A DNA stretch of 39,869 nt. Source: a virus. The translations under genes were made by a program, and so were the position numbers. The DNA lies in IMG/VR virus record IMGVR_UViG_3300042922_000195, positions 1-39,869 of that record; one strand, written 5' to 3'. This document shows, one piece after another, positions 1-39,869 of the stretch (the first letter of the stretch is position 1; every line of letters starts with the position of its first letter). The notes beneath the pieces were generated by a model. The model made no database searches, was not told where the DNA came from, and saw only the letters and a list, made by a program, of their open reading frames with translations.

Positions 1-23
1 TTGCAAATATATACAAAATAGTT

Positions 24-956
24 CTAAGGTAATTTGTTAGTATTCAATGCTTTTTGCAATGCAGATACCACGTTTGAAACTGGACTGATAATACCATCTT
101 GCGTAGTACCCAATCGCTTTTGTAATGATTTGATTGTGGCTTGACCCATTAATCCATCTTGAGATACTCCTAACAATTTCTGCAAAGCACGTATTACATT
201 AGATCCTCTCAGTGTTTGATCAAATTGTGCGGCATAAATATTTTGATTAAATTTCTGCTTATACTGATGACTGATGACACCGTCTTGTGTGGTCCCAAAA
301 TATTGCTGTAACCGTCTTGCAGTGGCTGGACCAAACTTACCATCTACTGATAAGGTAATATAACTTGGCTTAGTAGCTGGTGTGCTTGGATTTTCTGATG
401 AAGTGTTGTTATTATTAGAATTCCCATTCGAGCCAAAGACTGCATCTTTAAATCGTTCTAATTCGCTTGGCTTTGCTACCCAAGGAGCCGGACAATTCTT
501 ACCTGTTACATCAAAGTGTCGCCAAATCTTTTCTCTTGTAATATTAGGATAGATAGCGATCAATTCTTTAACAGCCTTAACAGTGTTTTGGAAAGTTTTT
601 TCAGTAATGTTTCCCTTCTTATCCAAACACATTTCAACCCCAATCGTGGAGTAGTTAGCATTTCCTAAGATACTTCTAAGTGGATAGTACGGTTGGCCAT
701 TTACATATTTTTGAATATCATTCGCATGATAAGCAACTTCATACAACGGAATAATGCAGATTGCTTCAATATCATCAACGAACAATTGAGCCGAAGCATA
801 GACACCACTTAAATTATTAAAATATATTTTATGGTTTCGGGCTGTGCCACCATTGTTTGCAGTATAATGCATGATGATGCCTTTAATACCGCTGTTCCTG
901 ATACCTGGGCGAGAAAACTTGTTCATGTTGATATACTCGTACTTAATAAAACTCAT
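24..956 (-). CDS. Endolysin, N-acetylmuramoyl-L-alanine amidase with C-terminal wall-binding repeats
   Basis: A 310-residue lysin that cuts the amide bond between muramic acid and the stem peptide to lyse the host at the end of infection. Residues about 20-165 form an Amidase_2 (PGRP-like, zinc) domain: the first ligand is His30 in MHYTANN, and the C-terminal ligands are His147 and Cys155 in the HFDVTGKNC stretch. An Asn/Ser/Thr/Pro linker (about 176-197) leads to two related peptidoglycan-binding-like units (about 198-236 and 249-306) that share the pattern LQK-LG-(T/S)QDG. There is no signal peptide, so export depends on the holin just upstream. The ATG at 956 has AAAGGA seven bases upstream. 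It is the last gene of the late operon in this window. The amidase call is firm; the binding target of the C-terminal repeats is inferred. Confidence 0.93.
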   Translation of the reverse strand: MSFIKYEYINMNKFSRPGIRNSGIKGIIMHYTANNGGTARNHKIYFNNLSGVYASAQLFVDDIEAICIIPLYEVAYHANDIQKYVNGQPYYPLRSILGNANYSTIGVEMCLDKKGNITEKTFQNTVKAVKELIAIYPNITREKIWRHFDVTGKNCPAPWVAKPSELERFKDAVFGSNGNSNNNNTSSENPSTPATKPSYITLSVDGKFGPATARRLQQYFGTTQDGVISHQYKQKFNQNIYAAQFDQTLRGSNVIRALQKLLGVSQDGLMGQATIKSLQKRLGTTQDGIISPVSNVVSALQKALNTNKLP

Positions 957-970
957 TTAAATCATCCTTT

Positions 971-1003
971 CTAAAATAAAAAGAGCGGCTTATTCAGCCA
1001 CTC
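971..1003 (-). terminator. Intrinsic terminator between holin and endolysin
   Basis: On the minus strand an 8-bp stem (996-1003 with 983-990, one G-U pair) closes a 5-nt loop and is followed by a run of T residues. The holin stop codon (990-992) begins in the stem and runs into the loop. It would reduce, but need not abolish, read-through to the endolysin gene. Confidence 0.75.
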
Positions 1004-1259
1004 CTTGATTGATAATCCTGGTAAATGTTTGATGCAACCCTGTAGACGCTAGCCCACTAACTGCACCATAAACAATAGATTCAACCGTTATACCGTTCAT
1101 TACAAGCCCTAATACTGCGCCTAGTACTCCGACGATCAATGGGATATAATCATTTACCTTATTAGTTAAAACTGGCGTATTCTTGATAATATAGCCAACA
1201 ACCAAACATGCAATCACAATCACCGGCACAAAGTTTTCTGTTACTACTGATAAATCCAT
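990..1259 (-). CDS. Holin, Hol44-like (phage holin superfamily V type)
   Basis: An 89-residue membrane protein with two hydrophobic helices (about residues 9-27 and 40-58) and a third, weaker apolar stretch around 61-75. It matches the size and layout of small Gram-positive phage holins of the Hol44/SPP1-type family. It would assemble in the cytoplasmic membrane and make the hole that lets the signal-less amidase reach the wall. The ATG lies directly after the stop of the coiled-coil membrane gene, with AAAGGTGG as ribosome site. Position directly before the endolysin supports the call. Exact holin family is from memory of sequence style, not a search. Confidence 0.8.
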   Translation of the reverse strand: MDLSVVTENFVPVIVIACLVVGYIIKNTPVLTNKVNDYIPLIVGVLGAVLGLVMNGITVESIVYGAVSGLASTGLHQTFTRIINQGVAE

Positions 1260-1592
1260 TTAAATTCCACCTTTCAAATTTCGTAGTTCGTTCTCTGCAT
1301 TTATTATTTTCGTTGTCAATTCTTCGTTCTCATCCTCTAGTCTTTCAACTTCTGATTGATAAAATGCTATCTCTTTTTCGTATTTGGTTTTCATGATTTC
1401 GATTTGGTGTTCTAAACGATCAACTTTCGCTTCCAATCCTTTATTCAGTTCTTCGTACTTCTGATAAAGCTGAGTTGCATTTTTGATGTTCGTTTCAGCT
1501 AAGTTCGTTTTATTCGTAGTCTTAGTAGCTGCATAGGTAATCAATCCAGTTACTAACGAAGGCAATATAACAATCCACATCTGCTCTGTCAT
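1260..1592 (-). CDS. Membrane-anchored coiled-coil protein of the lysis region
   Basis: A 110-residue protein with one N-terminal membrane helix (about residues 5-22, rich in I, L, V and A) followed by a long charged alpha-helical segment with heptad-like Leu/Ile spacing, typical of a coiled coil. The open frame extends upstream, but the ATG at 1592 is the likely start: it has AGAGGG nine bases before it and follows the stop of the previous gene by two bases (TAGATATG). Small proteins of this shape next to holins have been suggested as holin partners or antiholins. That role is only inferred from position here. Confidence 0.72.
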   Translation of the reverse strand: MTEQMWIVILPSLVTGLITYAATKTTNKTNLAETNIKNATQLYQKYEELNKGLEAKVDRLEHQIEIMKTKYEKEIAFYQSEVERLEDENEELTTKIINAENELRNLKGGI

Positions 1593-1594
1593 AT

Positions 1595-1954
1595 CTAACC
1601 CTCTTTCAGAGCGATTCCAAACGCTAGAAGCGCCATCGCTAGAGAGAATATCCACACTGTATTTGCTGGTGGACTAATTAAGAATGAGATAGCAAAAACC
1701 ATCCATAAAAATGATAAGGTTGTCAGTGAAAATCGTTTGAGAACCTTTTTGTTTAATACAACACCTAGCAACTTCATTAGTCCTAACATAACGAATGTTA
1801 AACTGATTAATTTCTGATCAAACATCCCATCTATCAAACGATAAACTTTATAGCTCTGAAGAATATCTGGATACAATAGAAGTTGAACACCATAGATTAT
1901 TGAAACCAGTGATAAAATCAAACTATCCCACTTCAATACCAACACTTTCCACAT
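1595..1954 (-). CDS. Small multi-spanning membrane protein
   Basis: A 119-residue, very hydrophobic protein with about four membrane helices (around residues 10-27, 50-66, 78-94 and 99-115) and short basic loops (NKKVLKR). I do not recognise a family. It has an AGGTG ribosome site five bases before the ATG and sits in the lysis cassette upstream of the coiled-coil protein and holin. It could be an accessory membrane lysis protein or a superinfection-related protein. No motif decides between these. Confidence 0.65.
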   Translation of the reverse strand: MWKVLVLKWDSLILSLVSIIYGVQLLLYPDILQSYKVYRLIDGMFDQKLISLTFVMLGLMKLLGVVLNKKVLKRFSLTTLSFLWMVFAISFLISPPANTVWIFSLAMALLAFGIALKEG

Positions 1955-1970
1955 AGGTCACCTGCTTTCT

Positions 1971-2002
1971 AAAAGAAAAAGGAACAAGCTTACGCCTGCC
2001 CC
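1971..2002 (-). terminator. Intrinsic terminator after the 82-residue protein
   Basis: A 9-bp minus-strand stem (1994-2002 with 1981-1989, three G-U pairs) closes a GTAA loop and is followed by TTTTTCTTTT. The TAA stop of the preceding gene begins in the loop. Confidence 0.7.
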
Positions 2003-2238
2003 TCAACTTCTGCAACTAGATCGTCTTCAACTGCCCAAACTTTATCTTGAAAATCTTCAATATCTTTTCGACATTCCTCACGATTTTGACGATATAAGGT
2101 CTGGTTTTCAATTTGCTGATTGATATTTGTATTACCTGCTGAATCAGTTGTGACCGTTGCTGAAAAATAAATCACCCGTTGTCCGTTTATTTTTGAATCT
2201 CCTGTGATACTGATTGCTTTTTTTACATCTAATACCAT
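1990..2238 (-). CDS. Hypothetical phage protein, 82 residues
   Basis: A small soluble protein located between the tail fibre and lysis genes. The N-terminal half has a beta-like pattern around VIYFSATVTTDSAGNT, and the C-terminal half is a charged helix ending in an acidic stretch. The ATG at 2238 is preferred over an upstream in-frame TTG because GGAGGA lies seven bases before it and overlaps the TTG region. No family is recognised with confidence. Its place just after the fibre-associated genes suggests a late virion-linked or accessory role. Confidence 0.7.
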   Translation of the reverse strand: MVLDVKKAISITGDSKINGQRVIYFSATVTTDSAGNTNINQQIENQTLYRQNREECRKDIEDFQDKVWAVEDDLVAEVEGQA

Positions 2239-2265
2239 GATATCTTCCTCCAATATTTTGTATTT

Positions 2266-2294
2266 AAAAAGGACACTGACTATTCAGCATCCTT
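2266..2294 (-). terminator. Intrinsic terminator after the 55-residue protein
   Basis: An 11-bp minus-strand stem (2284-2294 with 2269-2279, two G-U pairs) closes a 4-nt loop and is followed by five T residues. The TAG stop of the preceding gene (2280-2282) lies in the loop. It is the longest stem of the terminators seen here. Confidence 0.8.
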
Positions 2295-2447
2295 GTTGCT
2301 TTCTTCTAACGTTCCAAACTTATCTTTGTATGCTTGCAACTCTGTCGCAACTTGATTAAAAGCCACTCTTAAAGTTGCATTATCCAGATTGGCTTGTGAT
2401 AACTGACCAGCAATTTCTTTAACGACTTCATTTGCATCAACATTCAT
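2280..2447 (-). CDS. Hypothetical small phage protein, 55 residues
   Basis: A short gene. The protein is helical and acidic with a coiled-coil look (EVVKEIAGQLSQAN ... ATELQAYKDKFGTLEES). Its ATG overlaps the TGA stop of the upstream gene (ATGA), a normal coupling pattern in this phage. It ends inside a strong terminator hairpin. I do not recognise a family. Similar small helical proteins commonly sit between tail fibre and holin genes of Gram-positive siphophages. Confidence 0.7.
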   Translation of the reverse strand: MNVDANEVVKEIAGQLSQANLDNATLRVAFNQVATELQAYKDKFGTLEESNKDAE

Positions 2448-2647
2448 TCTATAACCCCTCCCAAATTAGTAATCAAGTCCTTTCCGACAGCTTTTCTAAT
2501 ATCTTTCATGCCCATTTCTTCTAGTTCGCTTTGCTCAAGAAAAATATGACCCGTAGCATAAGAGTTGTTCGCAAAAGTAACCTTATAAGATACTTTGTAC
2601 AAATTATCTTGTTGTAAAGATTGTCCTGTTATGACAATTTTATCCAT
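2444..2647 (-). CDS. Hypothetical phage protein, 67 residues
   Basis: A small soluble protein with a beta-rich N-terminal part (KVSYKVTFANNSYATGHIFL) and a helical end. The ATG overlaps the last eight bases of the tail hub/fibre gene and has GGAGGGGA upstream, so it is translated with that gene. It ends in an ATGA overlap with the 55-residue gene. Context suggests a tail- or fibre-associated accessory. No family is recognised. Confidence 0.7.
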   Translation of the reverse strand: MDKIVITGQSLQQDNLYKVSYKVTFANNSYATGHIFLEQSELEEMGMKDIRKAVGKDLITNLGGVIE

Positions 2648-5600
2648 TCAAAATCCCCTCCATTAATCTTTCAATTTTATTCAAACGCACATCTTTAAGA
2701 ACATCACTTTCAACCAGTTTTCTTAAAAGGGGAATTAATGTAACCCATAGTCGGTCGTACTCAATCCCTTCAATTTCTCCAGTTTCATAATTAGTAGAAA
2801 TAAATGCATCAAGTCCAGCTCCACGTAAGTCTTCTGCGATGAGTCCATAGTGTGGATTTAATGTGATAGGGTCAATATCACACAATTCTCCTTCGGTCAT
2901 ATCTCTAGCAGCTAACTCTGAATTTGATTTATCAAACCAATACTTAGGTATGACAGTTAATAGTTTGAGTCCTAAGTCTTCCGCATCCATGATTTCACTA
3001 ATATTTAATTTATACTTGCTTGCCGAGGTTGAGCGACCTAATGTACCTGAAGATGTAATCGTTACGTTGGCAGCAGAGCTATAAGTTCTGTTGTAAACAG
3101 CAAGAGAGGCTATGGTCTTACCAACCCCGTCCAATCCAATTCTTAGATCAGCTGCGGAAGTTTTAGTTTCGTTGAAATAAATATTCGAAATACCAAAGTT
3201 GACGTCTGTTATAGCTCGGTTGTCGTTGATTTTAAATGAATCAATGCCTGTTGGAGCGTCAATACGATGAGTTCTTAGCCCGACATTATTTGGTGCTGAT
3301 ACATCTAATCCAGCAAAAGAACCTCTACCGTTAAAGTATGAGGTTCCATCAGAACGTATTATAGATTGAGATGCGCCGCCCCAGTCTTCATTACTCATAG
3401 TAATTGCATCTGAATTTATATCAATACGGTTCAATAACTTCCCGCTCGAGTTATATTGACGCATCTTTAAATAGTCGTTCCCATAAAAAGACTCAGCATC
3501 ATATAAATAAGAACCTCGTGTGTTGGAGCTAGTCACGTTATATATTTTGCCAGTAAAAACTAAGTGACGATGTGACAAGCGCCAGTCGCCTACAAACCAA
3601 CGATAATTAAACGCCGCTGCGTAACCATCGCCGAAATCGTAAGTCCCCATCATCCCTCTGTTTTCTGTGGCCATTGTGAGCCAACCAGTTACATTTAGCG
3701 TTCCTGTTTCTGTAGTTATCGCCGCTAACGAGTTTGCAACTATTTTACTTGCATCCAAGTTAATAATTTTGGCACTAGATATCGTAGCATCCGCAATTTT
3801 GGCATTAGTGATCGCTGCGTCGCCAATTTTCGCATTCACAATTGCTCCGTCTGCTATTTTAGCCGTACTAACTGCCAGATTTCCAATTTTTGCATTGGTG
3901 ATTGCTGCATCGCCTATCTTACCTTCAGTCACAGAGAGATTAGCTATTTTACCGTTAGAAACAGCAAGATCGGCAATGTGCGCTGTTTTGATAACTGCGT
4001 TTTCGATGTATGTCTGGCCAGTAATCTGCACTTTATTCCCTGAAATCAAAACGCCGTCTGTCGAGATATTGATTTGATTCACTACATCATTCTTTGAAAC
4101 TTTTAAATTGATAATATCCGACAACTGAGTTATTTGTGATGAAGTAATATTTGTGTTTGCTTCATAGACATAGAGCTCCCGAAGTCTTAGTGCTACACCA
4201 TTAGGAATCCAGAAAGACAAAGCTACCCCGTTCCCGTTTGCTTTAGCAGTTCCGGAAATCCACGCGGCCGTAGTGTTAGGATAACTAAACTTAACATTCT
4301 CTCCGCCAGAGAAACCCACCTCTATTTCACGATTTACAGCGCTAGCTCCTACATTGGCATATATTTTAATGTTATAAGTTTTTCCTATTACAATGTTAGG
4401 CAGAGACCAGTAAGCACGCTGACTGCCCGATGTGGCAGGATTTGAAAGTACAAGTCCATTCGCATCGTAAGAAGCAGTTATGTTAGCTCCTTCAAGGGTA
4501 GGCTTAGGTGTCTGCTTCTTGAAGTTGAAGTCAGAGAACCTGTTTGTTAGATCGATGATATCCGTTTGAATGTCTCCGACTGAACTCGTTAATCCACTCG
4601 CCGTAGCTTCAACTTGTGTTGCTTTGGTCAAAGCAGTGTTGGCGGTTGTCTCAACGCTTGATATTGTTGTTTTCAAGCCATTCGCTGTTGATTCGACCTG
4701 CGTTGCTTTAGTAAGTGCTGAATCAGCAGTCGTTTTTGTTGTTGCAATTAATTGTGTGTGTCCGTCAACTGTTTCCGAGACCTGATTTACTTTTGTAATG
4801 GTTTCAGTATTACTAGCTAGAGAACCTCTTTCAACTCCATATTGTATGGCATTATATGGCGGCAATTCCGTCATAAAAGGTTGTGTAGCCATGTATTCAA
4901 TTGTTCCTGAGCCCGCTTTATTAAATGGTGTCATTCTGAATGCCGTATAGGTTTGAGACCACTTCATGTAATACCAAACTTCACTAAGAGACTCGCTCGT
5001 GGTTACTTCTATAGCTACAAGATCACTAGCTGTAACTAAAGAGGTATCCGATATAGATATCTCGAACAAACTGTTTTGCCCCATAATTGCCTGTTGTTTG
5101 TGGTTTAGAAATATACGACCAAGAGTGGTTTTAGAATTTCCTGCTCCTGATCCAATAAAATCAATACCAACCCGAATATCTTGGTACCGAGCAGTAAGCT
5201 TAGTTTTTGCGATAAGAGTCCATTTTCTTATATTTGCATCTGCACTCGAAGAGGTAGCATAGCTTTGATCAGTGATTTTTGTTGCCATGTCCGTTTGTAC
5301 GCTAGATATAGTTCTACTTACCCCATCAACAGTTGTTTCTAGTACATTCGCCTTATTCAAAGCACTTTCTGCTGTTGTCGTTACAGTTGCCAACGTTTGC
5401 TTCTGCCCATCAACTGTTACAACTAATTCATTCAGTTTCTTCGTTGTACTTGTGGCAGTCGATTCAACATCAGTCAACCTGCCAGTTAATCCAGTAACTG
5501 AGGTTTCAAGCGTTGCTGTTCTGCCTTCCACAGCATTCGCCTTATCATACGCTTGGTTAGCCTTACTGCTGATTGATGATACCGTACCGTTGATAGTAGC

Positions 5601-7031
5601 TACATCAGAAACCAGGCCATTCACATCAATCTTTATCGCATCTGCTTTATCTTTAGCTGCTTGAGCATCTAAGCCAGCTTGTATGGCTAAGTTTGCAGCA
5701 TTTTCTCCTGCTTGCTTCGCTGACTCCGCTTCTTCTTTAGCTTCTTTGGCTGCCGTTTCTGCATCTTGTCCTGCTTGTTTAGCATCTTCAATGGCTGCAA
5801 GCAACTCAGGATCACCGGCTGATGTGATTTCCATTACCCATTTTAAGACACCATCTACATTTCTATAAATCCATATCTCAGTATCTTGTCCATTAGGTTT
5901 AAACCAAATATCTCCTTCTTTGGGATTACGAGGTTCGGTTGTATCATAGTAATTCGAGTTCCAATTATTTGAGCTTAAAATAGAATCAAGATAATCAACT
6001 CGTTGATTCAGAGGTCCTCTATATTTGTAGGTGGCTTGCGAGCTTGAACTTGTTGTTGCTTTTGATTCAGCCGACATCCCGCCATTAAATGTAATACTAT
6101 AAGACAGATTGGGAACTGAATATTTCGTTCCATCATTTGCCGTAATGTAAATCCAGTCACCAGCTTCAAGTGGTGGGCACCCCCGCCATTTCAACTCGTA
6201 AGGAAAGTAATTCAGATTTTTAACTAATTCCCATATTTGGTTCAGCAATTGTTGGGTCATAACTTTGTTTTCTAATTGAACTTGAGAGCCATTTGTTGAC
6301 CCTACACGAATGACATCAGTCTCCTCTTCACCCGTTTTTACTGTTATTCCGCCAATTCGATAGCTAACCTCATTTTTTGTAAATCCTTTTAACATATAAC
6401 TTTCTGGTGTAATTTCAAAGTTTGTAGGAGCTAATCTTCGGATCTCCAACTCACCATTTCGATTAAAGCTGGCAAAACCGCCTTCGAACTGTGCGATTAA
6501 CCCAATTGCTTGTCTGAATGTATATCCTTCTGGTTTGTTAATTGCAGCTGTTCCCAGAGCAGAAAATGATGATTCATTTATTTCGACCCCTGCAAGATTT
6601 GCTACCTCCAAAGCCACTTCTCTATATGGTTTCTTATAACTCAGTTTGGACTCATACGGCCCTTCCATGAAACGCATCTTATCAGTTGCTTTAATCGTTG
6701 TAGTATTGCTGTTTCTGTTTCTCTCAAACTCATCAATAAAGAAGTGTCCAAGCTTTGTGTATTCGTAATTACCATTTACTAATACAGCAAGTTCAGGTAT
6801 TACCTCTAAATCTTCTTTGACCGTTTCAATTATCGAAGGAAAAACTAGCTGAATAGAATTCATGTAAGTAGATCCTATTTGGTATGTTTCACCAGAAATA
6901 CTGCCAGAATCAAAAGAGAGTGAGGTAATATCCTCACTCCCATACGTAACATTATTCATTTTGACTCGAATAGATAGCTGTCTTGAAGGGCTTAACCAAG
7001 AAGCTATTACGTCATCTGTTGTGACTAACAA
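2640..7031 (-). CDS. Tail hub/receptor-binding fibre with C-terminal peptidase S74 chaperone
   Basis: A 1463-residue structural protein. Residues about 1-330 resemble the tail-associated (Tal/gp27-like hub) domain of siphophages. Residues about 405-600 and 760-850 are long Ala/Thr-rich coiled-coil stretches (KAN, TTAxSAL patterns). Residues about 1010-1100 hold tandem short repeats of the type KIxxxAIxNA, as in trimeric beta fibres. The C-terminus (about 1330-1463) matches the S74 intramolecular chaperone, with Ser1336 and Lys1341 in the S-x4-K dyad followed by HYGLIAEDL. In that family the chaperone trims itself off after trimer folding. The start is TTG at 7031 with GGTGGGG upstream. Expected roles are closing the tail tip and binding the host surface. 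The fusion of hub and fibre is seen directly; receptor identity is unknown. Confidence 0.88.
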   Translation of the reverse strand: MLVTTDDVIASWLSPSRQLSIRVKMNNVTYGSEDITSLSFDSGSISGETYQIGSTYMNSIQLVFPSIIETVKEDLEVIPELAVLVNGNYEYTKLGHFFIDEFERNRNSNTTTIKATDKMRFMEGPYESKLSYKKPYREVALEVANLAGVEINESSFSALGTAAINKPEGYTFRQAIGLIAQFEGGFASFNRNGELEIRRLAPTNFEITPESYMLKGFTKNEVSYRIGGITVKTGEEETDVIRVGSTNGSQVQLENKVMTQQLLNQIWELVKNLNYFPYELKWRGCPPLEAGDWIYITANDGTKYSVPNLSYSITFNGGMSAESKATTSSSSQATYKYRGPLNQRVDYLDSILSSNNWNSNYYDTTEPRNPKEGDIWFKPNGQDTEIWIYRNVDGVLKWVMEITSAGDPELLAAIEDAKQAGQDAETAAKEAKEEAESAKQAGENAANLAIQAGLDAQAAKDKADAIKIDVNGLVSDVATINGTVSSISSKANQAYDKANAVEGRTATLETSVTGLTGRLTDVESTATSTTKKLNELVVTVDGQKQTLATVTTTAESALNKANVLETTVDGVSRTISSVQTDMATKITDQSYATSSSADANIRKWTLIAKTKLTARYQDIRVGIDFIGSGAGNSKTTLGRIFLNHKQQAIMGQNSLFEISISDTSLVTASDLVAIEVTTSESLSEVWYYMKWSQTYTAFRMTPFNKAGSGTIEYMATQPFMTELPPYNAIQYGVERGSLASNTETITKVNQVSETVDGHTQLIATTKTTADSALTKATQVESTANGLKTTISSVETTANTALTKATQVEATASGLTSSVGDIQTDIIDLTNRFSDFNFKKQTPKPTLEGANITASYDANGLVLSNPATSGSQRAYWSLPNIVIGKTYNIKIYANVGASAVNREIEVGFSGGENVKFSYPNTTAAWISGTAKANGNGVALSFWIPNGVALRLRELYVYEANTNITSSQITQLSDIINLKVSKNDVVNQINISTDGVLISGNKVQITGQTYIENAVIKTAHIADLAVSNGKIANLSVTEGKIGDAAITNAKIGNLAVSTAKIADGAIVNAKIGDAAITNAKIADATISSAKIINLDASKIVANSLAAITTETGTLNVTGWLTMATENRGMMGTYDFGDGYAAAFNYRWFVGDWRLSHRHLVFTGKIYNVTSSNTRGSYLYDAESFYGNDYLKMRQYNSSGKLLNRIDINSDAITMSNEDWGGASQSIIRSDGTSYFNGRGSFAGLDVSAPNNVGLRTHRIDAPTGIDSFKINDNRAITDVNFGISNIYFNETKTSAADLRIGLDGVGKTIASLAVYNRTYSSAANVTITSSGTLGRSTSASKYKLNISEIMDAEDLGLKLLTVIPKYWFDKSNSELAARDMTEGELCDIDPITLNPHYGLIAEDLRGAGLDAFISTNYETGEIEGIEYDRLWVTLIPLLRKLVESDVLKDVRLNKIERLMEGILNG
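3740..3990 (-). repeat. Tandem coding repeats in the fibre shaft
   Basis: About seven imperfect repeats of roughly 10-12 codons encode versions of AKIGDAAITN (ATIAD/AIxNAKI). The DNA repeats also look alike on the plus strand (GCxATxTTxGCATT). Such units build beta-helical fibre shafts, and copy number can change by recombination. Confidence 0.7.
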
Positions 7032-7042
7032 AATTACCCCAC

Positions 7043-7399
7043 CTACCTTTCAATAAAACTCATCGTTAGCCCTTCCCATTTAGGCAATTTGTCATGCCAT
7101 GAATATGCTGGAGCTGATCGATCGCCGACGTAGAATGTCTTTGTAACGATGCCGCCTTCCATGGGATCGGGATAAGTGACTTCAAAAAAAGGAGACATCA
7201 CCGCTTTTAAAATTGGTGAAATCTCCGCATCTGTTAAGGCACCCCATTCAAGGTCCATTTTCCGTTTTGTAGTGATATAATCACGAGTCATATCGCCTTT
7301 CGCATTACGACCAGAATCACCATCAACTGCTTGTATACCCGCAGTAAACTTTTTAGGAGTCTTGATCGTAACTCCATTAATTTTCAAATATCCAGCCAT
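7043..7399 (-). CDS. Small tail protein (DUF6711-like), possible distal tail component
   Basis: A 118-residue soluble protein with the start MAGYLKINGVTI and a central KMDLEWGALTDAEISPIL segment, then FEVTYPDP and FYVGDRSAPAYSW. This pattern is shared by small phage proteins placed between the tape measure and the hub (DUF6711-like, from memory). The position is that of the distal tail (Dit) protein, but it is much shorter than usual Dit proteins of about 250 residues. It may be a minimal Dit core. RBS AGGAGG precedes ATG 7399. Confidence 0.7.
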   Translation of the reverse strand: MAGYLKINGVTIKTPKKFTAGIQAVDGDSGRNAKGDMTRDYITTKRKMDLEWGALTDAEISPILKAVMSPFFEVTYPDPMEGGIVTKTFYVGDRSAPAYSWHDKLPKWEGLTMSFIER

Positions 7400-7412
7400 C
7401 AGATCAATCCTC

Positions 7413-10400
7413 CTAAATGTTTAATTCTGTATAACCAAGCTGCTGATGGTATTTGTTGATTTCTTTAACTGCAATACGACCGAATTCTTTACCGCCAATA
7501 TTAATGACAATATCGCCATTTGGCGCTTGTGTTGGTGTAGCACCCAATGCAGAAATAGCATTCATCAATGTTGTTACCATAGATGAAGTGAAGTCTTTCA
7601 TGCCACCACCTTCATAATTCATTTGGTTATTGTTACTAAACGTACTATTCGACGGTGTGAATGTTGGTGTTTGGAACATTTCTGGCAACATTATGCTTGA
7701 GTTGAACATATCAAGTCCAAGATACTCAACAGCTTGTTGGATTAATTCAGCAGCACGTTGAGGTTTCTCAAGTGGAATGACCATCTCTTTCTTGTTGCCT
7801 TCTCCCATACGATATAAACCGTCTTGAGTAACTAAGCCACCGTTCTCATATCCAACACCTCGATAAGCTGCTGCCAATGATCCGTACCGACTTAATGCAT
7901 ATCTCATAGAAGCCAAAATATTCGACATAGGATCCCAAATATTCTTGTTGTACGGGCTTCTTGCATAGGCTCTAAATGTTGGATCAATGACCTGCATCAA
8001 TCCTTTAGAAGGTGTGCCATTTTTGGCATTGATATCCCAATTGTTGATAGCGTTAGGATTACCGTTTGATTCAGTCTTCATTTGGTAAAGCGTGCGATTT
8101 GCATTGGCTAGTGAGTAAATACCTAGTTTGTTCAATGCGCTATTGACAGTCGATCGCCATCTTTCTACTGATGAACCATACTTACCAGCAACTGCTGCAC
8201 CTCCAGATGCACCAAACGATGCATTCTTGTCTATGTCGCTTGCTCCAAGTGAGCCATTGATATGCAAATGATCGTAGTGGTCATTCTGCGGCCATCTTAC
8301 CCAACTTCCACTTGATCCAGTACCGGACATTCCTTTTCGGTCTCGAACTTTACCTTGAGTGATTACATAAGCTACTTTTGAAGCAAAGTTATCAAACACC
8401 CAGTTCGCTGGAGCAAAGTATTTCGAAGATCCGTTCATACTTGCTGGATAAGCAACGTCAATCGCTTGATGCTTGCCGTGGGAATGTGGATCACCTGGTC
8501 TAAAGCCAGAAGTGATTCTCATACCAGGATATCGATCGACGGTTTTTCTGGCGATATCATATAGGTATTTGTATACACCCCAATTCCCCATTGATCCATC
8601 AAACGAACTATTTTGTGCTTCATATCCTGCGTCGAACTTCGATTTAAACCATTCATAGGAGCCTTCTGCAATCGTACCAACGGAACCTTTCGCCATTGAT
8701 AAAGCTGGTTCAACAGCACCTTTCAAGTTAACGAATTTGGAAATTGCTGCATTCAAAAGCTTCTTAGGATTTGATGCATAAGACCAAATATCCGATGCAA
8801 TTTCTTTTGCGCCATCCCATTTCTCTTTTAACCATTCACCTACGCCATTTGCATAGGCTGGTACACCATACATTGCGGCAGTCTTCGGACCACTTAAGAC
8901 AGATGTTCCTTTTGGAAGGTTAACCATCAGATTTCTTTGCGCTGGAAAGATACCAGTACGTCCATCAGGTGTCCGATAAGCTTCTTGATAATTAGATCCT
9001 AATCCATCATTTACTAAAGCAGGTCCGCCCGGATGATAGCCGGTACCTTTAGCATAAGTAGGAATAGTCCATTTCTTCAGAGCGCTGTCTCCTGCTCCAA
9101 CCTTACTTAGTACCCAGTTGATACCGCTGATAACACCATTGACACCTTTTCCAATTACTCCTACCATGCCATTGAAAATTTTACCTGCTCCTTCTTTAAC
9201 TTTCTTAGCACCATTGCCAAGCCCTTTCCCGATTTTTTCTCCTAATTCATTAGCCCAACCGGTAATCTTTCCGAAAGCTTCAGAAGCATTTGTCTTCATA
9301 GTATCGAACGAGCTTCCCATGCTCGTTTTTAAATTACTAAATGCAGTACTTGCTTTTTCTTTAGCTGAATTAGCTGAAGTTGAAACCTTATCACGAATGT
9401 CATTCCATCTATCAACAGTATTATTTTTGACATTATTCCATCGATCAGAAACGTTATTCCGAAGTTCTTGTAAACGATTTGATGCATTATCTTTAGCTGT
9501 CCTTGCTTTGTTTGATATATCTGTGGAAAAAGTATCCCAAGTTTCCTTTGTATTCTTTTTGATGTCACTCCATCGACCGCTAACATTATTCCAGATATCA
9601 GAAGCTTTCTCAGTAACTGTTTTCTTAGCATTATTCCAAGTGTCACTGGTCCATTTTTGGACATTGCCCCAAGTATCTGAAACAGTCTTCATTATTTTGC
9701 CAAAGCGATCATCGATAACATCTTTAAGTTCACCAATCGCTTTTTTAGGATTCTTAACAGCGTTAGCAACTTTTTCCAGCACCCCAGCAAGAAATTCCAG
9801 ACCTTTTGTTAAGAGTTCAATTTGTCCAATAATCAGGAATTTAGCCACCTGAGTAAGAGGAACAATAACAACATCCCAGAACCACTTAAAGATTGGTTTG
9901 AAAATCTCAATCACTTGGTTTAAGACCTTCAATGCTGCTGAGAACATATCAAAGTACTTAGGTACATAGTCTTCAATGAAAAAGCTTGCTAAAGGTAGCA
10001 GAACGTTTTTATACAACCACTCAAGACCATCGCCAACATTTTTCAGGATAGGTCGAATCGATTTGAATAATCCATCTATCGCTTTAAGTAATGGCGTGAA
10101 ATCAAGGTTTTTTGCCCACTCTTCAGTGGCTTTTGTCATGCTGTTGATGTTGCCTAACAAATCATCTACTGCATCGAGGATTGTTCCGAAGATTGATTCT
10201 CCAACTTTTCCTTCTTTCCACGCCTTTTTAAGCTGTTCCGCAATATTGCCAATTGTGTTGAAGATATTCGTATAGATTTCAAGGATGTTGGCAGCTATAC
10301 TTTCTCCACGGCCATCATTCCATGCATTACGAAAAGCAACAGCAATTTCATGCAGCAATTCAAGGATTCGATTCCACATATCAAAGAACGATTGAATCAG

Positions 10401-12314
10401 TCTTGTTCCTCGTCCATCATCTTCCCATGCACGTTTGAAAGCACCAGCGATATCACCAATTATGCCAAGTACATCTGCTAATAAAATCAGGATATTCTCA
10501 ATGAATAATTGACCCGTTCCGTTTGTCCAAACTTCCATAAATGACTTACCTATAGCAGAAGCCAAACCTATTACTTCACCTAATGCATACTTCCAAGCAT
10601 CGATCACTCGTTTACCTTGATTTTTCCATGCATCCTGAAATGGTTTGAAGAAATCCTTCAACAAGTTTTGGATGTCTCTCATCCATTTAGGCGTTGAATA
10701 AGTGCCTGTGGCTGAACCAAAATCAATGCCAGGAGTTGCGGAATCTTCCTTCTTTTCATCATCCGTATCCATCGTTAGCTTGTTGATTTGGTCAAATCCC
10801 ATAAGAGATTTTTGTAGTTTTTTCACTTTCTCATTGGCTTTATTTGCAGAAGAACCAGTATCGTTTAGCGCTTGGATATTGTCATACAAACCACTAGCGC
10901 CTTGTTTTGCCGCATCATAGGTTGTCCCGAATAACATTGCAATAAATGAAGCAAGCTGCCCCGTGAGTTGGGCTACTGTGCTCATTAACGCATTCAACGC
11001 TGGTAAGATTGCCGTGTATATTGGATAGAATGCCGTCATAAGATTGACTTTAATCTGATTCAACGAGACGCTGAATTGATCGTTCGTTTTCAACGCTGAC
11101 ATCATACCGCTAGCTAGTTTGGTAATTGCGCCACCTAACAGCTGATAAACAACCAATGAAGGTAACAGATATTTCATTGACTGACCAAAAGCATTCGTGC
11201 TTCCTGTCATTCGATTTGTTCCAGCTGTAACTTTGTTGGAATTACTAGAAAATAGACTTCCGAACTTTCCAATAAATCCAAGAGAGTTCCTTAAGCCATT
11301 TCCGACGCTCCCGAATCCGTGTGAAACAGCATTGGACATGCGGTTGAACACACCGCCATATTTAGAAACAGCCCTCTCAGATTGCTTCAGTCCTGTGCCT
11401 GTCATACTAGCGCCGCTAGAAGCGTTGCCTGTTTGTATGGATGATTGACCCAAAGCAGAGTTAACTCGTTGTAGCGCCTTTCTCAATGCGTCTGCACGGT
11501 CTTCTGTTTGCGCGTATTCCTTTTGCAAACGATCATTGTCACTTATAAGCTTGTTCATCTTGATAGATTGCTTTTGAATCTCACCAGACGTTTTCAGTGA
11601 TTGAGGAGTATCTTCATAATTCTTGAATCCAGATGTAAAGCTGCCAGTTGGCACACGTTGATCGTTGTATTCTGCCTTCAACGTCCGAATTCGTTTTCGC
11701 ATCGCTTCAATTTGGGCTTCGTTTTGGCTCATGCCTTTTGTTATATTTTCCAAGGAAGATGGAACAGCGTCTAATTCACGCTTAATTGTAGTCCCCATAC
11801 CTTTTGCTTGATCTTGGAATTTCGTCATCTGAGCTTGCGCTCGGGCGATTTGTTCATCGTATTTAACGACTTTTCCTGTATCCCCTTGACTCGATGCCGT
11901 TTGTCTTTGCGATTTCAGATAAGCAACCTTTTCTTGCGCTGCTTTTGCTTGTCCCATCTTGGCGTTGATCTCATTCACCATCGCATCGATTTCCTTGGTA
12001 ACCTTCGGACGTGCCTTACGCACACCTGTTGCAAAATTATCACCAGCAGCCTCAGACGATTGCTTTGTCGATCGTTCAAAGTTTGCTAATGTCTTTTCTA
12101 GTGCTTGATTCATTTTTTCTAGTTGTTTCGTGAAATTGCTAACGCCTTTTTCAATATCCATATTTTTCTCTGTGCGATCCATTGAGTTACCGGACATTTG
12201 TTGGATTCTACTCATTGCGCCCTCAATTTTTGGCAATACACTCTCTAGGGATTGCTCAACTCGAGCAGTATTGATATCTAACAGGACTTCAAGTGTTTCT
12301 AATTCTAATCCCAT
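7413..12314 (-). CDS. Tape measure protein with M15-like peptidase and SLT transglycosylase domains
   Basis: A 1633-residue tail length ruler. The N-terminal 300 residues are coiled coil, a hydrophobic segment lies around 375-410 (MKYLLPSLVVYQLLGG), and residues about 870-1020 carry a tryptophan-spaced helical repeat (SDTWNN, SDIWNN, SDRWNN). Residues about 1278-1355 look like a zinc M15/DD-peptidase fold (SGFRPGDPHSHGKHQAIDV ... DHYDHLHI). Residues about 1380-1495 are a lytic transglycosylase (SLT) domain with Glu1415 in KTESNGN, then GLMQVIDPTF and RYALSRYGS. These would open the wall during DNA entry. It follows the tail chaperones, the usual order. Confidence is very high for tape measure, high for both enzyme domains. 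Confidence 0.93.
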   Translation of the reverse strand: MGLELETLEVLLDINTARVEQSLESVLPKIEGAMSRIQQMSGNSMDRTEKNMDIEKGVSNFTKQLEKMNQALEKTLANFERSTKQSSEAAGDNFATGVRKARPKVTKEIDAMVNEINAKMGQAKAAQEKVAYLKSQRQTASSQGDTGKVVKYDEQIARAQAQMTKFQDQAKGMGTTIKRELDAVPSSLENITKGMSQNEAQIEAMRKRIRTLKAEYNDQRVPTGSFTSGFKNYEDTPQSLKTSGEIQKQSIKMNKLISDNDRLQKEYAQTEDRADALRKALQRVNSALGQSSIQTGNASSGASMTGTGLKQSERAVSKYGGVFNRMSNAVSHGFGSVGNGLRNSLGFIGKFGSLFSSNSNKVTAGTNRMTGSTNAFGQSMKYLLPSLVVYQLLGGAITKLASGMMSALKTNDQFSVSLNQIKVNLMTAFYPIYTAILPALNALMSTVAQLTGQLASFIAMLFGTTYDAAKQGASGLYDNIQALNDTGSSANKANEKVKKLQKSLMGFDQINKLTMDTDDEKKEDSATPGIDFGSATGTYSTPKWMRDIQNLLKDFFKPFQDAWKNQGKRVIDAWKYALGEVIGLASAIGKSFMEVWTNGTGQLFIENILILLADVLGIIGDIAGAFKRAWEDDGRGTRLIQSFFDMWNRILELLHEIAVAFRNAWNDGRGESIAANILEIYTNIFNTIGNIAEQLKKAWKEGKVGESIFGTILDAVDDLLGNINSMTKATEEWAKNLDFTPLLKAIDGLFKSIRPILKNVGDGLEWLYKNVLLPLASFFIEDYVPKYFDMFSAALKVLNQVIEIFKPIFKWFWDVVIVPLTQVAKFLIIGQIELLTKGLEFLAGVLEKVANAVKNPKKAIGELKDVIDDRFGKIMKTVSDTWGNVQKWTSDTWNNAKKTVTEKASDIWNNVSGRWSDIKKNTKETWDTFSTDISNKARTAKDNASNRLQELRNNVSDRWNNVKNNTVDRWNDIRDKVSTSANSAKEKASTAFSNLKTSMGSSFDTMKTNASEAFGKITGWANELGEKIGKGLGNGAKKVKEGAGKIFNGMVGVIGKGVNGVISGINWVLSKVGAGDSALKKWTIPTYAKGTGYHPGGPALVNDGLGSNYQEAYRTPDGRTGIFPAQRNLMVNLPKGTSVLSGPKTAAMYGVPAYANGVGEWLKEKWDGAKEIASDIWSYASNPKKLLNAAISKFVNLKGAVEPALSMAKGSVGTIAEGSYEWFKSKFDAGYEAQNSSFDGSMGNWGVYKYLYDIARKTVDRYPGMRITSGFRPGDPHSHGKHQAIDVAYPASMNGSSKYFAPANWVFDNFASKVAYVITQGKVRDRKGMSGTGSSGSWVRWPQNDHYDHLHINGSLGASDIDKNASFGASGGAAVAGKYGSSVERWRSTVNSALNKLGIYSLANANRTLYQMKTESNGNPNAINNWDINAKNGTPSKGLMQVIDPTFRAYARSPYNKNIWDPMSNILASMRYALSRYGSLAAAYRGVGYENGGLVTQDGLYRMGEGNKKEMVIPLEKPQRAAELIQQAVEYLGLDMFNSSIMLPEMFQTPTFTPSNSTFSNNNQMNYEGGGMKDFTSSMVTTLMNAISALGATPTQAPNGDIVINIGGKEFGRIAVKEINKYHQQLGYTELNI
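9270..9700 (-). repeat. Tryptophan-periodic helical repeat in the tape measure gene
   Basis: This part of the tape measure gene encodes repeated units built around W-(N/S/D)-x-(V/I)-(K/R), spaced about 11 to 22 residues apart. The plus strand shows recurring ATTATTCCA and CATTCCATC blocks. Periodic tryptophans at regular helical spacing are common in phage tape measures and fit packing inside the tube. Confidence 0.55.
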
Positions 12315-12324
12315 GCTTTCTCAC

Positions 12325-12801
12325 CTACCTTCCTTCTATGAGTTTTTTTCTTTCTCTTGTTGCTTTGATAGCCTGCGCTTGGGCCAAGAACATTTCTTGC
12401 TCACGCTGCATAGCTTCTTTCTTTGTTTCTTCCTCCGTTTTCGCTTCTTCAACGGCTTGTTCAATTTGTTTAAGAAATGGATAAGCATCTTCAAATTTTG
12501 GAAACTTCTTCGGATCATTAAATGCAAAAACGGCCAGCCTTTGCTGTGAATAGTCGAATAATGCTTTTTCTTGTAACTCATTCTCCTTAATTTTCTTGTT
12601 GGCTTGAACTTGTATCATGATTTCTTCAAGCGTCATTCCCCAGTAGTCAGTGGCAGGGATTCCTGATTCGACCGCTTGTGGGTACATAAATTCAAGCATT
12701 TCGGATAGATTATCGAAGTTTTTTACAGAAGACTGTCTTCGCTGTTCGTTTGATCCAAAGATTCTCCATCTGTCGCTTCGTTCGCCGTTTCTTTCTTTCC
12801 G
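12325..12801 (-). CDS. Tail assembly chaperone, T part read by -1 frameshift (gpGT-like)
   Basis: This frame has no stop between the TGA just upstream of the slippery site and its own stop at 12325. It is entered by a -1 slip at T TTT TTC (12807-12801) in the gene before it. The resulting fusion is 268 residues: 110 from the first gene and 158 from this frame. Conserved-looking sequence begins upstream of the first ATG (12699), in VKNFDNLSEMLEF, which supports frameshifting over internal initiation. The C-terminal half is a Lys/Glu-rich helix. By analogy to lambda gpG/gpGT it would hold tape measure and tail tube subunits together during tail assembly and not be part of the virion. Confidence 0.82.
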   Translation of the reverse strand, partial: RKERNGERSDRWRIFGSNEQRRQSSVKNFDNLSEMLEFMYPQAVESGIPATDYWGMTLEEIMIQVQANKKIKENELQEKALFDYSQQRLAVFAFNDPKKFPKFEDAYPFLKQIEQAVEEAKTEEETKKEAMQREQEMFLAQAQAIKATRERKKLIEGR

Positions 12802-13130
12802 AAAAAACCAGCTTCATCCAAGAAGTCATTAATTTCGCCGAATAGATCCATCGTTGTTTTCCCTGATTCAATGTATTGCTCAAACGCATCAACGATTGCT
12901 TTATCTGTCACGCCGCTTGTTTTATTGGCACCTTGCAAGATAATCAATAAGCTGTTGGCTGGTGGTAATTTGATTTCGCCTTGTTTTTTAACAAAAAGAC
13001 CCATGATCCCTTCATCCAACCGTTTTTCGATTGCTAAAATAGATTTACCATCTAATCGAAGTTGTAAAGTTAAGTCTCCTAATTGAAATGATTTAGTGTT
13101 TGGCATTTGTACTACGTTGCTTTTTGTCAT
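12723..13130 (-). CDS. Tail assembly chaperone, short form (gpG-like)
   Basis: A 135-residue soluble protein between the tail tube and tape measure genes, the standard place for the short tail chaperone. It has the fold-typical start NTKSFQLGDLTLQLRLDG and a middle IMGLFVKKQGEIKLPPANSL. Ribosomes that do not slip end at the TAA at 12723; those that slip at 12801-12807 make the long form. ATG 13130 has AGGAGG nine bases upstream. Confidence 0.85.
   Translation of the reverse strand: MTKSNVVQMPNTKSFQLGDLTLQLRLDGKSILAIEKRLDEGIMGLFVKKQGEIKLPPANSLLIILQGANKTSGVTDKAIVDAFEQYIESGKTTMDLFGEINDFLDEAGFFGKKETANEATDGESLDQTNSEDSLL
12801..12807 (-). promoter_or_regulatory. Programmed -1 ribosomal frameshift site T TTT TTC
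   Basis: In the zero frame the codons read GGT TTT TTC GGA. The heptamer TTTTTTC allows both tRNAs to re-pair after slipping back one base, giving TTT TTT CGG. The -1 frame is open from just upstream of this site to the stop at 12325. I did not find a clear long stem or pseudoknot right after it. Confidence 0.82.
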
Positions 13131-13150
13131 GTATGTTTCCTCCTAATTTA

Positions 13151-13185
13151 TAAAAATAGAGACTAAGGATTATCCCTCAGTCTCT
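13151..13185 (-). terminator. Intrinsic terminator after the major tail protein gene
   Basis: On the minus strand AGAGACT (13179-13185) pairs with AGTCTCT (13158-13164), extended inside by AGG/CCT, followed by ATTTTTA. It lies 40-75 bases after the tail tube gene and would make tail tube mRNA more abundant than mRNA for the chaperones and tape measure. Confidence 0.72.
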
Positions 13186-13232
13186 GTTTCGTCTGCAATG
13201 TCCCCTGTGGTATCTTCAGGGGTTGTTACTCC
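13170..13232 (-). other. Possible -1 frame C-terminal extension of the tail tube protein
   Basis: If ribosomes slip back one base in the five-G run (13230-13234) just before the tail tube stop, they add 20 residues rich in T, E, D and G (GVTTPEDTT ... ETEG) and end at a TAA within the loop of the terminator hairpin. Tail tube proteins extended by frameshifting are known in other siphophages (for example lactococcal TP901-1). The slip site here is not a classical heptamer, so this is tentative. Confidence 0.4.
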
Positions 13233-13645
13233 CCCGGCGCTGGTGCCGGCGTGATATCTGGACCGTCACTTACAACGATACCTAAGTTAAACCCAATCGC
13301 TTGGTTAACTTCAGCTCCATCAAATTTGTAGTAAGGCTCGCCAGTGAATTCAGCTTTCAATCCGTCTGGATAAGTGATTGTCCAAGCCACAGATTTGCCA
13401 GTTTCAACCAATGCATGGACATCTCGGAAGTTGTCCCCTTGATAAACGATCGCAAATTCAAAGTTATCTACATCTTCGATACCTTTGATATAAGCTTTCT
13501 TTTCTGATCCCAAGTGTGTAACATCAACTTTTTCTGGGTCACTGCCCAATGCCGGGATAGATTTAACTGCTGCTACAGTTTTAGTTGTTGCACCATCTTT
13601 GTAGGTTAAGACGGTACCCTTTGATAATAGTCCTGCAAAATCCAT
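13226..13645 (-). CDS. Major tail (tube) protein
   Basis: A 139-residue protein with a beta-rich pattern (TVLTYKDGATTKTVAAVKSIP, VDVTHLGSEKKAYIKGIED, EFAIVYQGD, WTITYPDGLKAEFTGEPY) characteristic of siphophage tail tube subunits (TP901-1/Phage_tail_2-like). It polymerises into the tube around the tape measure. It lies between the tail terminator-like gene and the tail chaperones, and is followed by a terminator. The Pro/Ala-rich end (TPAPAPGE) may be extended by frameshifting. RBS is AGGAGG before ATG 13645. Confidence 0.88.
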   Translation of the reverse strand: MDFAGLLSKGTVLTYKDGATTKTVAAVKSIPALGSDPEKVDVTHLGSEKKAYIKGIEDVDNFEFAIVYQGDNFRDVHALVETGKSVAWTITYPDGLKAEFTGEPYYKFDGAEVNQAIGFNLGIVVSDGPDITPAPAPGE

Positions 13646-13657
13646 GTGTAATTCCTC

Positions 13658-14020
13658 CTATTTTTTGTAAACATATTTCGTTACGTTATCAACTACAGCT
13701 GACACTTCAACGATGATTCGCTTCAGATCAGCCGTGTTAGCATCTTTAGCGGTACCAGAAAAACCAATACACCCGAATGTGCTTAAAACACTTTCAGCAA
13801 TACTGGTCTGGCTTTTGTCTCCGTATAATTCAACTGTGATTGTCCAATCTGTTTGTAACTCATTACCCAACGAATCAATCTGATGTGGTTTATTGGCTGT
13901 CCTATAAATAGCCAATGGGAATGTATTCCAAGTTGAAGGATAGTCCGTGGCAATCTTCTTGATAGCAGTAACGGATTGCAATACTTCAACAGTGACTGTC
14001 TTCATATTCACTCGTTCCAT
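13658..14020 (-). CDS. Tail terminator/tail completion-like protein
   Basis: A 120-residue protein located between the HK97 gp10-like gene and the tail tube gene, where siphophages carry the tail terminator (lambda gpU-like) gene. It has alternating beta strands (FPLAIYRTANKPHQ, WTITVELYGD) and a helix (SIAESVLSTF), consistent with that small alpha/beta family. Two starts are possible: GTG 14023 or ATG 14020; the ATG is chosen, with AGGGAG eight bases upstream. Function is inferred mostly from order. Confidence 0.7.
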   Translation of the reverse strand: MERVNMKTVTVEVLQSVTAIKKIATDYPSTWNTFPLAIYRTANKPHQIDSLGNELQTDWTITVELYGDKSQTSIAESVLSTFGCIGFSGTAKDANTADLKRIIVEVSAVVDNVTKYVYKK

Positions 14021-14562
14021 CACTTCAACTCCCTTAATTTGCGTTGTACATGTTCTTTGTAGATTTCAGGTGCTTCACCTATCAAATCTATTAAAGAAGG
14101 ATACAAGAACGGTCGTGCTGGCTGTCCTTTGGTAATGTAGAAGTCTGTACCTTGAACAGTCACACGAGGAATACCGTATATAGCTTCCAAATCAACTGCA
14201 ACATCTTTTGCTGGAATAAACCATGCTGTTTGCGAGTAAACTGGTGTAAATCCTTCTGGTAAGTCTTTTTGACTAGCTTCACCGACAGGACCAGTACCAA
14301 CTTCTCGGAAAAGCGCTTCTTGCTTGTCGGACCAGACACGTCCAACAATTTGGTTTTGTGCATTAATCACAACTTCATTCTTCAAACTTCCCAATAATTC
14401 ACCACTAGAATATTTCATGCTAGACGATAATCGCAATTCAGCGGCTTGTTTGATCAACTCAGTGATTTCAAAAGTCGCATCCCACATCGCATCATCTAAG
14501 ATTTGCGGTATTGCTTTGATTTTTCGCCGTAAACTTTCAAAGCCTTTGATTTCAACTCCCAC
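14020..14562 (-). CDS. HK97 gp10-like head-tail component
   Basis: A 180-residue protein with the typical opening VEIKGFESLRRKIKAIP and a long helix (DATFEITELIKQAAELRL) followed by a basic and beta C-terminal half (AWFIPAKDV, YITKGQPARPFLYPSL). This layout matches the HK97 gp10/minor capsid family, which sits at the head-tail interface. GTG 14562 is preferred because AAAGGA is nine bases before it; the ATG at 14571 touches the ribosome site. It overlaps the previous gene and ends in a TGATG overlap with the next. Confidence 0.78.
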   Translation of the reverse strand: MGVEIKGFESLRRKIKAIPQILDDAMWDATFEITELIKQAAELRLSSSMKYSSGELLGSLKNEVVINAQNQIVGRVWSDKQEALFREVGTGPVGEASQKDLPEGFTPVYSQTAWFIPAKDVAVDLEAIYGIPRVTVQGTDFYITKGQPARPFLYPSLIDLIGEAPEIYKEHVQRKLRELK

Positions 14563-14902
14563 GATTATCATTCCTTTCTAGCATAATGTTCTTGTGTGTC
14601 GAAAATGTCTGGATAGATTTGATTGTGAAGTCTGGTTCCTCATTTTTGCCGACATAGACGCAAATACCGTCTAACTCATTTTGTCCTTCGTTGATCTTGT
14701 CACCTTGGTATTTACATGCTTTCATTGTTTCAAGCTTGCTGCCATAGATTTGGGCGTTTACCGAACCGCTTGCAGCTTGTACATTCATACGTAACTCAAT
14801 TGGTTCAAATGGGTATGTGATTATTTCTTCTGCTTCTTCGTCATGAGTGACTTTTCGCTTTTTTAGGTAGACTGTTTGCAAGTCTCGTTCTCTAAGTCTC
14901 AT
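14552..14902 (-). CDS. Head-tail connector/stopper-like protein
   Basis: A 116-residue beta-rich protein between the adaptor and the gp10-like gene, the usual place of the head closure (stopper, SPP1 gp16-like) protein. Visible traits are the basic start LRERDLQTVYLKKRK, a central IELRMNVQAASGSVNAQIYG, and a final TIKSIQTFSTHKNIMLER. Its ATG overlaps the stop of the upstream gene (ATGA). The family call rests on order and length; sequence evidence is modest. Confidence 0.68.
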   Translation of the reverse strand: MRLRERDLQTVYLKKRKVTHDEEAEEIITYPFEPIELRMNVQAASGSVNAQIYGSKLETMKACKYQGDKINEGQNELDGICVYVGKNEEPDFTIKSIQTFSTHKNIMLERNDNRGS

Positions 14903-15234
14903 CTGAACGACCTCACTTTTGCCACTCTATAGCGATTGAGTTTTGATCGAATCTTTGCAGGAACACCAATTTCAAAGGATTGAGATACTCCGCCCTCAGT
15001 ACGAGCGGTTTCTCCTTCGTTTCCTTCAGTATTTCTGCGAAAGATATACAAATCTTTAACAGAAGACGACATATTGCCAACAAGCACATCACGACTACAA
15101 TAATCCAAGGCATCATACATCGCATCTTTGATATCATCTTTCAAAACTTCAATGGCCGTTGGATCCGTAATAGAAAACTTACGCCCTAGTTCGATCGCAA
15201 GCTTATCAAGGGCGATTTGATTTTGTTCGTTCAT
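14899..15234 (-). CDS. Head-tail adaptor (gp6/SPP1 gp15-like connector)
   Basis: A 111-residue helical protein (LDKLAIELGRKF, IEVLKDDIKDAMYDALDYC) followed by a basic tail (KLNRYRVAKVRSFR). Adaptors of the Phage_connect_1/gp6 group are helical bundles of this length that bind under the portal, and the gene is the first after the capsid block, as expected. AAAGGAG lies eight bases before ATG 15234. Confidence 0.7.
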   Translation of the reverse strand: MNEQNQIALDKLAIELGRKFSITDPTAIEVLKDDIKDAMYDALDYCSRDVLVGNMSSSVKDLYIFRRNTEGNEGETARTEGGVSQSFEIGVPAKIRSKLNRYRVAKVRSFR

Positions 15235-15240
15235 AAGCTA

Positions 15241-15387
15241 TCACTCCTTTGAGTTAGCTTTTTTCTTCTGTTGTACTTCTTCGAAGAGAGTTGAGTTAAA
15301 ATACTTCTTGTCGATTTGAAGTGTTTCTCCTGATTTATACCGGTGTCCATCATAGAACACCGGGGTATCTTTAACTTTTACCTTCAT
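15241..15387 (-). CDS. Small hypothetical head-region protein, 48 residues
   Basis: A short gene that encodes a basic protein beginning MKVKVKDTPVFYDGHRYKSG and ending in a Lys-rich helix (EEVQQKKKANSKE). It fills the gap between major capsid and adaptor genes with almost no spare bases. Its ribosome site is weak (AGG only). Small proteins with a beta-hairpin start like this occur at this place in related phages; the role is not known. Confidence 0.68.
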   Translation of the reverse strand: MKVKVKDTPVFYDGHRYKSGETLQIDKKYFNSTLFEEVQQKKKANSKE

Positions 15388-15396
15388 AAGCTAGAC

Positions 15397-16416
15397 CTAA
15401 ATTGGTTGTGCTTGGAACACTTCATCAGCAGCTGCAAATGAAGGCAATGCAGTTGCAACAGCTTTCGTCCAAGTTCCGACTGGATCACGAGTTTCGTCAT
15501 ATACAGAAGCTAAGACGTTTCCGACTAAGCTGGTATCGACAGCTGGATCACGAGTCAACCGAGTTTCTTCTGCGGTTGGCCCATATAATGTTTCACCCAG
15601 CAAGTCGTCATTGAACATTGCAAATTTGTTTTCTGGGAAGTATTTCTTAGTAGTGTATGTTCCATCAGCTTCCTGTACTTTGTATTTTTCATCGTAAGTA
15701 CGGATCACGGGGTAACCATGAGTTTCCATAAATGCATCCAGATCAGCTTGAGAAACTACACGCCCAGAATCTTTGCCGAAGATTGCAGCAATGATTTTAG
15801 GATGGGTAGCAAGTGCACGATAGATTTTTCGAGAAGTCAATGCACGAGTTGGCTTAGTATCCAATGCATCAATCCAACGTTCAATATCAGCTAATGGATC
15901 AGAATTTTCATTCGTCCATACATTTGTACCAGTCAAAGCTTCTTTATGTTCAGCAGGCACATGGTAATCAAGCGTGAAGTTCAATCCGTTTTCTTTAACC
16001 GTTACTTGACCAGCAGCTAATACTTCCATCCGCATAGCTTCCACACGAGCGCGGACACCAGCTACTAATGAATCGATGTCGTTGTAAACTTGTCCTACTA
16101 GATACGCTTGTTCTGCTGGTGTACGTGGGTTTTCTAATGCAATAATGTCTGTTTCTTTCAATTGCATTTTGCGTTTGATCAAGCTTAGTTCTAATTCTTG
16201 CTTGTTAGCAATACGGCTACCGATTTCAGCCTCAGTATCGAAGTCGTGGATAGATGCTGCGATAGGGATACGGCTACCACCGCTTAATTGATCCAATTTC
16301 AAAGACGGTTGTTTGCGCTCTGGGAAGAGTGTTTCACCTAGTAAAGGTTTATATTCGCGATCACGAACATAGCTTAAAACTTCGTTTTGTGTAAATAATT
16401 CCATAATTGTTGGCAT
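15397..16416 (-). CDS. Major capsid protein, phage capsid E family
   Basis: A 339-residue major shell protein. The start MELFTQNEVLSYVRDR, the middle NGLNFTLDYHVPAEHKEAL, and the region with GYPVIRTYDEKY and KYFPENKFAMF belong to the lambda gpE-like Phage_cap_E family (HK97 fold). It follows the scaffold and decoration genes. It would form the icosahedral shell around the scaffold. ATG 16416 follows AGGAGG. No delta-domain is present, in line with the separate scaffold gene. Confidence 0.92.
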   Translation of the reverse strand: MPTIMELFTQNEVLSYVRDREYKPLLGETLFPERKQPSLKLDQLSGGSRIPIAASIHDFDTEAEIGSRIANKQELELSLIKRKMQLKETDIIALENPRTPAEQAYLVGQVYNDIDSLVAGVRARVEAMRMEVLAAGQVTVKENGLNFTLDYHVPAEHKEALTGTNVWTNENSDPLADIERWIDALDTKPTRALTSRKIYRALATHPKIIAAIFGKDSGRVVSQADLDAFMETHGYPVIRTYDEKYKVQEADGTYTTKKYFPENKFAMFNDDLLGETLYGPTAEETRLTRDPAVDTSLVGNVLASVYDETRDPVGTWTKAVATALPSFAAADEVFQAQPI

Positions 16417-16438
16417 GCTTATTTCCTCCTGCTTTCTT

Positions 16439-16765
16439 TTATTCTCCGCTGTCAGCGGCTACTTTTGGTTTTTTATCAGCATCTAAGAAGGTGATATTCT
16501 TCAGTGCAATGATGGCAGCATCCGTTGGCGCTTCTGGCAAACGATCAGCCAATACATAACCACCCACAAGGATTGCTACTGGTTGTGAGCCTGTGTCAGC
16601 ATCCACTGTTACTGAATTAAATACAATACCTAAAGCTGTAGCGTCATTCGCTGGATAGATTTCACCTGCTTCGAAAGATTTGTCAGCTTGATAGGTAAAG
16701 TTTTGAAATTTTGCACTAGCTAAGAAGTTTAAATGCTCAGCTGTTTTAATTGGTTTTACGTACAT
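16439..16765 (-). CDS. Head decoration-like protein
   Basis: A 108-residue protein just before the major capsid gene, the usual place for a lambda gpD-type decoration protein. The FEAGEIYPANDATALGIVF stretch followed by AILVGGYVLADRLPEAP has the look of these small beta proteins, as in lambda-like head operons with capsid E proteins. It would bind the expanded shell and stabilise it. AGGAGG precedes ATG 16765. The call is from order and general pattern. Confidence 0.72.
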   Translation of the reverse strand: MYVKPIKTAEHLNFLASAKFQNFTYQADKSFEAGEIYPANDATALGIVFNSVTVDADTGSQPVAILVGGYVLADRLPEAPTDAAIIALKNITFLDADKKPKVAADSGE

Positions 16766-16784
16766 TTGTTTTTCCTCCTATTTT

Positions 16785-17450
16785 TTATTTCCAAAAGTTG
16801 TCATTGTCTGCTTTTGCACGACTGTTTGCATTTTTGGCATATTGACTACCGATTGATTCTGCACCTGAACCATCACCGTTACCTGCTGGGTTATCAGCTG
16901 ATCCTGCAAGACGAATGTTGACTGCTTGTTCAACTGCTTCACGAAAGGCTTTAGATACATTGCCATAAGCTTCATCCAAATTCTTTTCATCACCGCCGAA
17001 CAGTGGTGCCAAAACAGTTGAGAGCGAATCAGGCAGTTTATCAGTAGCAAGGCGTTTGATTGTGCCCGCTTCGTCTTTATCCCGCTTCAGAGCCACACGA
17101 TCGGCTTCTAATTGATCACGTTCTTGTTGCAACTCGTATTGCGCTTTTTCTTCGGCAGACATTTGACCTTTTTTCTCAGCATCTTTGATTTTTTTGTCTG
17201 CTTCTTCTTGCCATTTAGCCTGTGCCGTTTCGATAGCTTTAGAAATACGTTTGTCAACAACAGAATCAAATTCAGATTGGCTAGTAAAAGAAATTGTTTT
17301 ACTTTCTCCATCGCCTTCACCGCTACCTTGACCACCATCTGTACCGTCATCTTCGCCACCATCAGCAAAGAATTGCAGATTCATCTTCATCAACCGATTG
17401 CCGCATTTTTGTCCTACAAATTGGTTCATTAACAATTTATTCTCTTTCAT
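16785..17450 (-). CDS. Capsid scaffolding protein (DUF4355-like)
   Basis: A 221-residue protein with the hallmark MKMNLQFFADGG near its start, an acidic Gly-rich segment, then a long charged coiled coil (about 60-130, KRISKAIETAQAKWQEEADKK onward), and a C-terminal NADNDNFWK-type end. This is the usual phage scaffold layout: it guides shell assembly and leaves before packaging. The open frame extends 38 codons upstream, but ATG 17450 has AAAGGAG six bases before it and is the likely start. Confidence 0.85.
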   Translation of the reverse strand: MKENKLLMNQFVGQKCGNRLMKMNLQFFADGGEDDGTDGGQGSGEGDGESKTISFTSQSEFDSVVDKRISKAIETAQAKWQEEADKKIKDAEKKGQMSAEEKAQYELQQERDQLEADRVALKRDKDEAGTIKRLATDKLPDSLSTVLAPLFGGDEKNLDEAYGNVSKAFREAVEQAVNIRLAGSADNPAGNGDGSGAESIGSQYAKNANSRAKADNDNFWK

Positions 17451-17490
17451 AGTTTTCTCCTTTACCCATGCACACTCAAAACAGGCATAA

Positions 17491-17534
17491 CAAAAAGCAC
17501 CCCATCCACGCTTTCGCCCAGACACAGTGCTTTC
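17491..17534 (-). ncRNA. Structured hairpin with GAAA tetraloop before the scaffold gene
   Basis: In the 174-base gap between the zinc-ribbon and scaffold genes, the minus strand folds as a 7-bp basal stem (17527-17533 with 17494-17500), an internal loop (TGTG/TGGG), and an upper stem of six pairs with one G-G mismatch capped by GAAA. It is followed by a short T run. It may be a terminator or attenuator, or a structured leader for the capsid operon. The rest of the gap (17451-17490 and 17535-17624) shows only the scaffold RBS. Confidence 0.55.
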
Positions 17535-17624
17535 ACTTTGATATTCTATTTTGAACCCACACACGTTATTAGATTTTACTTAGCTTTTATTGCCATCAAA
17601 GTTTGGGCATAGAAGTGCTATCTC

Positions 17625-17957
17625 TTATAAATCATCAGCGTAGTCAGAAACTTCGTATGAAGTTTTGCACACGTTACATCTATAGGATTTTGTTGTAAAA
17701 ATAGCATCATGATTGTTACTATCCAAACCTTTCCAATCGTATGAACTTACATACACTACATGAATCAGTTTATTTGATTCATCATAGCATTTACCGCAAT
17801 AGAACTCTTTCATATCTCTGTGATATACGCCATTACGGTATACAAGACTGCTTTCATACTTTTTAACTTTACTTCTCAGTTTTTCATTCTCTGCTATCAA
17901 TGCTGCATTAGCAAAGTGTTTTTTAATAAAGTCTATAGCCGCCTTTATAACACCCAT
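17625..17957 (-). CDS. Zinc-ribbon protein with N-terminal helix
   Basis: A 110-residue protein. Residues 1-40 are helical with a coiled-coil part (AALIAENEKLRSKVKKYES), then a mainly beta domain has two CxxC knuckles, YCGKCY (about residues 54-57) and RCNVCK (about 94-97), which would bind one zinc. It lies between the Tad2-like gene and the scaffold, has GGAGGGG before ATG 17957, and is not a standard head gene. I do not know its function. It may be an accessory (moron-like) gene together with its Tad2-like neighbour. Confidence 0.7.
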   Translation of the reverse strand: MGVIKAAIDFIKKHFANAALIAENEKLRSKVKKYESSLVYRNGVYHRDMKEFYCGKCYDESNKLIHVVYVSSYDWKGLDSNNHDAIFTTKSYRCNVCKTSYEVSDYADDL

Positions 17958-18013
17958 TCAGACCCCTCCTATAGGAAGAGAATACCAAAATATCTTTCGT
18001 ATATCCATTTAAT

Positions 18014-18286
18014 TTATACTATTAAAATCCAATCTTCTGATAAAATATCGGATTGGCTTGCCACCCACATTTGATGAGAGCCATCCGCACATCGCATTTG
18101 GAGGTAAGGTTTTACATAAAACAAATCGCCTTCTTTTAATCCAAATGCTTCGGCTGTCTGTTTATTGCTCGGAATCCCATTTGGATATCCTTTCTGATAA
18201 ACAACAAACATATCTTTACCATTCCAACCTGTTCGACTAATCTTCTTTCCTTGTTTAGCTAATTGAATTGCTTTTCCAAAATCCAC
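18014..18286 (-). CDS. DUF2829 / Thoeris anti-defence 2 (Tad2)-like protein
   Basis: A 90-residue protein with the family pattern: MDFGKAIQLAKQGKKISRTGWNG, then MFVVYQKGYPNG, FVKPYLQMRCADGS and a final WVASQSDILSEDW. This is the DUF2829 family, members of which (Tad2) bind the cyclic ADP-ribose signals made by bacterial Thoeris systems and so block that defence. Family membership is seen in the sequence; anti-Thoeris activity here is inferred. The start is GTG 18286 with AGGAGG eight bases upstream. It sits inside the head operon and would be made late. Confidence 0.85.
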   Translation of the reverse strand: MDFGKAIQLAKQGKKISRTGWNGKDMFVVYQKGYPNGIPSNKQTAEAFGLKEGDLFYVKPYLQMRCADGSHQMWVASQSDILSEDWILIV

Positions 18287-18298
18287 AACAAATTCCTC

Positions 18299-19585
18299 CT
18301 ATTTTGCTTGCTGATTAGCTCTTTTTATCTTGTTGAAGCCGTTTCTATTTCCGTATTTCAAATCTTGATAATCATTCAGGCTTATCGGCAAATCTTTCTT
18401 ACTCAGTACACCTTTTAAAGACCTGTATTCAGCATTGTCACGCTTGGCATTGACTACTTTTCTCTTCTGTATAGCAATTTCATCATCCGAATACTTTTCT
18501 TTAAGTTTATCCATCCACTCGTTATAAGTGGTTTCACCATTGATTGGGATAACTTCACCACTGATAGGATCTAAAGCATTCCTAGGCAGCTTAAGAGTGC
18601 GTTTGCTGTACATTATTGCTATTGTTCTACACCATGGATGAAACGGAGGATACGTACCACTAGCACCGTTTACCTTAGCTTCAGAAACTCGATAAATTTT
18701 GTGATCTTTATCTTTGCAGATCTCGGACGTTCGCAAGTCCAGCACTGCAACAAGCATGTACTCTTTTACGCCGTTATCTTGCCACGCTTTGAGTTTCGCT
18801 TGATTAGCCATGTAATTAGCTTCTGTTCGAATCAAACGCCTAGCAACACCAATAGAGCGGTCAAACTCCTTAGCTATTGCCTTAGCCATTTCAAACTCAG
18901 ACATGCCAGTCATAGATTCAACGGTGAACAACTCTTCCAGCCTAGCTGCCAAAGCTTCAGTATCTCCCCATATCCGGTTAGAATAATTCGATCCATTCCA
19001 GTGGCTATCGAGGATGTTCTTTGTATACCTAGTCGATAATTCCTTAAACTGATAATCCTTCTTATTCCATACTTCAATGACGACGCCATTTTTGGCATTC
19101 TCTTGGGCTTTACGAATAACTGATTCAGCAGTTGCTTCACGATACGATTCGTGAATAGCATCTACATAGAACTCTGTCTGCTTTTCTAACTGAACATCTG
19201 CAACTTGCTTAGAAACTAAAAAAGACTTGGCTTTCAAGTCCTCTGCACGAGTGATACGCTCTTTAAATGCTAATGCTTGCAATCTGTTTTTTGCTGCAGC
19301 TTGTAATTCAGGATCTTTAATCTGATTAGAAAGCTTTCTCAATTCTGCTAATTCTTCAACAGATGTCGTTTGATTCAGCATCCGTTTAGCTTCGTCCTCA
19401 GATATTCCAGATCGTTGTTGAGAGCGAGCAAATAACTTCCTAACCTTTTGTGTTAAGTACGTCTGTGCTTGTCTATACGCTTTCGCCACAGCTTCCTCAA
19501 CTTTGATTGCGCCATCGTTTATCTTTTGCTCGGCATCAACATTGCGGCGTTCCCAGTAGGATAGCTTGCGTTTCTTTTGAGCCAT
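18299..19585 (-). CDS. Minor head protein (Mu gpF/SPP1 gp7-like head morphogenesis protein)
   Basis: A 428-residue protein. The N-terminal 240 residues are helical. Residues about 260-340 match the Phage_Mu_F domain: LDLRTSEICKDKDHKIYRV followed by GTYPPFHPWCRTIAIMYSK, with the conserved R-T-S-x-x-C and PPxHPxCR motifs. Proteins of this type bind the portal and enter the procapsid in small numbers. It follows the portal, with two small genes between. ATG 19585 has AAGGAG upstream. Confidence 0.9.
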   Translation of the reverse strand: MAQKKRKLSYWERRNVDAEQKINDGAIKVEEAVAKAYRQAQTYLTQKVRKLFARSQQRSGISEDEAKRMLNQTTSVEELAELRKLSNQIKDPELQAAAKNRLQALAFKERITRAEDLKAKSFLVSKQVADVQLEKQTEFYVDAIHESYREATAESVIRKAQENAKNGVVIEVWNKKDYQFKELSTRYTKNILDSHWNGSNYSNRIWGDTEALAARLEELFTVESMTGMSEFEMAKAIAKEFDRSIGVARRLIRTEANYMANQAKLKAWQDNGVKEYMLVAVLDLRTSEICKDKDHKIYRVSEAKVNGASGTYPPFHPWCRTIAIMYSKRTLKLPRNALDPISGEVIPINGETTYNEWMDKLKEKYSDDEIAIQKRKVVNAKRDNAEYRSLKGVLSKKDLPISLNDYQDLKYGNRNGFNKIKRANQQAK

Positions 19586-19597
19586 TTAATCAGCTCC

Positions 19598-19801
19598 TTA
19601 TTTCACCCCACCAGTTAAAATGCTGATAGAAAATTTTAGAGCTTGCTCTTCGTTAAATCCCTCTTCTAAACATTTATCGAACAAATATTTCCCTTGCTTA
19701 GCTATATAATCTAAACCTTTTTGCATTTCAAAGAAAGTGGCCTCAATCATTTGATTGTTCTCGTTTAACTTCAATAGTTCTTTTAACTGCATTTCGTTCA
19801 T
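19598..19801 (-). CDS. Hypothetical phage protein, 67 residues
   Basis: A small acidic helical protein (KELLKLNENNQMIEATFFEMQKGLDYIAKQ ... FNEEQALKFS in separate parts). Its ATG overlaps the stop of the upstream gene. The C-terminal EEGFNEEQALKFSISILTG pattern looks like a short conserved phage protein seen beside portal and head genes in low-GC Gram-positive phages, of unknown role. Confidence 0.68.
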   Translation of the reverse strand: MNEMQLKELLKLNENNQMIEATFFEMQKGLDYIAKQGKYLFDKCLEEGFNEEQALKFSISILTGGVK

Positions 19802-20073
19802 CTTTTTTCATCCTTCCCCAAGATTTCATACGTTTCTTCAAAGATATCCGGTTTACATGGATAGAACTCACCATGAACGCCTTTGATGATGTAATCACCG
19901 TCAGCTATTTCCATTGTGCCTTCTAGTGTTTCAATACCAGGTAATTCATTCGGCATATTGTCATGGTCAACCCATGATACACCTACAAATTCTTTGCATT
20001 TTCGATATGACCGAGCTGAACACATTTTTAGTTGTACAACTTCAACCACTACTGGTTTCTTCCTAGCTTTCAT
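19798..20073 (-). CDS. Hypothetical phage protein, 91 residues
   Basis: A small protein with the recurrent phage pattern KARKKPVVVEVVQL near the start and ADGDYIIKGVHGEFYPCKPDIFEETYE near the end (given here in parts: DGDYIIKGVHGEFYPC). Such proteins are common in phages and often placed among accessory genes; the function is not known. ATG 20073 lies within the last bases of the portal gene with GAGG before it; the upstream in-frame starts have no ribosome site. Confidence 0.75.
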   Translation of the reverse strand: MKARKKPVVVEVVQLKMCSARSYRKCKEFVGVSWVDHDNMPNELPGIETLEGTMEIADGDYIIKGVHGEFYPCKPDIFEETYEILGKDEKR

Positions 20074-21505
20074 CTTCTTCGTCCTCCTCTGGCTCATCAT
20101 CCAAATCCGAATGGCTATCTTCGGCTTGCACACCCAACACTTTAGCTTGGAGTTTCATGTTTTCCTCTTTTTGCTGATTCAACATTTCAACCACTTCTTG
20201 GGGATTGTCTATGTCATCTAGCCATCCTAAGCTAATTAACAATGGAATAAACTCTTGCGATTCCTTGATTTGATTAATGATATCCGATCGATTAATTGGC
20301 AAGTTAGGTTTGAACTTAATAGTTGTTCCTTCAACATCCACATTGTGACCTTTTACATTCAAGATATTCTGCAACAATTCCAAACGCTGCATGATGCCAT
20401 CTTCCAAGTATCCAATTTTGATTGACAACACGAGCAACAACCCGAACAACTTATATTTCATCGCTTCACCTGACTGGGTTCCAGCGAAGTTCTCGTCATT
20501 TAGATTAGGTACATAGGTAGTTTTGTGGAAATCATCAAGCAAAGAGTCAGCAAGTGTTTGTACTTGCGTCTCATCGAATGTATTCGTAGCATACTGGAAA
20601 TCTCCACCATCTGATTTGGCTGGCGCTTCAATGGCCACAGTACCGTTTATCTCGTCTGGTTTCTCATCGGGAAGACCAAATCCAAACATGATCATAATCG
20701 CTTTGACAAAGTTCTTCTTGTCTTTGATCCGATCAGTCTGTAAGACGTTGTATCCATCAATCTGCGACAGTTGTTGCTCGTAGTCACCTTGCTTTTCTTC
20801 GTTGTTTCTAAACTCAACTACGGGTACGTCCTTGTAGTAATGTGGTTTAACTTTAGGATTGGGTGATTTGTTAATTAAGCTTGTAGGATCTAATCGCTTC
20901 GTTTTGGATAAGTACGTGATCACCCATTTTTGAGTGTAAACTGTTATTTCCCAAAATGTTCTTCGCTTCAAATCACGTTTCTTGACCATTCGAACAGCAA
21001 ATAGTTTCGTTCGGTCGATAGTGTCATCAACTACTAGAAACATCCCTCTAGGGTCAATCCAAGCAATTTTAGGTACTGTTTCAGGAACATCGTTACTTTC
21101 GGTACCGGGTTTAATAGCAAGATAATGCAACTCAAGACCCATGCCCATTGTTGACAATCCTTTTTCTAATTCTTTGTCATGCTTCTTAATTTTCATCTTT
21201 TCTAACGCATCCGTAACAGGTGTAATATCTTTATCCTTTGCTGGTGCATAAGATACAGGAGCGCCGACAGTGAATCCTACCATCATATCCGTTACGTATT
21301 TAGCGTTGTTGACAAAGATTTCGTCCATATCGTGTGGCGTTCGAATCTTCGTTTGTCCGATCTTATGTGGTTTACCTTCGTAGTAATCAAACAACATATC
21401 CAGCCGTGGTATTTCTTTCTTATGCTCATCCATGCAAAAATTGATTACTTCCATACTTGGGTTATTAATATCACCAGCTAATTCACGATCAATAGCGATT
21501 GCCAT
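20063..21505 (-). CDS. Portal protein, SPP1 gp6-like
   Basis: A 480-residue portal of the SPP1 gp6 family. Features include RLDMLFDYYEGKPHKIG near the start, MVGFTVGAPVSYAP (the conserved GxPV region), VPKIAWIDPRGMFLVVDD, YVPNLNDENFAGTQSGEAMKY in parts, and an acidic Asp/Glu-rich C-terminus. It forms the ring at one head vertex through which DNA enters. It directly follows the large terminase gene. RBS is AGGTGA before ATG 21505. Confidence 0.92.
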   Translation of the reverse strand: MAIAIDRELAGDINNPSMEVINFCMDEHKKEIPRLDMLFDYYEGKPHKIGQTKIRTPHDMDEIFVNNAKYVTDMMVGFTVGAPVSYAPAKDKDITPVTDALEKMKIKKHDKELEKGLSTMGMGLELHYLAIKPGTESNDVPETVPKIAWIDPRGMFLVVDDTIDRTKLFAVRMVKKRDLKRRTFWEITVYTQKWVITYLSKTKRLDPTSLINKSPNPKVKPHYYKDVPVVEFRNNEEKQGDYEQQLSQIDGYNVLQTDRIKDKKNFVKAIMIMFGFGLPDEKPDEINGTVAIEAPAKSDGGDFQYATNTFDETQVQTLADSLLDDFHKTTYVPNLNDENFAGTQSGEAMKYKLFGLLLVLSIKIGYLEDGIMQRLELLQNILNVKGHNVDVEGTTIKFKPNLPINRSDIINQIKESQEFIPLLISLGWLDDIDNPQEVVEMLNQQKEENMKLQAKVLGVQAEDSHSDLDDEPEEDEEDES

Positions 21506-21518
21506 TCTTTCACCTTCT

Positions 21519-22814
21519 TTATTCCATCCATGTAGGACGATTAGTAATTTTAACTTTGTTGCTCTTGAAGATAATCGTGTAAACGAAGTATCTTACAGCA
21601 TCCATTGCGTGGTCATTTTGCTTTATAGGTTTATCTTCTCCACGATCCATTGCTTTTGCATCCCAGATGTATGAACTGAATTCTTTCAGCGTATTCACAC
21701 AAGAGGAATTAAAAGCTATCTTCTCTTCGTTAAGAAGAGTACCAACAAAACGAATGCCATCTAGAACATCATTTTTTGCTTTTCTGATTTTGAAGTTACG
21801 TTTCTTTAACTCTGCAATAAAAGAAGCAGCAGATGGATCCACAATTACTTCCTTGATACGTATACCTTCTGTAAACTTTTGTAGTTCGTCAGCAAATTCA
21901 CTATCAGTTTTTTGCTTCTTGCTATCACGGCCAGAATAATAGAATTCCTTCTCGCAATACCAAATGCCATCTTTTCCTTTTTGCCACAATAAAAATACGG
22001 TAGCGTTTTGCGTACCGTAGTCAATGCTTATATAATTATCGCCAAAGATGAAATCAATTAGTTTATTGTATACATGCTTTGAATGGTCGAACATGTCGTA
22101 AATAACTCCTTCAGCAACTGTCCACAAACCAAGAATATACCGTTTATAGAAGACTCCTGAATACATGCTGCGATATCTCTTCTTGATTGATTCATCCAAG
22201 CTAAGATTGTCATCCATCGTAAAGTGAAGATAAACTAGATTTTTTTCTTTAATCTTGTCAATCCAATTCAGTTTGAACCAATGATATGGGCCATCTGGGT
22301 TACAGTTAAACCAAAACTTGGAACCTTTCTCGGAACAACGCCCAGTCGCTTGGTTTACAAAAGATTCTGGCATAAGCGCTACTTCATCAAAAAACATGCC
22401 AGCTAATGTGATACCTTGAATCAAATCTTGAGACCGTTCATCTTTACCACCAAAAACATAGAAGTAATTGGTATTGCCTTTTTTAGTGACTTCCAGCATG
22501 TTGTCAGCACGATGGTCTTTGTAACGATATCCTCTTGATAGAAGCATGAGTTTTAACCAAAAAAGAACATTCCGTCTAAATGAGCCGATTGTTTTACCTG
22601 CCATACCAAGGTTTTTGCTGTCAAATGTTGACATAGCCCACATGACATAAGATAAACACATTGAAATAGTCTTGCCAGAACGAATAGCACCATCTGCTAT
22701 GATCCCGTCTTTATCTTTGACAGCAGACTTTTTTGTCCACCATGTAAGAATCATCTTCTGCTTTTTGCTGAAAGGTTTGAATTTGAAAACCGCCTGTTTT
22801 ACTCTTCTGGCCAT
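21519..22814 (-). CDS. terL: Terminase large subunit (PBSX/SPP1-like)
   Basis: A 431-residue packaging motor. The N-terminal ATPase has a Walker A-type motif GAIRSGKT (residues 42-49), a Walker B with FFDEVALMP (Asp143, Glu144), and a coupling-type FWFNCNPDGP. The C-terminal RNase H-like nuclease has Asp265 in ISIDYGTQN and an acidic residue in NDHAMDAVRYF (about 414). It overlaps the small subunit gene by 16 bases. Together with a gp6-type portal it suggests headful (pac) packaging, which is inference. Confidence 0.94.
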   Translation of the reverse strand: MARRVKQAVFKFKPFSKKQKMILTWWTKKSAVKDKDGIIADGAIRSGKTISMCLSYVMWAMSTFDSKNLGMAGKTIGSFRRNVLFWLKLMLLSRGYRYKDHRADNMLEVTKKGNTNYFYVFGGKDERSQDLIQGITLAGMFFDEVALMPESFVNQATGRCSEKGSKFWFNCNPDGPYHWFKLNWIDKIKEKNLVYLHFTMDDNLSLDESIKKRYRSMYSGVFYKRYILGLWTVAEGVIYDMFDHSKHVYNKLIDFIFGDNYISIDYGTQNATVFLLWQKGKDGIWYCEKEFYYSGRDSKKQKTDSEFADELQKFTEGIRIKEVIVDPSAASFIAELKKRNFKIRKAKNDVLDGIRFVGTLLNEEKIAFNSSCVNTLKEFSSYIWDAKAMDRGEDKPIKQNDHAMDAVRYFVYTIIFKSNKVKITNRPTWME

Positions 22815-23578
22815 AGTTCTTCACCTTCAGCTTCCAATGCTGCCAAGAAACCATCGTCTTCTATATCAAACTCTTCGCTGCCATCCTTATTCTTAGCAAT
22901 AGCCGCAGCAATTTGCGCTTCTCGCAACCGATCTCCACCTAAATATTTCATAAGTTCTGACATTGCTTTTTGCTTATCGTAAAGCTTAACAGATACACCG
23001 TCCTTACCTTTTTTCACTTCTTGAATAAGAGCGCCATCAACCGAATCCGAATCTTTTAATCGTACAAATGACACTGGACCTTCGCTACCATCACTGAACT
23101 GAACTATTTCTTGACCAAACTCTGTAAAATCGGTTATATCTGAAAATGCCTGTTTTAAGTACTCTTTTATCAAATCCTTAACATCAAGAAATACATCTTG
23201 TTGCAAATCCGCTTTTAGTCTATGCAACTCTGCTTTTATACCATCATTTACCATCATTCGATAAGAGTTGGCGTTCGCTGTTTGATAATCGCAATTGTAC
23301 GCTTTCTGATAAGCCTTAGTAGCGTTGAAACACTCTAGATAATAAAGGCAAAACAGTTTTTGTTGCTCTGTTAGATCATCATTGTCTATTACTGGTTGCA
23401 CCTCTTTTTTGTGTGCAACCTTTTCTTTTTTGGTTGCACCCTTTTTTTCAGGTGGTGCATTCCACTTTCTAGACTTCCAAGATTTAACTGTATTGATAGA
23501 TACATCGTGTTTAGCGGCTATGTCTTTGTACTTCATGCCGTTTTGATAATCTATGTATGCTAACTCCCATTTCTGCAC
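22799..23578 (-). CDS. terS: Terminase small subunit
   Basis: A 259-residue DNA-recognition subunit. The N-terminus (about 1-40) is a helix-turn-helix with KYKDIAAKHDVSINTVKSW. Residues about 60-200 match the Terminase_2 family: LTEQQKLFCLYYLECFNATKAYQKAY, a long helix, and ALIQEVKKGKDGVSVKLYDKQKAMSEL in parts. The C-terminus is acidic and ends near the large-subunit start. A GTG start at 23578 has AAAGGTGG ten bases upstream. It binds the packaging site, which in many phages lies in or near this gene. Confidence 0.9.
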   Translation of the reverse strand: MQKWELAYIDYQNGMKYKDIAAKHDVSINTVKSWKSRKWNAPPEKKGATKKEKVAHKKEVQPVIDNDDLTEQQKLFCLYYLECFNATKAYQKAYNCDYQTANANSYRMMVNDGIKAELHRLKADLQQDVFLDVKDLIKEYLKQAFSDITDFTEFGQEIVQFSDGSEGPVSFVRLKDSDSVDGALIQEVKKGKDGVSVKLYDKQKAMSELMKYLGGDRLREAQIAAAIAKNKDGSEEFDIEDDGFLAALEAEGEELWPEE

Positions 23579-23596
23579 ATTAACGCCGCCACCTTT

Positions 23597-23800
23597 CTAT
23601 AAATATCTATTTAACCTCTCAACAATATTCGGATCGCTCTTCCAACCATGGCCAATGTATATCAACCTATGTTGATCGATATACTCGTCACTAAACTGCT
23701 GATAGCATTCAAGCAACGTGTGCTTTGGTTTCAACTCAGCTTGTCGGATGTTCTTATGCCTAAGTATTCCTACTGATAGTTGGATGTAATAGTAATGCAT
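23597..23800 (-). CDS. Hypothetical phage protein, 67 residues
   Basis: A small protein rich in Tyr, His and Leu (MHYYYIQLSVGILRHKN, then QQFSDEYIDQHRLIYIGHGW). It is placed between the phosphoesterase and terminase genes. ATG 23800 with GGGGTGA before it is preferred over GTG 23809, which lacks a spaced ribosome site. No family recognised. Confidence 0.65.
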   Translation of the reverse strand: MHYYYIQLSVGILRHKNIRQAELKPKHTLLECYQQFSDEYIDQHRLIYIGHGWKSDPNIVERLNRYL

Positions 23801-23805
23801 ATCAG

Positions 23806-25041
23806 TCACCCCAACTCATAGATTACTTTCAGCTTGTCTGCTGAATACTCAAACGCCTGTGTACTCTTGTAGTTCATCGTATAACCATTCTCTGACTCGT
23901 ACTGATCGTTGGGCTTAATTGTTCCAAGCTGCCGATGAATCACGCCTTTAAGATTTTGAGCTTCCATCGAGTGATAATGCCCTTGGTGAATCTCAAGCCA
24001 ACTACTCTTGCTCCATACGTCTCGAAACTCGGTAGCGAATAGCATAGGATAGTCACCCTTTTTGCCGAAGTGTCCATGAGTGAGCATAATACCTACATTG
24101 TCTAGCTGATATGCGATCCTTGGTAGGTTGTGTTTGTTTACCGTTACTTGTGGATAGAGTGTTTCTAAGTACATTAGGAACAAATACTCAAAGTCACTGT
24201 GATTACCACTGGCAAATTCAATCCGCACCTCTGAGCTTTTTCTTAATGATTCATCAATCAGCGTAATGAAGAATGTTTTAGCCAACTCAATTGCTTCGAC
24301 CATATCCACATCTTCGAGTTGGGTACCTTTGATCGTTTGGCTTGCCTTCATAGCGTTTGAGTGAAAGATGTCCCCCAACACTTCTATAACGATTGTCTTG
24401 TAGCCTTTATTTATGATTGCTAATACATCGGATAGATAGGTTTCAAACTTTCGTTCCGACAAAATAGGGAAATGCAAATCAGCCAACGGTATGACTAGAT
24501 TGCACTTCCCTTTAATAATTGGTTGGATTGTAATCGGCTTAGTACTTTGCAGCAATTTTGTAGCCAACGCTTGAATGCTCACTGCTGCTCTTGGCTTAAC
24601 AACTATCTTTGATTGATAAAGCTGTATAAGCCCGTCTACTTGGTTGTTCTGTTCCCAGATGTTGTTAGTCGCTTGGACCAGTTCCCAATTTTCAGGATCG
24701 TACCCATGCGCTTGTAATACATAATCAGGATTCTTTGACTGTTCTTCAGTCATACGCAACTTGATAAGGTTGGTCTGAGTACCATCTGATTTGATTTGCG
24801 TAGATACTACATTCTTCTTTGCCTTATCCGTTTGTTTAACTCGCATGTTCTTTTCGCTCGGCGGCAAATTCAACCTGGCACGTTTACTTCTAACACTTGG
24901 CCATGAGAACTCTTCGCCGAACTCCTCCGAAAGCATAGGCGCTATCTCTATATTTGTTAGTCCTTCATTTGCCAACTCCGACAATCGTTTGACCTGCTGT
25001 TCCGTCCATTTAGTAATGTCTGCCACCTCGCTTTTCTGCAA
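23806..25041 (-). CDS. Calcineurin-like metallophosphoesterase with N-terminal DNA-binding-like region
   Basis: A protein of about 411 residues. Residues about 10-60 resemble a helix-turn-helix (VKRLSELANEGLTNIEIAPML ... SVRSKRARLNL in parts). The C-terminal half is a metallophosphoesterase with DLHFP, GDIFH, GNHSD, THGHFG and GHYHS motifs, the full metal-binding set. It is the first late gene and precedes the terminase genes. It might process DNA or a nucleotide signal; substrate unknown. The frame opens at TTG 25041 directly after a terminator without RBS; GTG 25026 or the ATT before residue 9 (GAGGTGG spaced five bases) are alternatives, so the start is uncertain. Confidence 0.85.
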   Translation of the reverse strand: MQKSEVADITKWTEQQVKRLSELANEGLTNIEIAPMLSEEFGEEFSWPSVRSKRARLNLPPSEKNMRVKQTDKAKKNVVSTQIKSDGTQTNLIKLRMTEEQSKNPDYVLQAHGYDPENWELVQATNNIWEQNNQVDGLIQLYQSKIVVKPRAAVSIQALATKLLQSTKPITIQPIIKGKCNLVIPLADLHFPILSERKFETYLSDVLAIINKGYKTIVIEVLGDIFHSNAMKASQTIKGTQLEDVDMVEAIELAKTFFITLIDESLRKSSEVRIEFASGNHSDFEYLFLMYLETLYPQVTVNKHNLPRIAYQLDNVGIMLTHGHFGKKGDYPMLFATEFRDVWSKSSWLEIHQGHYHSMEAQNLKGVIHRQLGTIKPNDQYESENGYTMNYKSTQAFEYSADKLKVIYELG

Positions 25042-25068
25042 AATAAAAAGCCACTCGCTATGAGTGAC
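25041..25068 (-). terminator. Intrinsic terminator at the early/late boundary
   Basis: On the minus strand GTCACTC (25062-25068) pairs with GAGTGGC (25050-25056), one T-G pair, 5-nt loop, followed by TTTTTATTTT. It ends transcripts coming from the early region or from a leader promoter just before the first late gene. Confidence 0.85.
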
Positions 25069-25265
25069 TAAAAATACTATGTAACAAGTTTTCGCTGACT
25101 AGCAGTCGGGATAACTATAAACCCTAAAATTGTATCGCCCACAGAATAATTTTTACGTATCAAAAGGAGGTTGAATGCCGTTGTGCGTTTCTGCTTGTGG
25201 GCGATATCTGATAATACTATTTTACCCCTCTTGACACAGGGAAAACTACACGTTTCTTTCCCAAA
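25069..25265 (-). promoter_or_regulatory. Late-operon leader: candidate promoter and 11-bp inverted repeat
   Basis: This gap has no minus-strand gene. TATTAT (25216-25211) is a good -10 box without a matching -35, as at activator-dependent promoters. Just downstream the minus strand carries TATCGCCCACA (25206-25196) and its perfect complement TGTGGGCGATA (25143-25133), 52 bases apart. The product could be an operator for the RinA-type protein encoded next to it or a long RNA stem at the 5' end of the late transcript, ahead of the terminator at 25050-25068. Both readings are inference. Confidence 0.55.
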
Positions 25266-25679
25266 TTAATTGATTTCACCAATCTTTCTGCCAAAGTCGA
25301 GTAAAACTTTTTGTCTAATGCGATAGATTGGCGTTCTCGCATATCCATGCTTCTTGCCAAAACTTACCCAATCCATCCAACTGTCTTCTCCCCAGTACTT
25401 AGTTTCAATCAACTGTCTTATTTCCGCACTCTGATCGCTTAGAGTTTCTTTCACAGCTTTCTTCCACAACTCCCGATTCATAATGTATGGATCAGACATT
25501 TCTTTTATTACCTGTGACTCAATCGGATTACTCATGATATTGCTTCGACCACCGCCGATATTTTCATCGACTTCTCGAAGCTTCAGCTCCTCTTTTCGAA
25601 TAGCAATCTCTTTGTTATATGCATGGTAGTTAGCAAACTTTCTATCTAGCTCATTGATTAATGAATCATTCTTACTCAA
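25266..25679 (-). CDS. Late transcription activator, RinA/ArpU-type
   Basis: A 137-residue protein. The N-terminal helix (LDRKFANYHAYNKEIAIRKEEL) and the C-terminal sigma-like helix-turn-helix part (WMDWVSFGKKHGYARTPIYRIRQKVLLDF in separate parts) fit the RinA/ArpU family, whose members switch on the packaging and structural operon. Its position as the last early gene before the terminase block is the classic one. A TTG start at 25679 has AGGAGG eight bases before it. It likely acts on the leader directly downstream. Confidence 0.82.
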   Translation of the reverse strand: MSKNDSLINELDRKFANYHAYNKEIAIRKEELKLREVDENIGGGRSNIMSNPIESQVIKEMSDPYIMNRELWKKAVKETLSDQSAEIRQLIETKYWGEDSWMDWVSFGKKHGYARTPIYRIRQKVLLDFGRKIGEIN

Positions 25680-25691
25680 TCACTTGTCCTC

Positions 25692-25847
25692 CTAGCTCCT
25701 AAATTTTCCAATCAACCAAGTAATACACTCCACTATTCCGAAAAGCAGACCAGATGCCTTAAAGCGCAATCTACTGGACTTATCTCTGATTTCAATTCCT
25801 GGTCCAAATATCAATAGCATCAAAACTATCACTTGAAAGTCTAACAC
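25692..25847 (-). CDS. Small membrane protein, 51 residues
   Basis: A short gene starting on GTG 25847 with GGAGGG seven bases upstream. One N-terminal membrane helix (VIVLMLLIFGPGIE) and a second apolar segment near the end (SGLLFGIVECITWLIG). It abuts the stop of the preceding small gene and ends before the RinA-type gene. No family recognised; role unknown. Confidence 0.6.
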   Translation of the reverse strand: MLDFQVIVLMLLIFGPGIEIRDKSSRLRFKASGLLFGIVECITWLIGKFRS

Positions 25848-25946
25848 TCACTTGCCCTCCTTATTATCTTCTTTACCAAAAATCACGCTTGCGACCACTG
25901 TCGCTACGACTGCGAGAAAAATCGCTACTGCAAATGTCATGGCCAT
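25848..25946 (-). CDS. Single-span membrane peptide, 32 residues
   Basis: A short gene with ATG 25946 preceded by GAGGAG seven bases upstream. It encodes one membrane helix (FAVAIFLAVVATVVASVIFG) and a short charged tail. It overlaps the end of the gene before it by ten bases and touches the next. The strong ribosome site and tight spacing argue that it is real. Confidence 0.6.
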   Translation of the reverse strand: MAMTFAVAIFLAVVATVVASVIFGKEDNKEGK

Positions 25947-26143
25947 AAATAAGCTCCTCTATTCCCAACTTTTGGGGTTTTCGGTTTTCTTCGCCCTCTG
26001 AATGGCACTACTTCATGCTTCTGTTTTCGCTTGTACCCACTCCATAAAATAATTCTTGTATGTTGCGCTGGCAAATACCCATTATGAACCCAATATTTCT
26101 CGTATGTCGCTTCTGGTTTTTCTAAATATTGCGGTCTGTACAT
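25937..26143 (-). CDS. Hypothetical basic protein, 68 residues
   Basis: A small, strongly basic protein with many Tyr, Arg and Lys residues (YRPQYLEKPEATYEKYW at the start, FRGRRKPKTPKVGNRG at the end), suited to binding nucleic acid. RBS GGGGGATG precedes ATG 26143. It lies in the run of early accessory genes before the late activator. No family recognised. Confidence 0.65.
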   Translation of the reverse strand: MYRPQYLEKPEATYEKYWVHNGYLPAQHTRIILWSGYKRKQKHEVVPFRGRRKPKTPKVGNRGAYLWP

Positions 26144-26146
26144 TTT

Positions 26147-26347
26147 TCATCCCCCTGCTTCCATCGCATCTCTGACTAACGGATCGTTAATAATAATCTT
26201 GTACTTCATCTGCTCATGCTGCAGCTGTTCTTGTAACTGCTCAATCTGCCGTTGCTGGTCCACTATTGTATGGGATAGCCAACTCAAGCCTGCGATCGTT
26301 AACAGTATTGATACCATCGCTAGTACTGTATAGTGATTAATTTTCAT
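26147..26347 (-). CDS. Membrane-anchored coiled-coil protein, 66 residues
   Basis: One N-terminal membrane helix (YTVLAMVSILLTIAGLSWL) then a Gln/Glu-rich coiled coil (QQRQIEQLQEQLQHEQMKY). AGGAG lies seven bases before ATG 26347. The gene overlaps the end of its upstream neighbour by 11 bases. The layout is like small phage membrane proteins of unknown use. Confidence 0.65.
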   Translation of the reverse strand: MKINHYTVLAMVSILLTIAGLSWLSHTIVDQQRQIEQLQEQLQHEQMKYKIIINDPLVRDAMEAGG

Positions 26348-26645
26348 TGACTTGCTCCTGAACTAACACGAGTAATTCATTCTCTACCTCATAAATCTGC
26401 TCAAACAAATCAGCTTTCGCATCATTGATAGCTTTCGCCATGATCTTACGAGGAACACCAAAATACTTCTTGTTTCCTTCAAACGCATCCCAAAAACACA
26501 ACTCATAACTGCTAGACTTAATCTCGCCACCGTACTCTCTACGGAGTGCATCGCCAAAATTTTCGCCATGTTCTAACTCACTATCAAGTCTTTCCAACTT
26601 ATCAGACAGTTCACTTACTTTTTTACAAAAATCTAGCCAATTCAT
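26337..26645 (-). CDS. Hypothetical phage protein, 102 residues
   Basis: A helical, acidic protein with a coiled-coil start (FCKKVSELSDKLERLDSELE) and a second helix (AKADLFEQIYEVENELLVLV). The ATG at 26645 shares a base with the stop of the upstream gene (TGATG) and has GGAGG at proper spacing; the upstream in-frame start is poorer. Function unknown. Confidence 0.68.
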   Translation of the reverse strand: MNWLDFCKKVSELSDKLERLDSELEHGENFGDALRREYGGEIKSSSYELCFWDAFEGNKKYFGVPRKIMAKAINDAKADLFEQIYEVENELLVLVQEQVNEN

Positions 26646-27031
26646 CATTTCACCTCCAATAGTTCGGGATGCTCGCATATATTGCCGATTATCTCTGCGT
26701 CATCAATCACATTAATTAAAGATTTGTGGTAACCATTTCTAATTAATTCAGCAATAAATTGGCCATTCACAAATTTTATTAAGCGATTGTTTGCATTCGT
26801 TTCAAAATAAGCATAGAAGATAACATCCCCCTCAAAAATCTCCACGCCATTCTTGTCTTTCAAGCCTGTTGACTGCATGAGAATGACATTTCTTGCATGA
26901 TATGATTTCAATTCAGAAGGTGTCTTCCAATATTCGATATAGTTGACCTTACCACCTGTAGTAAAATGTAAGACTGCTACATCTCTCATTGTATTTTCTC
27001 GCTTATCCCACGCTCTAAATTTTGGTACCAT
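26645..27031 (-). CDS. YopX family protein
   Basis: A 128-residue protein with the family marks: FRAWDK at the start, MQSTGLKDKNGVEIFEGDV in the middle and the C-terminal AEIIGNICEHPELL. YopX proteins are widespread in Gram-positive phages and form beta-rich domains; their function is unknown. ATG 27031 has GAGGAGGGA upstream. It lies in the small-gene cluster between SSB and the late activator. Confidence 0.88.
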   Translation of the reverse strand: MVPKFRAWDKRENTMRDVAVLHFTTGGKVNYIEYWKTPSELKSYHARNVILMQSTGLKDKNGVEIFEGDVIFYAYFETNANNRLIKFVNGQFIAELIRNGYHKSLINVIDDAEIIGNICEHPELLEVK

Positions 27032-27032
27032 C

Positions 27033-27299
27033 TTATCCCTCCTCTATTCTCAAGTTTGGAAAATGATCCGCATATAATTCTGTTACTCCGAATAGATTTT
27101 GTTTGTCAACAGTCCTTATTGCACTTGTGTAGTAAGCACCTGTTCCCGATGTTAAGTAAATCCACTTTGCAAAATCAGCTGATACCTTTAGGACGATAAT
27201 TCTGTTCTTATGCTTCACACCACAATTCAGTAGGATCGGCACGTTCCCATTCATATCCTTATGAGAATCTATATAGTCAGTAGCTAAGATTTTTATCAC
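27033..27299 (-). CDS. Hypothetical phage protein, about 88 residues
   Basis: A small soluble protein with basic, beta-like N-terminal half (VPILLNCGVKHKNRIIVLKV) and an aromatic middle. The frame begins at GTG 27299, which touches the ribosome site AGAGGAG; a near-cognate codon (ATC) eight bases after the site fits spacing better. So the start is uncertain. No family recognised. Confidence 0.6.
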   Translation of the reverse strand: MIKILATDYIDSHKDMNGNVPILLNCGVKHKNRIIVLKVSADFAKWIYLTSGTGAYYTSAIRTVDKQNLFGVTELYADHFPNLRIEEG

Positions 27300-27314
27300 T
27301 CCTCTGACAATCAG

Positions 27315-27596
27315 CTATCGCTGAAGATCCTTTAAAACTTGATGTAAAACCAACGATATTCTGTTGATCGTGTCTTCGTCTTGATCCTCAAACCCAGCTT
27401 CATAAAAGATGGCGTGTGTCAGCTCATGTACAAAAGTTTGTTCTTTCCGGGCTTCTGACAATGTCTCAAGAATTTGTATTGTACTTTCATGATAGAGACA
27501 GACCCCTTGAAAGTTTCTGTCTCCATCAATTTCAACAAACGGTACTTCTTCAACTTTGTATGTCATACCAGCTACTTTGATGCTATTTGGTATCAT
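27315..27596 (-). CDS. Small ImmA/IrrE-like HExxH metalloprotein
   Basis: A 93-residue protein with a zinc-peptidase motif HELTH (His57, Glu58, His61) inside FVHELTHAIFYEAGF, and a later Asp/Glu-rich part (EDQDEDTINR). It resembles the short ImmA/IrrE-related phage proteins, but is shorter than ImmA proteases that cut repressors. It could be a peptidase or only keep the fold. ATG 27596 is preferred (GAGG nine bases upstream); the gene overlaps its upstream neighbour by 14 bases. Confidence 0.78.
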   Translation of the reverse strand: MIPNSIKVAGMTYKVEEVPFVEIDGDRNFQGVCLYHESTIQILETLSEARKEQTFVHELTHAIFYEAGFEDQDEDTINRISLVLHQVLKDLQR

Positions 27597-27912
27597 GTGT
27601 GTTAACCTCAAATCTTTTCCAAAGAAAATTGTCATCAACAACTAGTTTATGAATCAATTGACTTTCCGAACATACATCATGCATATCGATATTTTCTAAC
27701 TCTGTATTGTGCTTTTCTTCTAGATCAGTTACGTCGACTTTATAAAGTTCAATTACATCGTCCAAATTTTCGATATCTTCAGTATCTAGAATGTTTTTAA
27801 TTTTAACTGATGCTTCTATTTCTTTGTCGTAGTATCCGTGTACTGTTCGAATGTTGCCTTGCTGATGAATTAAGGAAAATCTGTATCTTGGATCAAAATC
27901 TATAAATGTCAT
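27583..27912 (-). CDS. Hypothetical phage protein, 109 residues
   Basis: An acidic soluble protein. It starts MTFIDFDPRYRFSLIHQQG, has beta-like strands, then a helix-rich acidic half (DIENLDDVIELYKVDVTDLE). ATG 27912 has GGAGGGG upstream. No family recognised. Confidence 0.65.
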   Translation of the reverse strand: MTFIDFDPRYRFSLIHQQGNIRTVHGYYDKEIEASVKIKNILDTEDIENLDDVIELYKVDVTDLEEKHNTELENIDMHDVCSESQLIHKLVVDDNFLWKRFEVNTHDTK

Positions 27913-27950
27913 TTTTCCCCTCCGTTCATTTATCGCTGACGATTGCGGAA

Positions 27951-28154
27951 TTAATCGTACTCATAATCACCAAGCTCCATTTCTTCATTACAGTTTTTAC
28001 ATTCCACAATTCCATATCCGCCCATCCACAAATCTTCTCCGTATTCTTGATATAGTTCGGACCAATCAACGTCGAAACTTTCATCACAGCGTGGGCAGGC
28101 CAAATTGATATGATCCGGCTTCGAAATGATTATGAAGTCTGCTTTTGTGGCCAT
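27951..28154 (-). CDS. Small zinc-ribbon protein, 67 residues
   Basis: Two CxxC knuckles, CPRC and CKNC, about 30 residues apart, would bind zinc, with a short acidic end (ELGDYEYD). ATG 28154 has AGGAGG seven bases before it and overlaps the stop of the previous gene by one base. Proteins of this type are common in phage early regions and may bind nucleic acid or protein partners; role unknown. Confidence 0.7.
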   Translation of the reverse strand: MATKADFIIISKPDHINLACPRCDESFDVDWSELYQEYGEDLWMGGYGIVECKNCNEEMELGDYEYD

Positions 28155-28498
28155 CACTCTTCCTCCTGATCCAAAGCCCAATTAACATAAGCGCTCATAA
28201 CCATTAAATCCTGTTTGCCATTCATCGATTGATAAGCTTGCTCAACGGTAGAAGGTAGCGCTGAACCAAAGTGTTGCCATCCGAAATCTGCAAAAGTTAC
28301 AATTGGAGCACTGTCAGTTTTTACGGCTATTCCCTTCAAGAACTCCAACACAATCTGCTGATTCTCGTTGAGTTGCGGTTGCTTCGGCTCAAATTTTTCT
28401 AGCATTACAAATGGGCTAGTGCCCTGAACTTTTTCAATTGCGAACTTGCTACACTTACCAATTAATTTTTTGTTGTTATAAACTAAACTCACATTCAT
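28154..28498 (-). CDS. Hypothetical early protein, 114 residues, paralogue of the 31641-32021 gene
   Basis: The protein starts MNVS, has a central QLNENQQIVLEFLKG and ends AYVNWALDQEEE. The gene at 31641-32021 shares this plan (MNVS start, QLNENQRQVLGWLK, FMKWALEQEEEE), and both are followed by a gene whose RBS lies in the last codons. They look like paralogues from a duplication. No function known. The GCGAGGA ribosome site is part of a 19-bp repeat. Confidence 0.7.
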   Translation of the reverse strand: MNVSLVYNNKKLIGKCSKFAIEKVQGTSPFVMLEKFEPKQPQLNENQQIVLEFLKGIAVKTDSAPIVTFADFGWQHFGSALPSTVEQAYQSMNGKQDLMVMSAYVNWALDQEEE

Positions 28499-28515
28499 TC
28501 CTCGCTTTCTGCTAT
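28497..28515. repeat. 19-bp direct repeat, copy 1
   Basis: A 19-bp sequence spanning a ribosome site (minus strand: ATAGCAGAAAGCGAGGAAT) that recurs exactly at 28748-28766, again just before a gene start. Confidence 0.75.
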
Positions 28516-28742
28516 CCCATTGAGTAGTCGACTATTCCTGATGCCATCGCTTTTATTTCATCAAACGATTCAAATACAGGGTACGGCTCTGTTGGGTCGC
28601 TTGAGGTAAAAATATCGCTATGTCCTGTTTCATATTGAAGTGCTGGTCGTACTACTTCAATGTGGTCAACATTAATAAGAAAAGGTTCCCCTCGTGTCAC
28701 TACATTTTTTCTAACTTCCCTAAAATGCAATGTTATTAGCAT
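28512..28742 (-). CDS. Hypothetical phage protein, 76 residues
   Basis: A small soluble protein with an N-terminal beta hairpin (LITLHFREVRKNVVTRGEPFLIN in part) followed by VDHIEVVRP, a pattern reminiscent of FlbD-like small folds, and an acidic end. Function unknown. It is preceded by the second copy of the 19-bp repeat with GCGAGGA as ribosome site. Confidence 0.65.
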   Translation of the reverse strand: MLITLHFREVRKNVVTRGEPFLINVDHIEVVRPALQYETGHSDIFTSSDPTEPYPVFESFDEIKAMASGIVDYSMG

Positions 28743-28747
28743 GTTTT

Positions 28748-28766
28748 ATTCCTCGCTTTCTGCTAT
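28748..28766. repeat. 19-bp direct repeat, copy 2
   Basis: Exact copy of 28497-28515. Both copies lie at the junction of two genes and supply the ribosome site for the downstream start, so the repeat may be the footprint of gene shuffling or duplication. Confidence 0.75.
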
Positions 28767-28782
28767 TTCGTCGGATAGCTGA

Positions 28783-29115
28783 CTAACAAACATACTGGCA
28801 TCTTTTCTTTGTCCCATCTAATAGATGAAGTACACAGTTGTACTGTTCTTCGTTTACACTCTCGACAAAATTTTTAATAGTCAACCCATCTTTTGGTGCC
28901 GGCCATTCGTTAAAGTCCATACCAAACCAGCGTTGTCCGCAACACGGACAATAAGAGCTATACGGTTCAATAATCGATATAAATCGATGATAAGCATCCG
29001 TTTTGTCATATCCTTCAACTGCGACAAACACTGATACATCTTCGTTATCAATAAAATAGCCTCCGCTATTGTTTTGATCAGCAATTCCTATAATTAAATT
29101 CTTTGTTTTAGTCAT
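28783..29115 (-). CDS. Hypothetical protein with CPCCG zinc-binding motif, 110 residues
   Basis: A soluble protein. The middle has YCPCCGQRWFGMDF, a cysteine pair likely to bind metal together with the two Cys residues at the C-terminus (RCQYVC). ATG 29115 with AAAGGAG eight bases upstream is the likely start. No family recognised; in the early accessory cluster. Confidence 0.65.
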   Translation of the reverse strand: MTKTKNLIIGIADQNNSGGYFIDNEDVSVFVAVEGYDKTDAYHRFISIIEPYSSYCPCCGQRWFGMDFNEWPAPKDGLTIKNFVESVNEEQYNCVLHLLDGTKKRCQYVC

Positions 29116-29157
29116 GAAATTCACTCCTTTCAGTTGGTAATATTGGTTGATTACTGA

Positions 29158-29436
29158 CTAAACTACCTGAGCAAGCCCGTCATATGACCCATCTCCGTTT
29201 TCCCAAACCTCGATTTGGAAAACAGCACCATTTTCTAACTTTTGCTTCAATCTGTAGTATCCATCAACAAGGTTTTCAACTTCCTCAATATCTTCTGTCG
29301 CATAAATTTTTTCATGTTCAAGATTATTTTGTTCTAGGTAATCAACATAGTGCGATCCCCAAGATTCATCTAAAAATTTCGTATAGGCATGAGAGAGAGA
29401 ATTAGCTCGGAACTCTTTATTCTCGTATTTAAACAT
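29158..29436 (-). CDS. Hypothetical phage protein, 92 residues
   Basis: An acidic soluble protein (YENKEFRANSLSHAYTKFLDE at the start, in parts; DIEEVENLVDGYYRLKQKLE later). GAGGA precedes ATG 29436. No family recognised. Confidence 0.62.
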   Translation of the reverse strand: MFKYENKEFRANSLSHAYTKFLDESWGSHYVDYLEQNNLEHEKIYATEDIEEVENLVDGYYRLKQKLENGAVFQIEVWENGDGSYDGLAQVV

Positions 29437-29473
29437 TTCTTATTCCTCTTTTCTTAGTTGTGTATTTCTGTCG

Positions 29474-29962
29474 TTAGCCAACTTCCCAAAATGGCTTATC
29501 CTTATATAACTTACCTACTTCTCTGTTTAAAGAACGCACCATACTTTCTAACACAGTAGCTCTTGTTCCGATTGAAACATTTTGCTTCTTAGCTTTTTTG
29601 ACACTTGTTATTCCTACGCCATTCTCGGAAAAAACTAAGATGCCCTGATAGTAGTATTTCCAACCTAAATCATTGTCACTTTGAATGATTTCCCACAGTT
29701 CTTTTGTAATTACAAGATAGTTATAATCACCGATAAAAGTCTGCTTTGCTTTTGATTTCAAATCAGCTAGAGTTACTTTGATTTCATAGCAACGGACAGT
29801 GTTGTCAGTTGAATAAGTGATAAAGTCTACTCTTTCCTTACCAAACCAACCAATTGTCACTTCAAAACACCCAAAAACACCCATTTTGTTTGTGTAGTGC
29901 CAAAGGCATTTTTCAGCTTGCCGAGTTAAATCTGTCTTCGCCAACTCTTTTACTCCCTCCAT
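29474..29962 (-). CDS. PD-(D/E)xK nuclease-like protein (MmcB-related)
   Basis: A 162-residue protein. The core has VDFITYSTDNTVRCYEIKVT, with an acidic residue and the E-x-K motif of the restriction-endonuclease fold, after a helix with TRQAEKCLWHYTNK and GCFEVTIGWFG. The overall pattern resembles phage DNA repair proteins of the MmcB group. ATG 29962 is chosen because the longer frame would overlap the upstream gene by 70 bases. A role in DNA processing or host takeover is likely but not shown. Confidence 0.68.
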   Translation of the reverse strand: MEGVKELAKTDLTRQAEKCLWHYTNKMGVFGCFEVTIGWFGKERVDFITYSTDNTVRCYEIKVTLADLKSKAKQTFIGDYNYLVITKELWEIIQSDNDLGWKYYYQGILVFSENGVGITSVKKAKKQNVSIGTRATVLESMVRSLNREVGKLYKDKPFWEVG

Positions 29963-29979
29963 TCCGCTATTTCTTCCGA

Positions 29980-30291
29980 TTACTGACTCAATATCTCGAC
30001 CGTTGCACCTGCAAAATTGCCTTTCTTCAAAGGTATCTGCAATCTGCATGCTCTATCCAAAGTCCATTTGTTCAGTCCTGACATCTCTGCGGCTTCACGC
30101 TGTGTGCTGAATTCTTTGACTTCACCATCTGGAAAAGTAAATCTGACTGGCGTTGAGTTGTATCTATTCTGTTTCGGTCGATCGTAACTCTTTCCCCACA
30201 AAGCCTTTCTCAAAACTCTGATTTCGTCTTCATCAGCGCCTGGCGTATTAACTAACTTTTCCAACCGATACAAATCTTCTTTGTTAGCCAT
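29980..30291 (-). CDS. NUMOD-like DNA-binding protein, 103 residues
   Basis: A small basic protein. The C-terminal part has FSTQREAAEMSGLNKWTLDRA, matching the helix-turn-helix style of NUMOD1-type modules found next to homing nucleases, but no nuclease domain is present here. The N-terminal half is helical (KEDLYRLEKLVNTPGADE). ATG 30291 shares a base with the previous stop (TGATG) and has GGTGG upstream. Confidence 0.65.
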   Translation of the reverse strand: MANKEDLYRLEKLVNTPGADEDEIRVLRKALWGKSYDRPKQNRYNSTPVRFTFPDGEVKEFSTQREAAEMSGLNKWTLDRACRLQIPLKKGNFAGATVEILSQ

Positions 30292-30524
30292 CATTCCACC
30301 CTCTTCATATCACGCAATCTGACAACTGTCCGATCGCTGCCAAACGTCACAATAGTTGAGTTCTCAAGCACTTTGACACACACTGCTTTGAAAGGTGTTT
30401 TAAAACGTTCGGTCACGCACCAATACTCGATGCCTGCTTTTACTCTACGTTGCTTTCTGACTACACGTGGCGGTGGGCTATACTTGCCGTCTTGCACGCC
30501 TGTTACTGTGTCTGCTAGTTTCAT
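30291..30524 (-). CDS. Hypothetical basic protein, 77 residues
   Basis: A small, basic, beta-rich protein (RVVRKQRRVKAGIEYWCVTE, then AVCVKVLENSTIVTFGSD). It could bind nucleic acid. GGAGGAG precedes ATG 30524. No family recognised. Confidence 0.65.
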   Translation of the reverse strand: MKLADTVTGVQDGKYSPPPRVVRKQRRVKAGIEYWCVTERFKTPFKAVCVKVLENSTIVTFGSDRTVVRLRDMKRVE

Positions 30525-30850
30525 GAATTACTCCTCCGTTCACAATATTCTGCTACCTTTTCCGCCGTTTCTTCTATATGTTCAACGCCGTACCTATCAA
30601 TAAATATTTTTTCCAACTTTTGCGGATTAAGATAAAAGTCATTCCCTTTCGCCCTCGCTTGCTCAGAATGATCGAAAGTTTCATCATAGATTACATTTGT
30701 ATCTAAGTTAGGAGAATATCCTCCTGTTGCGTCTACATAGGTGTAATAAGCTATGACTCTTTTGCGATTTCTGCCATGCAATTTAATGCCATAAATTATG
30801 CCGTTATGGTGTACTTTCGCAATCAAATGACGTGGTCGTTTGCTGGTCAT
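30521..30850 (-). CDS. Hypothetical phage protein, 109 residues
   Basis: A soluble basic protein with a beta-rich start (HLIAKVHHNGIIYGIKLHGR) and a helical C-terminus (YGVEHIEETAEKVAEYCERR). ATG 30850 has GGAGGA nine bases upstream. It overlaps the upstream small gene by 47 bases and the next by four. No family recognised. Confidence 0.66.
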   Translation of the reverse strand: MTSKRPRHLIAKVHHNGIIYGIKLHGRNRKRVIAYYTYVDATGGYSPNLDTNVIYDETFDHSEQARAKGNDFYLNPQKLEKIFIDRYGVEHIEETAEKVAEYCERRSNS

Positions 30851-30992
30851 AACTTTTACTCCTCCGTTCCATTTCTTCACAAATCCATTTTTCACGAAAA
30901 TTAAATCGCCTTTGCACGCTGCGCACGATTTTTAGTTGTGCTATTAACTCTTTGTCTGATAATTTTCGTATGCTTTCTTGTGTTGGTGTCAT
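30804..30992 (-). CDS. Small helical protein, 62 residues
   Basis: A short basic helix-rich protein (RKLSDKELIAQLKIVRSVQRRFNF). ATG 30992 with AGAGGTG five bases upstream is the start. It sits directly downstream of SSB. Role unknown. Confidence 0.6.
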   Translation of the reverse strand: MTPTQESIRKLSDKELIAQLKIVRSVQRRFNFREKWICEEMERRSKSYDQQTTTSFDCESTP

Positions 30993-31003
30993 CTGCTCAC
31001 CTC

Positions 31004-31465
31004 TCAAAACGGTAAAGAATTATCATCAATATCGATAGACGAGTTGCTGAATGGGTCTGCTTGAACGTTGTTGCGGTTTTGGTGAGCGTTGGCATTATTA
31101 GTCGTTTGATTATTTGAAACGCCAACATCTTGCGTATTTTGGCTCTTGCGACCAGTTGTGAAGCTAAACTTATCCGCCACAACTTCTGTAACATATTTTC
31201 TACCGCCTGAGTTATCTTCGTAACTGCGTGTTTGGATTCTTCCGACAACTAGAATTTCGTCACCTTTTCTGAAGTAGTTCGCAACTGTTTCAGCGGTTTT
31301 CCCCCAGAACACGATGTTCACCCAATCTGTTTCTTTTTCTCCATTGGCGTTCTTAAAATCACGATCTACTGCAATACTTGTTGTGCCCACTGCTTTACCA
31401 CTTTGCGTGTATTTAAGGTCAATGTCCTTGCCTAGTTTTCCTTGTAAAGTTACGTTGTTTATCAT
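31004..31465 (-). CDS. ssb: Single-stranded DNA-binding protein
   Basis: A 153-residue SSB. Residues about 1-105 are the OB fold (INNVTLQGKLGKDIDLKYT, then DWVNIVFWGKTAETVANYF and VVGRIQTRSYEDNSG). A Gln/Asn-rich linker follows, and the protein ends in the acidic tip DDNSLPF, which binds partner proteins in this family. It protects ssDNA during phage replication and recombination and fits with the ERF, helicase and resolvase genes upstream. ATG 31465 has GGAGG. Confidence 0.95.
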   Translation of the reverse strand: MINNVTLQGKLGKDIDLKYTQSGKAVGTTSIAVDRDFKNANGEKETDWVNIVFWGKTAETVANYFRKGDEILVVGRIQTRSYEDNSGGRKYVTEVVADKFSFTTGRKSQNTQDVGVSNNQTTNNANAHQNRNNVQADPFSNSSIDIDDNSLPF

Positions 31466-31644
31466 TTTTCTTCCTCCAACCATTTTTCTAAATCTTTTAT
31501 GAGTTCTTTTACTTTTGGCTTGCTAAGTGGTGCAGTTAGTAGCTCTCCTCTAACCGAAAAGGTAATAGTTTTGAACCTTTCTCCTTGAAATCGATCATCT
31601 ATAACAAGTGGGTTCCTTCCTCGCACCTCATAACTTTTTCTCAT
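31462..31644 (-). CDS. Hypothetical basic protein, 60 residues
   Basis: A short basic protein (MRKSYEVRGRNPLVIDDRF, then LSKPKVKELIKDLEKWLEEE). ATG 31644 overlaps the previous stop (ATGA) and has AGGAGG; it overlaps ssb by four bases. Possibly a beta-helix fold; role unknown. Confidence 0.66.
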   Translation of the reverse strand: MRKSYEVRGRNPLVIDDRFQGERFKTITFSVRGELLTAPLSKPKVKELIKDLEKWLEEEK

Positions 31645-32021
31645 TCTTCTTCCTCCTGTTCCAAAGCCCATTTCATGAATGAATTGATAACTTGAACTTC
31701 TTGATCTGGCGATAACGATTCAAGTGCTTTTTCTGTTTTTTGGTCTTCATAAACGCAAGTTATGCGCTCAAGAGCCTCGAAAACACCATCACCATCACAA
31801 TGACCTATTTTGAGCCATCCGAGTACTTGCCGCTGATTCTCGTTGAGTTGCTCTGCAAAAGGGTATAGGTCTAATTGACTAGGATTTAAGTAAGCCACTC
31901 GTTTTTGAGTAAGAACCACTTCAAGTAGTGGCTCATTTTCATCTGATATTACTCTCATAACTTTCCCCTGATTTCCTTGGAAGTAAATTTTGTCACCTGC
32001 TTTAATTTCACTCACATTCAT
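31641..32021 (-). CDS. Hypothetical early protein, 126 residues, paralogue of the 28154-28498 gene
   Basis: N-terminal small beta domain (EIKAGDKIYFQGNQGKVMRV, like a short KOW/SH3 barrel) and a C-terminal helix part with QLNENQRQVLGWLKI and INSFMKWALEQEEE. The second part is shared with the 28154-28498 protein. GGAGG lies directly before the ATG. The role is unknown; the barrel-like start could bind nucleic acid. Confidence 0.7.
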   Translation of the reverse strand: MNVSEIKAGDKIYFQGNQGKVMRVISDENEPLLEVVLTQKRVAYLNPSQLDLYPFAEQLNENQRQVLGWLKIGHCDGDGVFEALERITCVYEDQKTEKALESLSPDQEVQVINSFMKWALEQEEEE

Positions 32022-32383
32022 TCCTCCAATATCTCAATTTCTACTCTTGGGCAATCTTTATCAATCGCAAAACAATGGTGAATTTCTTTGATTTCGTTGA
32101 ATCCATCGTTTTGAATCATTCTCGCTTGCTGCATGCCATCTAATATAAACTTGACACCAAAAGCCACATTATCGGGATCCTTGCGCTTGTTTTTGCAGTA
32201 CCAAGTGATTTTCAAGTTGATTGGCGTTGTCACTCTCATCCCTGCAGCTTTCGCCATCAAGAATGCATAGCAACATTTTTCCGTGTTCTCCTTTTTCAAC
32301 TTAGCGCCTGCATATCGGTTTGTCCGCTGGCTATTGATGAACTTGTTCAGGTCTGTTAGCTCTCCTGGTATCGTAATAATCAG
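32018..32383 (-). CDS. RusA-type Holliday junction resolvase, non-AUG start
   Basis: The C-terminal part has RKDPDNVAFGVKFILDGMQQ and MIQNDGFNEIKEIHH, the D-x-D-N and D-D/G pattern of RusA resolvases. The first standard start (TTG 32299) would remove about 28 residues that look native (ITIPGELTDLNKFINSQ). Reading from CTG 32383 gives 121 residues, the family's usual length, with GAGGGG six bases upstream; ATT 32380 is an alternative. Such enzymes cut branched DNA for packaging or repair. It overlaps the upstream gene's last four bases. Confidence 0.78.
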   Translation of the reverse strand: MIITIPGELTDLNKFINSQRTNRYAGAKLKKENTEKCCYAFLMAKAAGMRVTTPINLKITWYCKNKRKDPDNVAFGVKFILDGMQQARMIQNDGFNEIKEIHHCFAIDKDCPRVEIEILEE

Positions 32384-32628
32384 AACATTCCCCTCGCTTT
32401 CAAGTATCGTTGTGCGATCTGTTCTCTGGTTTCATTGCCATTTAAGAATGGATAGCCTTGTGCTTTTTCTTCCTCAGCTATTTCGATCGCCAACCACTTA
32501 GCTTCTTCTGCGTTCGCTGGCATATTGTTTTCTTGGAACACTTTTACTTGATGTTCCAATATTCTTACTAAGTCCGATCGCACAAGGCCGTTTTCTTGGA
32601 AGATAGCCAGATATGTTTGTCCGTCCAT
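32380..32628 (-). CDS. Hypothetical phage protein, 82 residues
   Basis: A helical acidic protein (LVRILEHQVKVFQENNMPAN, then EAKWLAIEIAEEEKAQGYPF), directly after the helicase gene with no gap (TAG then ATG). GAGAGG upstream. Similar small proteins between DnaB and RusA are common in phage replication modules; role unknown. Confidence 0.66.
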   Translation of the reverse strand: MDGQTYLAIFQENGLVRSDLVRILEHQVKVFQENNMPANAEEAKWLAIEIAEEEKAQGYPFLNGNETREQIAQRYLKARGMF

Positions 32629-34914
32629 CTAACCTCTCCATTCGTCAAAGTCTACTGAGAAATCCATAAACTTCTTGTCAAAGATAAATGGCGCAACTCC
32701 TGTCATGCCTTCTCTGTTTTTGGCTACATCACATCGAATCTTGCGACTGTCTTTATCGTCAGCTGAAAGTAAGAGTGTGACATTCGCATCTTGTTCTAAT
32801 GATCCAGACTCTTTCAAATCACTGAGCATTGGACGCTTGTCTTGTCGCTGCTCGACTGCCCTGCTTAACTGAGCTAGCAACACAATGGTGATTCCGTAGT
32901 CTGTTGTGAGCTTCTTCAACTCTCGTGTGACTTCGTTCATCACTTGACGCTCATTTTTCCGAGTATCGTTAACTGTGATCAACCCTGCATAGTCTACAAA
33001 CACGACATACTTCTTATCACTCAAACGCTGTTTAATTGCGTATTTAATATCGTTCAAGTTTGAGTACTCGGATGTATAGACACGTAGATCGAATGTATTT
33101 TTCATTTCCTCATAAGCTTTGCGTGCTTTGACTTTATTTTCCTGTGAAAGCTTGTCCTTCCCCACAAATAGAAGTGAGTTGATATGTGTCTCTTTTGAAA
33201 CCAGTCGAGTCATTAGCTCGTTTTGCCCCATTTCAAAAGTGAAAAAGTCGCACTGAACATTTTCGTTATCTGTAAACAATTTGTGCATGATATTTAAAGC
33301 AAACGCCGTATTGTGAGTAACTATAAAATCGTTGCAAAGATACAACTGATCTTTGTTTTCGACTGAGATACAAGTTACTTCTTCATACCCAACTTCTTTA
33401 ATTCCAGAAATTATCGATCTATTAAATTTCTTTCTAAATTTATGGTCACATTCCAAAAGAACTTTTTTCTTAGTTGGCGTTTTGAATAATTCAGACAACA
33501 TGCTAACTTCTGCCAGAACGGATATCTCATAACAAATATTTTTTCCTCTTTCATCTTTTCTAATCTTATTTTCATATCCAACACTAAATAGCAGTTCTCT
33601 TACTTGATAAGCCATTTTTCTAGAAGTAGTGTTATATTTTACATATGGACTATTCTTACTTATATACGCTGATCCATCTGTATCAAATAATCCTCGTAAT
33701 AGCTCGAGTCTTTCGCTTATACTTGATGTCATTAAATATTCAGGTATCTCTTTCAAATGAGAATATCTGATAACTTCTGGGATATCAGAAAAAACATCTT
33801 TTGTTTGTAAATACTTTTTATTCTTTTTGTATTCTTTCAACTCGAACACCCAACTATAATTTTTTAAACTTAATTTTTTTGGTTTTGTATTTGTTATTTC
33901 AGCTACTTTTTTAAATACAAATTCGTCACATCCGCTGATTGTTAGAGGTCTTTCTGACGAGCAGCCATCTCCCAAAAACACACCAATCAAATAAGGATCA
34001 ACAAACGACTTATTTTGAGGTTTGTATTCGACAGGACCATTTAAAGGTATTGAGTACCTAGCATGCTTTTTACCATTCACATCTACTCTATGCGTTCCAG
34101 TATCAAAAATTTCTTTTGTTGTTATTTCTTTTAAATTCCCTTTTGATGTATAAACACTCCAGATGTGATCTTCATCAACAATTGTCTTTCTTCCATCTTT
34201 TAAAGTGACTTCAAAAGTTTTCAAAGTACCTCTTGGATACACGCCAACTACCCTAGTAGGTTTTCCGTGTTGATCAAAAACATAGTCATTTGGTTTTAAA
34301 TCGCCAAATTTTACTTTACCTTTTGGTGTTGGTATTTCTAACCAATTCGGATGCCCTTTCCCTGTAGCTGGTCTTCCTGCTAAGACAATCAACTTGCCAC
34401 CAGTTAGCCCACCACCAAGAAATGCATCTAGCGGTTTGTATGTCGTTAGAACATCGCTTGGCTTATCCAAGTTCTCCGAGAATTCAGAGAAAGCTTTATC
34501 CAACTTGCCATCAGACTTAATATGGTTCACGTCACACTTTTCTTCTAGCAAGCGTGTTAACTTATCGCCATCTGTTTTAGAAAGCGTCTCAGCGTATTTT
34601 ATGGACGCTGAGTGTAACTTGCGATCAAGATAATCATTGTGTATGATCCGTGCTAGCTCTCTTTCGATTCCAAGCTGATTAGCAGAATTCTTCAAGATGT
34701 CTAATTCATCTACTGTCCCCGCTTTGAAGTAATCAATGGTTCGCATTTCGCGATGAACCTGTTCGGTGTTGTATTTCATTCCTCGCAGTCTCGTCATTGA
34801 CTCTACAATCAATTTGCACTGAGGACTTTCAAACCATTCCGAATCAATATCAATGTTGGTAATGATTGATGGATTGTTTAGCATTTCAGCCACAAGTTTC
34901 AACTCATTGTTCAT
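32629..34914 (-). CDS. dnaB: Replicative DnaB-type helicase interrupted by an intein
   Basis: A 761-residue precursor. Excluding the intein (residues 187-535) it is a 412-residue DnaB-family helicase: N-terminal helical domain, Walker A GRPATGK joined to TAFALN, then FFTFEMGQNELM, a Walker B region (VVFVDYAGLI), QLSRAVEQRQDKRPMLSDL and a final KNREG region. After splicing the Walker A reads normally. The helicase would unwind DNA at the fork with the replisome organizer encoded just upstream. ATG 34914 is chosen; AAAGGAGG lies 13 bases before it, a long spacing. It overlaps the upstream gene by 11 bases. Confidence 0.92.
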   Translation of the reverse strand: MNNELKLVAEMLNNPSIITNIDIDSEWFESPQCKLIVESMTRLRGMKYNTEQVHREMRTIDYFKAGTVDELDILKNSANQLGIERELARIIHNDYLDRKLHSASIKYAETLSKTDGDKLTRLLEEKCDVNHIKSDGKLDKAFSEFSENLDKPSDVLTTYKPLDAFLGGGLTGGKLIVLAGRPATGKGHPNWLEIPTPKGKVKFGDLKPNDYVFDQHGKPTRVVGVYPRGTLKTFEVTLKDGRKTIVDEDHIWSVYTSKGNLKEITTKEIFDTGTHRVDVNGKKHARYSIPLNGPVEYKPQNKSFVDPYLIGVFLGDGCSSERPLTISGCDEFVFKKVAEITNTKPKKLSLKNYSWVFELKEYKKNKKYLQTKDVFSDIPEVIRYSHLKEIPEYLMTSSISERLELLRGLFDTDGSAYISKNSPYVKYNTTSRKMAYQVRELLFSVGYENKIRKDERGKNICYEISVLAEVSMLSELFKTPTKKKVLLECDHKFRKKFNRSIISGIKEVGYEEVTCISVENKDQLYLCNDFIVTHNTAFALNIMHKLFTDNENVQCDFFTFEMGQNELMTRLVSKETHINSLLFVGKDKLSQENKVKARKAYEEMKNTFDLRVYTSEYSNLNDIKYAIKQRLSDKKYVVFVDYAGLITVNDTRKNERQVMNEVTRELKKLTTDYGITIVLLAQLSRAVEQRQDKRPMLSDLKESGSLEQDANVTLLLSADDKDSRKIRCDVAKNREGMTGVAPFIFDKKFMDFSVDFDEWRG
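33310..34356 (-). mobile_element. Class 3-like intein with LAGLIDADG homing endonuclease in DnaB
   Basis: A 349-residue in-frame insert between K and T of the Walker A motif. The first residue is Gly, not Cys or Ser, and the end is VTHN followed by Thr. Three residues fit the class 3 W-C-T set: Trp in DEDHIW (block B), Cys in EVTCISV (block F) and Thr in VTHN (block G). Homing endonuclease motifs are LIGVFLGDG and LLRGLFDTDG. The DNA is visibly more AT-rich than flanking dnaB, as expected for a horizontally acquired element. Exact splice borders are inferred from the helicase family. Confidence 0.92.
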
Positions 34915-35707
34915 AGGCTTCAGACAACCTCCTTTGAGATTCAGCAATTTCATCAGAGATTGAAGAATTAACTTGTGGGCGATACTCATTCAAGTAATCA
35001 TCAAACTTATTTCCAAAGAGTGTTGCTGGTCTTAGGTACTTATTCATTTCTTGGTTGTTCAACCATTGGTTTGTTTTCACATCAATTACTTTTTTGAAAT
35101 CATCTAATCGTTGGCCTTCGTTCCATCTTGCTTTGATTAGGTCTTTCCATTTCTGAGTAACTTTGAATGATTTACTTGTTGCTTCGTTCAAGTATTTGAT
35201 GATGTCACTATATGGTATTTTCTCTTTATCTATATCTCTTTCTTTATCTAATTCTTTATCTATATCTGCACCGTCACGTGACGTCACGCTAACGTCACGC
35301 TCTAATAGAAGCTTTTCTTGTTTCTTCCGTTCACGATATTCCCTGTTTCTTATGGCGTTTTTCAGCCTTACTTGTTCCATGCCTTCAACGTTTTGATGCT
35401 TTTCCCAATTACTAATTGCTATTAAGCCATCGTTGCTTAGATCGATCATGTTGAAACTAGCTAAGGTCGTCAGTGCTAATCTAACTGTGTTGACGTTTTT
35501 ACCAAAAAGGGTTGCTAGCATTTCTTCTGAATAGGGCATATTTCTTTGTATATAGATCAAGCCATCATCATTAGTCTTCCCTGCTAATACGAGAAGTCTT
35601 ATCCAAATGACTAAGATTGCATCTGACTCAGGAACAGCTTGAATTAACCTTATTTTTTCATCATCAAACATTGTCGTCTTAAGCTTAATCCAACTTATTT
35701 CTGCCAC
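34904..35707 (-). CDS. Phage replisome organizer (replication initiation protein)
   Basis: A 267-residue protein. Residues about 1-125 match the phage replisome organizer N-terminal domain: MAEISWIKLKTTMFDDEKIR and a winged helix ending in AISNWEKHQN. The middle is charged (RNREYRERKKQEKLL, DIDKELDKERDIDKEK), and the C-terminal part (about 175-245) resembles the conserved C-terminal domain of these proteins (KVTQKWKDLIKARWNEG, YLRPATLFGNKFDDYL). It would bind repeats in its own gene and load the DnaB helicase. GTG 35707 has GAGGAGGGA upstream. Confidence 0.88.
   Translation of the reverse strand: MAEISWIKLKTTMFDDEKIRLIQAVPESDAILVIWIRLLVLAGKTNDDGLIYIQRNMPYSEEMLATLFGKNVNTVRLALTTLASFNMIDLSNDGLIAISNWEKHQNVEGMEQVRLKNAIRNREYRERKKQEKLLLERDVSVTSRDGADIDKELDKERDIDKEKIPYSDIIKYLNEATSKSFKVTQKWKDLIKARWNEGQRLDDFKKVIDVKTNQWLNNQEMNKYLRPATLFGNKFDDYLNEYRPQVNSSISDEIAESQRRLSEAYEQ
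35224..35301. other. Candidate replication origin: two repeat sets inside the replisome organizer gene
   Basis: Three copies of CTTTATCTA (35224, 35242, 35254; the outer two extend to CTTTATCTATATCT) are followed by three copies of CGTCACG (35272, 35282, 35293), the first forming the palindrome CGTCACGTGACG. Origins within the replisome organizer gene are known in lactococcal phages and SPP1. Binding is inferred. Confidence 0.65.
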
Positions 35708-35708
35708 G

Positions 35709-36428
35709 TTATCCCTCCTCTATTGCTTTCTTGAACAGCTCTTCTGTTTCGTATTTTTCATCAAAGCGCATTATTTGAGCGTTACTCATAATGCCAATCT
35801 TGATTAAAGCTTCTTTATCTAAATAAACAGGCTTGATCTGGTATCTCTTTAGAAATTCCCCTTGCCCAAGTTGGTGAGCAATATTGTGTGTTTTCCAATC
35901 CAAAGCCACAACTGGAAATAACCGATGGTCAACGTTATTTCTATGACGATTTCCAACTGCCGTGACATGATGTATTTGCGCTCCTGGTCTTCCAGAAACT
36001 GCACATTTTCGATACTTGCAGCAATAGTAGAAAAAGCTATCATGTTCTAGCAAATATGAGTATCTTTGTTTTAGTTGGACCCCTTCTCGAATGACAAATT
36101 GAATGAGTTTCGTTATCCAGATATTGCCTTCGTTCATACTTGCTACGGCGTGTGAGAAAGGTTCGTCTTCTGTGTACTCGTATTCGTACTTAAGCATCGT
36201 TTCTACGTGTCCTGGATCATCAACATACCAATTGGCTATGTCACTAATCAAAGCGTGAGAAAGCTTATTCTGCTTTACTGAGAGCGGTTTGTTATCTATG
36301 AGCTTTACTTTGACCAGATTATCTTTCTCACGGGCCATCATTTTGAGGTATTCGGCATTTATTTCCTCTTCAAATTCGATAGTCAATCTTTTCCCTTGGT
36401 GGTCAACTACTTTACCTAAATGAAACAT
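35709..36428 (-). CDS. HNH nuclease-like phage protein (HNHc_6 type)
   Basis: A 239-residue protein. The C-terminal half has CAVSGRPGAQIHHVTAVG followed by RNNVDHRLFPVVALDWKTH and NIAHQLG, a His-rich HNH pattern, with KYRKCAVSG supplying a possible zinc ligand. The N-terminal half includes PLSVKQNKLSHALISDIANW, a stretch common in phage nucleases placed next to ERF or Orf family genes. It may process recombination intermediates. It lies between the ERF gene and the replisome organizer. Confidence 0.85.
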   Translation of the reverse strand: MFHLGKVVDHQGKRLTIEFEEEINAEYLKMMAREKDNLVKVKLIDNKPLSVKQNKLSHALISDIANWYVDDPGHVETMLKYEYEYTEDEPFSHAVASMNEGNIWITKLIQFVIREGVQLKQRYSYLLEHDSFFYYCCKYRKCAVSGRPGAQIHHVTAVGNRHRNNVDHRLFPVVALDWKTHNIAHQLGQGEFLKRYQIKPVYLDKEALIKIGIMSNAQIMRFDEKYETEELFKKAIEEG

Positions 36429-36433
36429 TTATA

Positions 36434-37117
36434 TCACTTCTTCTTTTTGGCTTCTTTTTCATATCCATTGACCCATTTAGTCAAAGTGTTCATAACCAAA
36501 CCGAAATCATAGCCGCTGAAATCATCAAGTGCTTTAGCTTGAGAAATCCCATTTGACATCTTCGCTTGTTCGAAAAAGGCTTCTTTCGGCTGGCCTTTCA
36601 AGTCATGTAGTTTTTGTAACTGAATTTCAATCGCTTCTTTCTGCTCTGGTTCTGCCGGAATGCGTTTAAGAATTTCTTTTTGAAAAACATCTGGATCAAC
36701 TTCATCAGTCGGAATGTTAAATTCTTTAAGAAAGAATGTTTTTTCGGCATAAGTTAGTGCTTGACCGTATGCGTATGAAGCATTCTCATCATCCGCCATA
36801 GCAGCAAACAAAATTTCTTCTTTTTCTGAAGGATTATCAGCGTTGATCCATGTATATCTCATGTCCAATGTCACTAAATAGTTGAAAATATCTTTTTTCG
36901 TTTTTTCATTTACCCCTACTTTTTGTCGTTCGATTTCTTTATGAAGAACTTCGGTTTTCAAATAGAGGTTTAAACTATTCATATGACGGTTAAATTCCGT
37001 TAGAACCGTTTCAGAACTTACAACAGCAAATTTCATATACTGTTTTTGTTCCTTTTTGATATACGGAATCTTTTTTCTGAGAGTGATTAATTTCTGAATA
37101 ATATTTTTCTCTGCCAT
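36434..37117 (-). CDS. ERF family single-strand annealing protein
   Basis: A 227-residue recombinase. The ERF core is in the N-terminal 150 residues, with AVVSSETVLTEFNRHMNSL, TWINADNPSE, and YAYGQALTYAEKTFFLKEFN, then the Asp-rich EVDPD. The C-terminus is Lys-rich. These proteins anneal ssDNA during phage recombination and work with SSB. ATG 37117 shares a base with the preceding stop and has GGAAGGA nine bases upstream. It is the first gene of the recombination and replication block. Confidence 0.9.
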   Translation of the reverse strand: MAEKNIIQKLITLRKKIPYIKKEQKQYMKFAVVSSETVLTEFNRHMNSLNLYLKTEVLHKEIERQKVGVNEKTKKDIFNYLVTLDMRYTWINADNPSEKEEILFAAMADDENASYAYGQALTYAEKTFFLKEFNIPTDEVDPDVFQKEILKRIPAEPEQKEAIEIQLQKLHDLKGQPKEAFFEQAKMSNGISQAKALDDFSGYDFGLVMNTLTKWVNGYEKEAKKKK

Positions 37118-37452
37118 TAAATCAAATCCTTCCCTAAGACTGGTTCGGCAATCCAAACCAAATCTTTGTCTTTTTCATCAAATATGAATTCGCAGATGTC
37201 TTCAGCGTGGACTAGGTATTGTTTTGTTTTTTGGTAACCCTCATCCAATGAAAAGATGATTGTCCCTGGATTGGGCTTCACAAAAACGATAAACAATTCA
37301 TCGTCAGCGTTGACTACACGAGGTTTGTAGCTTGTCATGATGCGTTCTTCCTTGTATTCATCAAAACTCTTAAACTGGTGTATATTCGGAAACACATGGC
37401 TGCTTTCGTCTTGCATCAGTCTGTCGTAATCTGTTGCGATATAATCTGACAT
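37117..37452 (-). CDS. Hypothetical early protein, 111 residues
   Basis: An acidic soluble protein (MSDYIATDYDRLMQDESSHVF in parts), beta-rich in the second half (ELFIVFVKPNPGTIIFSLDEG, ICEFIFDEKDKDLVWIAEP). ATG 37452 with GAGGAG eight bases upstream is the true start; the frame extends further upstream through another gene. Role unknown. Confidence 0.7.
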   Translation of the reverse strand: MSDYIATDYDRLMQDESSHVFPNIHQFKSFDEYKEERIMTSYKPRVVNADDELFIVFVKPNPGTIIFSLDEGYQKTKQYLVHAEDICEFIFDEKDKDLVWIAEPVLGKDLI

Positions 37453-37501
37453 CTTCCCACTCCTCTTTATTTGTGGTAAACTTAGGTAAATATTTTTTCG
37501 T

Positions 37502-37535
37502 AAGACTCTATGCTTGCCGGCCGGAGTCTTTTTTT
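37502..37535 (+). terminator. Intrinsic terminator on the plus strand inside the early operon
   Basis: On the plus strand AAGACTC (37502-37508) pairs with GAGTCTT (37524-37530), a GC-rich 15-nt loop in between, followed by five T residues. On the minus strand, the sense of the genes here, no T run follows. It would stop antisense transcripts. Confidence 0.6.
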
Positions 37536-37621
37536 GCGTCCATTTTCGCTTGCGCTTCGTAGTAGATTTTTTTCCAGTCAAGCGTTCGATAGTATAGATC
37601 AAGCACTTCCGCTCTTGTCAT
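37508..37621 (-). CDS. Small hypothetical early protein, 37 residues
   Basis: A short gene: MTRAEVLDLYYRTLDWKKIY, then a basic helix with KMDAKKDSGRQA. Its ATG overlaps the upstream stop (ATGA) with a weak GGTGA ribosome site, and its last codons lie in the GC-rich hairpin. Small proteins of this start are common in this region of related phages. Role unknown. Confidence 0.6.
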   Translation of the reverse strand: MTRAEVLDLYYRTLDWKKIYYEAQAKMDAKKDSGRQA

Positions 37622-37800
37622 TTCTTCACCGTCCTTGATCGTAATTCAAATACTGCATCGTCATAGACCATTAGCAGTAACATTGCGACACAAGGAAATC
37701 CGATGACTAGCCACGTTGGTGGTTCTGATGAAAGCAATGCCCCCAATGCGAAGATGACAAGAATAAATGTTGTGCGTCTGATCCAGTAAATTTTCTTCAC
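37618..37800 (-). CDS. Small two-span membrane protein, 60 residues
   Basis: Basic start (MKKIYWIRRTTF) and two membrane helices (FILVIFALGALLSS, then WLVIGFPCVAMLLLMVY). A GTG at 37800 with AGGAGGG eight bases upstream is the likely start; the frame extends upstream through another gene. Role unknown. Confidence 0.65.
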   Translation of the reverse strand: MKKIYWIRRTTFILVIFALGALLSSEPPTWLVIGFPCVAMLLLMVYDDAVFELRSRTVKK

Positions 37801-37801
37801 C

Positions 37802-38026
37802 CTACTTTCCCTCCTCATGTCGCGTATAGTAGATTTCGTTGTAGATCTCTTGGCAAGTCTCTTTATAATAATTAATAAAATCTGTTGGGTTACCGTGCCA
37901 TTCAGGGGCATAAATCCATGTAATACCACTAGCTGCTCCTTCTTTGTCTGTAGGCCAAAAACATTTTATATGGTTAATATTTACGAATTCTTTCTGACCG
38001 AAAATACTTGTAAGTTCTATAAACAC
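37802..38026 (-). CDS. Hypothetical early protein, 74 residues
   Basis: A small protein with an aromatic core (MFIELTSIFGQKEFVNINHI and TWIYAPEWHGNPTDFINYY). GTG 38026 has AAAGGAG ten bases upstream. It lies in a coupled run of small genes. Role unknown. Confidence 0.62.
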   Translation of the reverse strand: MFIELTSIFGQKEFVNINHIKCFWPTDKEGAASGITWIYAPEWHGNPTDFINYYKETCQEIYNEIYYTRHEEGK

Positions 38027-38033
38027 TTTGCTT

Positions 38034-38159
38034 TCACTCCTTTACTTGTTCGCAATCATCAGGATAGTATCGATCGATCAAAGCGAGTGCTTCTTCTTTT
38101 GTTGAGACGGTATGCTGCATTGTCGATCCGTTTGCTTCTATTGAGATAGTGATTTTCAT
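38034..38159 (-). CDS. Small hypothetical early protein, 41 residues
   Basis: A short gene with a very strong ribosome site (AAAGGAGG six bases before ATG 38159). The product starts MKITISIEANGSTMQHTV and has an acidic helix (STKEEALALIDRYYPDD). Its 5' end faces the plus-strand gene at 38205. Confidence 0.66.
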   Translation of the reverse strand: MKITISIEANGSTMQHTVSTKEEALALIDRYYPDDCEQVKE

Positions 38160-38181
38160 GCGGTTCCTCCTTTGGTATAAT
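38153..38181 (+). promoter_or_regulatory. Promoter for the plus-strand membrane gene
   Basis: TATAAT (38176-38181) is a perfect -10 box, 17 bases after TTTTCA (38153-38158, 4 of 6 matches to TTGACA). Transcription would start near 38188, before the GGTGG ribosome site and the ATG at 38205. It overlaps the start of the minus-strand gene at 38159. Confidence 0.7.
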
Positions 38182-38204
38182 TAGTAAAAAACGGTGGTGC
38201 TATT

Positions 38205-38843
38205 ATGGATTGGTTTAAAGATTTTTTATTTCCATTAACATCTTTGGTATTTTCATCTTTTGCGTTATTCTTTACGCTTAAAAACGAAGCAAATAAAAAG
38301 TTCGCAATCAATATTGATTATTTAGATAAACAGATTAGTGAACTTCTTGTGGATAGAACATCTGATGAAAATCCAGATGTTTATCATCAACAAAAATACA
38401 GGCTTATTCCTTTAGTTGTAATTACAAATTTAAGTAGCTATCCTATAACCGTTACAGAATTCATGTTGAATAGTACCTATAGTTTTGGTGCTTTTACATT
38501 AACTGGTGATAATTATGAAGTTACATATTTGTCAAATGCCATAAAAATTGGTGGGGGCGTCATTCATACAAGCGGCCCTGAAAGAAAAATTGTTTATGGT
38601 GATCTTTCTAATAAATTTTTAAAACCTACTTTTACTATTGCTCCATTCGAGTCTGTAACAGGGCTTTTATTTTTCAGATATAACGATTCTCAAATTGGGA
38701 AAAATAGTCTAACTATTAAGACTTCCCGCGGTTCGAAGGAATTTCCATTACAGATAACGAAACAGTTTGTTTCGCAGAAAGTGACTGACTATACCCCTCC
38801 GCAACTAGAAGAATTTTTTGAGGGAGAACACCTTCAACTTTGA
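38205..38843 (+). CDS. Membrane-anchored protein of unknown function, only plus-strand gene
   Basis: A 212-residue protein with one N-terminal membrane helix (about 10-27, FPLTSLVFSSFALFFTL), a charged helix (about 28-50), then a beta-rich globular part (LIPLVVITNLSSYPITVTEF, YSFGAFTLTGDNYEVTY). It is the only gene in the window on this strand, has its own promoter and GGTGG ribosome site, and is AT-rich. This fits a moron, possibly lysogenic conversion, superinfection exclusion or defence. No known family is recognised. Confidence 0.82.
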   Translation: MDWFKDFLFPLTSLVFSSFALFFTLKNEANKKFAINIDYLDKQISELLVDRTSDENPDVYHQQKYRLIPLVVITNLSSYPITVTEFMLNSTYSFGAFTLTGDNYEVTYLSNAIKIGGGVIHTSGPERKIVYGDLSNKFLKPTFTIAPFESVTGLLFFRYNDSQIGKNSLTIKTSRGSKEFPLQITKQFVSQKVTDYTPPQLEEFFEGEHLQL

Positions 38844-38913
38844 TATATTCTTGAATAACTTTAGTAAAAGCTTGTTCCAAAGAGCATATATTTACTTTTG
38901 GTAAATTTTCCAA
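38716..38913 (-). CDS. Hypothetical protein, 65 residues, overlapping the plus-strand gene end
   Basis: A minus-strand frame starting on TTG 38913 with a strong AAGGAGGGG ribosome site. The product starts MENLPKVNICSLEQAFTKV and has helices. The last 128 bases run antisense through the end of the plus-strand gene. The first half looks native, so the plus gene may have been inserted into or next to an older gene and changed its end. Moderate support. Confidence 0.5.
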   Translation of the reverse strand: MENLPKVNICSLEQAFTKVIQEYIKVEGVLPQKILLVAEGYSQSLSAKQTVSLSVMEIPSNRGKS

Positions 38914-38943
38914 TTCTGCCCCTCCTTCCGTGTGGGGTTATTT

Positions 38944-39684
38944 TTAATCCAGTAGGTCCATTTGAGGATAGTAACCCTCTGCAGTTAACAAGTTGTATAT
39001 GAAAACACGACCTTTTTGCGTCCATTTAGTATTCATCACAACTTTTACGCCGCCATCAGCTTTTGGAATTTCGCTTGTGTGCGATTTTGTGTATCCTTGG
39101 TTCATATGTTTGCGGTACAGAATCCATTGACCACTTACTTTATGCTGAACACCTAACTCATTAAGCAGTTTATTGAGTGCGATTGCCGACATTCCATAAT
39201 CAGCTGCGATTTGAGACGTTGCTACTGTATCTGTTGATGATAGGATCATATCTAGGTAACTGATTTTCGGCTCATATTCAGCGATCTGTTGTTCTAGTAG
39301 TTGGTTCTTTTCTTCTAGGTCAGCTGCTAGTCGCAATGCTTGTGCAAAGCTTTGAGGAACATTTGTGTAGCTACCTGTTTTTCTGATTGTTGGAAGGACT
39401 TCTTCCATTACCCATGCTTCAAACTTTTCGGCACCTGGTAGGTTTGACTTGATAATTAGACGATAAACATCCGATTCAGGAATAATTTTGAATTTTTGAC
39501 GACGACCTAACGAATCGTTACCCCATGTTTCAATCGCTTTTTTGCAATGGTCATTAGTGGCTTTGCTAGGATTTTTATATCCCACAGTTTTGGCAATATC
39601 GTTTGCTACGAAATACGGAATATCATTTTCTAGAAACGTTCGAACCTCATTTTTTTCAAAATTAAAAATTTGCGGCGTGTTCAC
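38944..39684 (-). CDS. Phage antirepressor (Bro-N and KilA-C/ANT type)
   Basis: A 246-residue regulator. The N-terminal Bro-N domain has NDIPYFVANDIAKTVGYKNP and WVMEEVLPTIRKTGSY. A Glu/Gln coiled coil (about 115-145) leads to a C-terminal antirepressor domain with TSQIAADYGMSAIALNKLLNE, GQWILYRKH and WTQKGRVFIYNLLTAEG. Such proteins bind or act against the phage repressor and promote lytic growth. GTG 39684 has GAGGAGG upstream. The repressor and Cro genes are expected further right, outside the window. Confidence 0.9.
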   Translation of the reverse strand: MNTPQIFNFEKNEVRTFLENDIPYFVANDIAKTVGYKNPSKATNDHCKKAIETWGNDSLGRRQKFKIIPESDVYRLIIKSNLPGAEKFEAWVMEEVLPTIRKTGSYTNVPQSFAQALRLAADLEEKNQLLEQQIAEYEPKISYLDMILSSTDTVATSQIAADYGMSAIALNKLLNELGVQHKVSGQWILYRKHMNQGYTKSHTSEIPKADGGVKVVMNTKWTQKGRVFIYNLLTAEGYYPQMDLLD

Positions 39685-39699
39685 TCTGCTTCCTCCTCT

Positions 39700-39869
39700 T
39701 TATGCAACCTCTGAAGGTTTCAATTTTTTTGATCTATAACGATTAGCTTCTTTCCATTTCAAATACCAAAGGAATGTTCCAAGGTGAATCCAAGTTACGC
39801 TATGGGTTGGTTTTAAAACTCCTTCTTTGAATTCAGGAATACTCTCCATCTCTTTTTGATACGTATTTA
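39700..39869 (-). CDS. Partial gene, DUF771-like early protein (C-terminal end)
   Basis: The last 56 codons of a minus-strand gene that continues past the right edge. The protein end has SVTWIHLGTFLWYLKWKEA followed by a basic tail, resembling the end of DUF771-type phage proteins that sit between cro and the antirepressor. The start lies outside the window. Family call is from memory of pattern. Confidence 0.6.
   Translation of the reverse strand, partial: NTYQKEMESIPEFKEGVLKPTHSVTWIHLGTFLWYLKWKEANRYRSKKLKPSEVA

What the first reader, a model, noticed from the sequence alone, without database searches (positions are those of the whole stretch)
18014..18286. Tad2/DUF2829 homologue hidden in the head operon
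The 90-residue protein follows the DUF2829 pattern, the family that contains Thoeris anti-defence 2, which sequesters cyclic ADP-ribose signals. It sits between the minor head protein and the scaffold, beside a zinc-ribbon protein of unknown role. Late expression seems odd for an anti-defence gene, unless it protects late infection or is packed with the head. The neighbouring 17625-17957 gene could be a second accessory factor.
Basis: partly seen in the sequence, partly recalled or inferred. Interest (0 to 1): 0.7.

Follow-up and report, generated by a model that had tools for sequence, protein, structure and literature searches.

The report
Tad2-family immune sponge in head operon
A probable Enterococcus phage carries, as a removable extra gene inside its capsid-building operon, a clear member of the known Tad2 protein family that soaks up bacterial alarm signals; the gene itself is ordinary for its family, but its place beside the capsid genes fits the recent discovery that the matching bacterial defence is set off by capsid proteins.

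Summary
Window 18014-18286 (-) is an intact 90-aa gene (GTG start, AGGAGG ribosome site) that matches Pfam PF11195 'Tad2-like' (ex-DUF2829) at E 5.7e-25. Its AlphaFold model (pLDDT 96.5) matches every solved Tad2 structure (Z 11.6-12.6; best unrelated fold 5.7), and every residue invariant across 58 homologues (R18, W21, W74, S77, D80, D85) is kept. It lies between the minor head gene and the scaffold gene, beside a zinc-ribbon ORFan. That place is a cargo slot: none of 41 close relatives has Tad2 there, and four show an empty site with 96-98% identical downstream DNA. So it is cargo, not a capsid part. Late expression is not odd: about half of this subfamily lies near packaging or head genes, and published work shows that Thoeris is triggered by the major head protein. 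Enterococcus faecium plasmids carry a TIR-SIR2-TIR operon of that kind. Best reading: a Tad2 sponge for ADPR-type signals (gcADPR likeliest), made together with the trigger; the ligand is unproven. Its subfamily has an invariant insert where HgmTad2 has a second pocket, so another ligand is possible. New member of a known kind.

The parts
18014..18286 (-). Tad2-like (PF11195, ex-DUF2829) protein, 90 aa, GTG start; predicted sponge for ADPR-derived immune signals
17625..17957 (-). 110-aa ORFan with two CxxC motifs (zinc-ribbon-like), strong AGGAGG site; second gene of the same cargo segment; function unknown
17576..18298 (-). 723-bp cargo segment holding both genes; replaced by 40 bp in relatives L112, L114, L118 and by a similarly short spacer in L116, with downstream flanking DNA 96-98% identical
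18299..19585 (-). minor head protein (Phage_Mu_F), upstream border of the slot
16785..17450 (-). head scaffolding protein (DUF4355), probable start ATG 17450, downstream border of the slot
15397..16416 (-). major capsid protein (Phage_cap_E); a major head protein is what triggers Sau-Thoeris
   Evidence: PMC12578639

Best explanation
The gene encodes a Tad2-family sponge. Predicted mechanism: four copies assemble, and inter-protomer pockets made of the loop after strand 1 (GWNGK), the W74 strand and the following loop and helix (SxxD..L..D) bind an ADP-ribose-derived signal made by a TIR-domain sensor (1''-3' gcADPR of type I Thoeris is likeliest; His-ADPR of type II is possible). The ThsA effector then stays off and NAD+ is spared. 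Being encoded in line with portal, scaffold and capsid genes, the sponge would be made from the same transcript as the protein that trips the sensor. Shown here: family, fold, retained invariant residues, cargo nature, head-operon position, and existence of a matching Thoeris-type operon in the presumed host genus. Inferred: tetramer, ligand, anti-Thoeris activity, co-transcription and timing.
For: PF11195 at E 5.7e-25. PDB sequence relatives are ModTad2 (E 2.3e-16), HgmTad2/AcrIIA7, SptTad2 and SPO1 Tad2. The model at pLDDT 96.5 matches ModTad2-HisADPR (Foldseek E 1.2e-7), SPO1 Tad2-gcADPR (E 2.2e-7) and SptTad2-cGG. R18, W21, W74, S77, D80, D85 are invariant and G20, N22, G23, K24, M26, F27, L82, W86 nearly so in 58 homologues, all kept here; W21-K24, W74, S77 and D80 fall in the elements that a review lists as the gcADPR pocket (PMC12043709). 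Capsid trigger of Thoeris: PMC12578639; portal trigger of the TIR NADase SpbK: PMC12847820. TIR-SIR2-TIR operon on E. faecium plasmid AP027235; SIR2-STALD ThsA homologues on 28 Enterococcus plasmids.
Against: No binding or infection data. Relatives of this fold bind different signals (gcADPR, His-ADPR, cyclic dinucleotides), and one carries the anti-CRISPR name AcrIIA7. The nearest ligand-known relative by sequence is ModTad2 (His-ADPR), but macro-type ThsA was not seen among the listed genera of Enterococcus plasmids. The actual host and its defences are unknown. Published pocket residues could not be checked atom by atom.
Confidence: 0.72

Rival explanations
1. Its main target is a cyclic dinucleotide (CBASS-type) or another non-ADPR signal, bound in the subfamily's conserved insert, with Thoeris a side target or no target.
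For: HgmTad2/SptTad2 bind cGG through an insertion between strands 2 and 5, separate from the gcADPR site (PMC12043709; 8wjd and 8kbk titles). In this subfamily Q31, G33, Y34, P35, G37, I38, N41, A45, G53, P60, Y61 are invariant in 28 sequences, but most are not conserved elsewhere.
Against: The ADPR-site motifs are kept just as strictly. The invariant insert could be structural (hairpin 34-39, helix 42-48). SPO1 Tad2 does not bind 3'3'-cGAMP (PMC11722364).
Confidence: 0.13
2. It is an anti-CRISPR (AcrIIA7-like Cas9 inhibitor).
For: AcrIIA7 carries the same Pfam domain (PMC6739104); solved structures named AcrIIA7 match by sequence and fold.
Against: Structures titled AcrIIA7 (8kbi, 8kbk) share their sequence with HgmTad2 (8kbj), which is solved with cADPR and cGG bound. 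PMC6739104 found AcrIIA7 homologues in genomes with various CRISPR subtypes, and only one in a genome with II-A self-targeting spacers.
Confidence: 0.07
3. It is a virion or head-assembly protein that shares the fold.
For: It lies inside the head operon; a weak fold match to a neck chain of phage 812 (8qkh_s, Z 5.7).
Against: None of 41 relatives with the same minor head protein has it in the slot, and four have an empty site with 96-98% identical downstream flank. Homologues also lie in a tRNA cluster, beside an endolysin and beside replication genes. Z 5.7 is below the tool's own noise level.
Confidence: 0.04

Closest known systems
ModTad2 (Myroides odoratus prophage, PDB 8v3e/9eib)
   Same: Closest solved relative by sequence (62.7 bits) and top Foldseek hit; shares GWNGK, PYL and the SxSDIL.EDW end
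   Different: Lacks about five residues of the GYPxGI insert; solved with His-ADPR (9eib); long branch outside the subfamily in the tree
SPO1 Tad2 (gp34.65, PDB 8sme-8smg, 8wje)
   Same: Founding member; same fold, Z 11.7-12.3, same invariant residues
   Different: About a third identical; different insert
HgmTad2/AcrIIA7 and SptTad2 (8kbi-8kbm, 8wjd)
   Same: Same fold and ADPR-site motifs
   Different: Longer insertion that holds a cyclic-dinucleotide pocket; the insert here is shorter and different in sequence
SpaA1 P7 (Beceayunavirus, NC_018277)
   Same: 71% identical; same place, between minor head and scaffold genes
   Different: No zinc-ribbon gene beside it; related contigs carry another minor head family (phrog_581); function untested

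Membership tests
Tad2-like (Pfam PF11195) | profile match above the curated cut-off | tested here: met
   88.1 bits vs cut-off 25
Tad2-like (Pfam PF11195) | Tad2 fold | tested here: met
   Foldseek E 1.2e-7 to 2.5e-6 and Z 11.6-12.6 to solved Tad2s, next fold Z 5.7
Tad2 anti-Thoeris sponge | conserved residues in the pocket-forming loops kept | tested here: met
   W21, N22, G23, K24, W74, S77, D80 kept; pocket elements taken from PMC12043709, not from coordinates
Tad2 anti-Thoeris sponge | homotetramer with two inter-protomer pockets | not testable with these tools
   only single-chain prediction available
Tad2 anti-Thoeris sponge | binds gcADPR or His-ADPR | not testable with these tools
   needs a binding assay
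Tad2 anti-Thoeris sponge | rescues phage from Thoeris | not testable with these tools
   needs a plaque assay
Tad2 with second cyclic-dinucleotide pocket (HgmTad2 type) | long insertion between strands 2 and 5 | tested here: inconclusive
   an insert with its own hairpin and helix and invariant residues is present, but it is shorter than in HgmTad2 (alignment)
AcrIIA7 anti-CRISPR | inhibits Cas9 | not testable with these tools
   homology only

The most novel reading that the evidence does not exclude
This gene belongs to a distinct Tad2 subfamily whose invariant insert (Q31-x-G-Y-P-x-G-I-x-x-N41) forms a second or altered pocket for a signal not yet assigned to Tad2, and which phages repeatedly place in the head module so that the sponge is made together with the capsid or portal protein that triggers TIR defence.
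Probability: 0.2. Interest if true: 0.6.

Novelty: new member of a known kind. Interest (0 to 1): 0.42.

Why it matters
It gives a concrete, testable case that a phage counter-defence gene need not be early: if the defence is tripped by capsid protein, a sponge in the capsid operon arrives with the trigger. It also points to a head-operon cargo slot in Enterococcus-type siphophages where further counter-defence genes could be sought, and to a Tad2 subfamily whose ligand is unknown.

Tried and rejected
Structural protein role: rejected because the slot is empty or filled with other cargo in close relatives; the fold match to phage 812 neck chain 8qkh_s (Z 5.7) is under the tool's noise level, and no sequence link to it appeared. 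Head placement as a trait of this subfamily alone: not claimed; 16 of 33 non-redundant subfamily members lie near head or packaging genes, but in more distant members portal and terminase also lead the neighbour tally (up to 18 family matches among 89 neighbours of 49 loci), and I had no proper null model. Zinc-ribbon neighbour: no Pfam, PHROG, NCBIfam, phage or viral-contig relative found. Thoeris census in Bacilli: ThsA_Macro in 5 and STALD in 2 of 198 genomes above the cut-off, a sample of unnamed, mostly small genomes, so weak evidence. Alignments A1 and A2 lack residue 1 of the window protein (my slip); numbering is taken from A3. Other slot cargo: only DUF6275 was recognised by Pfam. Primary papers on Tad2 pocket residues were not in the library.

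Full report
Observation. The gene is real: 90 codons, GTG start preceded by AGGAGG, beginning 12 bp after the minor head stop. PF11195 'Tad2-like' matches at E 5.7e-25. The window is a virus record of 39,869 bases. It shares DNA stretches of 80-98% identity mainly with Enterococcus phages, including the minor head gene of phiFL3A (82%) and part of an E. gallinarum phage (92%), so the host is probably an Enterococcus (inferred).

Fold and residues. Sequence search of the PDB returns, as significant hits, only the known Tad2/AcrIIA7 set: ModTad2, HgmTad2 (also deposited as AcrIIA7), SptTad2 and SPO1 Tad2. The AlphaFold2 model has mean pLDDT 96.5 and matches those structures at Z 11.6-12.6, against 5.7 for the next fold. 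Over 58 homologues the invariant positions are R18, W21, W74, S77, D80 and D85, and the nearly invariant ones include G20, N22, G23, K24, M26, F27, L82 and W86. All are kept here. According to a review, the gcADPR pocket of Tad2 is built from the strand 1-2 loop, the strand 3-4 loop, strand 4, the loop after strand 4 and helix 3 (PMC12043709). In the model W21-K24 lie in the first loop, W74 at the end of a strand, S77 in the following loop and D80 in helix 78-82. This is agreement by element, not by coordinates.

Subfamily. The gene belongs to a clade of 30 sequences with support 99/96. With its next neighbours it shares an insert between strands 2 and 5 in which Q31, G33, Y34, P35, G37, I38, N41, A45, G53, P60 and Y61 are invariant over 28 sequences, while most of these positions differ in 30 distant ones. 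In HgmTad2 the corresponding insertion holds a second pocket for cyclic dinucleotides (PMC12043709). Whether the insert binds anything here is unknown; structural constraint is the simple alternative. ModTad2, the closest solved relative by score, binds His-ADPR (PDB 9eib; PMC13299392) and SPO1 Tad2 binds gcADPR, so the ligand cannot be read off from homology.

Place in the genome. The order is TerL, portal, two small genes, minor head, tad2, zinc-ribbon ORF, scaffold, a small head gene, major capsid, all on the minus strand. Forty-one viral contigs carry a minor head protein 60-95% identical to this one. None has a Tad2 or the zinc-ribbon gene in the slot. In L112, L114 and L118 the minor head stop is followed by only 40 bp before DNA that is 96% identical to window 17575-17200, and L116 shows the same state with a 98% identical flank. 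The window has 723 bp there. In the 39 of these loci where the scaffold could be placed, and in six annotated phages, the gap varies from 55 to 1,212 bp and holds unrelated small ORFs in some, among them DUF6275 and a 224-aa ORF. The slot is therefore a cargo site inside the head operon, and tad2 is cargo.

Is the head-operon place unusual? No. SpaA1 (71% identical protein) and contigs L002, L004, L007, L008 and L009-L011 have it in the same minor head-scaffold slot. L005/L006, L019/L020 and L026 have it after the portal gene. L013, L029, L031, L032 and L003 have it near terminase. That makes 16 of 33 non-redundant subfamily members. Others lie among tRNAs (Listeria phage A511), replication genes, a transposase or an endolysin. 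I do not claim statistical enrichment. The tree leaves open whether the window and the SpaA1 group reached the slot separately.

Why late expression makes sense. Staphylococcal Thoeris is activated when ThsB1 binds the phage major head protein and recruits ThsB2 (PMC12578639), and the TIR NADase SpbK is activated by an SPP1-type portal protein (PMC12847820). A sponge encoded between portal and capsid genes would be made with the trigger. Enterococcus does meet such systems: 28 Enterococcus plasmids carry a homologue of SIR2-STALD ThsA, and one of them (AP027235) has the complete TIR-SIR2-TIR order, the two-sensor layout of the staphylococcal system. The macro-domain ThsA of type II did not show Enterococcus among the listed plasmid genera, which slightly favours gcADPR over His-ADPR as target. 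This step is inference.

Verdict. A confirmed Tad2-family gene, carried as cargo in a variable slot of the head operon of a probable Enterococcus siphophage. Counter-defence by signal sequestration is the best explanation (0.72). A different or second ligand is the main rival. The gene is a new member of a known kind; the parts worth following are the cargo slot, the trigger-linked timing and the subfamily-specific insert.

Noticed in passing
window 32629-34989 (-): DnaB-type replicative helicase interrupted in frame by an intein-like insert with a LAGLIDADG endonuclease domain (DnaB_C E 4.9e-49, LAGLIDADG_3 E 7.9e-14); LAGRPATGKG and VHNTAFALN flank it.
   Followed up: partly
window 17576-18298; L112-L152 between minor head and scaffold genes: The minor head-scaffold gap is a variable cargo slot (55-1,212 bp) holding different small genes in different relatives; a possible place to look for further counter-defence genes.
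   Followed up: partly
window 18299-19585 (-), C-terminus; L112-L119 vs L120-L130: The minor head protein has a C-terminal extension of about 48 residues that many close relatives lack (matches end at residue 379-381), right at the border of the cargo slot.
   Followed up: no
L105 (Acinetobacter baumannii plasmid NZ_CP039344), 4749-5279: A 65% identical domain of this mostly Bacillota Tad2 subfamily sits on A. baumannii phage-plasmid-like elements with a terminase gene 2.5 kb away, implying transfer across phyla.
   Followed up: no
window model vs PDB 8qkh chain s: The only non-Tad2 fold match above Z 5 is a chain of the neck of Staphylococcus phage 812, perhaps its stopper decoration protein; probably chance, but curious for a gene in a head operon.
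   Followed up: partly
L153 (E. faecium plasmid AP027235), 2796-6018: Complete TIR-SIR2-TIR operon (two-sensor type I Thoeris layout) on a conjugative E. faecium plasmid.
   Followed up: partly

Follow-up and report, generated by a model that had tools for sequence, protein, structure and literature searches.

A predicted class 3 intein with a LAGLIDADG endonuclease in the Walker A motif of a phage DnaB helicase

In a 39,869-nucleotide stretch of viral DNA (IMG/VR record IMGVR_UViG_3300042922_000195, positions 1 to 39,869; hereafter the window), a replicative helicase gene is interrupted within its Walker A motif by an in-frame insert that is best read as a full-length class 3 intein, with a splicing domain and a LAGLIDADG homing endonuclease, carried by an Enterococcus-type, probably temperate phage. 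We place the probability of this reading at about 0.93. It draws on the position and residues of the insert, on intein-free alleles of the same gene, on alignments, a tree and a fold model, and on a comparison of three loci that carry the same intein.

The insert and its host gene

The helicase gene is a DnaB-type ORF of 786 aa (32629-34989, minus strand), and the intein occupies its codons 212-560, in frame, between the Lys and Thr of Walker A (GRPATGK/TAFALN). The Pfam domain DnaB_C (PF03796) is interrupted at this point: its N-terminal end matches just before the insert, and the remainder matches the C-extein (4.9e-49; over 32656-33309, E 7.4e-48). DnaB site-b inteins are those that lie between the Lys and the Ser/Thr of the P-loop, and the preliminary description was right to place the insert in the Walker A motif of a DnaB helicase; the ends that it gave proved exact to the base. 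The GC content of the insert is 31.5%, versus 40.8% in the exteins. The features are collected in Table 1.

Table 1. Features of the intein-bearing helicase gene, in window coordinates
Feature	Position	Strand	Basis
N-extein, DnaB helicase; ends with Walker A GRPATGK (34357-34377)	34357..34989	-	ORF and sequence
Intein, 349 aa, GHPNWLEI...IVTHN	33310..34356	-	ORF and sequence; exactly this segment missing from empty alleles
Block B, DEDHIW, intein residues 61-66; His64 (B:10), Trp66 (B:12)	34159..34176	-	Sequence; His64 and Trp66 invariant in alignment A2
First LAGLIDADG motif, LIGVFLGDG, from residue 123; predicted catalytic Asp130	33964..33990	-	Sequence, alignments
Second LAGLIDADG motif, LLRGLFDTDG, from residue 219; predicted catalytic Asp227	33673..33702	-	Sequence, Pfam, alignment
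Block F, EVTCISV, residues 326-332; Cys329 (F:4), predicted first nucleophile	33361..33381	-	Sequence; invariant in alignments A1 and A2
Block G, VTHN/T, VTHN being residues 346-349; Thr347 (G:5), His348, Asn349, Thr+1	33307..33321	-	Sequence, alignment A2
C-extein, DnaB helicase, remaining ATPase domain and stop	32629..33309	-	Pfam DnaB_C

Intein-free alleles of the same helicase, which the preliminary description had proposed to look for, were found at ten IMG/VR loci (L005-L014). These are 94.7-96.0% identical in nucleotide sequence to the window exteins and align with them ungapped over 1239 bp, junction included. The ends of the insert are fixed by this gapless alignment across the junction, and the presence of the same helicase without it in ten relatives shows that the insert is not a chance feature.

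The listed start of the helicase ORF overlaps the replisome-organiser gene upstream (window 34904-34989). The true start is likely to be the ATG at 34914 (MNNELK), behind AAAGGAGG, rather than the listed one; the alignment of intein-free homologous alleles to the window helicase begins at MNNELK. Besides the replisome organiser, the neighbours of the gene encode an HNHc_6 protein, an ERF recombinase, a RusA-like resolvase and an Ant-type anti-repressor; together they mark the replication region of a phage that is probably temperate. The top nucleotide matches are to Enterococcus phages. The intein-bearing ORF is the one DnaB_C gene of the IMG/VR record.

Class assignment and the wider intein family

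Class 3 inteins are described (PMC3196547, PMC5222942, PMC7891396) as having a residue other than Cys, Ser or Thr at position 1, a Trp/Cys/Thr triplet at B:12, F:4 and G:5, a terminal His-Asn and Ser or Thr at +1. The window intein begins with Gly, has the triplet as Trp66, Cys329 and Thr347, and ends in THN followed by Thr; its block B has DxxH where class 1 inteins have TxxH. The class 3 type proposed in the preliminary description thus agrees with each of the published sequence marks, and the two LAGLIDADG motifs that it reported are intact, with Asp130 and Asp227 both kept and a Pfam LAGLIDADG_3 match of 7.9e-14. In an alignment of 25 sequences (A2: the window, one Enterococcus genome and viral contigs), His64, Trp66, Asp227, Cys329, Thr347, His348 and Asn349 are invariant. 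Across 94 aligned rows, which include class 1 controls and near-copies, B:12 is Trp in 87, F:4 is Cys in 91 and the terminal His-Asn is present in all. An AlphaFold2 model of the intein (pLDDT 92.5) matched PI-SceI over its whole length in Foldseek, with I-DmoI also among the PDB matches, and the class 3 DnaB inteins of M. chimaera (MchDnaB1) and M. smegmatis (MsmDnaB1) matched the splicing part.

Alignment with other inteins, which the preliminary description had named as a test that could refute its reading, favours class 3: in the resulting tree a branch with support of 99-100 sets the window intein apart from PI-SceI and two phage inteins with Cys1. The exception is the native class 1 gp41-1 intein, which nests within the wider group of the window intein, as a partial sequence covering about a third of the columns. 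Because PDB entry 6riz is an engineered form of gp41-1 (PMC7664689), the Trp/Cys/Thr triplet that it seems to show was set aside, and the native letters were used for the tree. In the partial-sequence tree native gp41-1 is placed beside a lineage of Lactococcus phage inteins, those of AM5 (L091:683-1744) and 949 (L092:680-1726). These are P-loop inteins with the block F Cys, THN and Ile at B:12; they are 82% identical, and residue 1 is Cys in AM5 versus Ala in 949, a pair that provides natural material for the boundary between classes 1 and 3. Among other phage P-loop inteins, six begin with Ser (L123, L132, L133, L134, L158 and L171) and two with Cys (L107 and L169), both possible class 1 nucleophiles, despite having the Trp/Cys/Thr triplet. 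Residue 1 is variable within the family and the division of the tree into class 3 and class 1 is not fully clean. The assignment of the window intein is unaffected by this variation because its own residue 1 is Gly.

A scan for relatives with alignment A1 returned at least 80 loci, 68 of them distinct. Among the matches listed, 60 inteins lie directly after the lysine of a GK-type P-loop, and the +1 residue is Thr in 50, Ser in 16 and Cys in 2. The nearest relatives among these matches (IMG/VR L105-L109) share the GK-type P-loop site, full LAGLIDADG motifs and the triplet, at 36-43% protein identity to the window intein; their hosts differ from DnaB, being AAA_24, clamp-loader-like, UvrD and AAA_30 proteins and one unassigned P-loop protein. 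The inteins that L090, L087 and L123 carry in DnaB-type helicases of other phages are more distant than these. With the nearest inteins in varied P-loop proteins and the DnaB-type ones farther away, these elements track the P-loop and not one gene. The inteins of Eggerthella phage LE2-3, Vibrio phage YC and L123 share with the window a DnaB_C host above the Pfam cut-off, the P-loop position, the triplet and LAGLIDADG motifs, and yet are about 29-32% identical to its intein and are not its nearest neighbours in the tree.

Named phages of Staphylococcus, Lactococcus, Lactobacillus and Enterococcus carry such P-loop inteins. Those of Staphylococcus CF5 (in an annotated RNA ligase), Lactococcus 949 and AM5, Lactobacillus LfeInf and Enterococcus EFP01 share the P-loop Lys/Thr or Lys/Ser site, the block F Cys and LAGLIDADG, but they lie in other host proteins, are 28-35% identical to the window intein, and in CF5, AM5/949 and LfeInf have Ile or Phe at B:12. 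The mycobacterial DnaB site-b inteins (M. smegmatis DnaBi1, 6bs8; M. leprae DnaB; M. chimaera DnaB1, 6rix) share with the window the host protein and P-loop position, the P-loop Ser/Thr at +1, the triplet and the DxxH block B (PMC6195587). They are remote in sequence (phmmer E about 2e-5 to 2e-4) and are described as lacking an endonuclease (PMC5050341, PMC6195587), whereas the window intein has one.

The preliminary description had presented class 3 inteins at this DnaB site as known mainly from mycobacteriophages, and had treated one from a low-GC Gram-positive source that has its endonuclease as unusual. Neither view is supported. DnaB site-b class 3 inteins have been described in mycobacteria themselves (PMC6195587), LAGLIDADG motifs are present in 82.5% of the 1701 class 3 inteins counted in the literature (PMC7891396), and the P-loop Lys/Thr junction has been called a "classic" intein site (PMC5050341), occupied in phages of the four Gram-positive genera named above. 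The phage family to which the window intein belongs is large and already known, and within it this intein is ordinary and well preserved. No paper on this Enterococcus intein was found in a literature of incomplete coverage.

Spread among helicase lineages

The same intein is present at two other loci, L003 (an IMG/VR contig of 4703 bp) and L004 (Enterococcus viikkiensis LMG 26075). Between the window and L004 the intein is 93.2% identical in nucleotide sequence and the exteins 74-75%, with 60-bp bins of the helicase ranging from 67 to 87%; between the window and L003 the values are 91.2% for the intein, 67-75% for the alignable extein parts and 48-80% for the bins. Identity falls sharply at both intein edges in each comparison. 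Inteins that are 91-93% identical inside DnaB genes that are about 67-75% identical show horizontal entry into at least three helicase lineages. No co-conversion tract beside the intein is visible between the intein-bearing loci. An intein-free near-sister of L004 also exists (L020), which is mostly 83-100% identical to it per 60-bp bin across the helicase gene. The suggestion that the intein may still home is judged probable, with indirect support from the identity pattern at the three loci and from the empty alleles.

Comparison of the window with L004 gave dN/dS values of 0.06 for the splicing part and 0.12 for the endonuclease part, so that the splicing and endonuclease functions both look maintained by purifying selection. 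In the sister copy at L003:807-1846 the first LAGLIDADG motif is changed from LGDG to LGGG, and a 7-bp deletion breaks the frame in the endonuclease region. This copy looks decayed, unless the changes are assembly errors, and barring such errors it suggests that inteins of this kind can decay.

In L020, around 4990-5010, the codons are altered exactly at the insertion site, reading GCTGCCGGGAAG (GRPAAGK) where L004 has GCTACTGGGAAA (GRPATGK). It is conceivable, though unlikely, that the intein is now actively homing among Enterococcus prophages and that the changed P-loop codons represent an escape allele. Of the 106 genomes in a survey of Enterococcaceae, one had the intein and four had a DnaB closely related to its host, numbers too small for estimates of frequency; plasmid records held distant relatives only.

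Proposed mechanism, alternatives and significance

The class 3 mechanism is known from tested inteins (PMC5222942, PMC3196547, PMC7664689, PMC6195587), and by analogy with these Cys329, together with His64 and Thr347, would attack the Lys-Gly bond to form a branch at block F. The N-extein would then be transferred to Thr+1, and cyclisation of Asn349 followed by joining of the exteins would restore Walker A as GRPATGKT, the Thr+1 becoming the Walker A threonine once spliced. The unspliced precursor would be expected to lack ATPase activity. Since its ATP site is interrupted, it is a reasonable inference, made already in the preliminary description, that helicase activity should need splicing. 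Homing would take place when two phages infect one cell or when one superinfects a lysogen: the free intein would cut intein-free dnaB at its P-loop codons, and the empty gene would acquire a copy of the intein through repair.

Other readings of the same insert differ in how it splices, whether it works and why it is kept. Were it of the class 2 type, Thr+1 would itself make the attack on the N-terminal junction, and the Cys of block F would be incidental. Gly1, as a non-nucleophile start, would also suit this route, yet class 2 inteins have been described solely from KlbA genes (PMC3196547), the host here is DnaB, the Trp/Cys/Thr triplet that class 2 inteins lack is present, and an incidental Cys would not be expected within a triplet that is invariant in all 25 sequences of A2; the probability of this route is close to negligible. 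It is somewhat less remote, though still very improbable, that the window copy is dead or degenerating in its splicing domain or its endonuclease, as the sister at L003, without the first LAGLIDADG Asp and with its deletion, might lead one to expect. In the window copy no catalytic residue is missing and the frame is open, its dN/dS values against L004 are low, and its host ORF is the sole DnaB_C gene of the record. Signature residues may persist in an inactive intein, but the apparent purifying selection and a probably essential host gene argue otherwise.

A further proposal, modelled on that made for mycobacterial DnaB1, is that regulation explains why the intein is kept: its splicing would be conditional, responsive to redox state or metal, and would time phage replication. 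The P-loop site and catalytic Cys are indeed as in M. smegmatis DnaB1, whose splicing stops under oxidation (PMC6195587). Control through a disulfide like that formed by the inhibitory Cys48 of DnaB1 was nonetheless ruled out, there being no equivalent Cys in the window intein, whose first Cys is residue 132. Close relatives manage without the intein, and its distribution follows mobility, so that a regulatory role is quite unlikely, if less so than a dead intein.

The window adds to the DnaB P-loop class 3 inteins, of which the best-studied are endonuclease-free, a member with a constrained endonuclease. Together with its relatives it provides a clean natural record of homing: one intein in three helicase lineages, two of which have precise intein-free sisters, and one copy that is possibly decaying. 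With such a record, homing, loss and any cost of the intein to the phage should be testable in laboratory Enterococcus strains.
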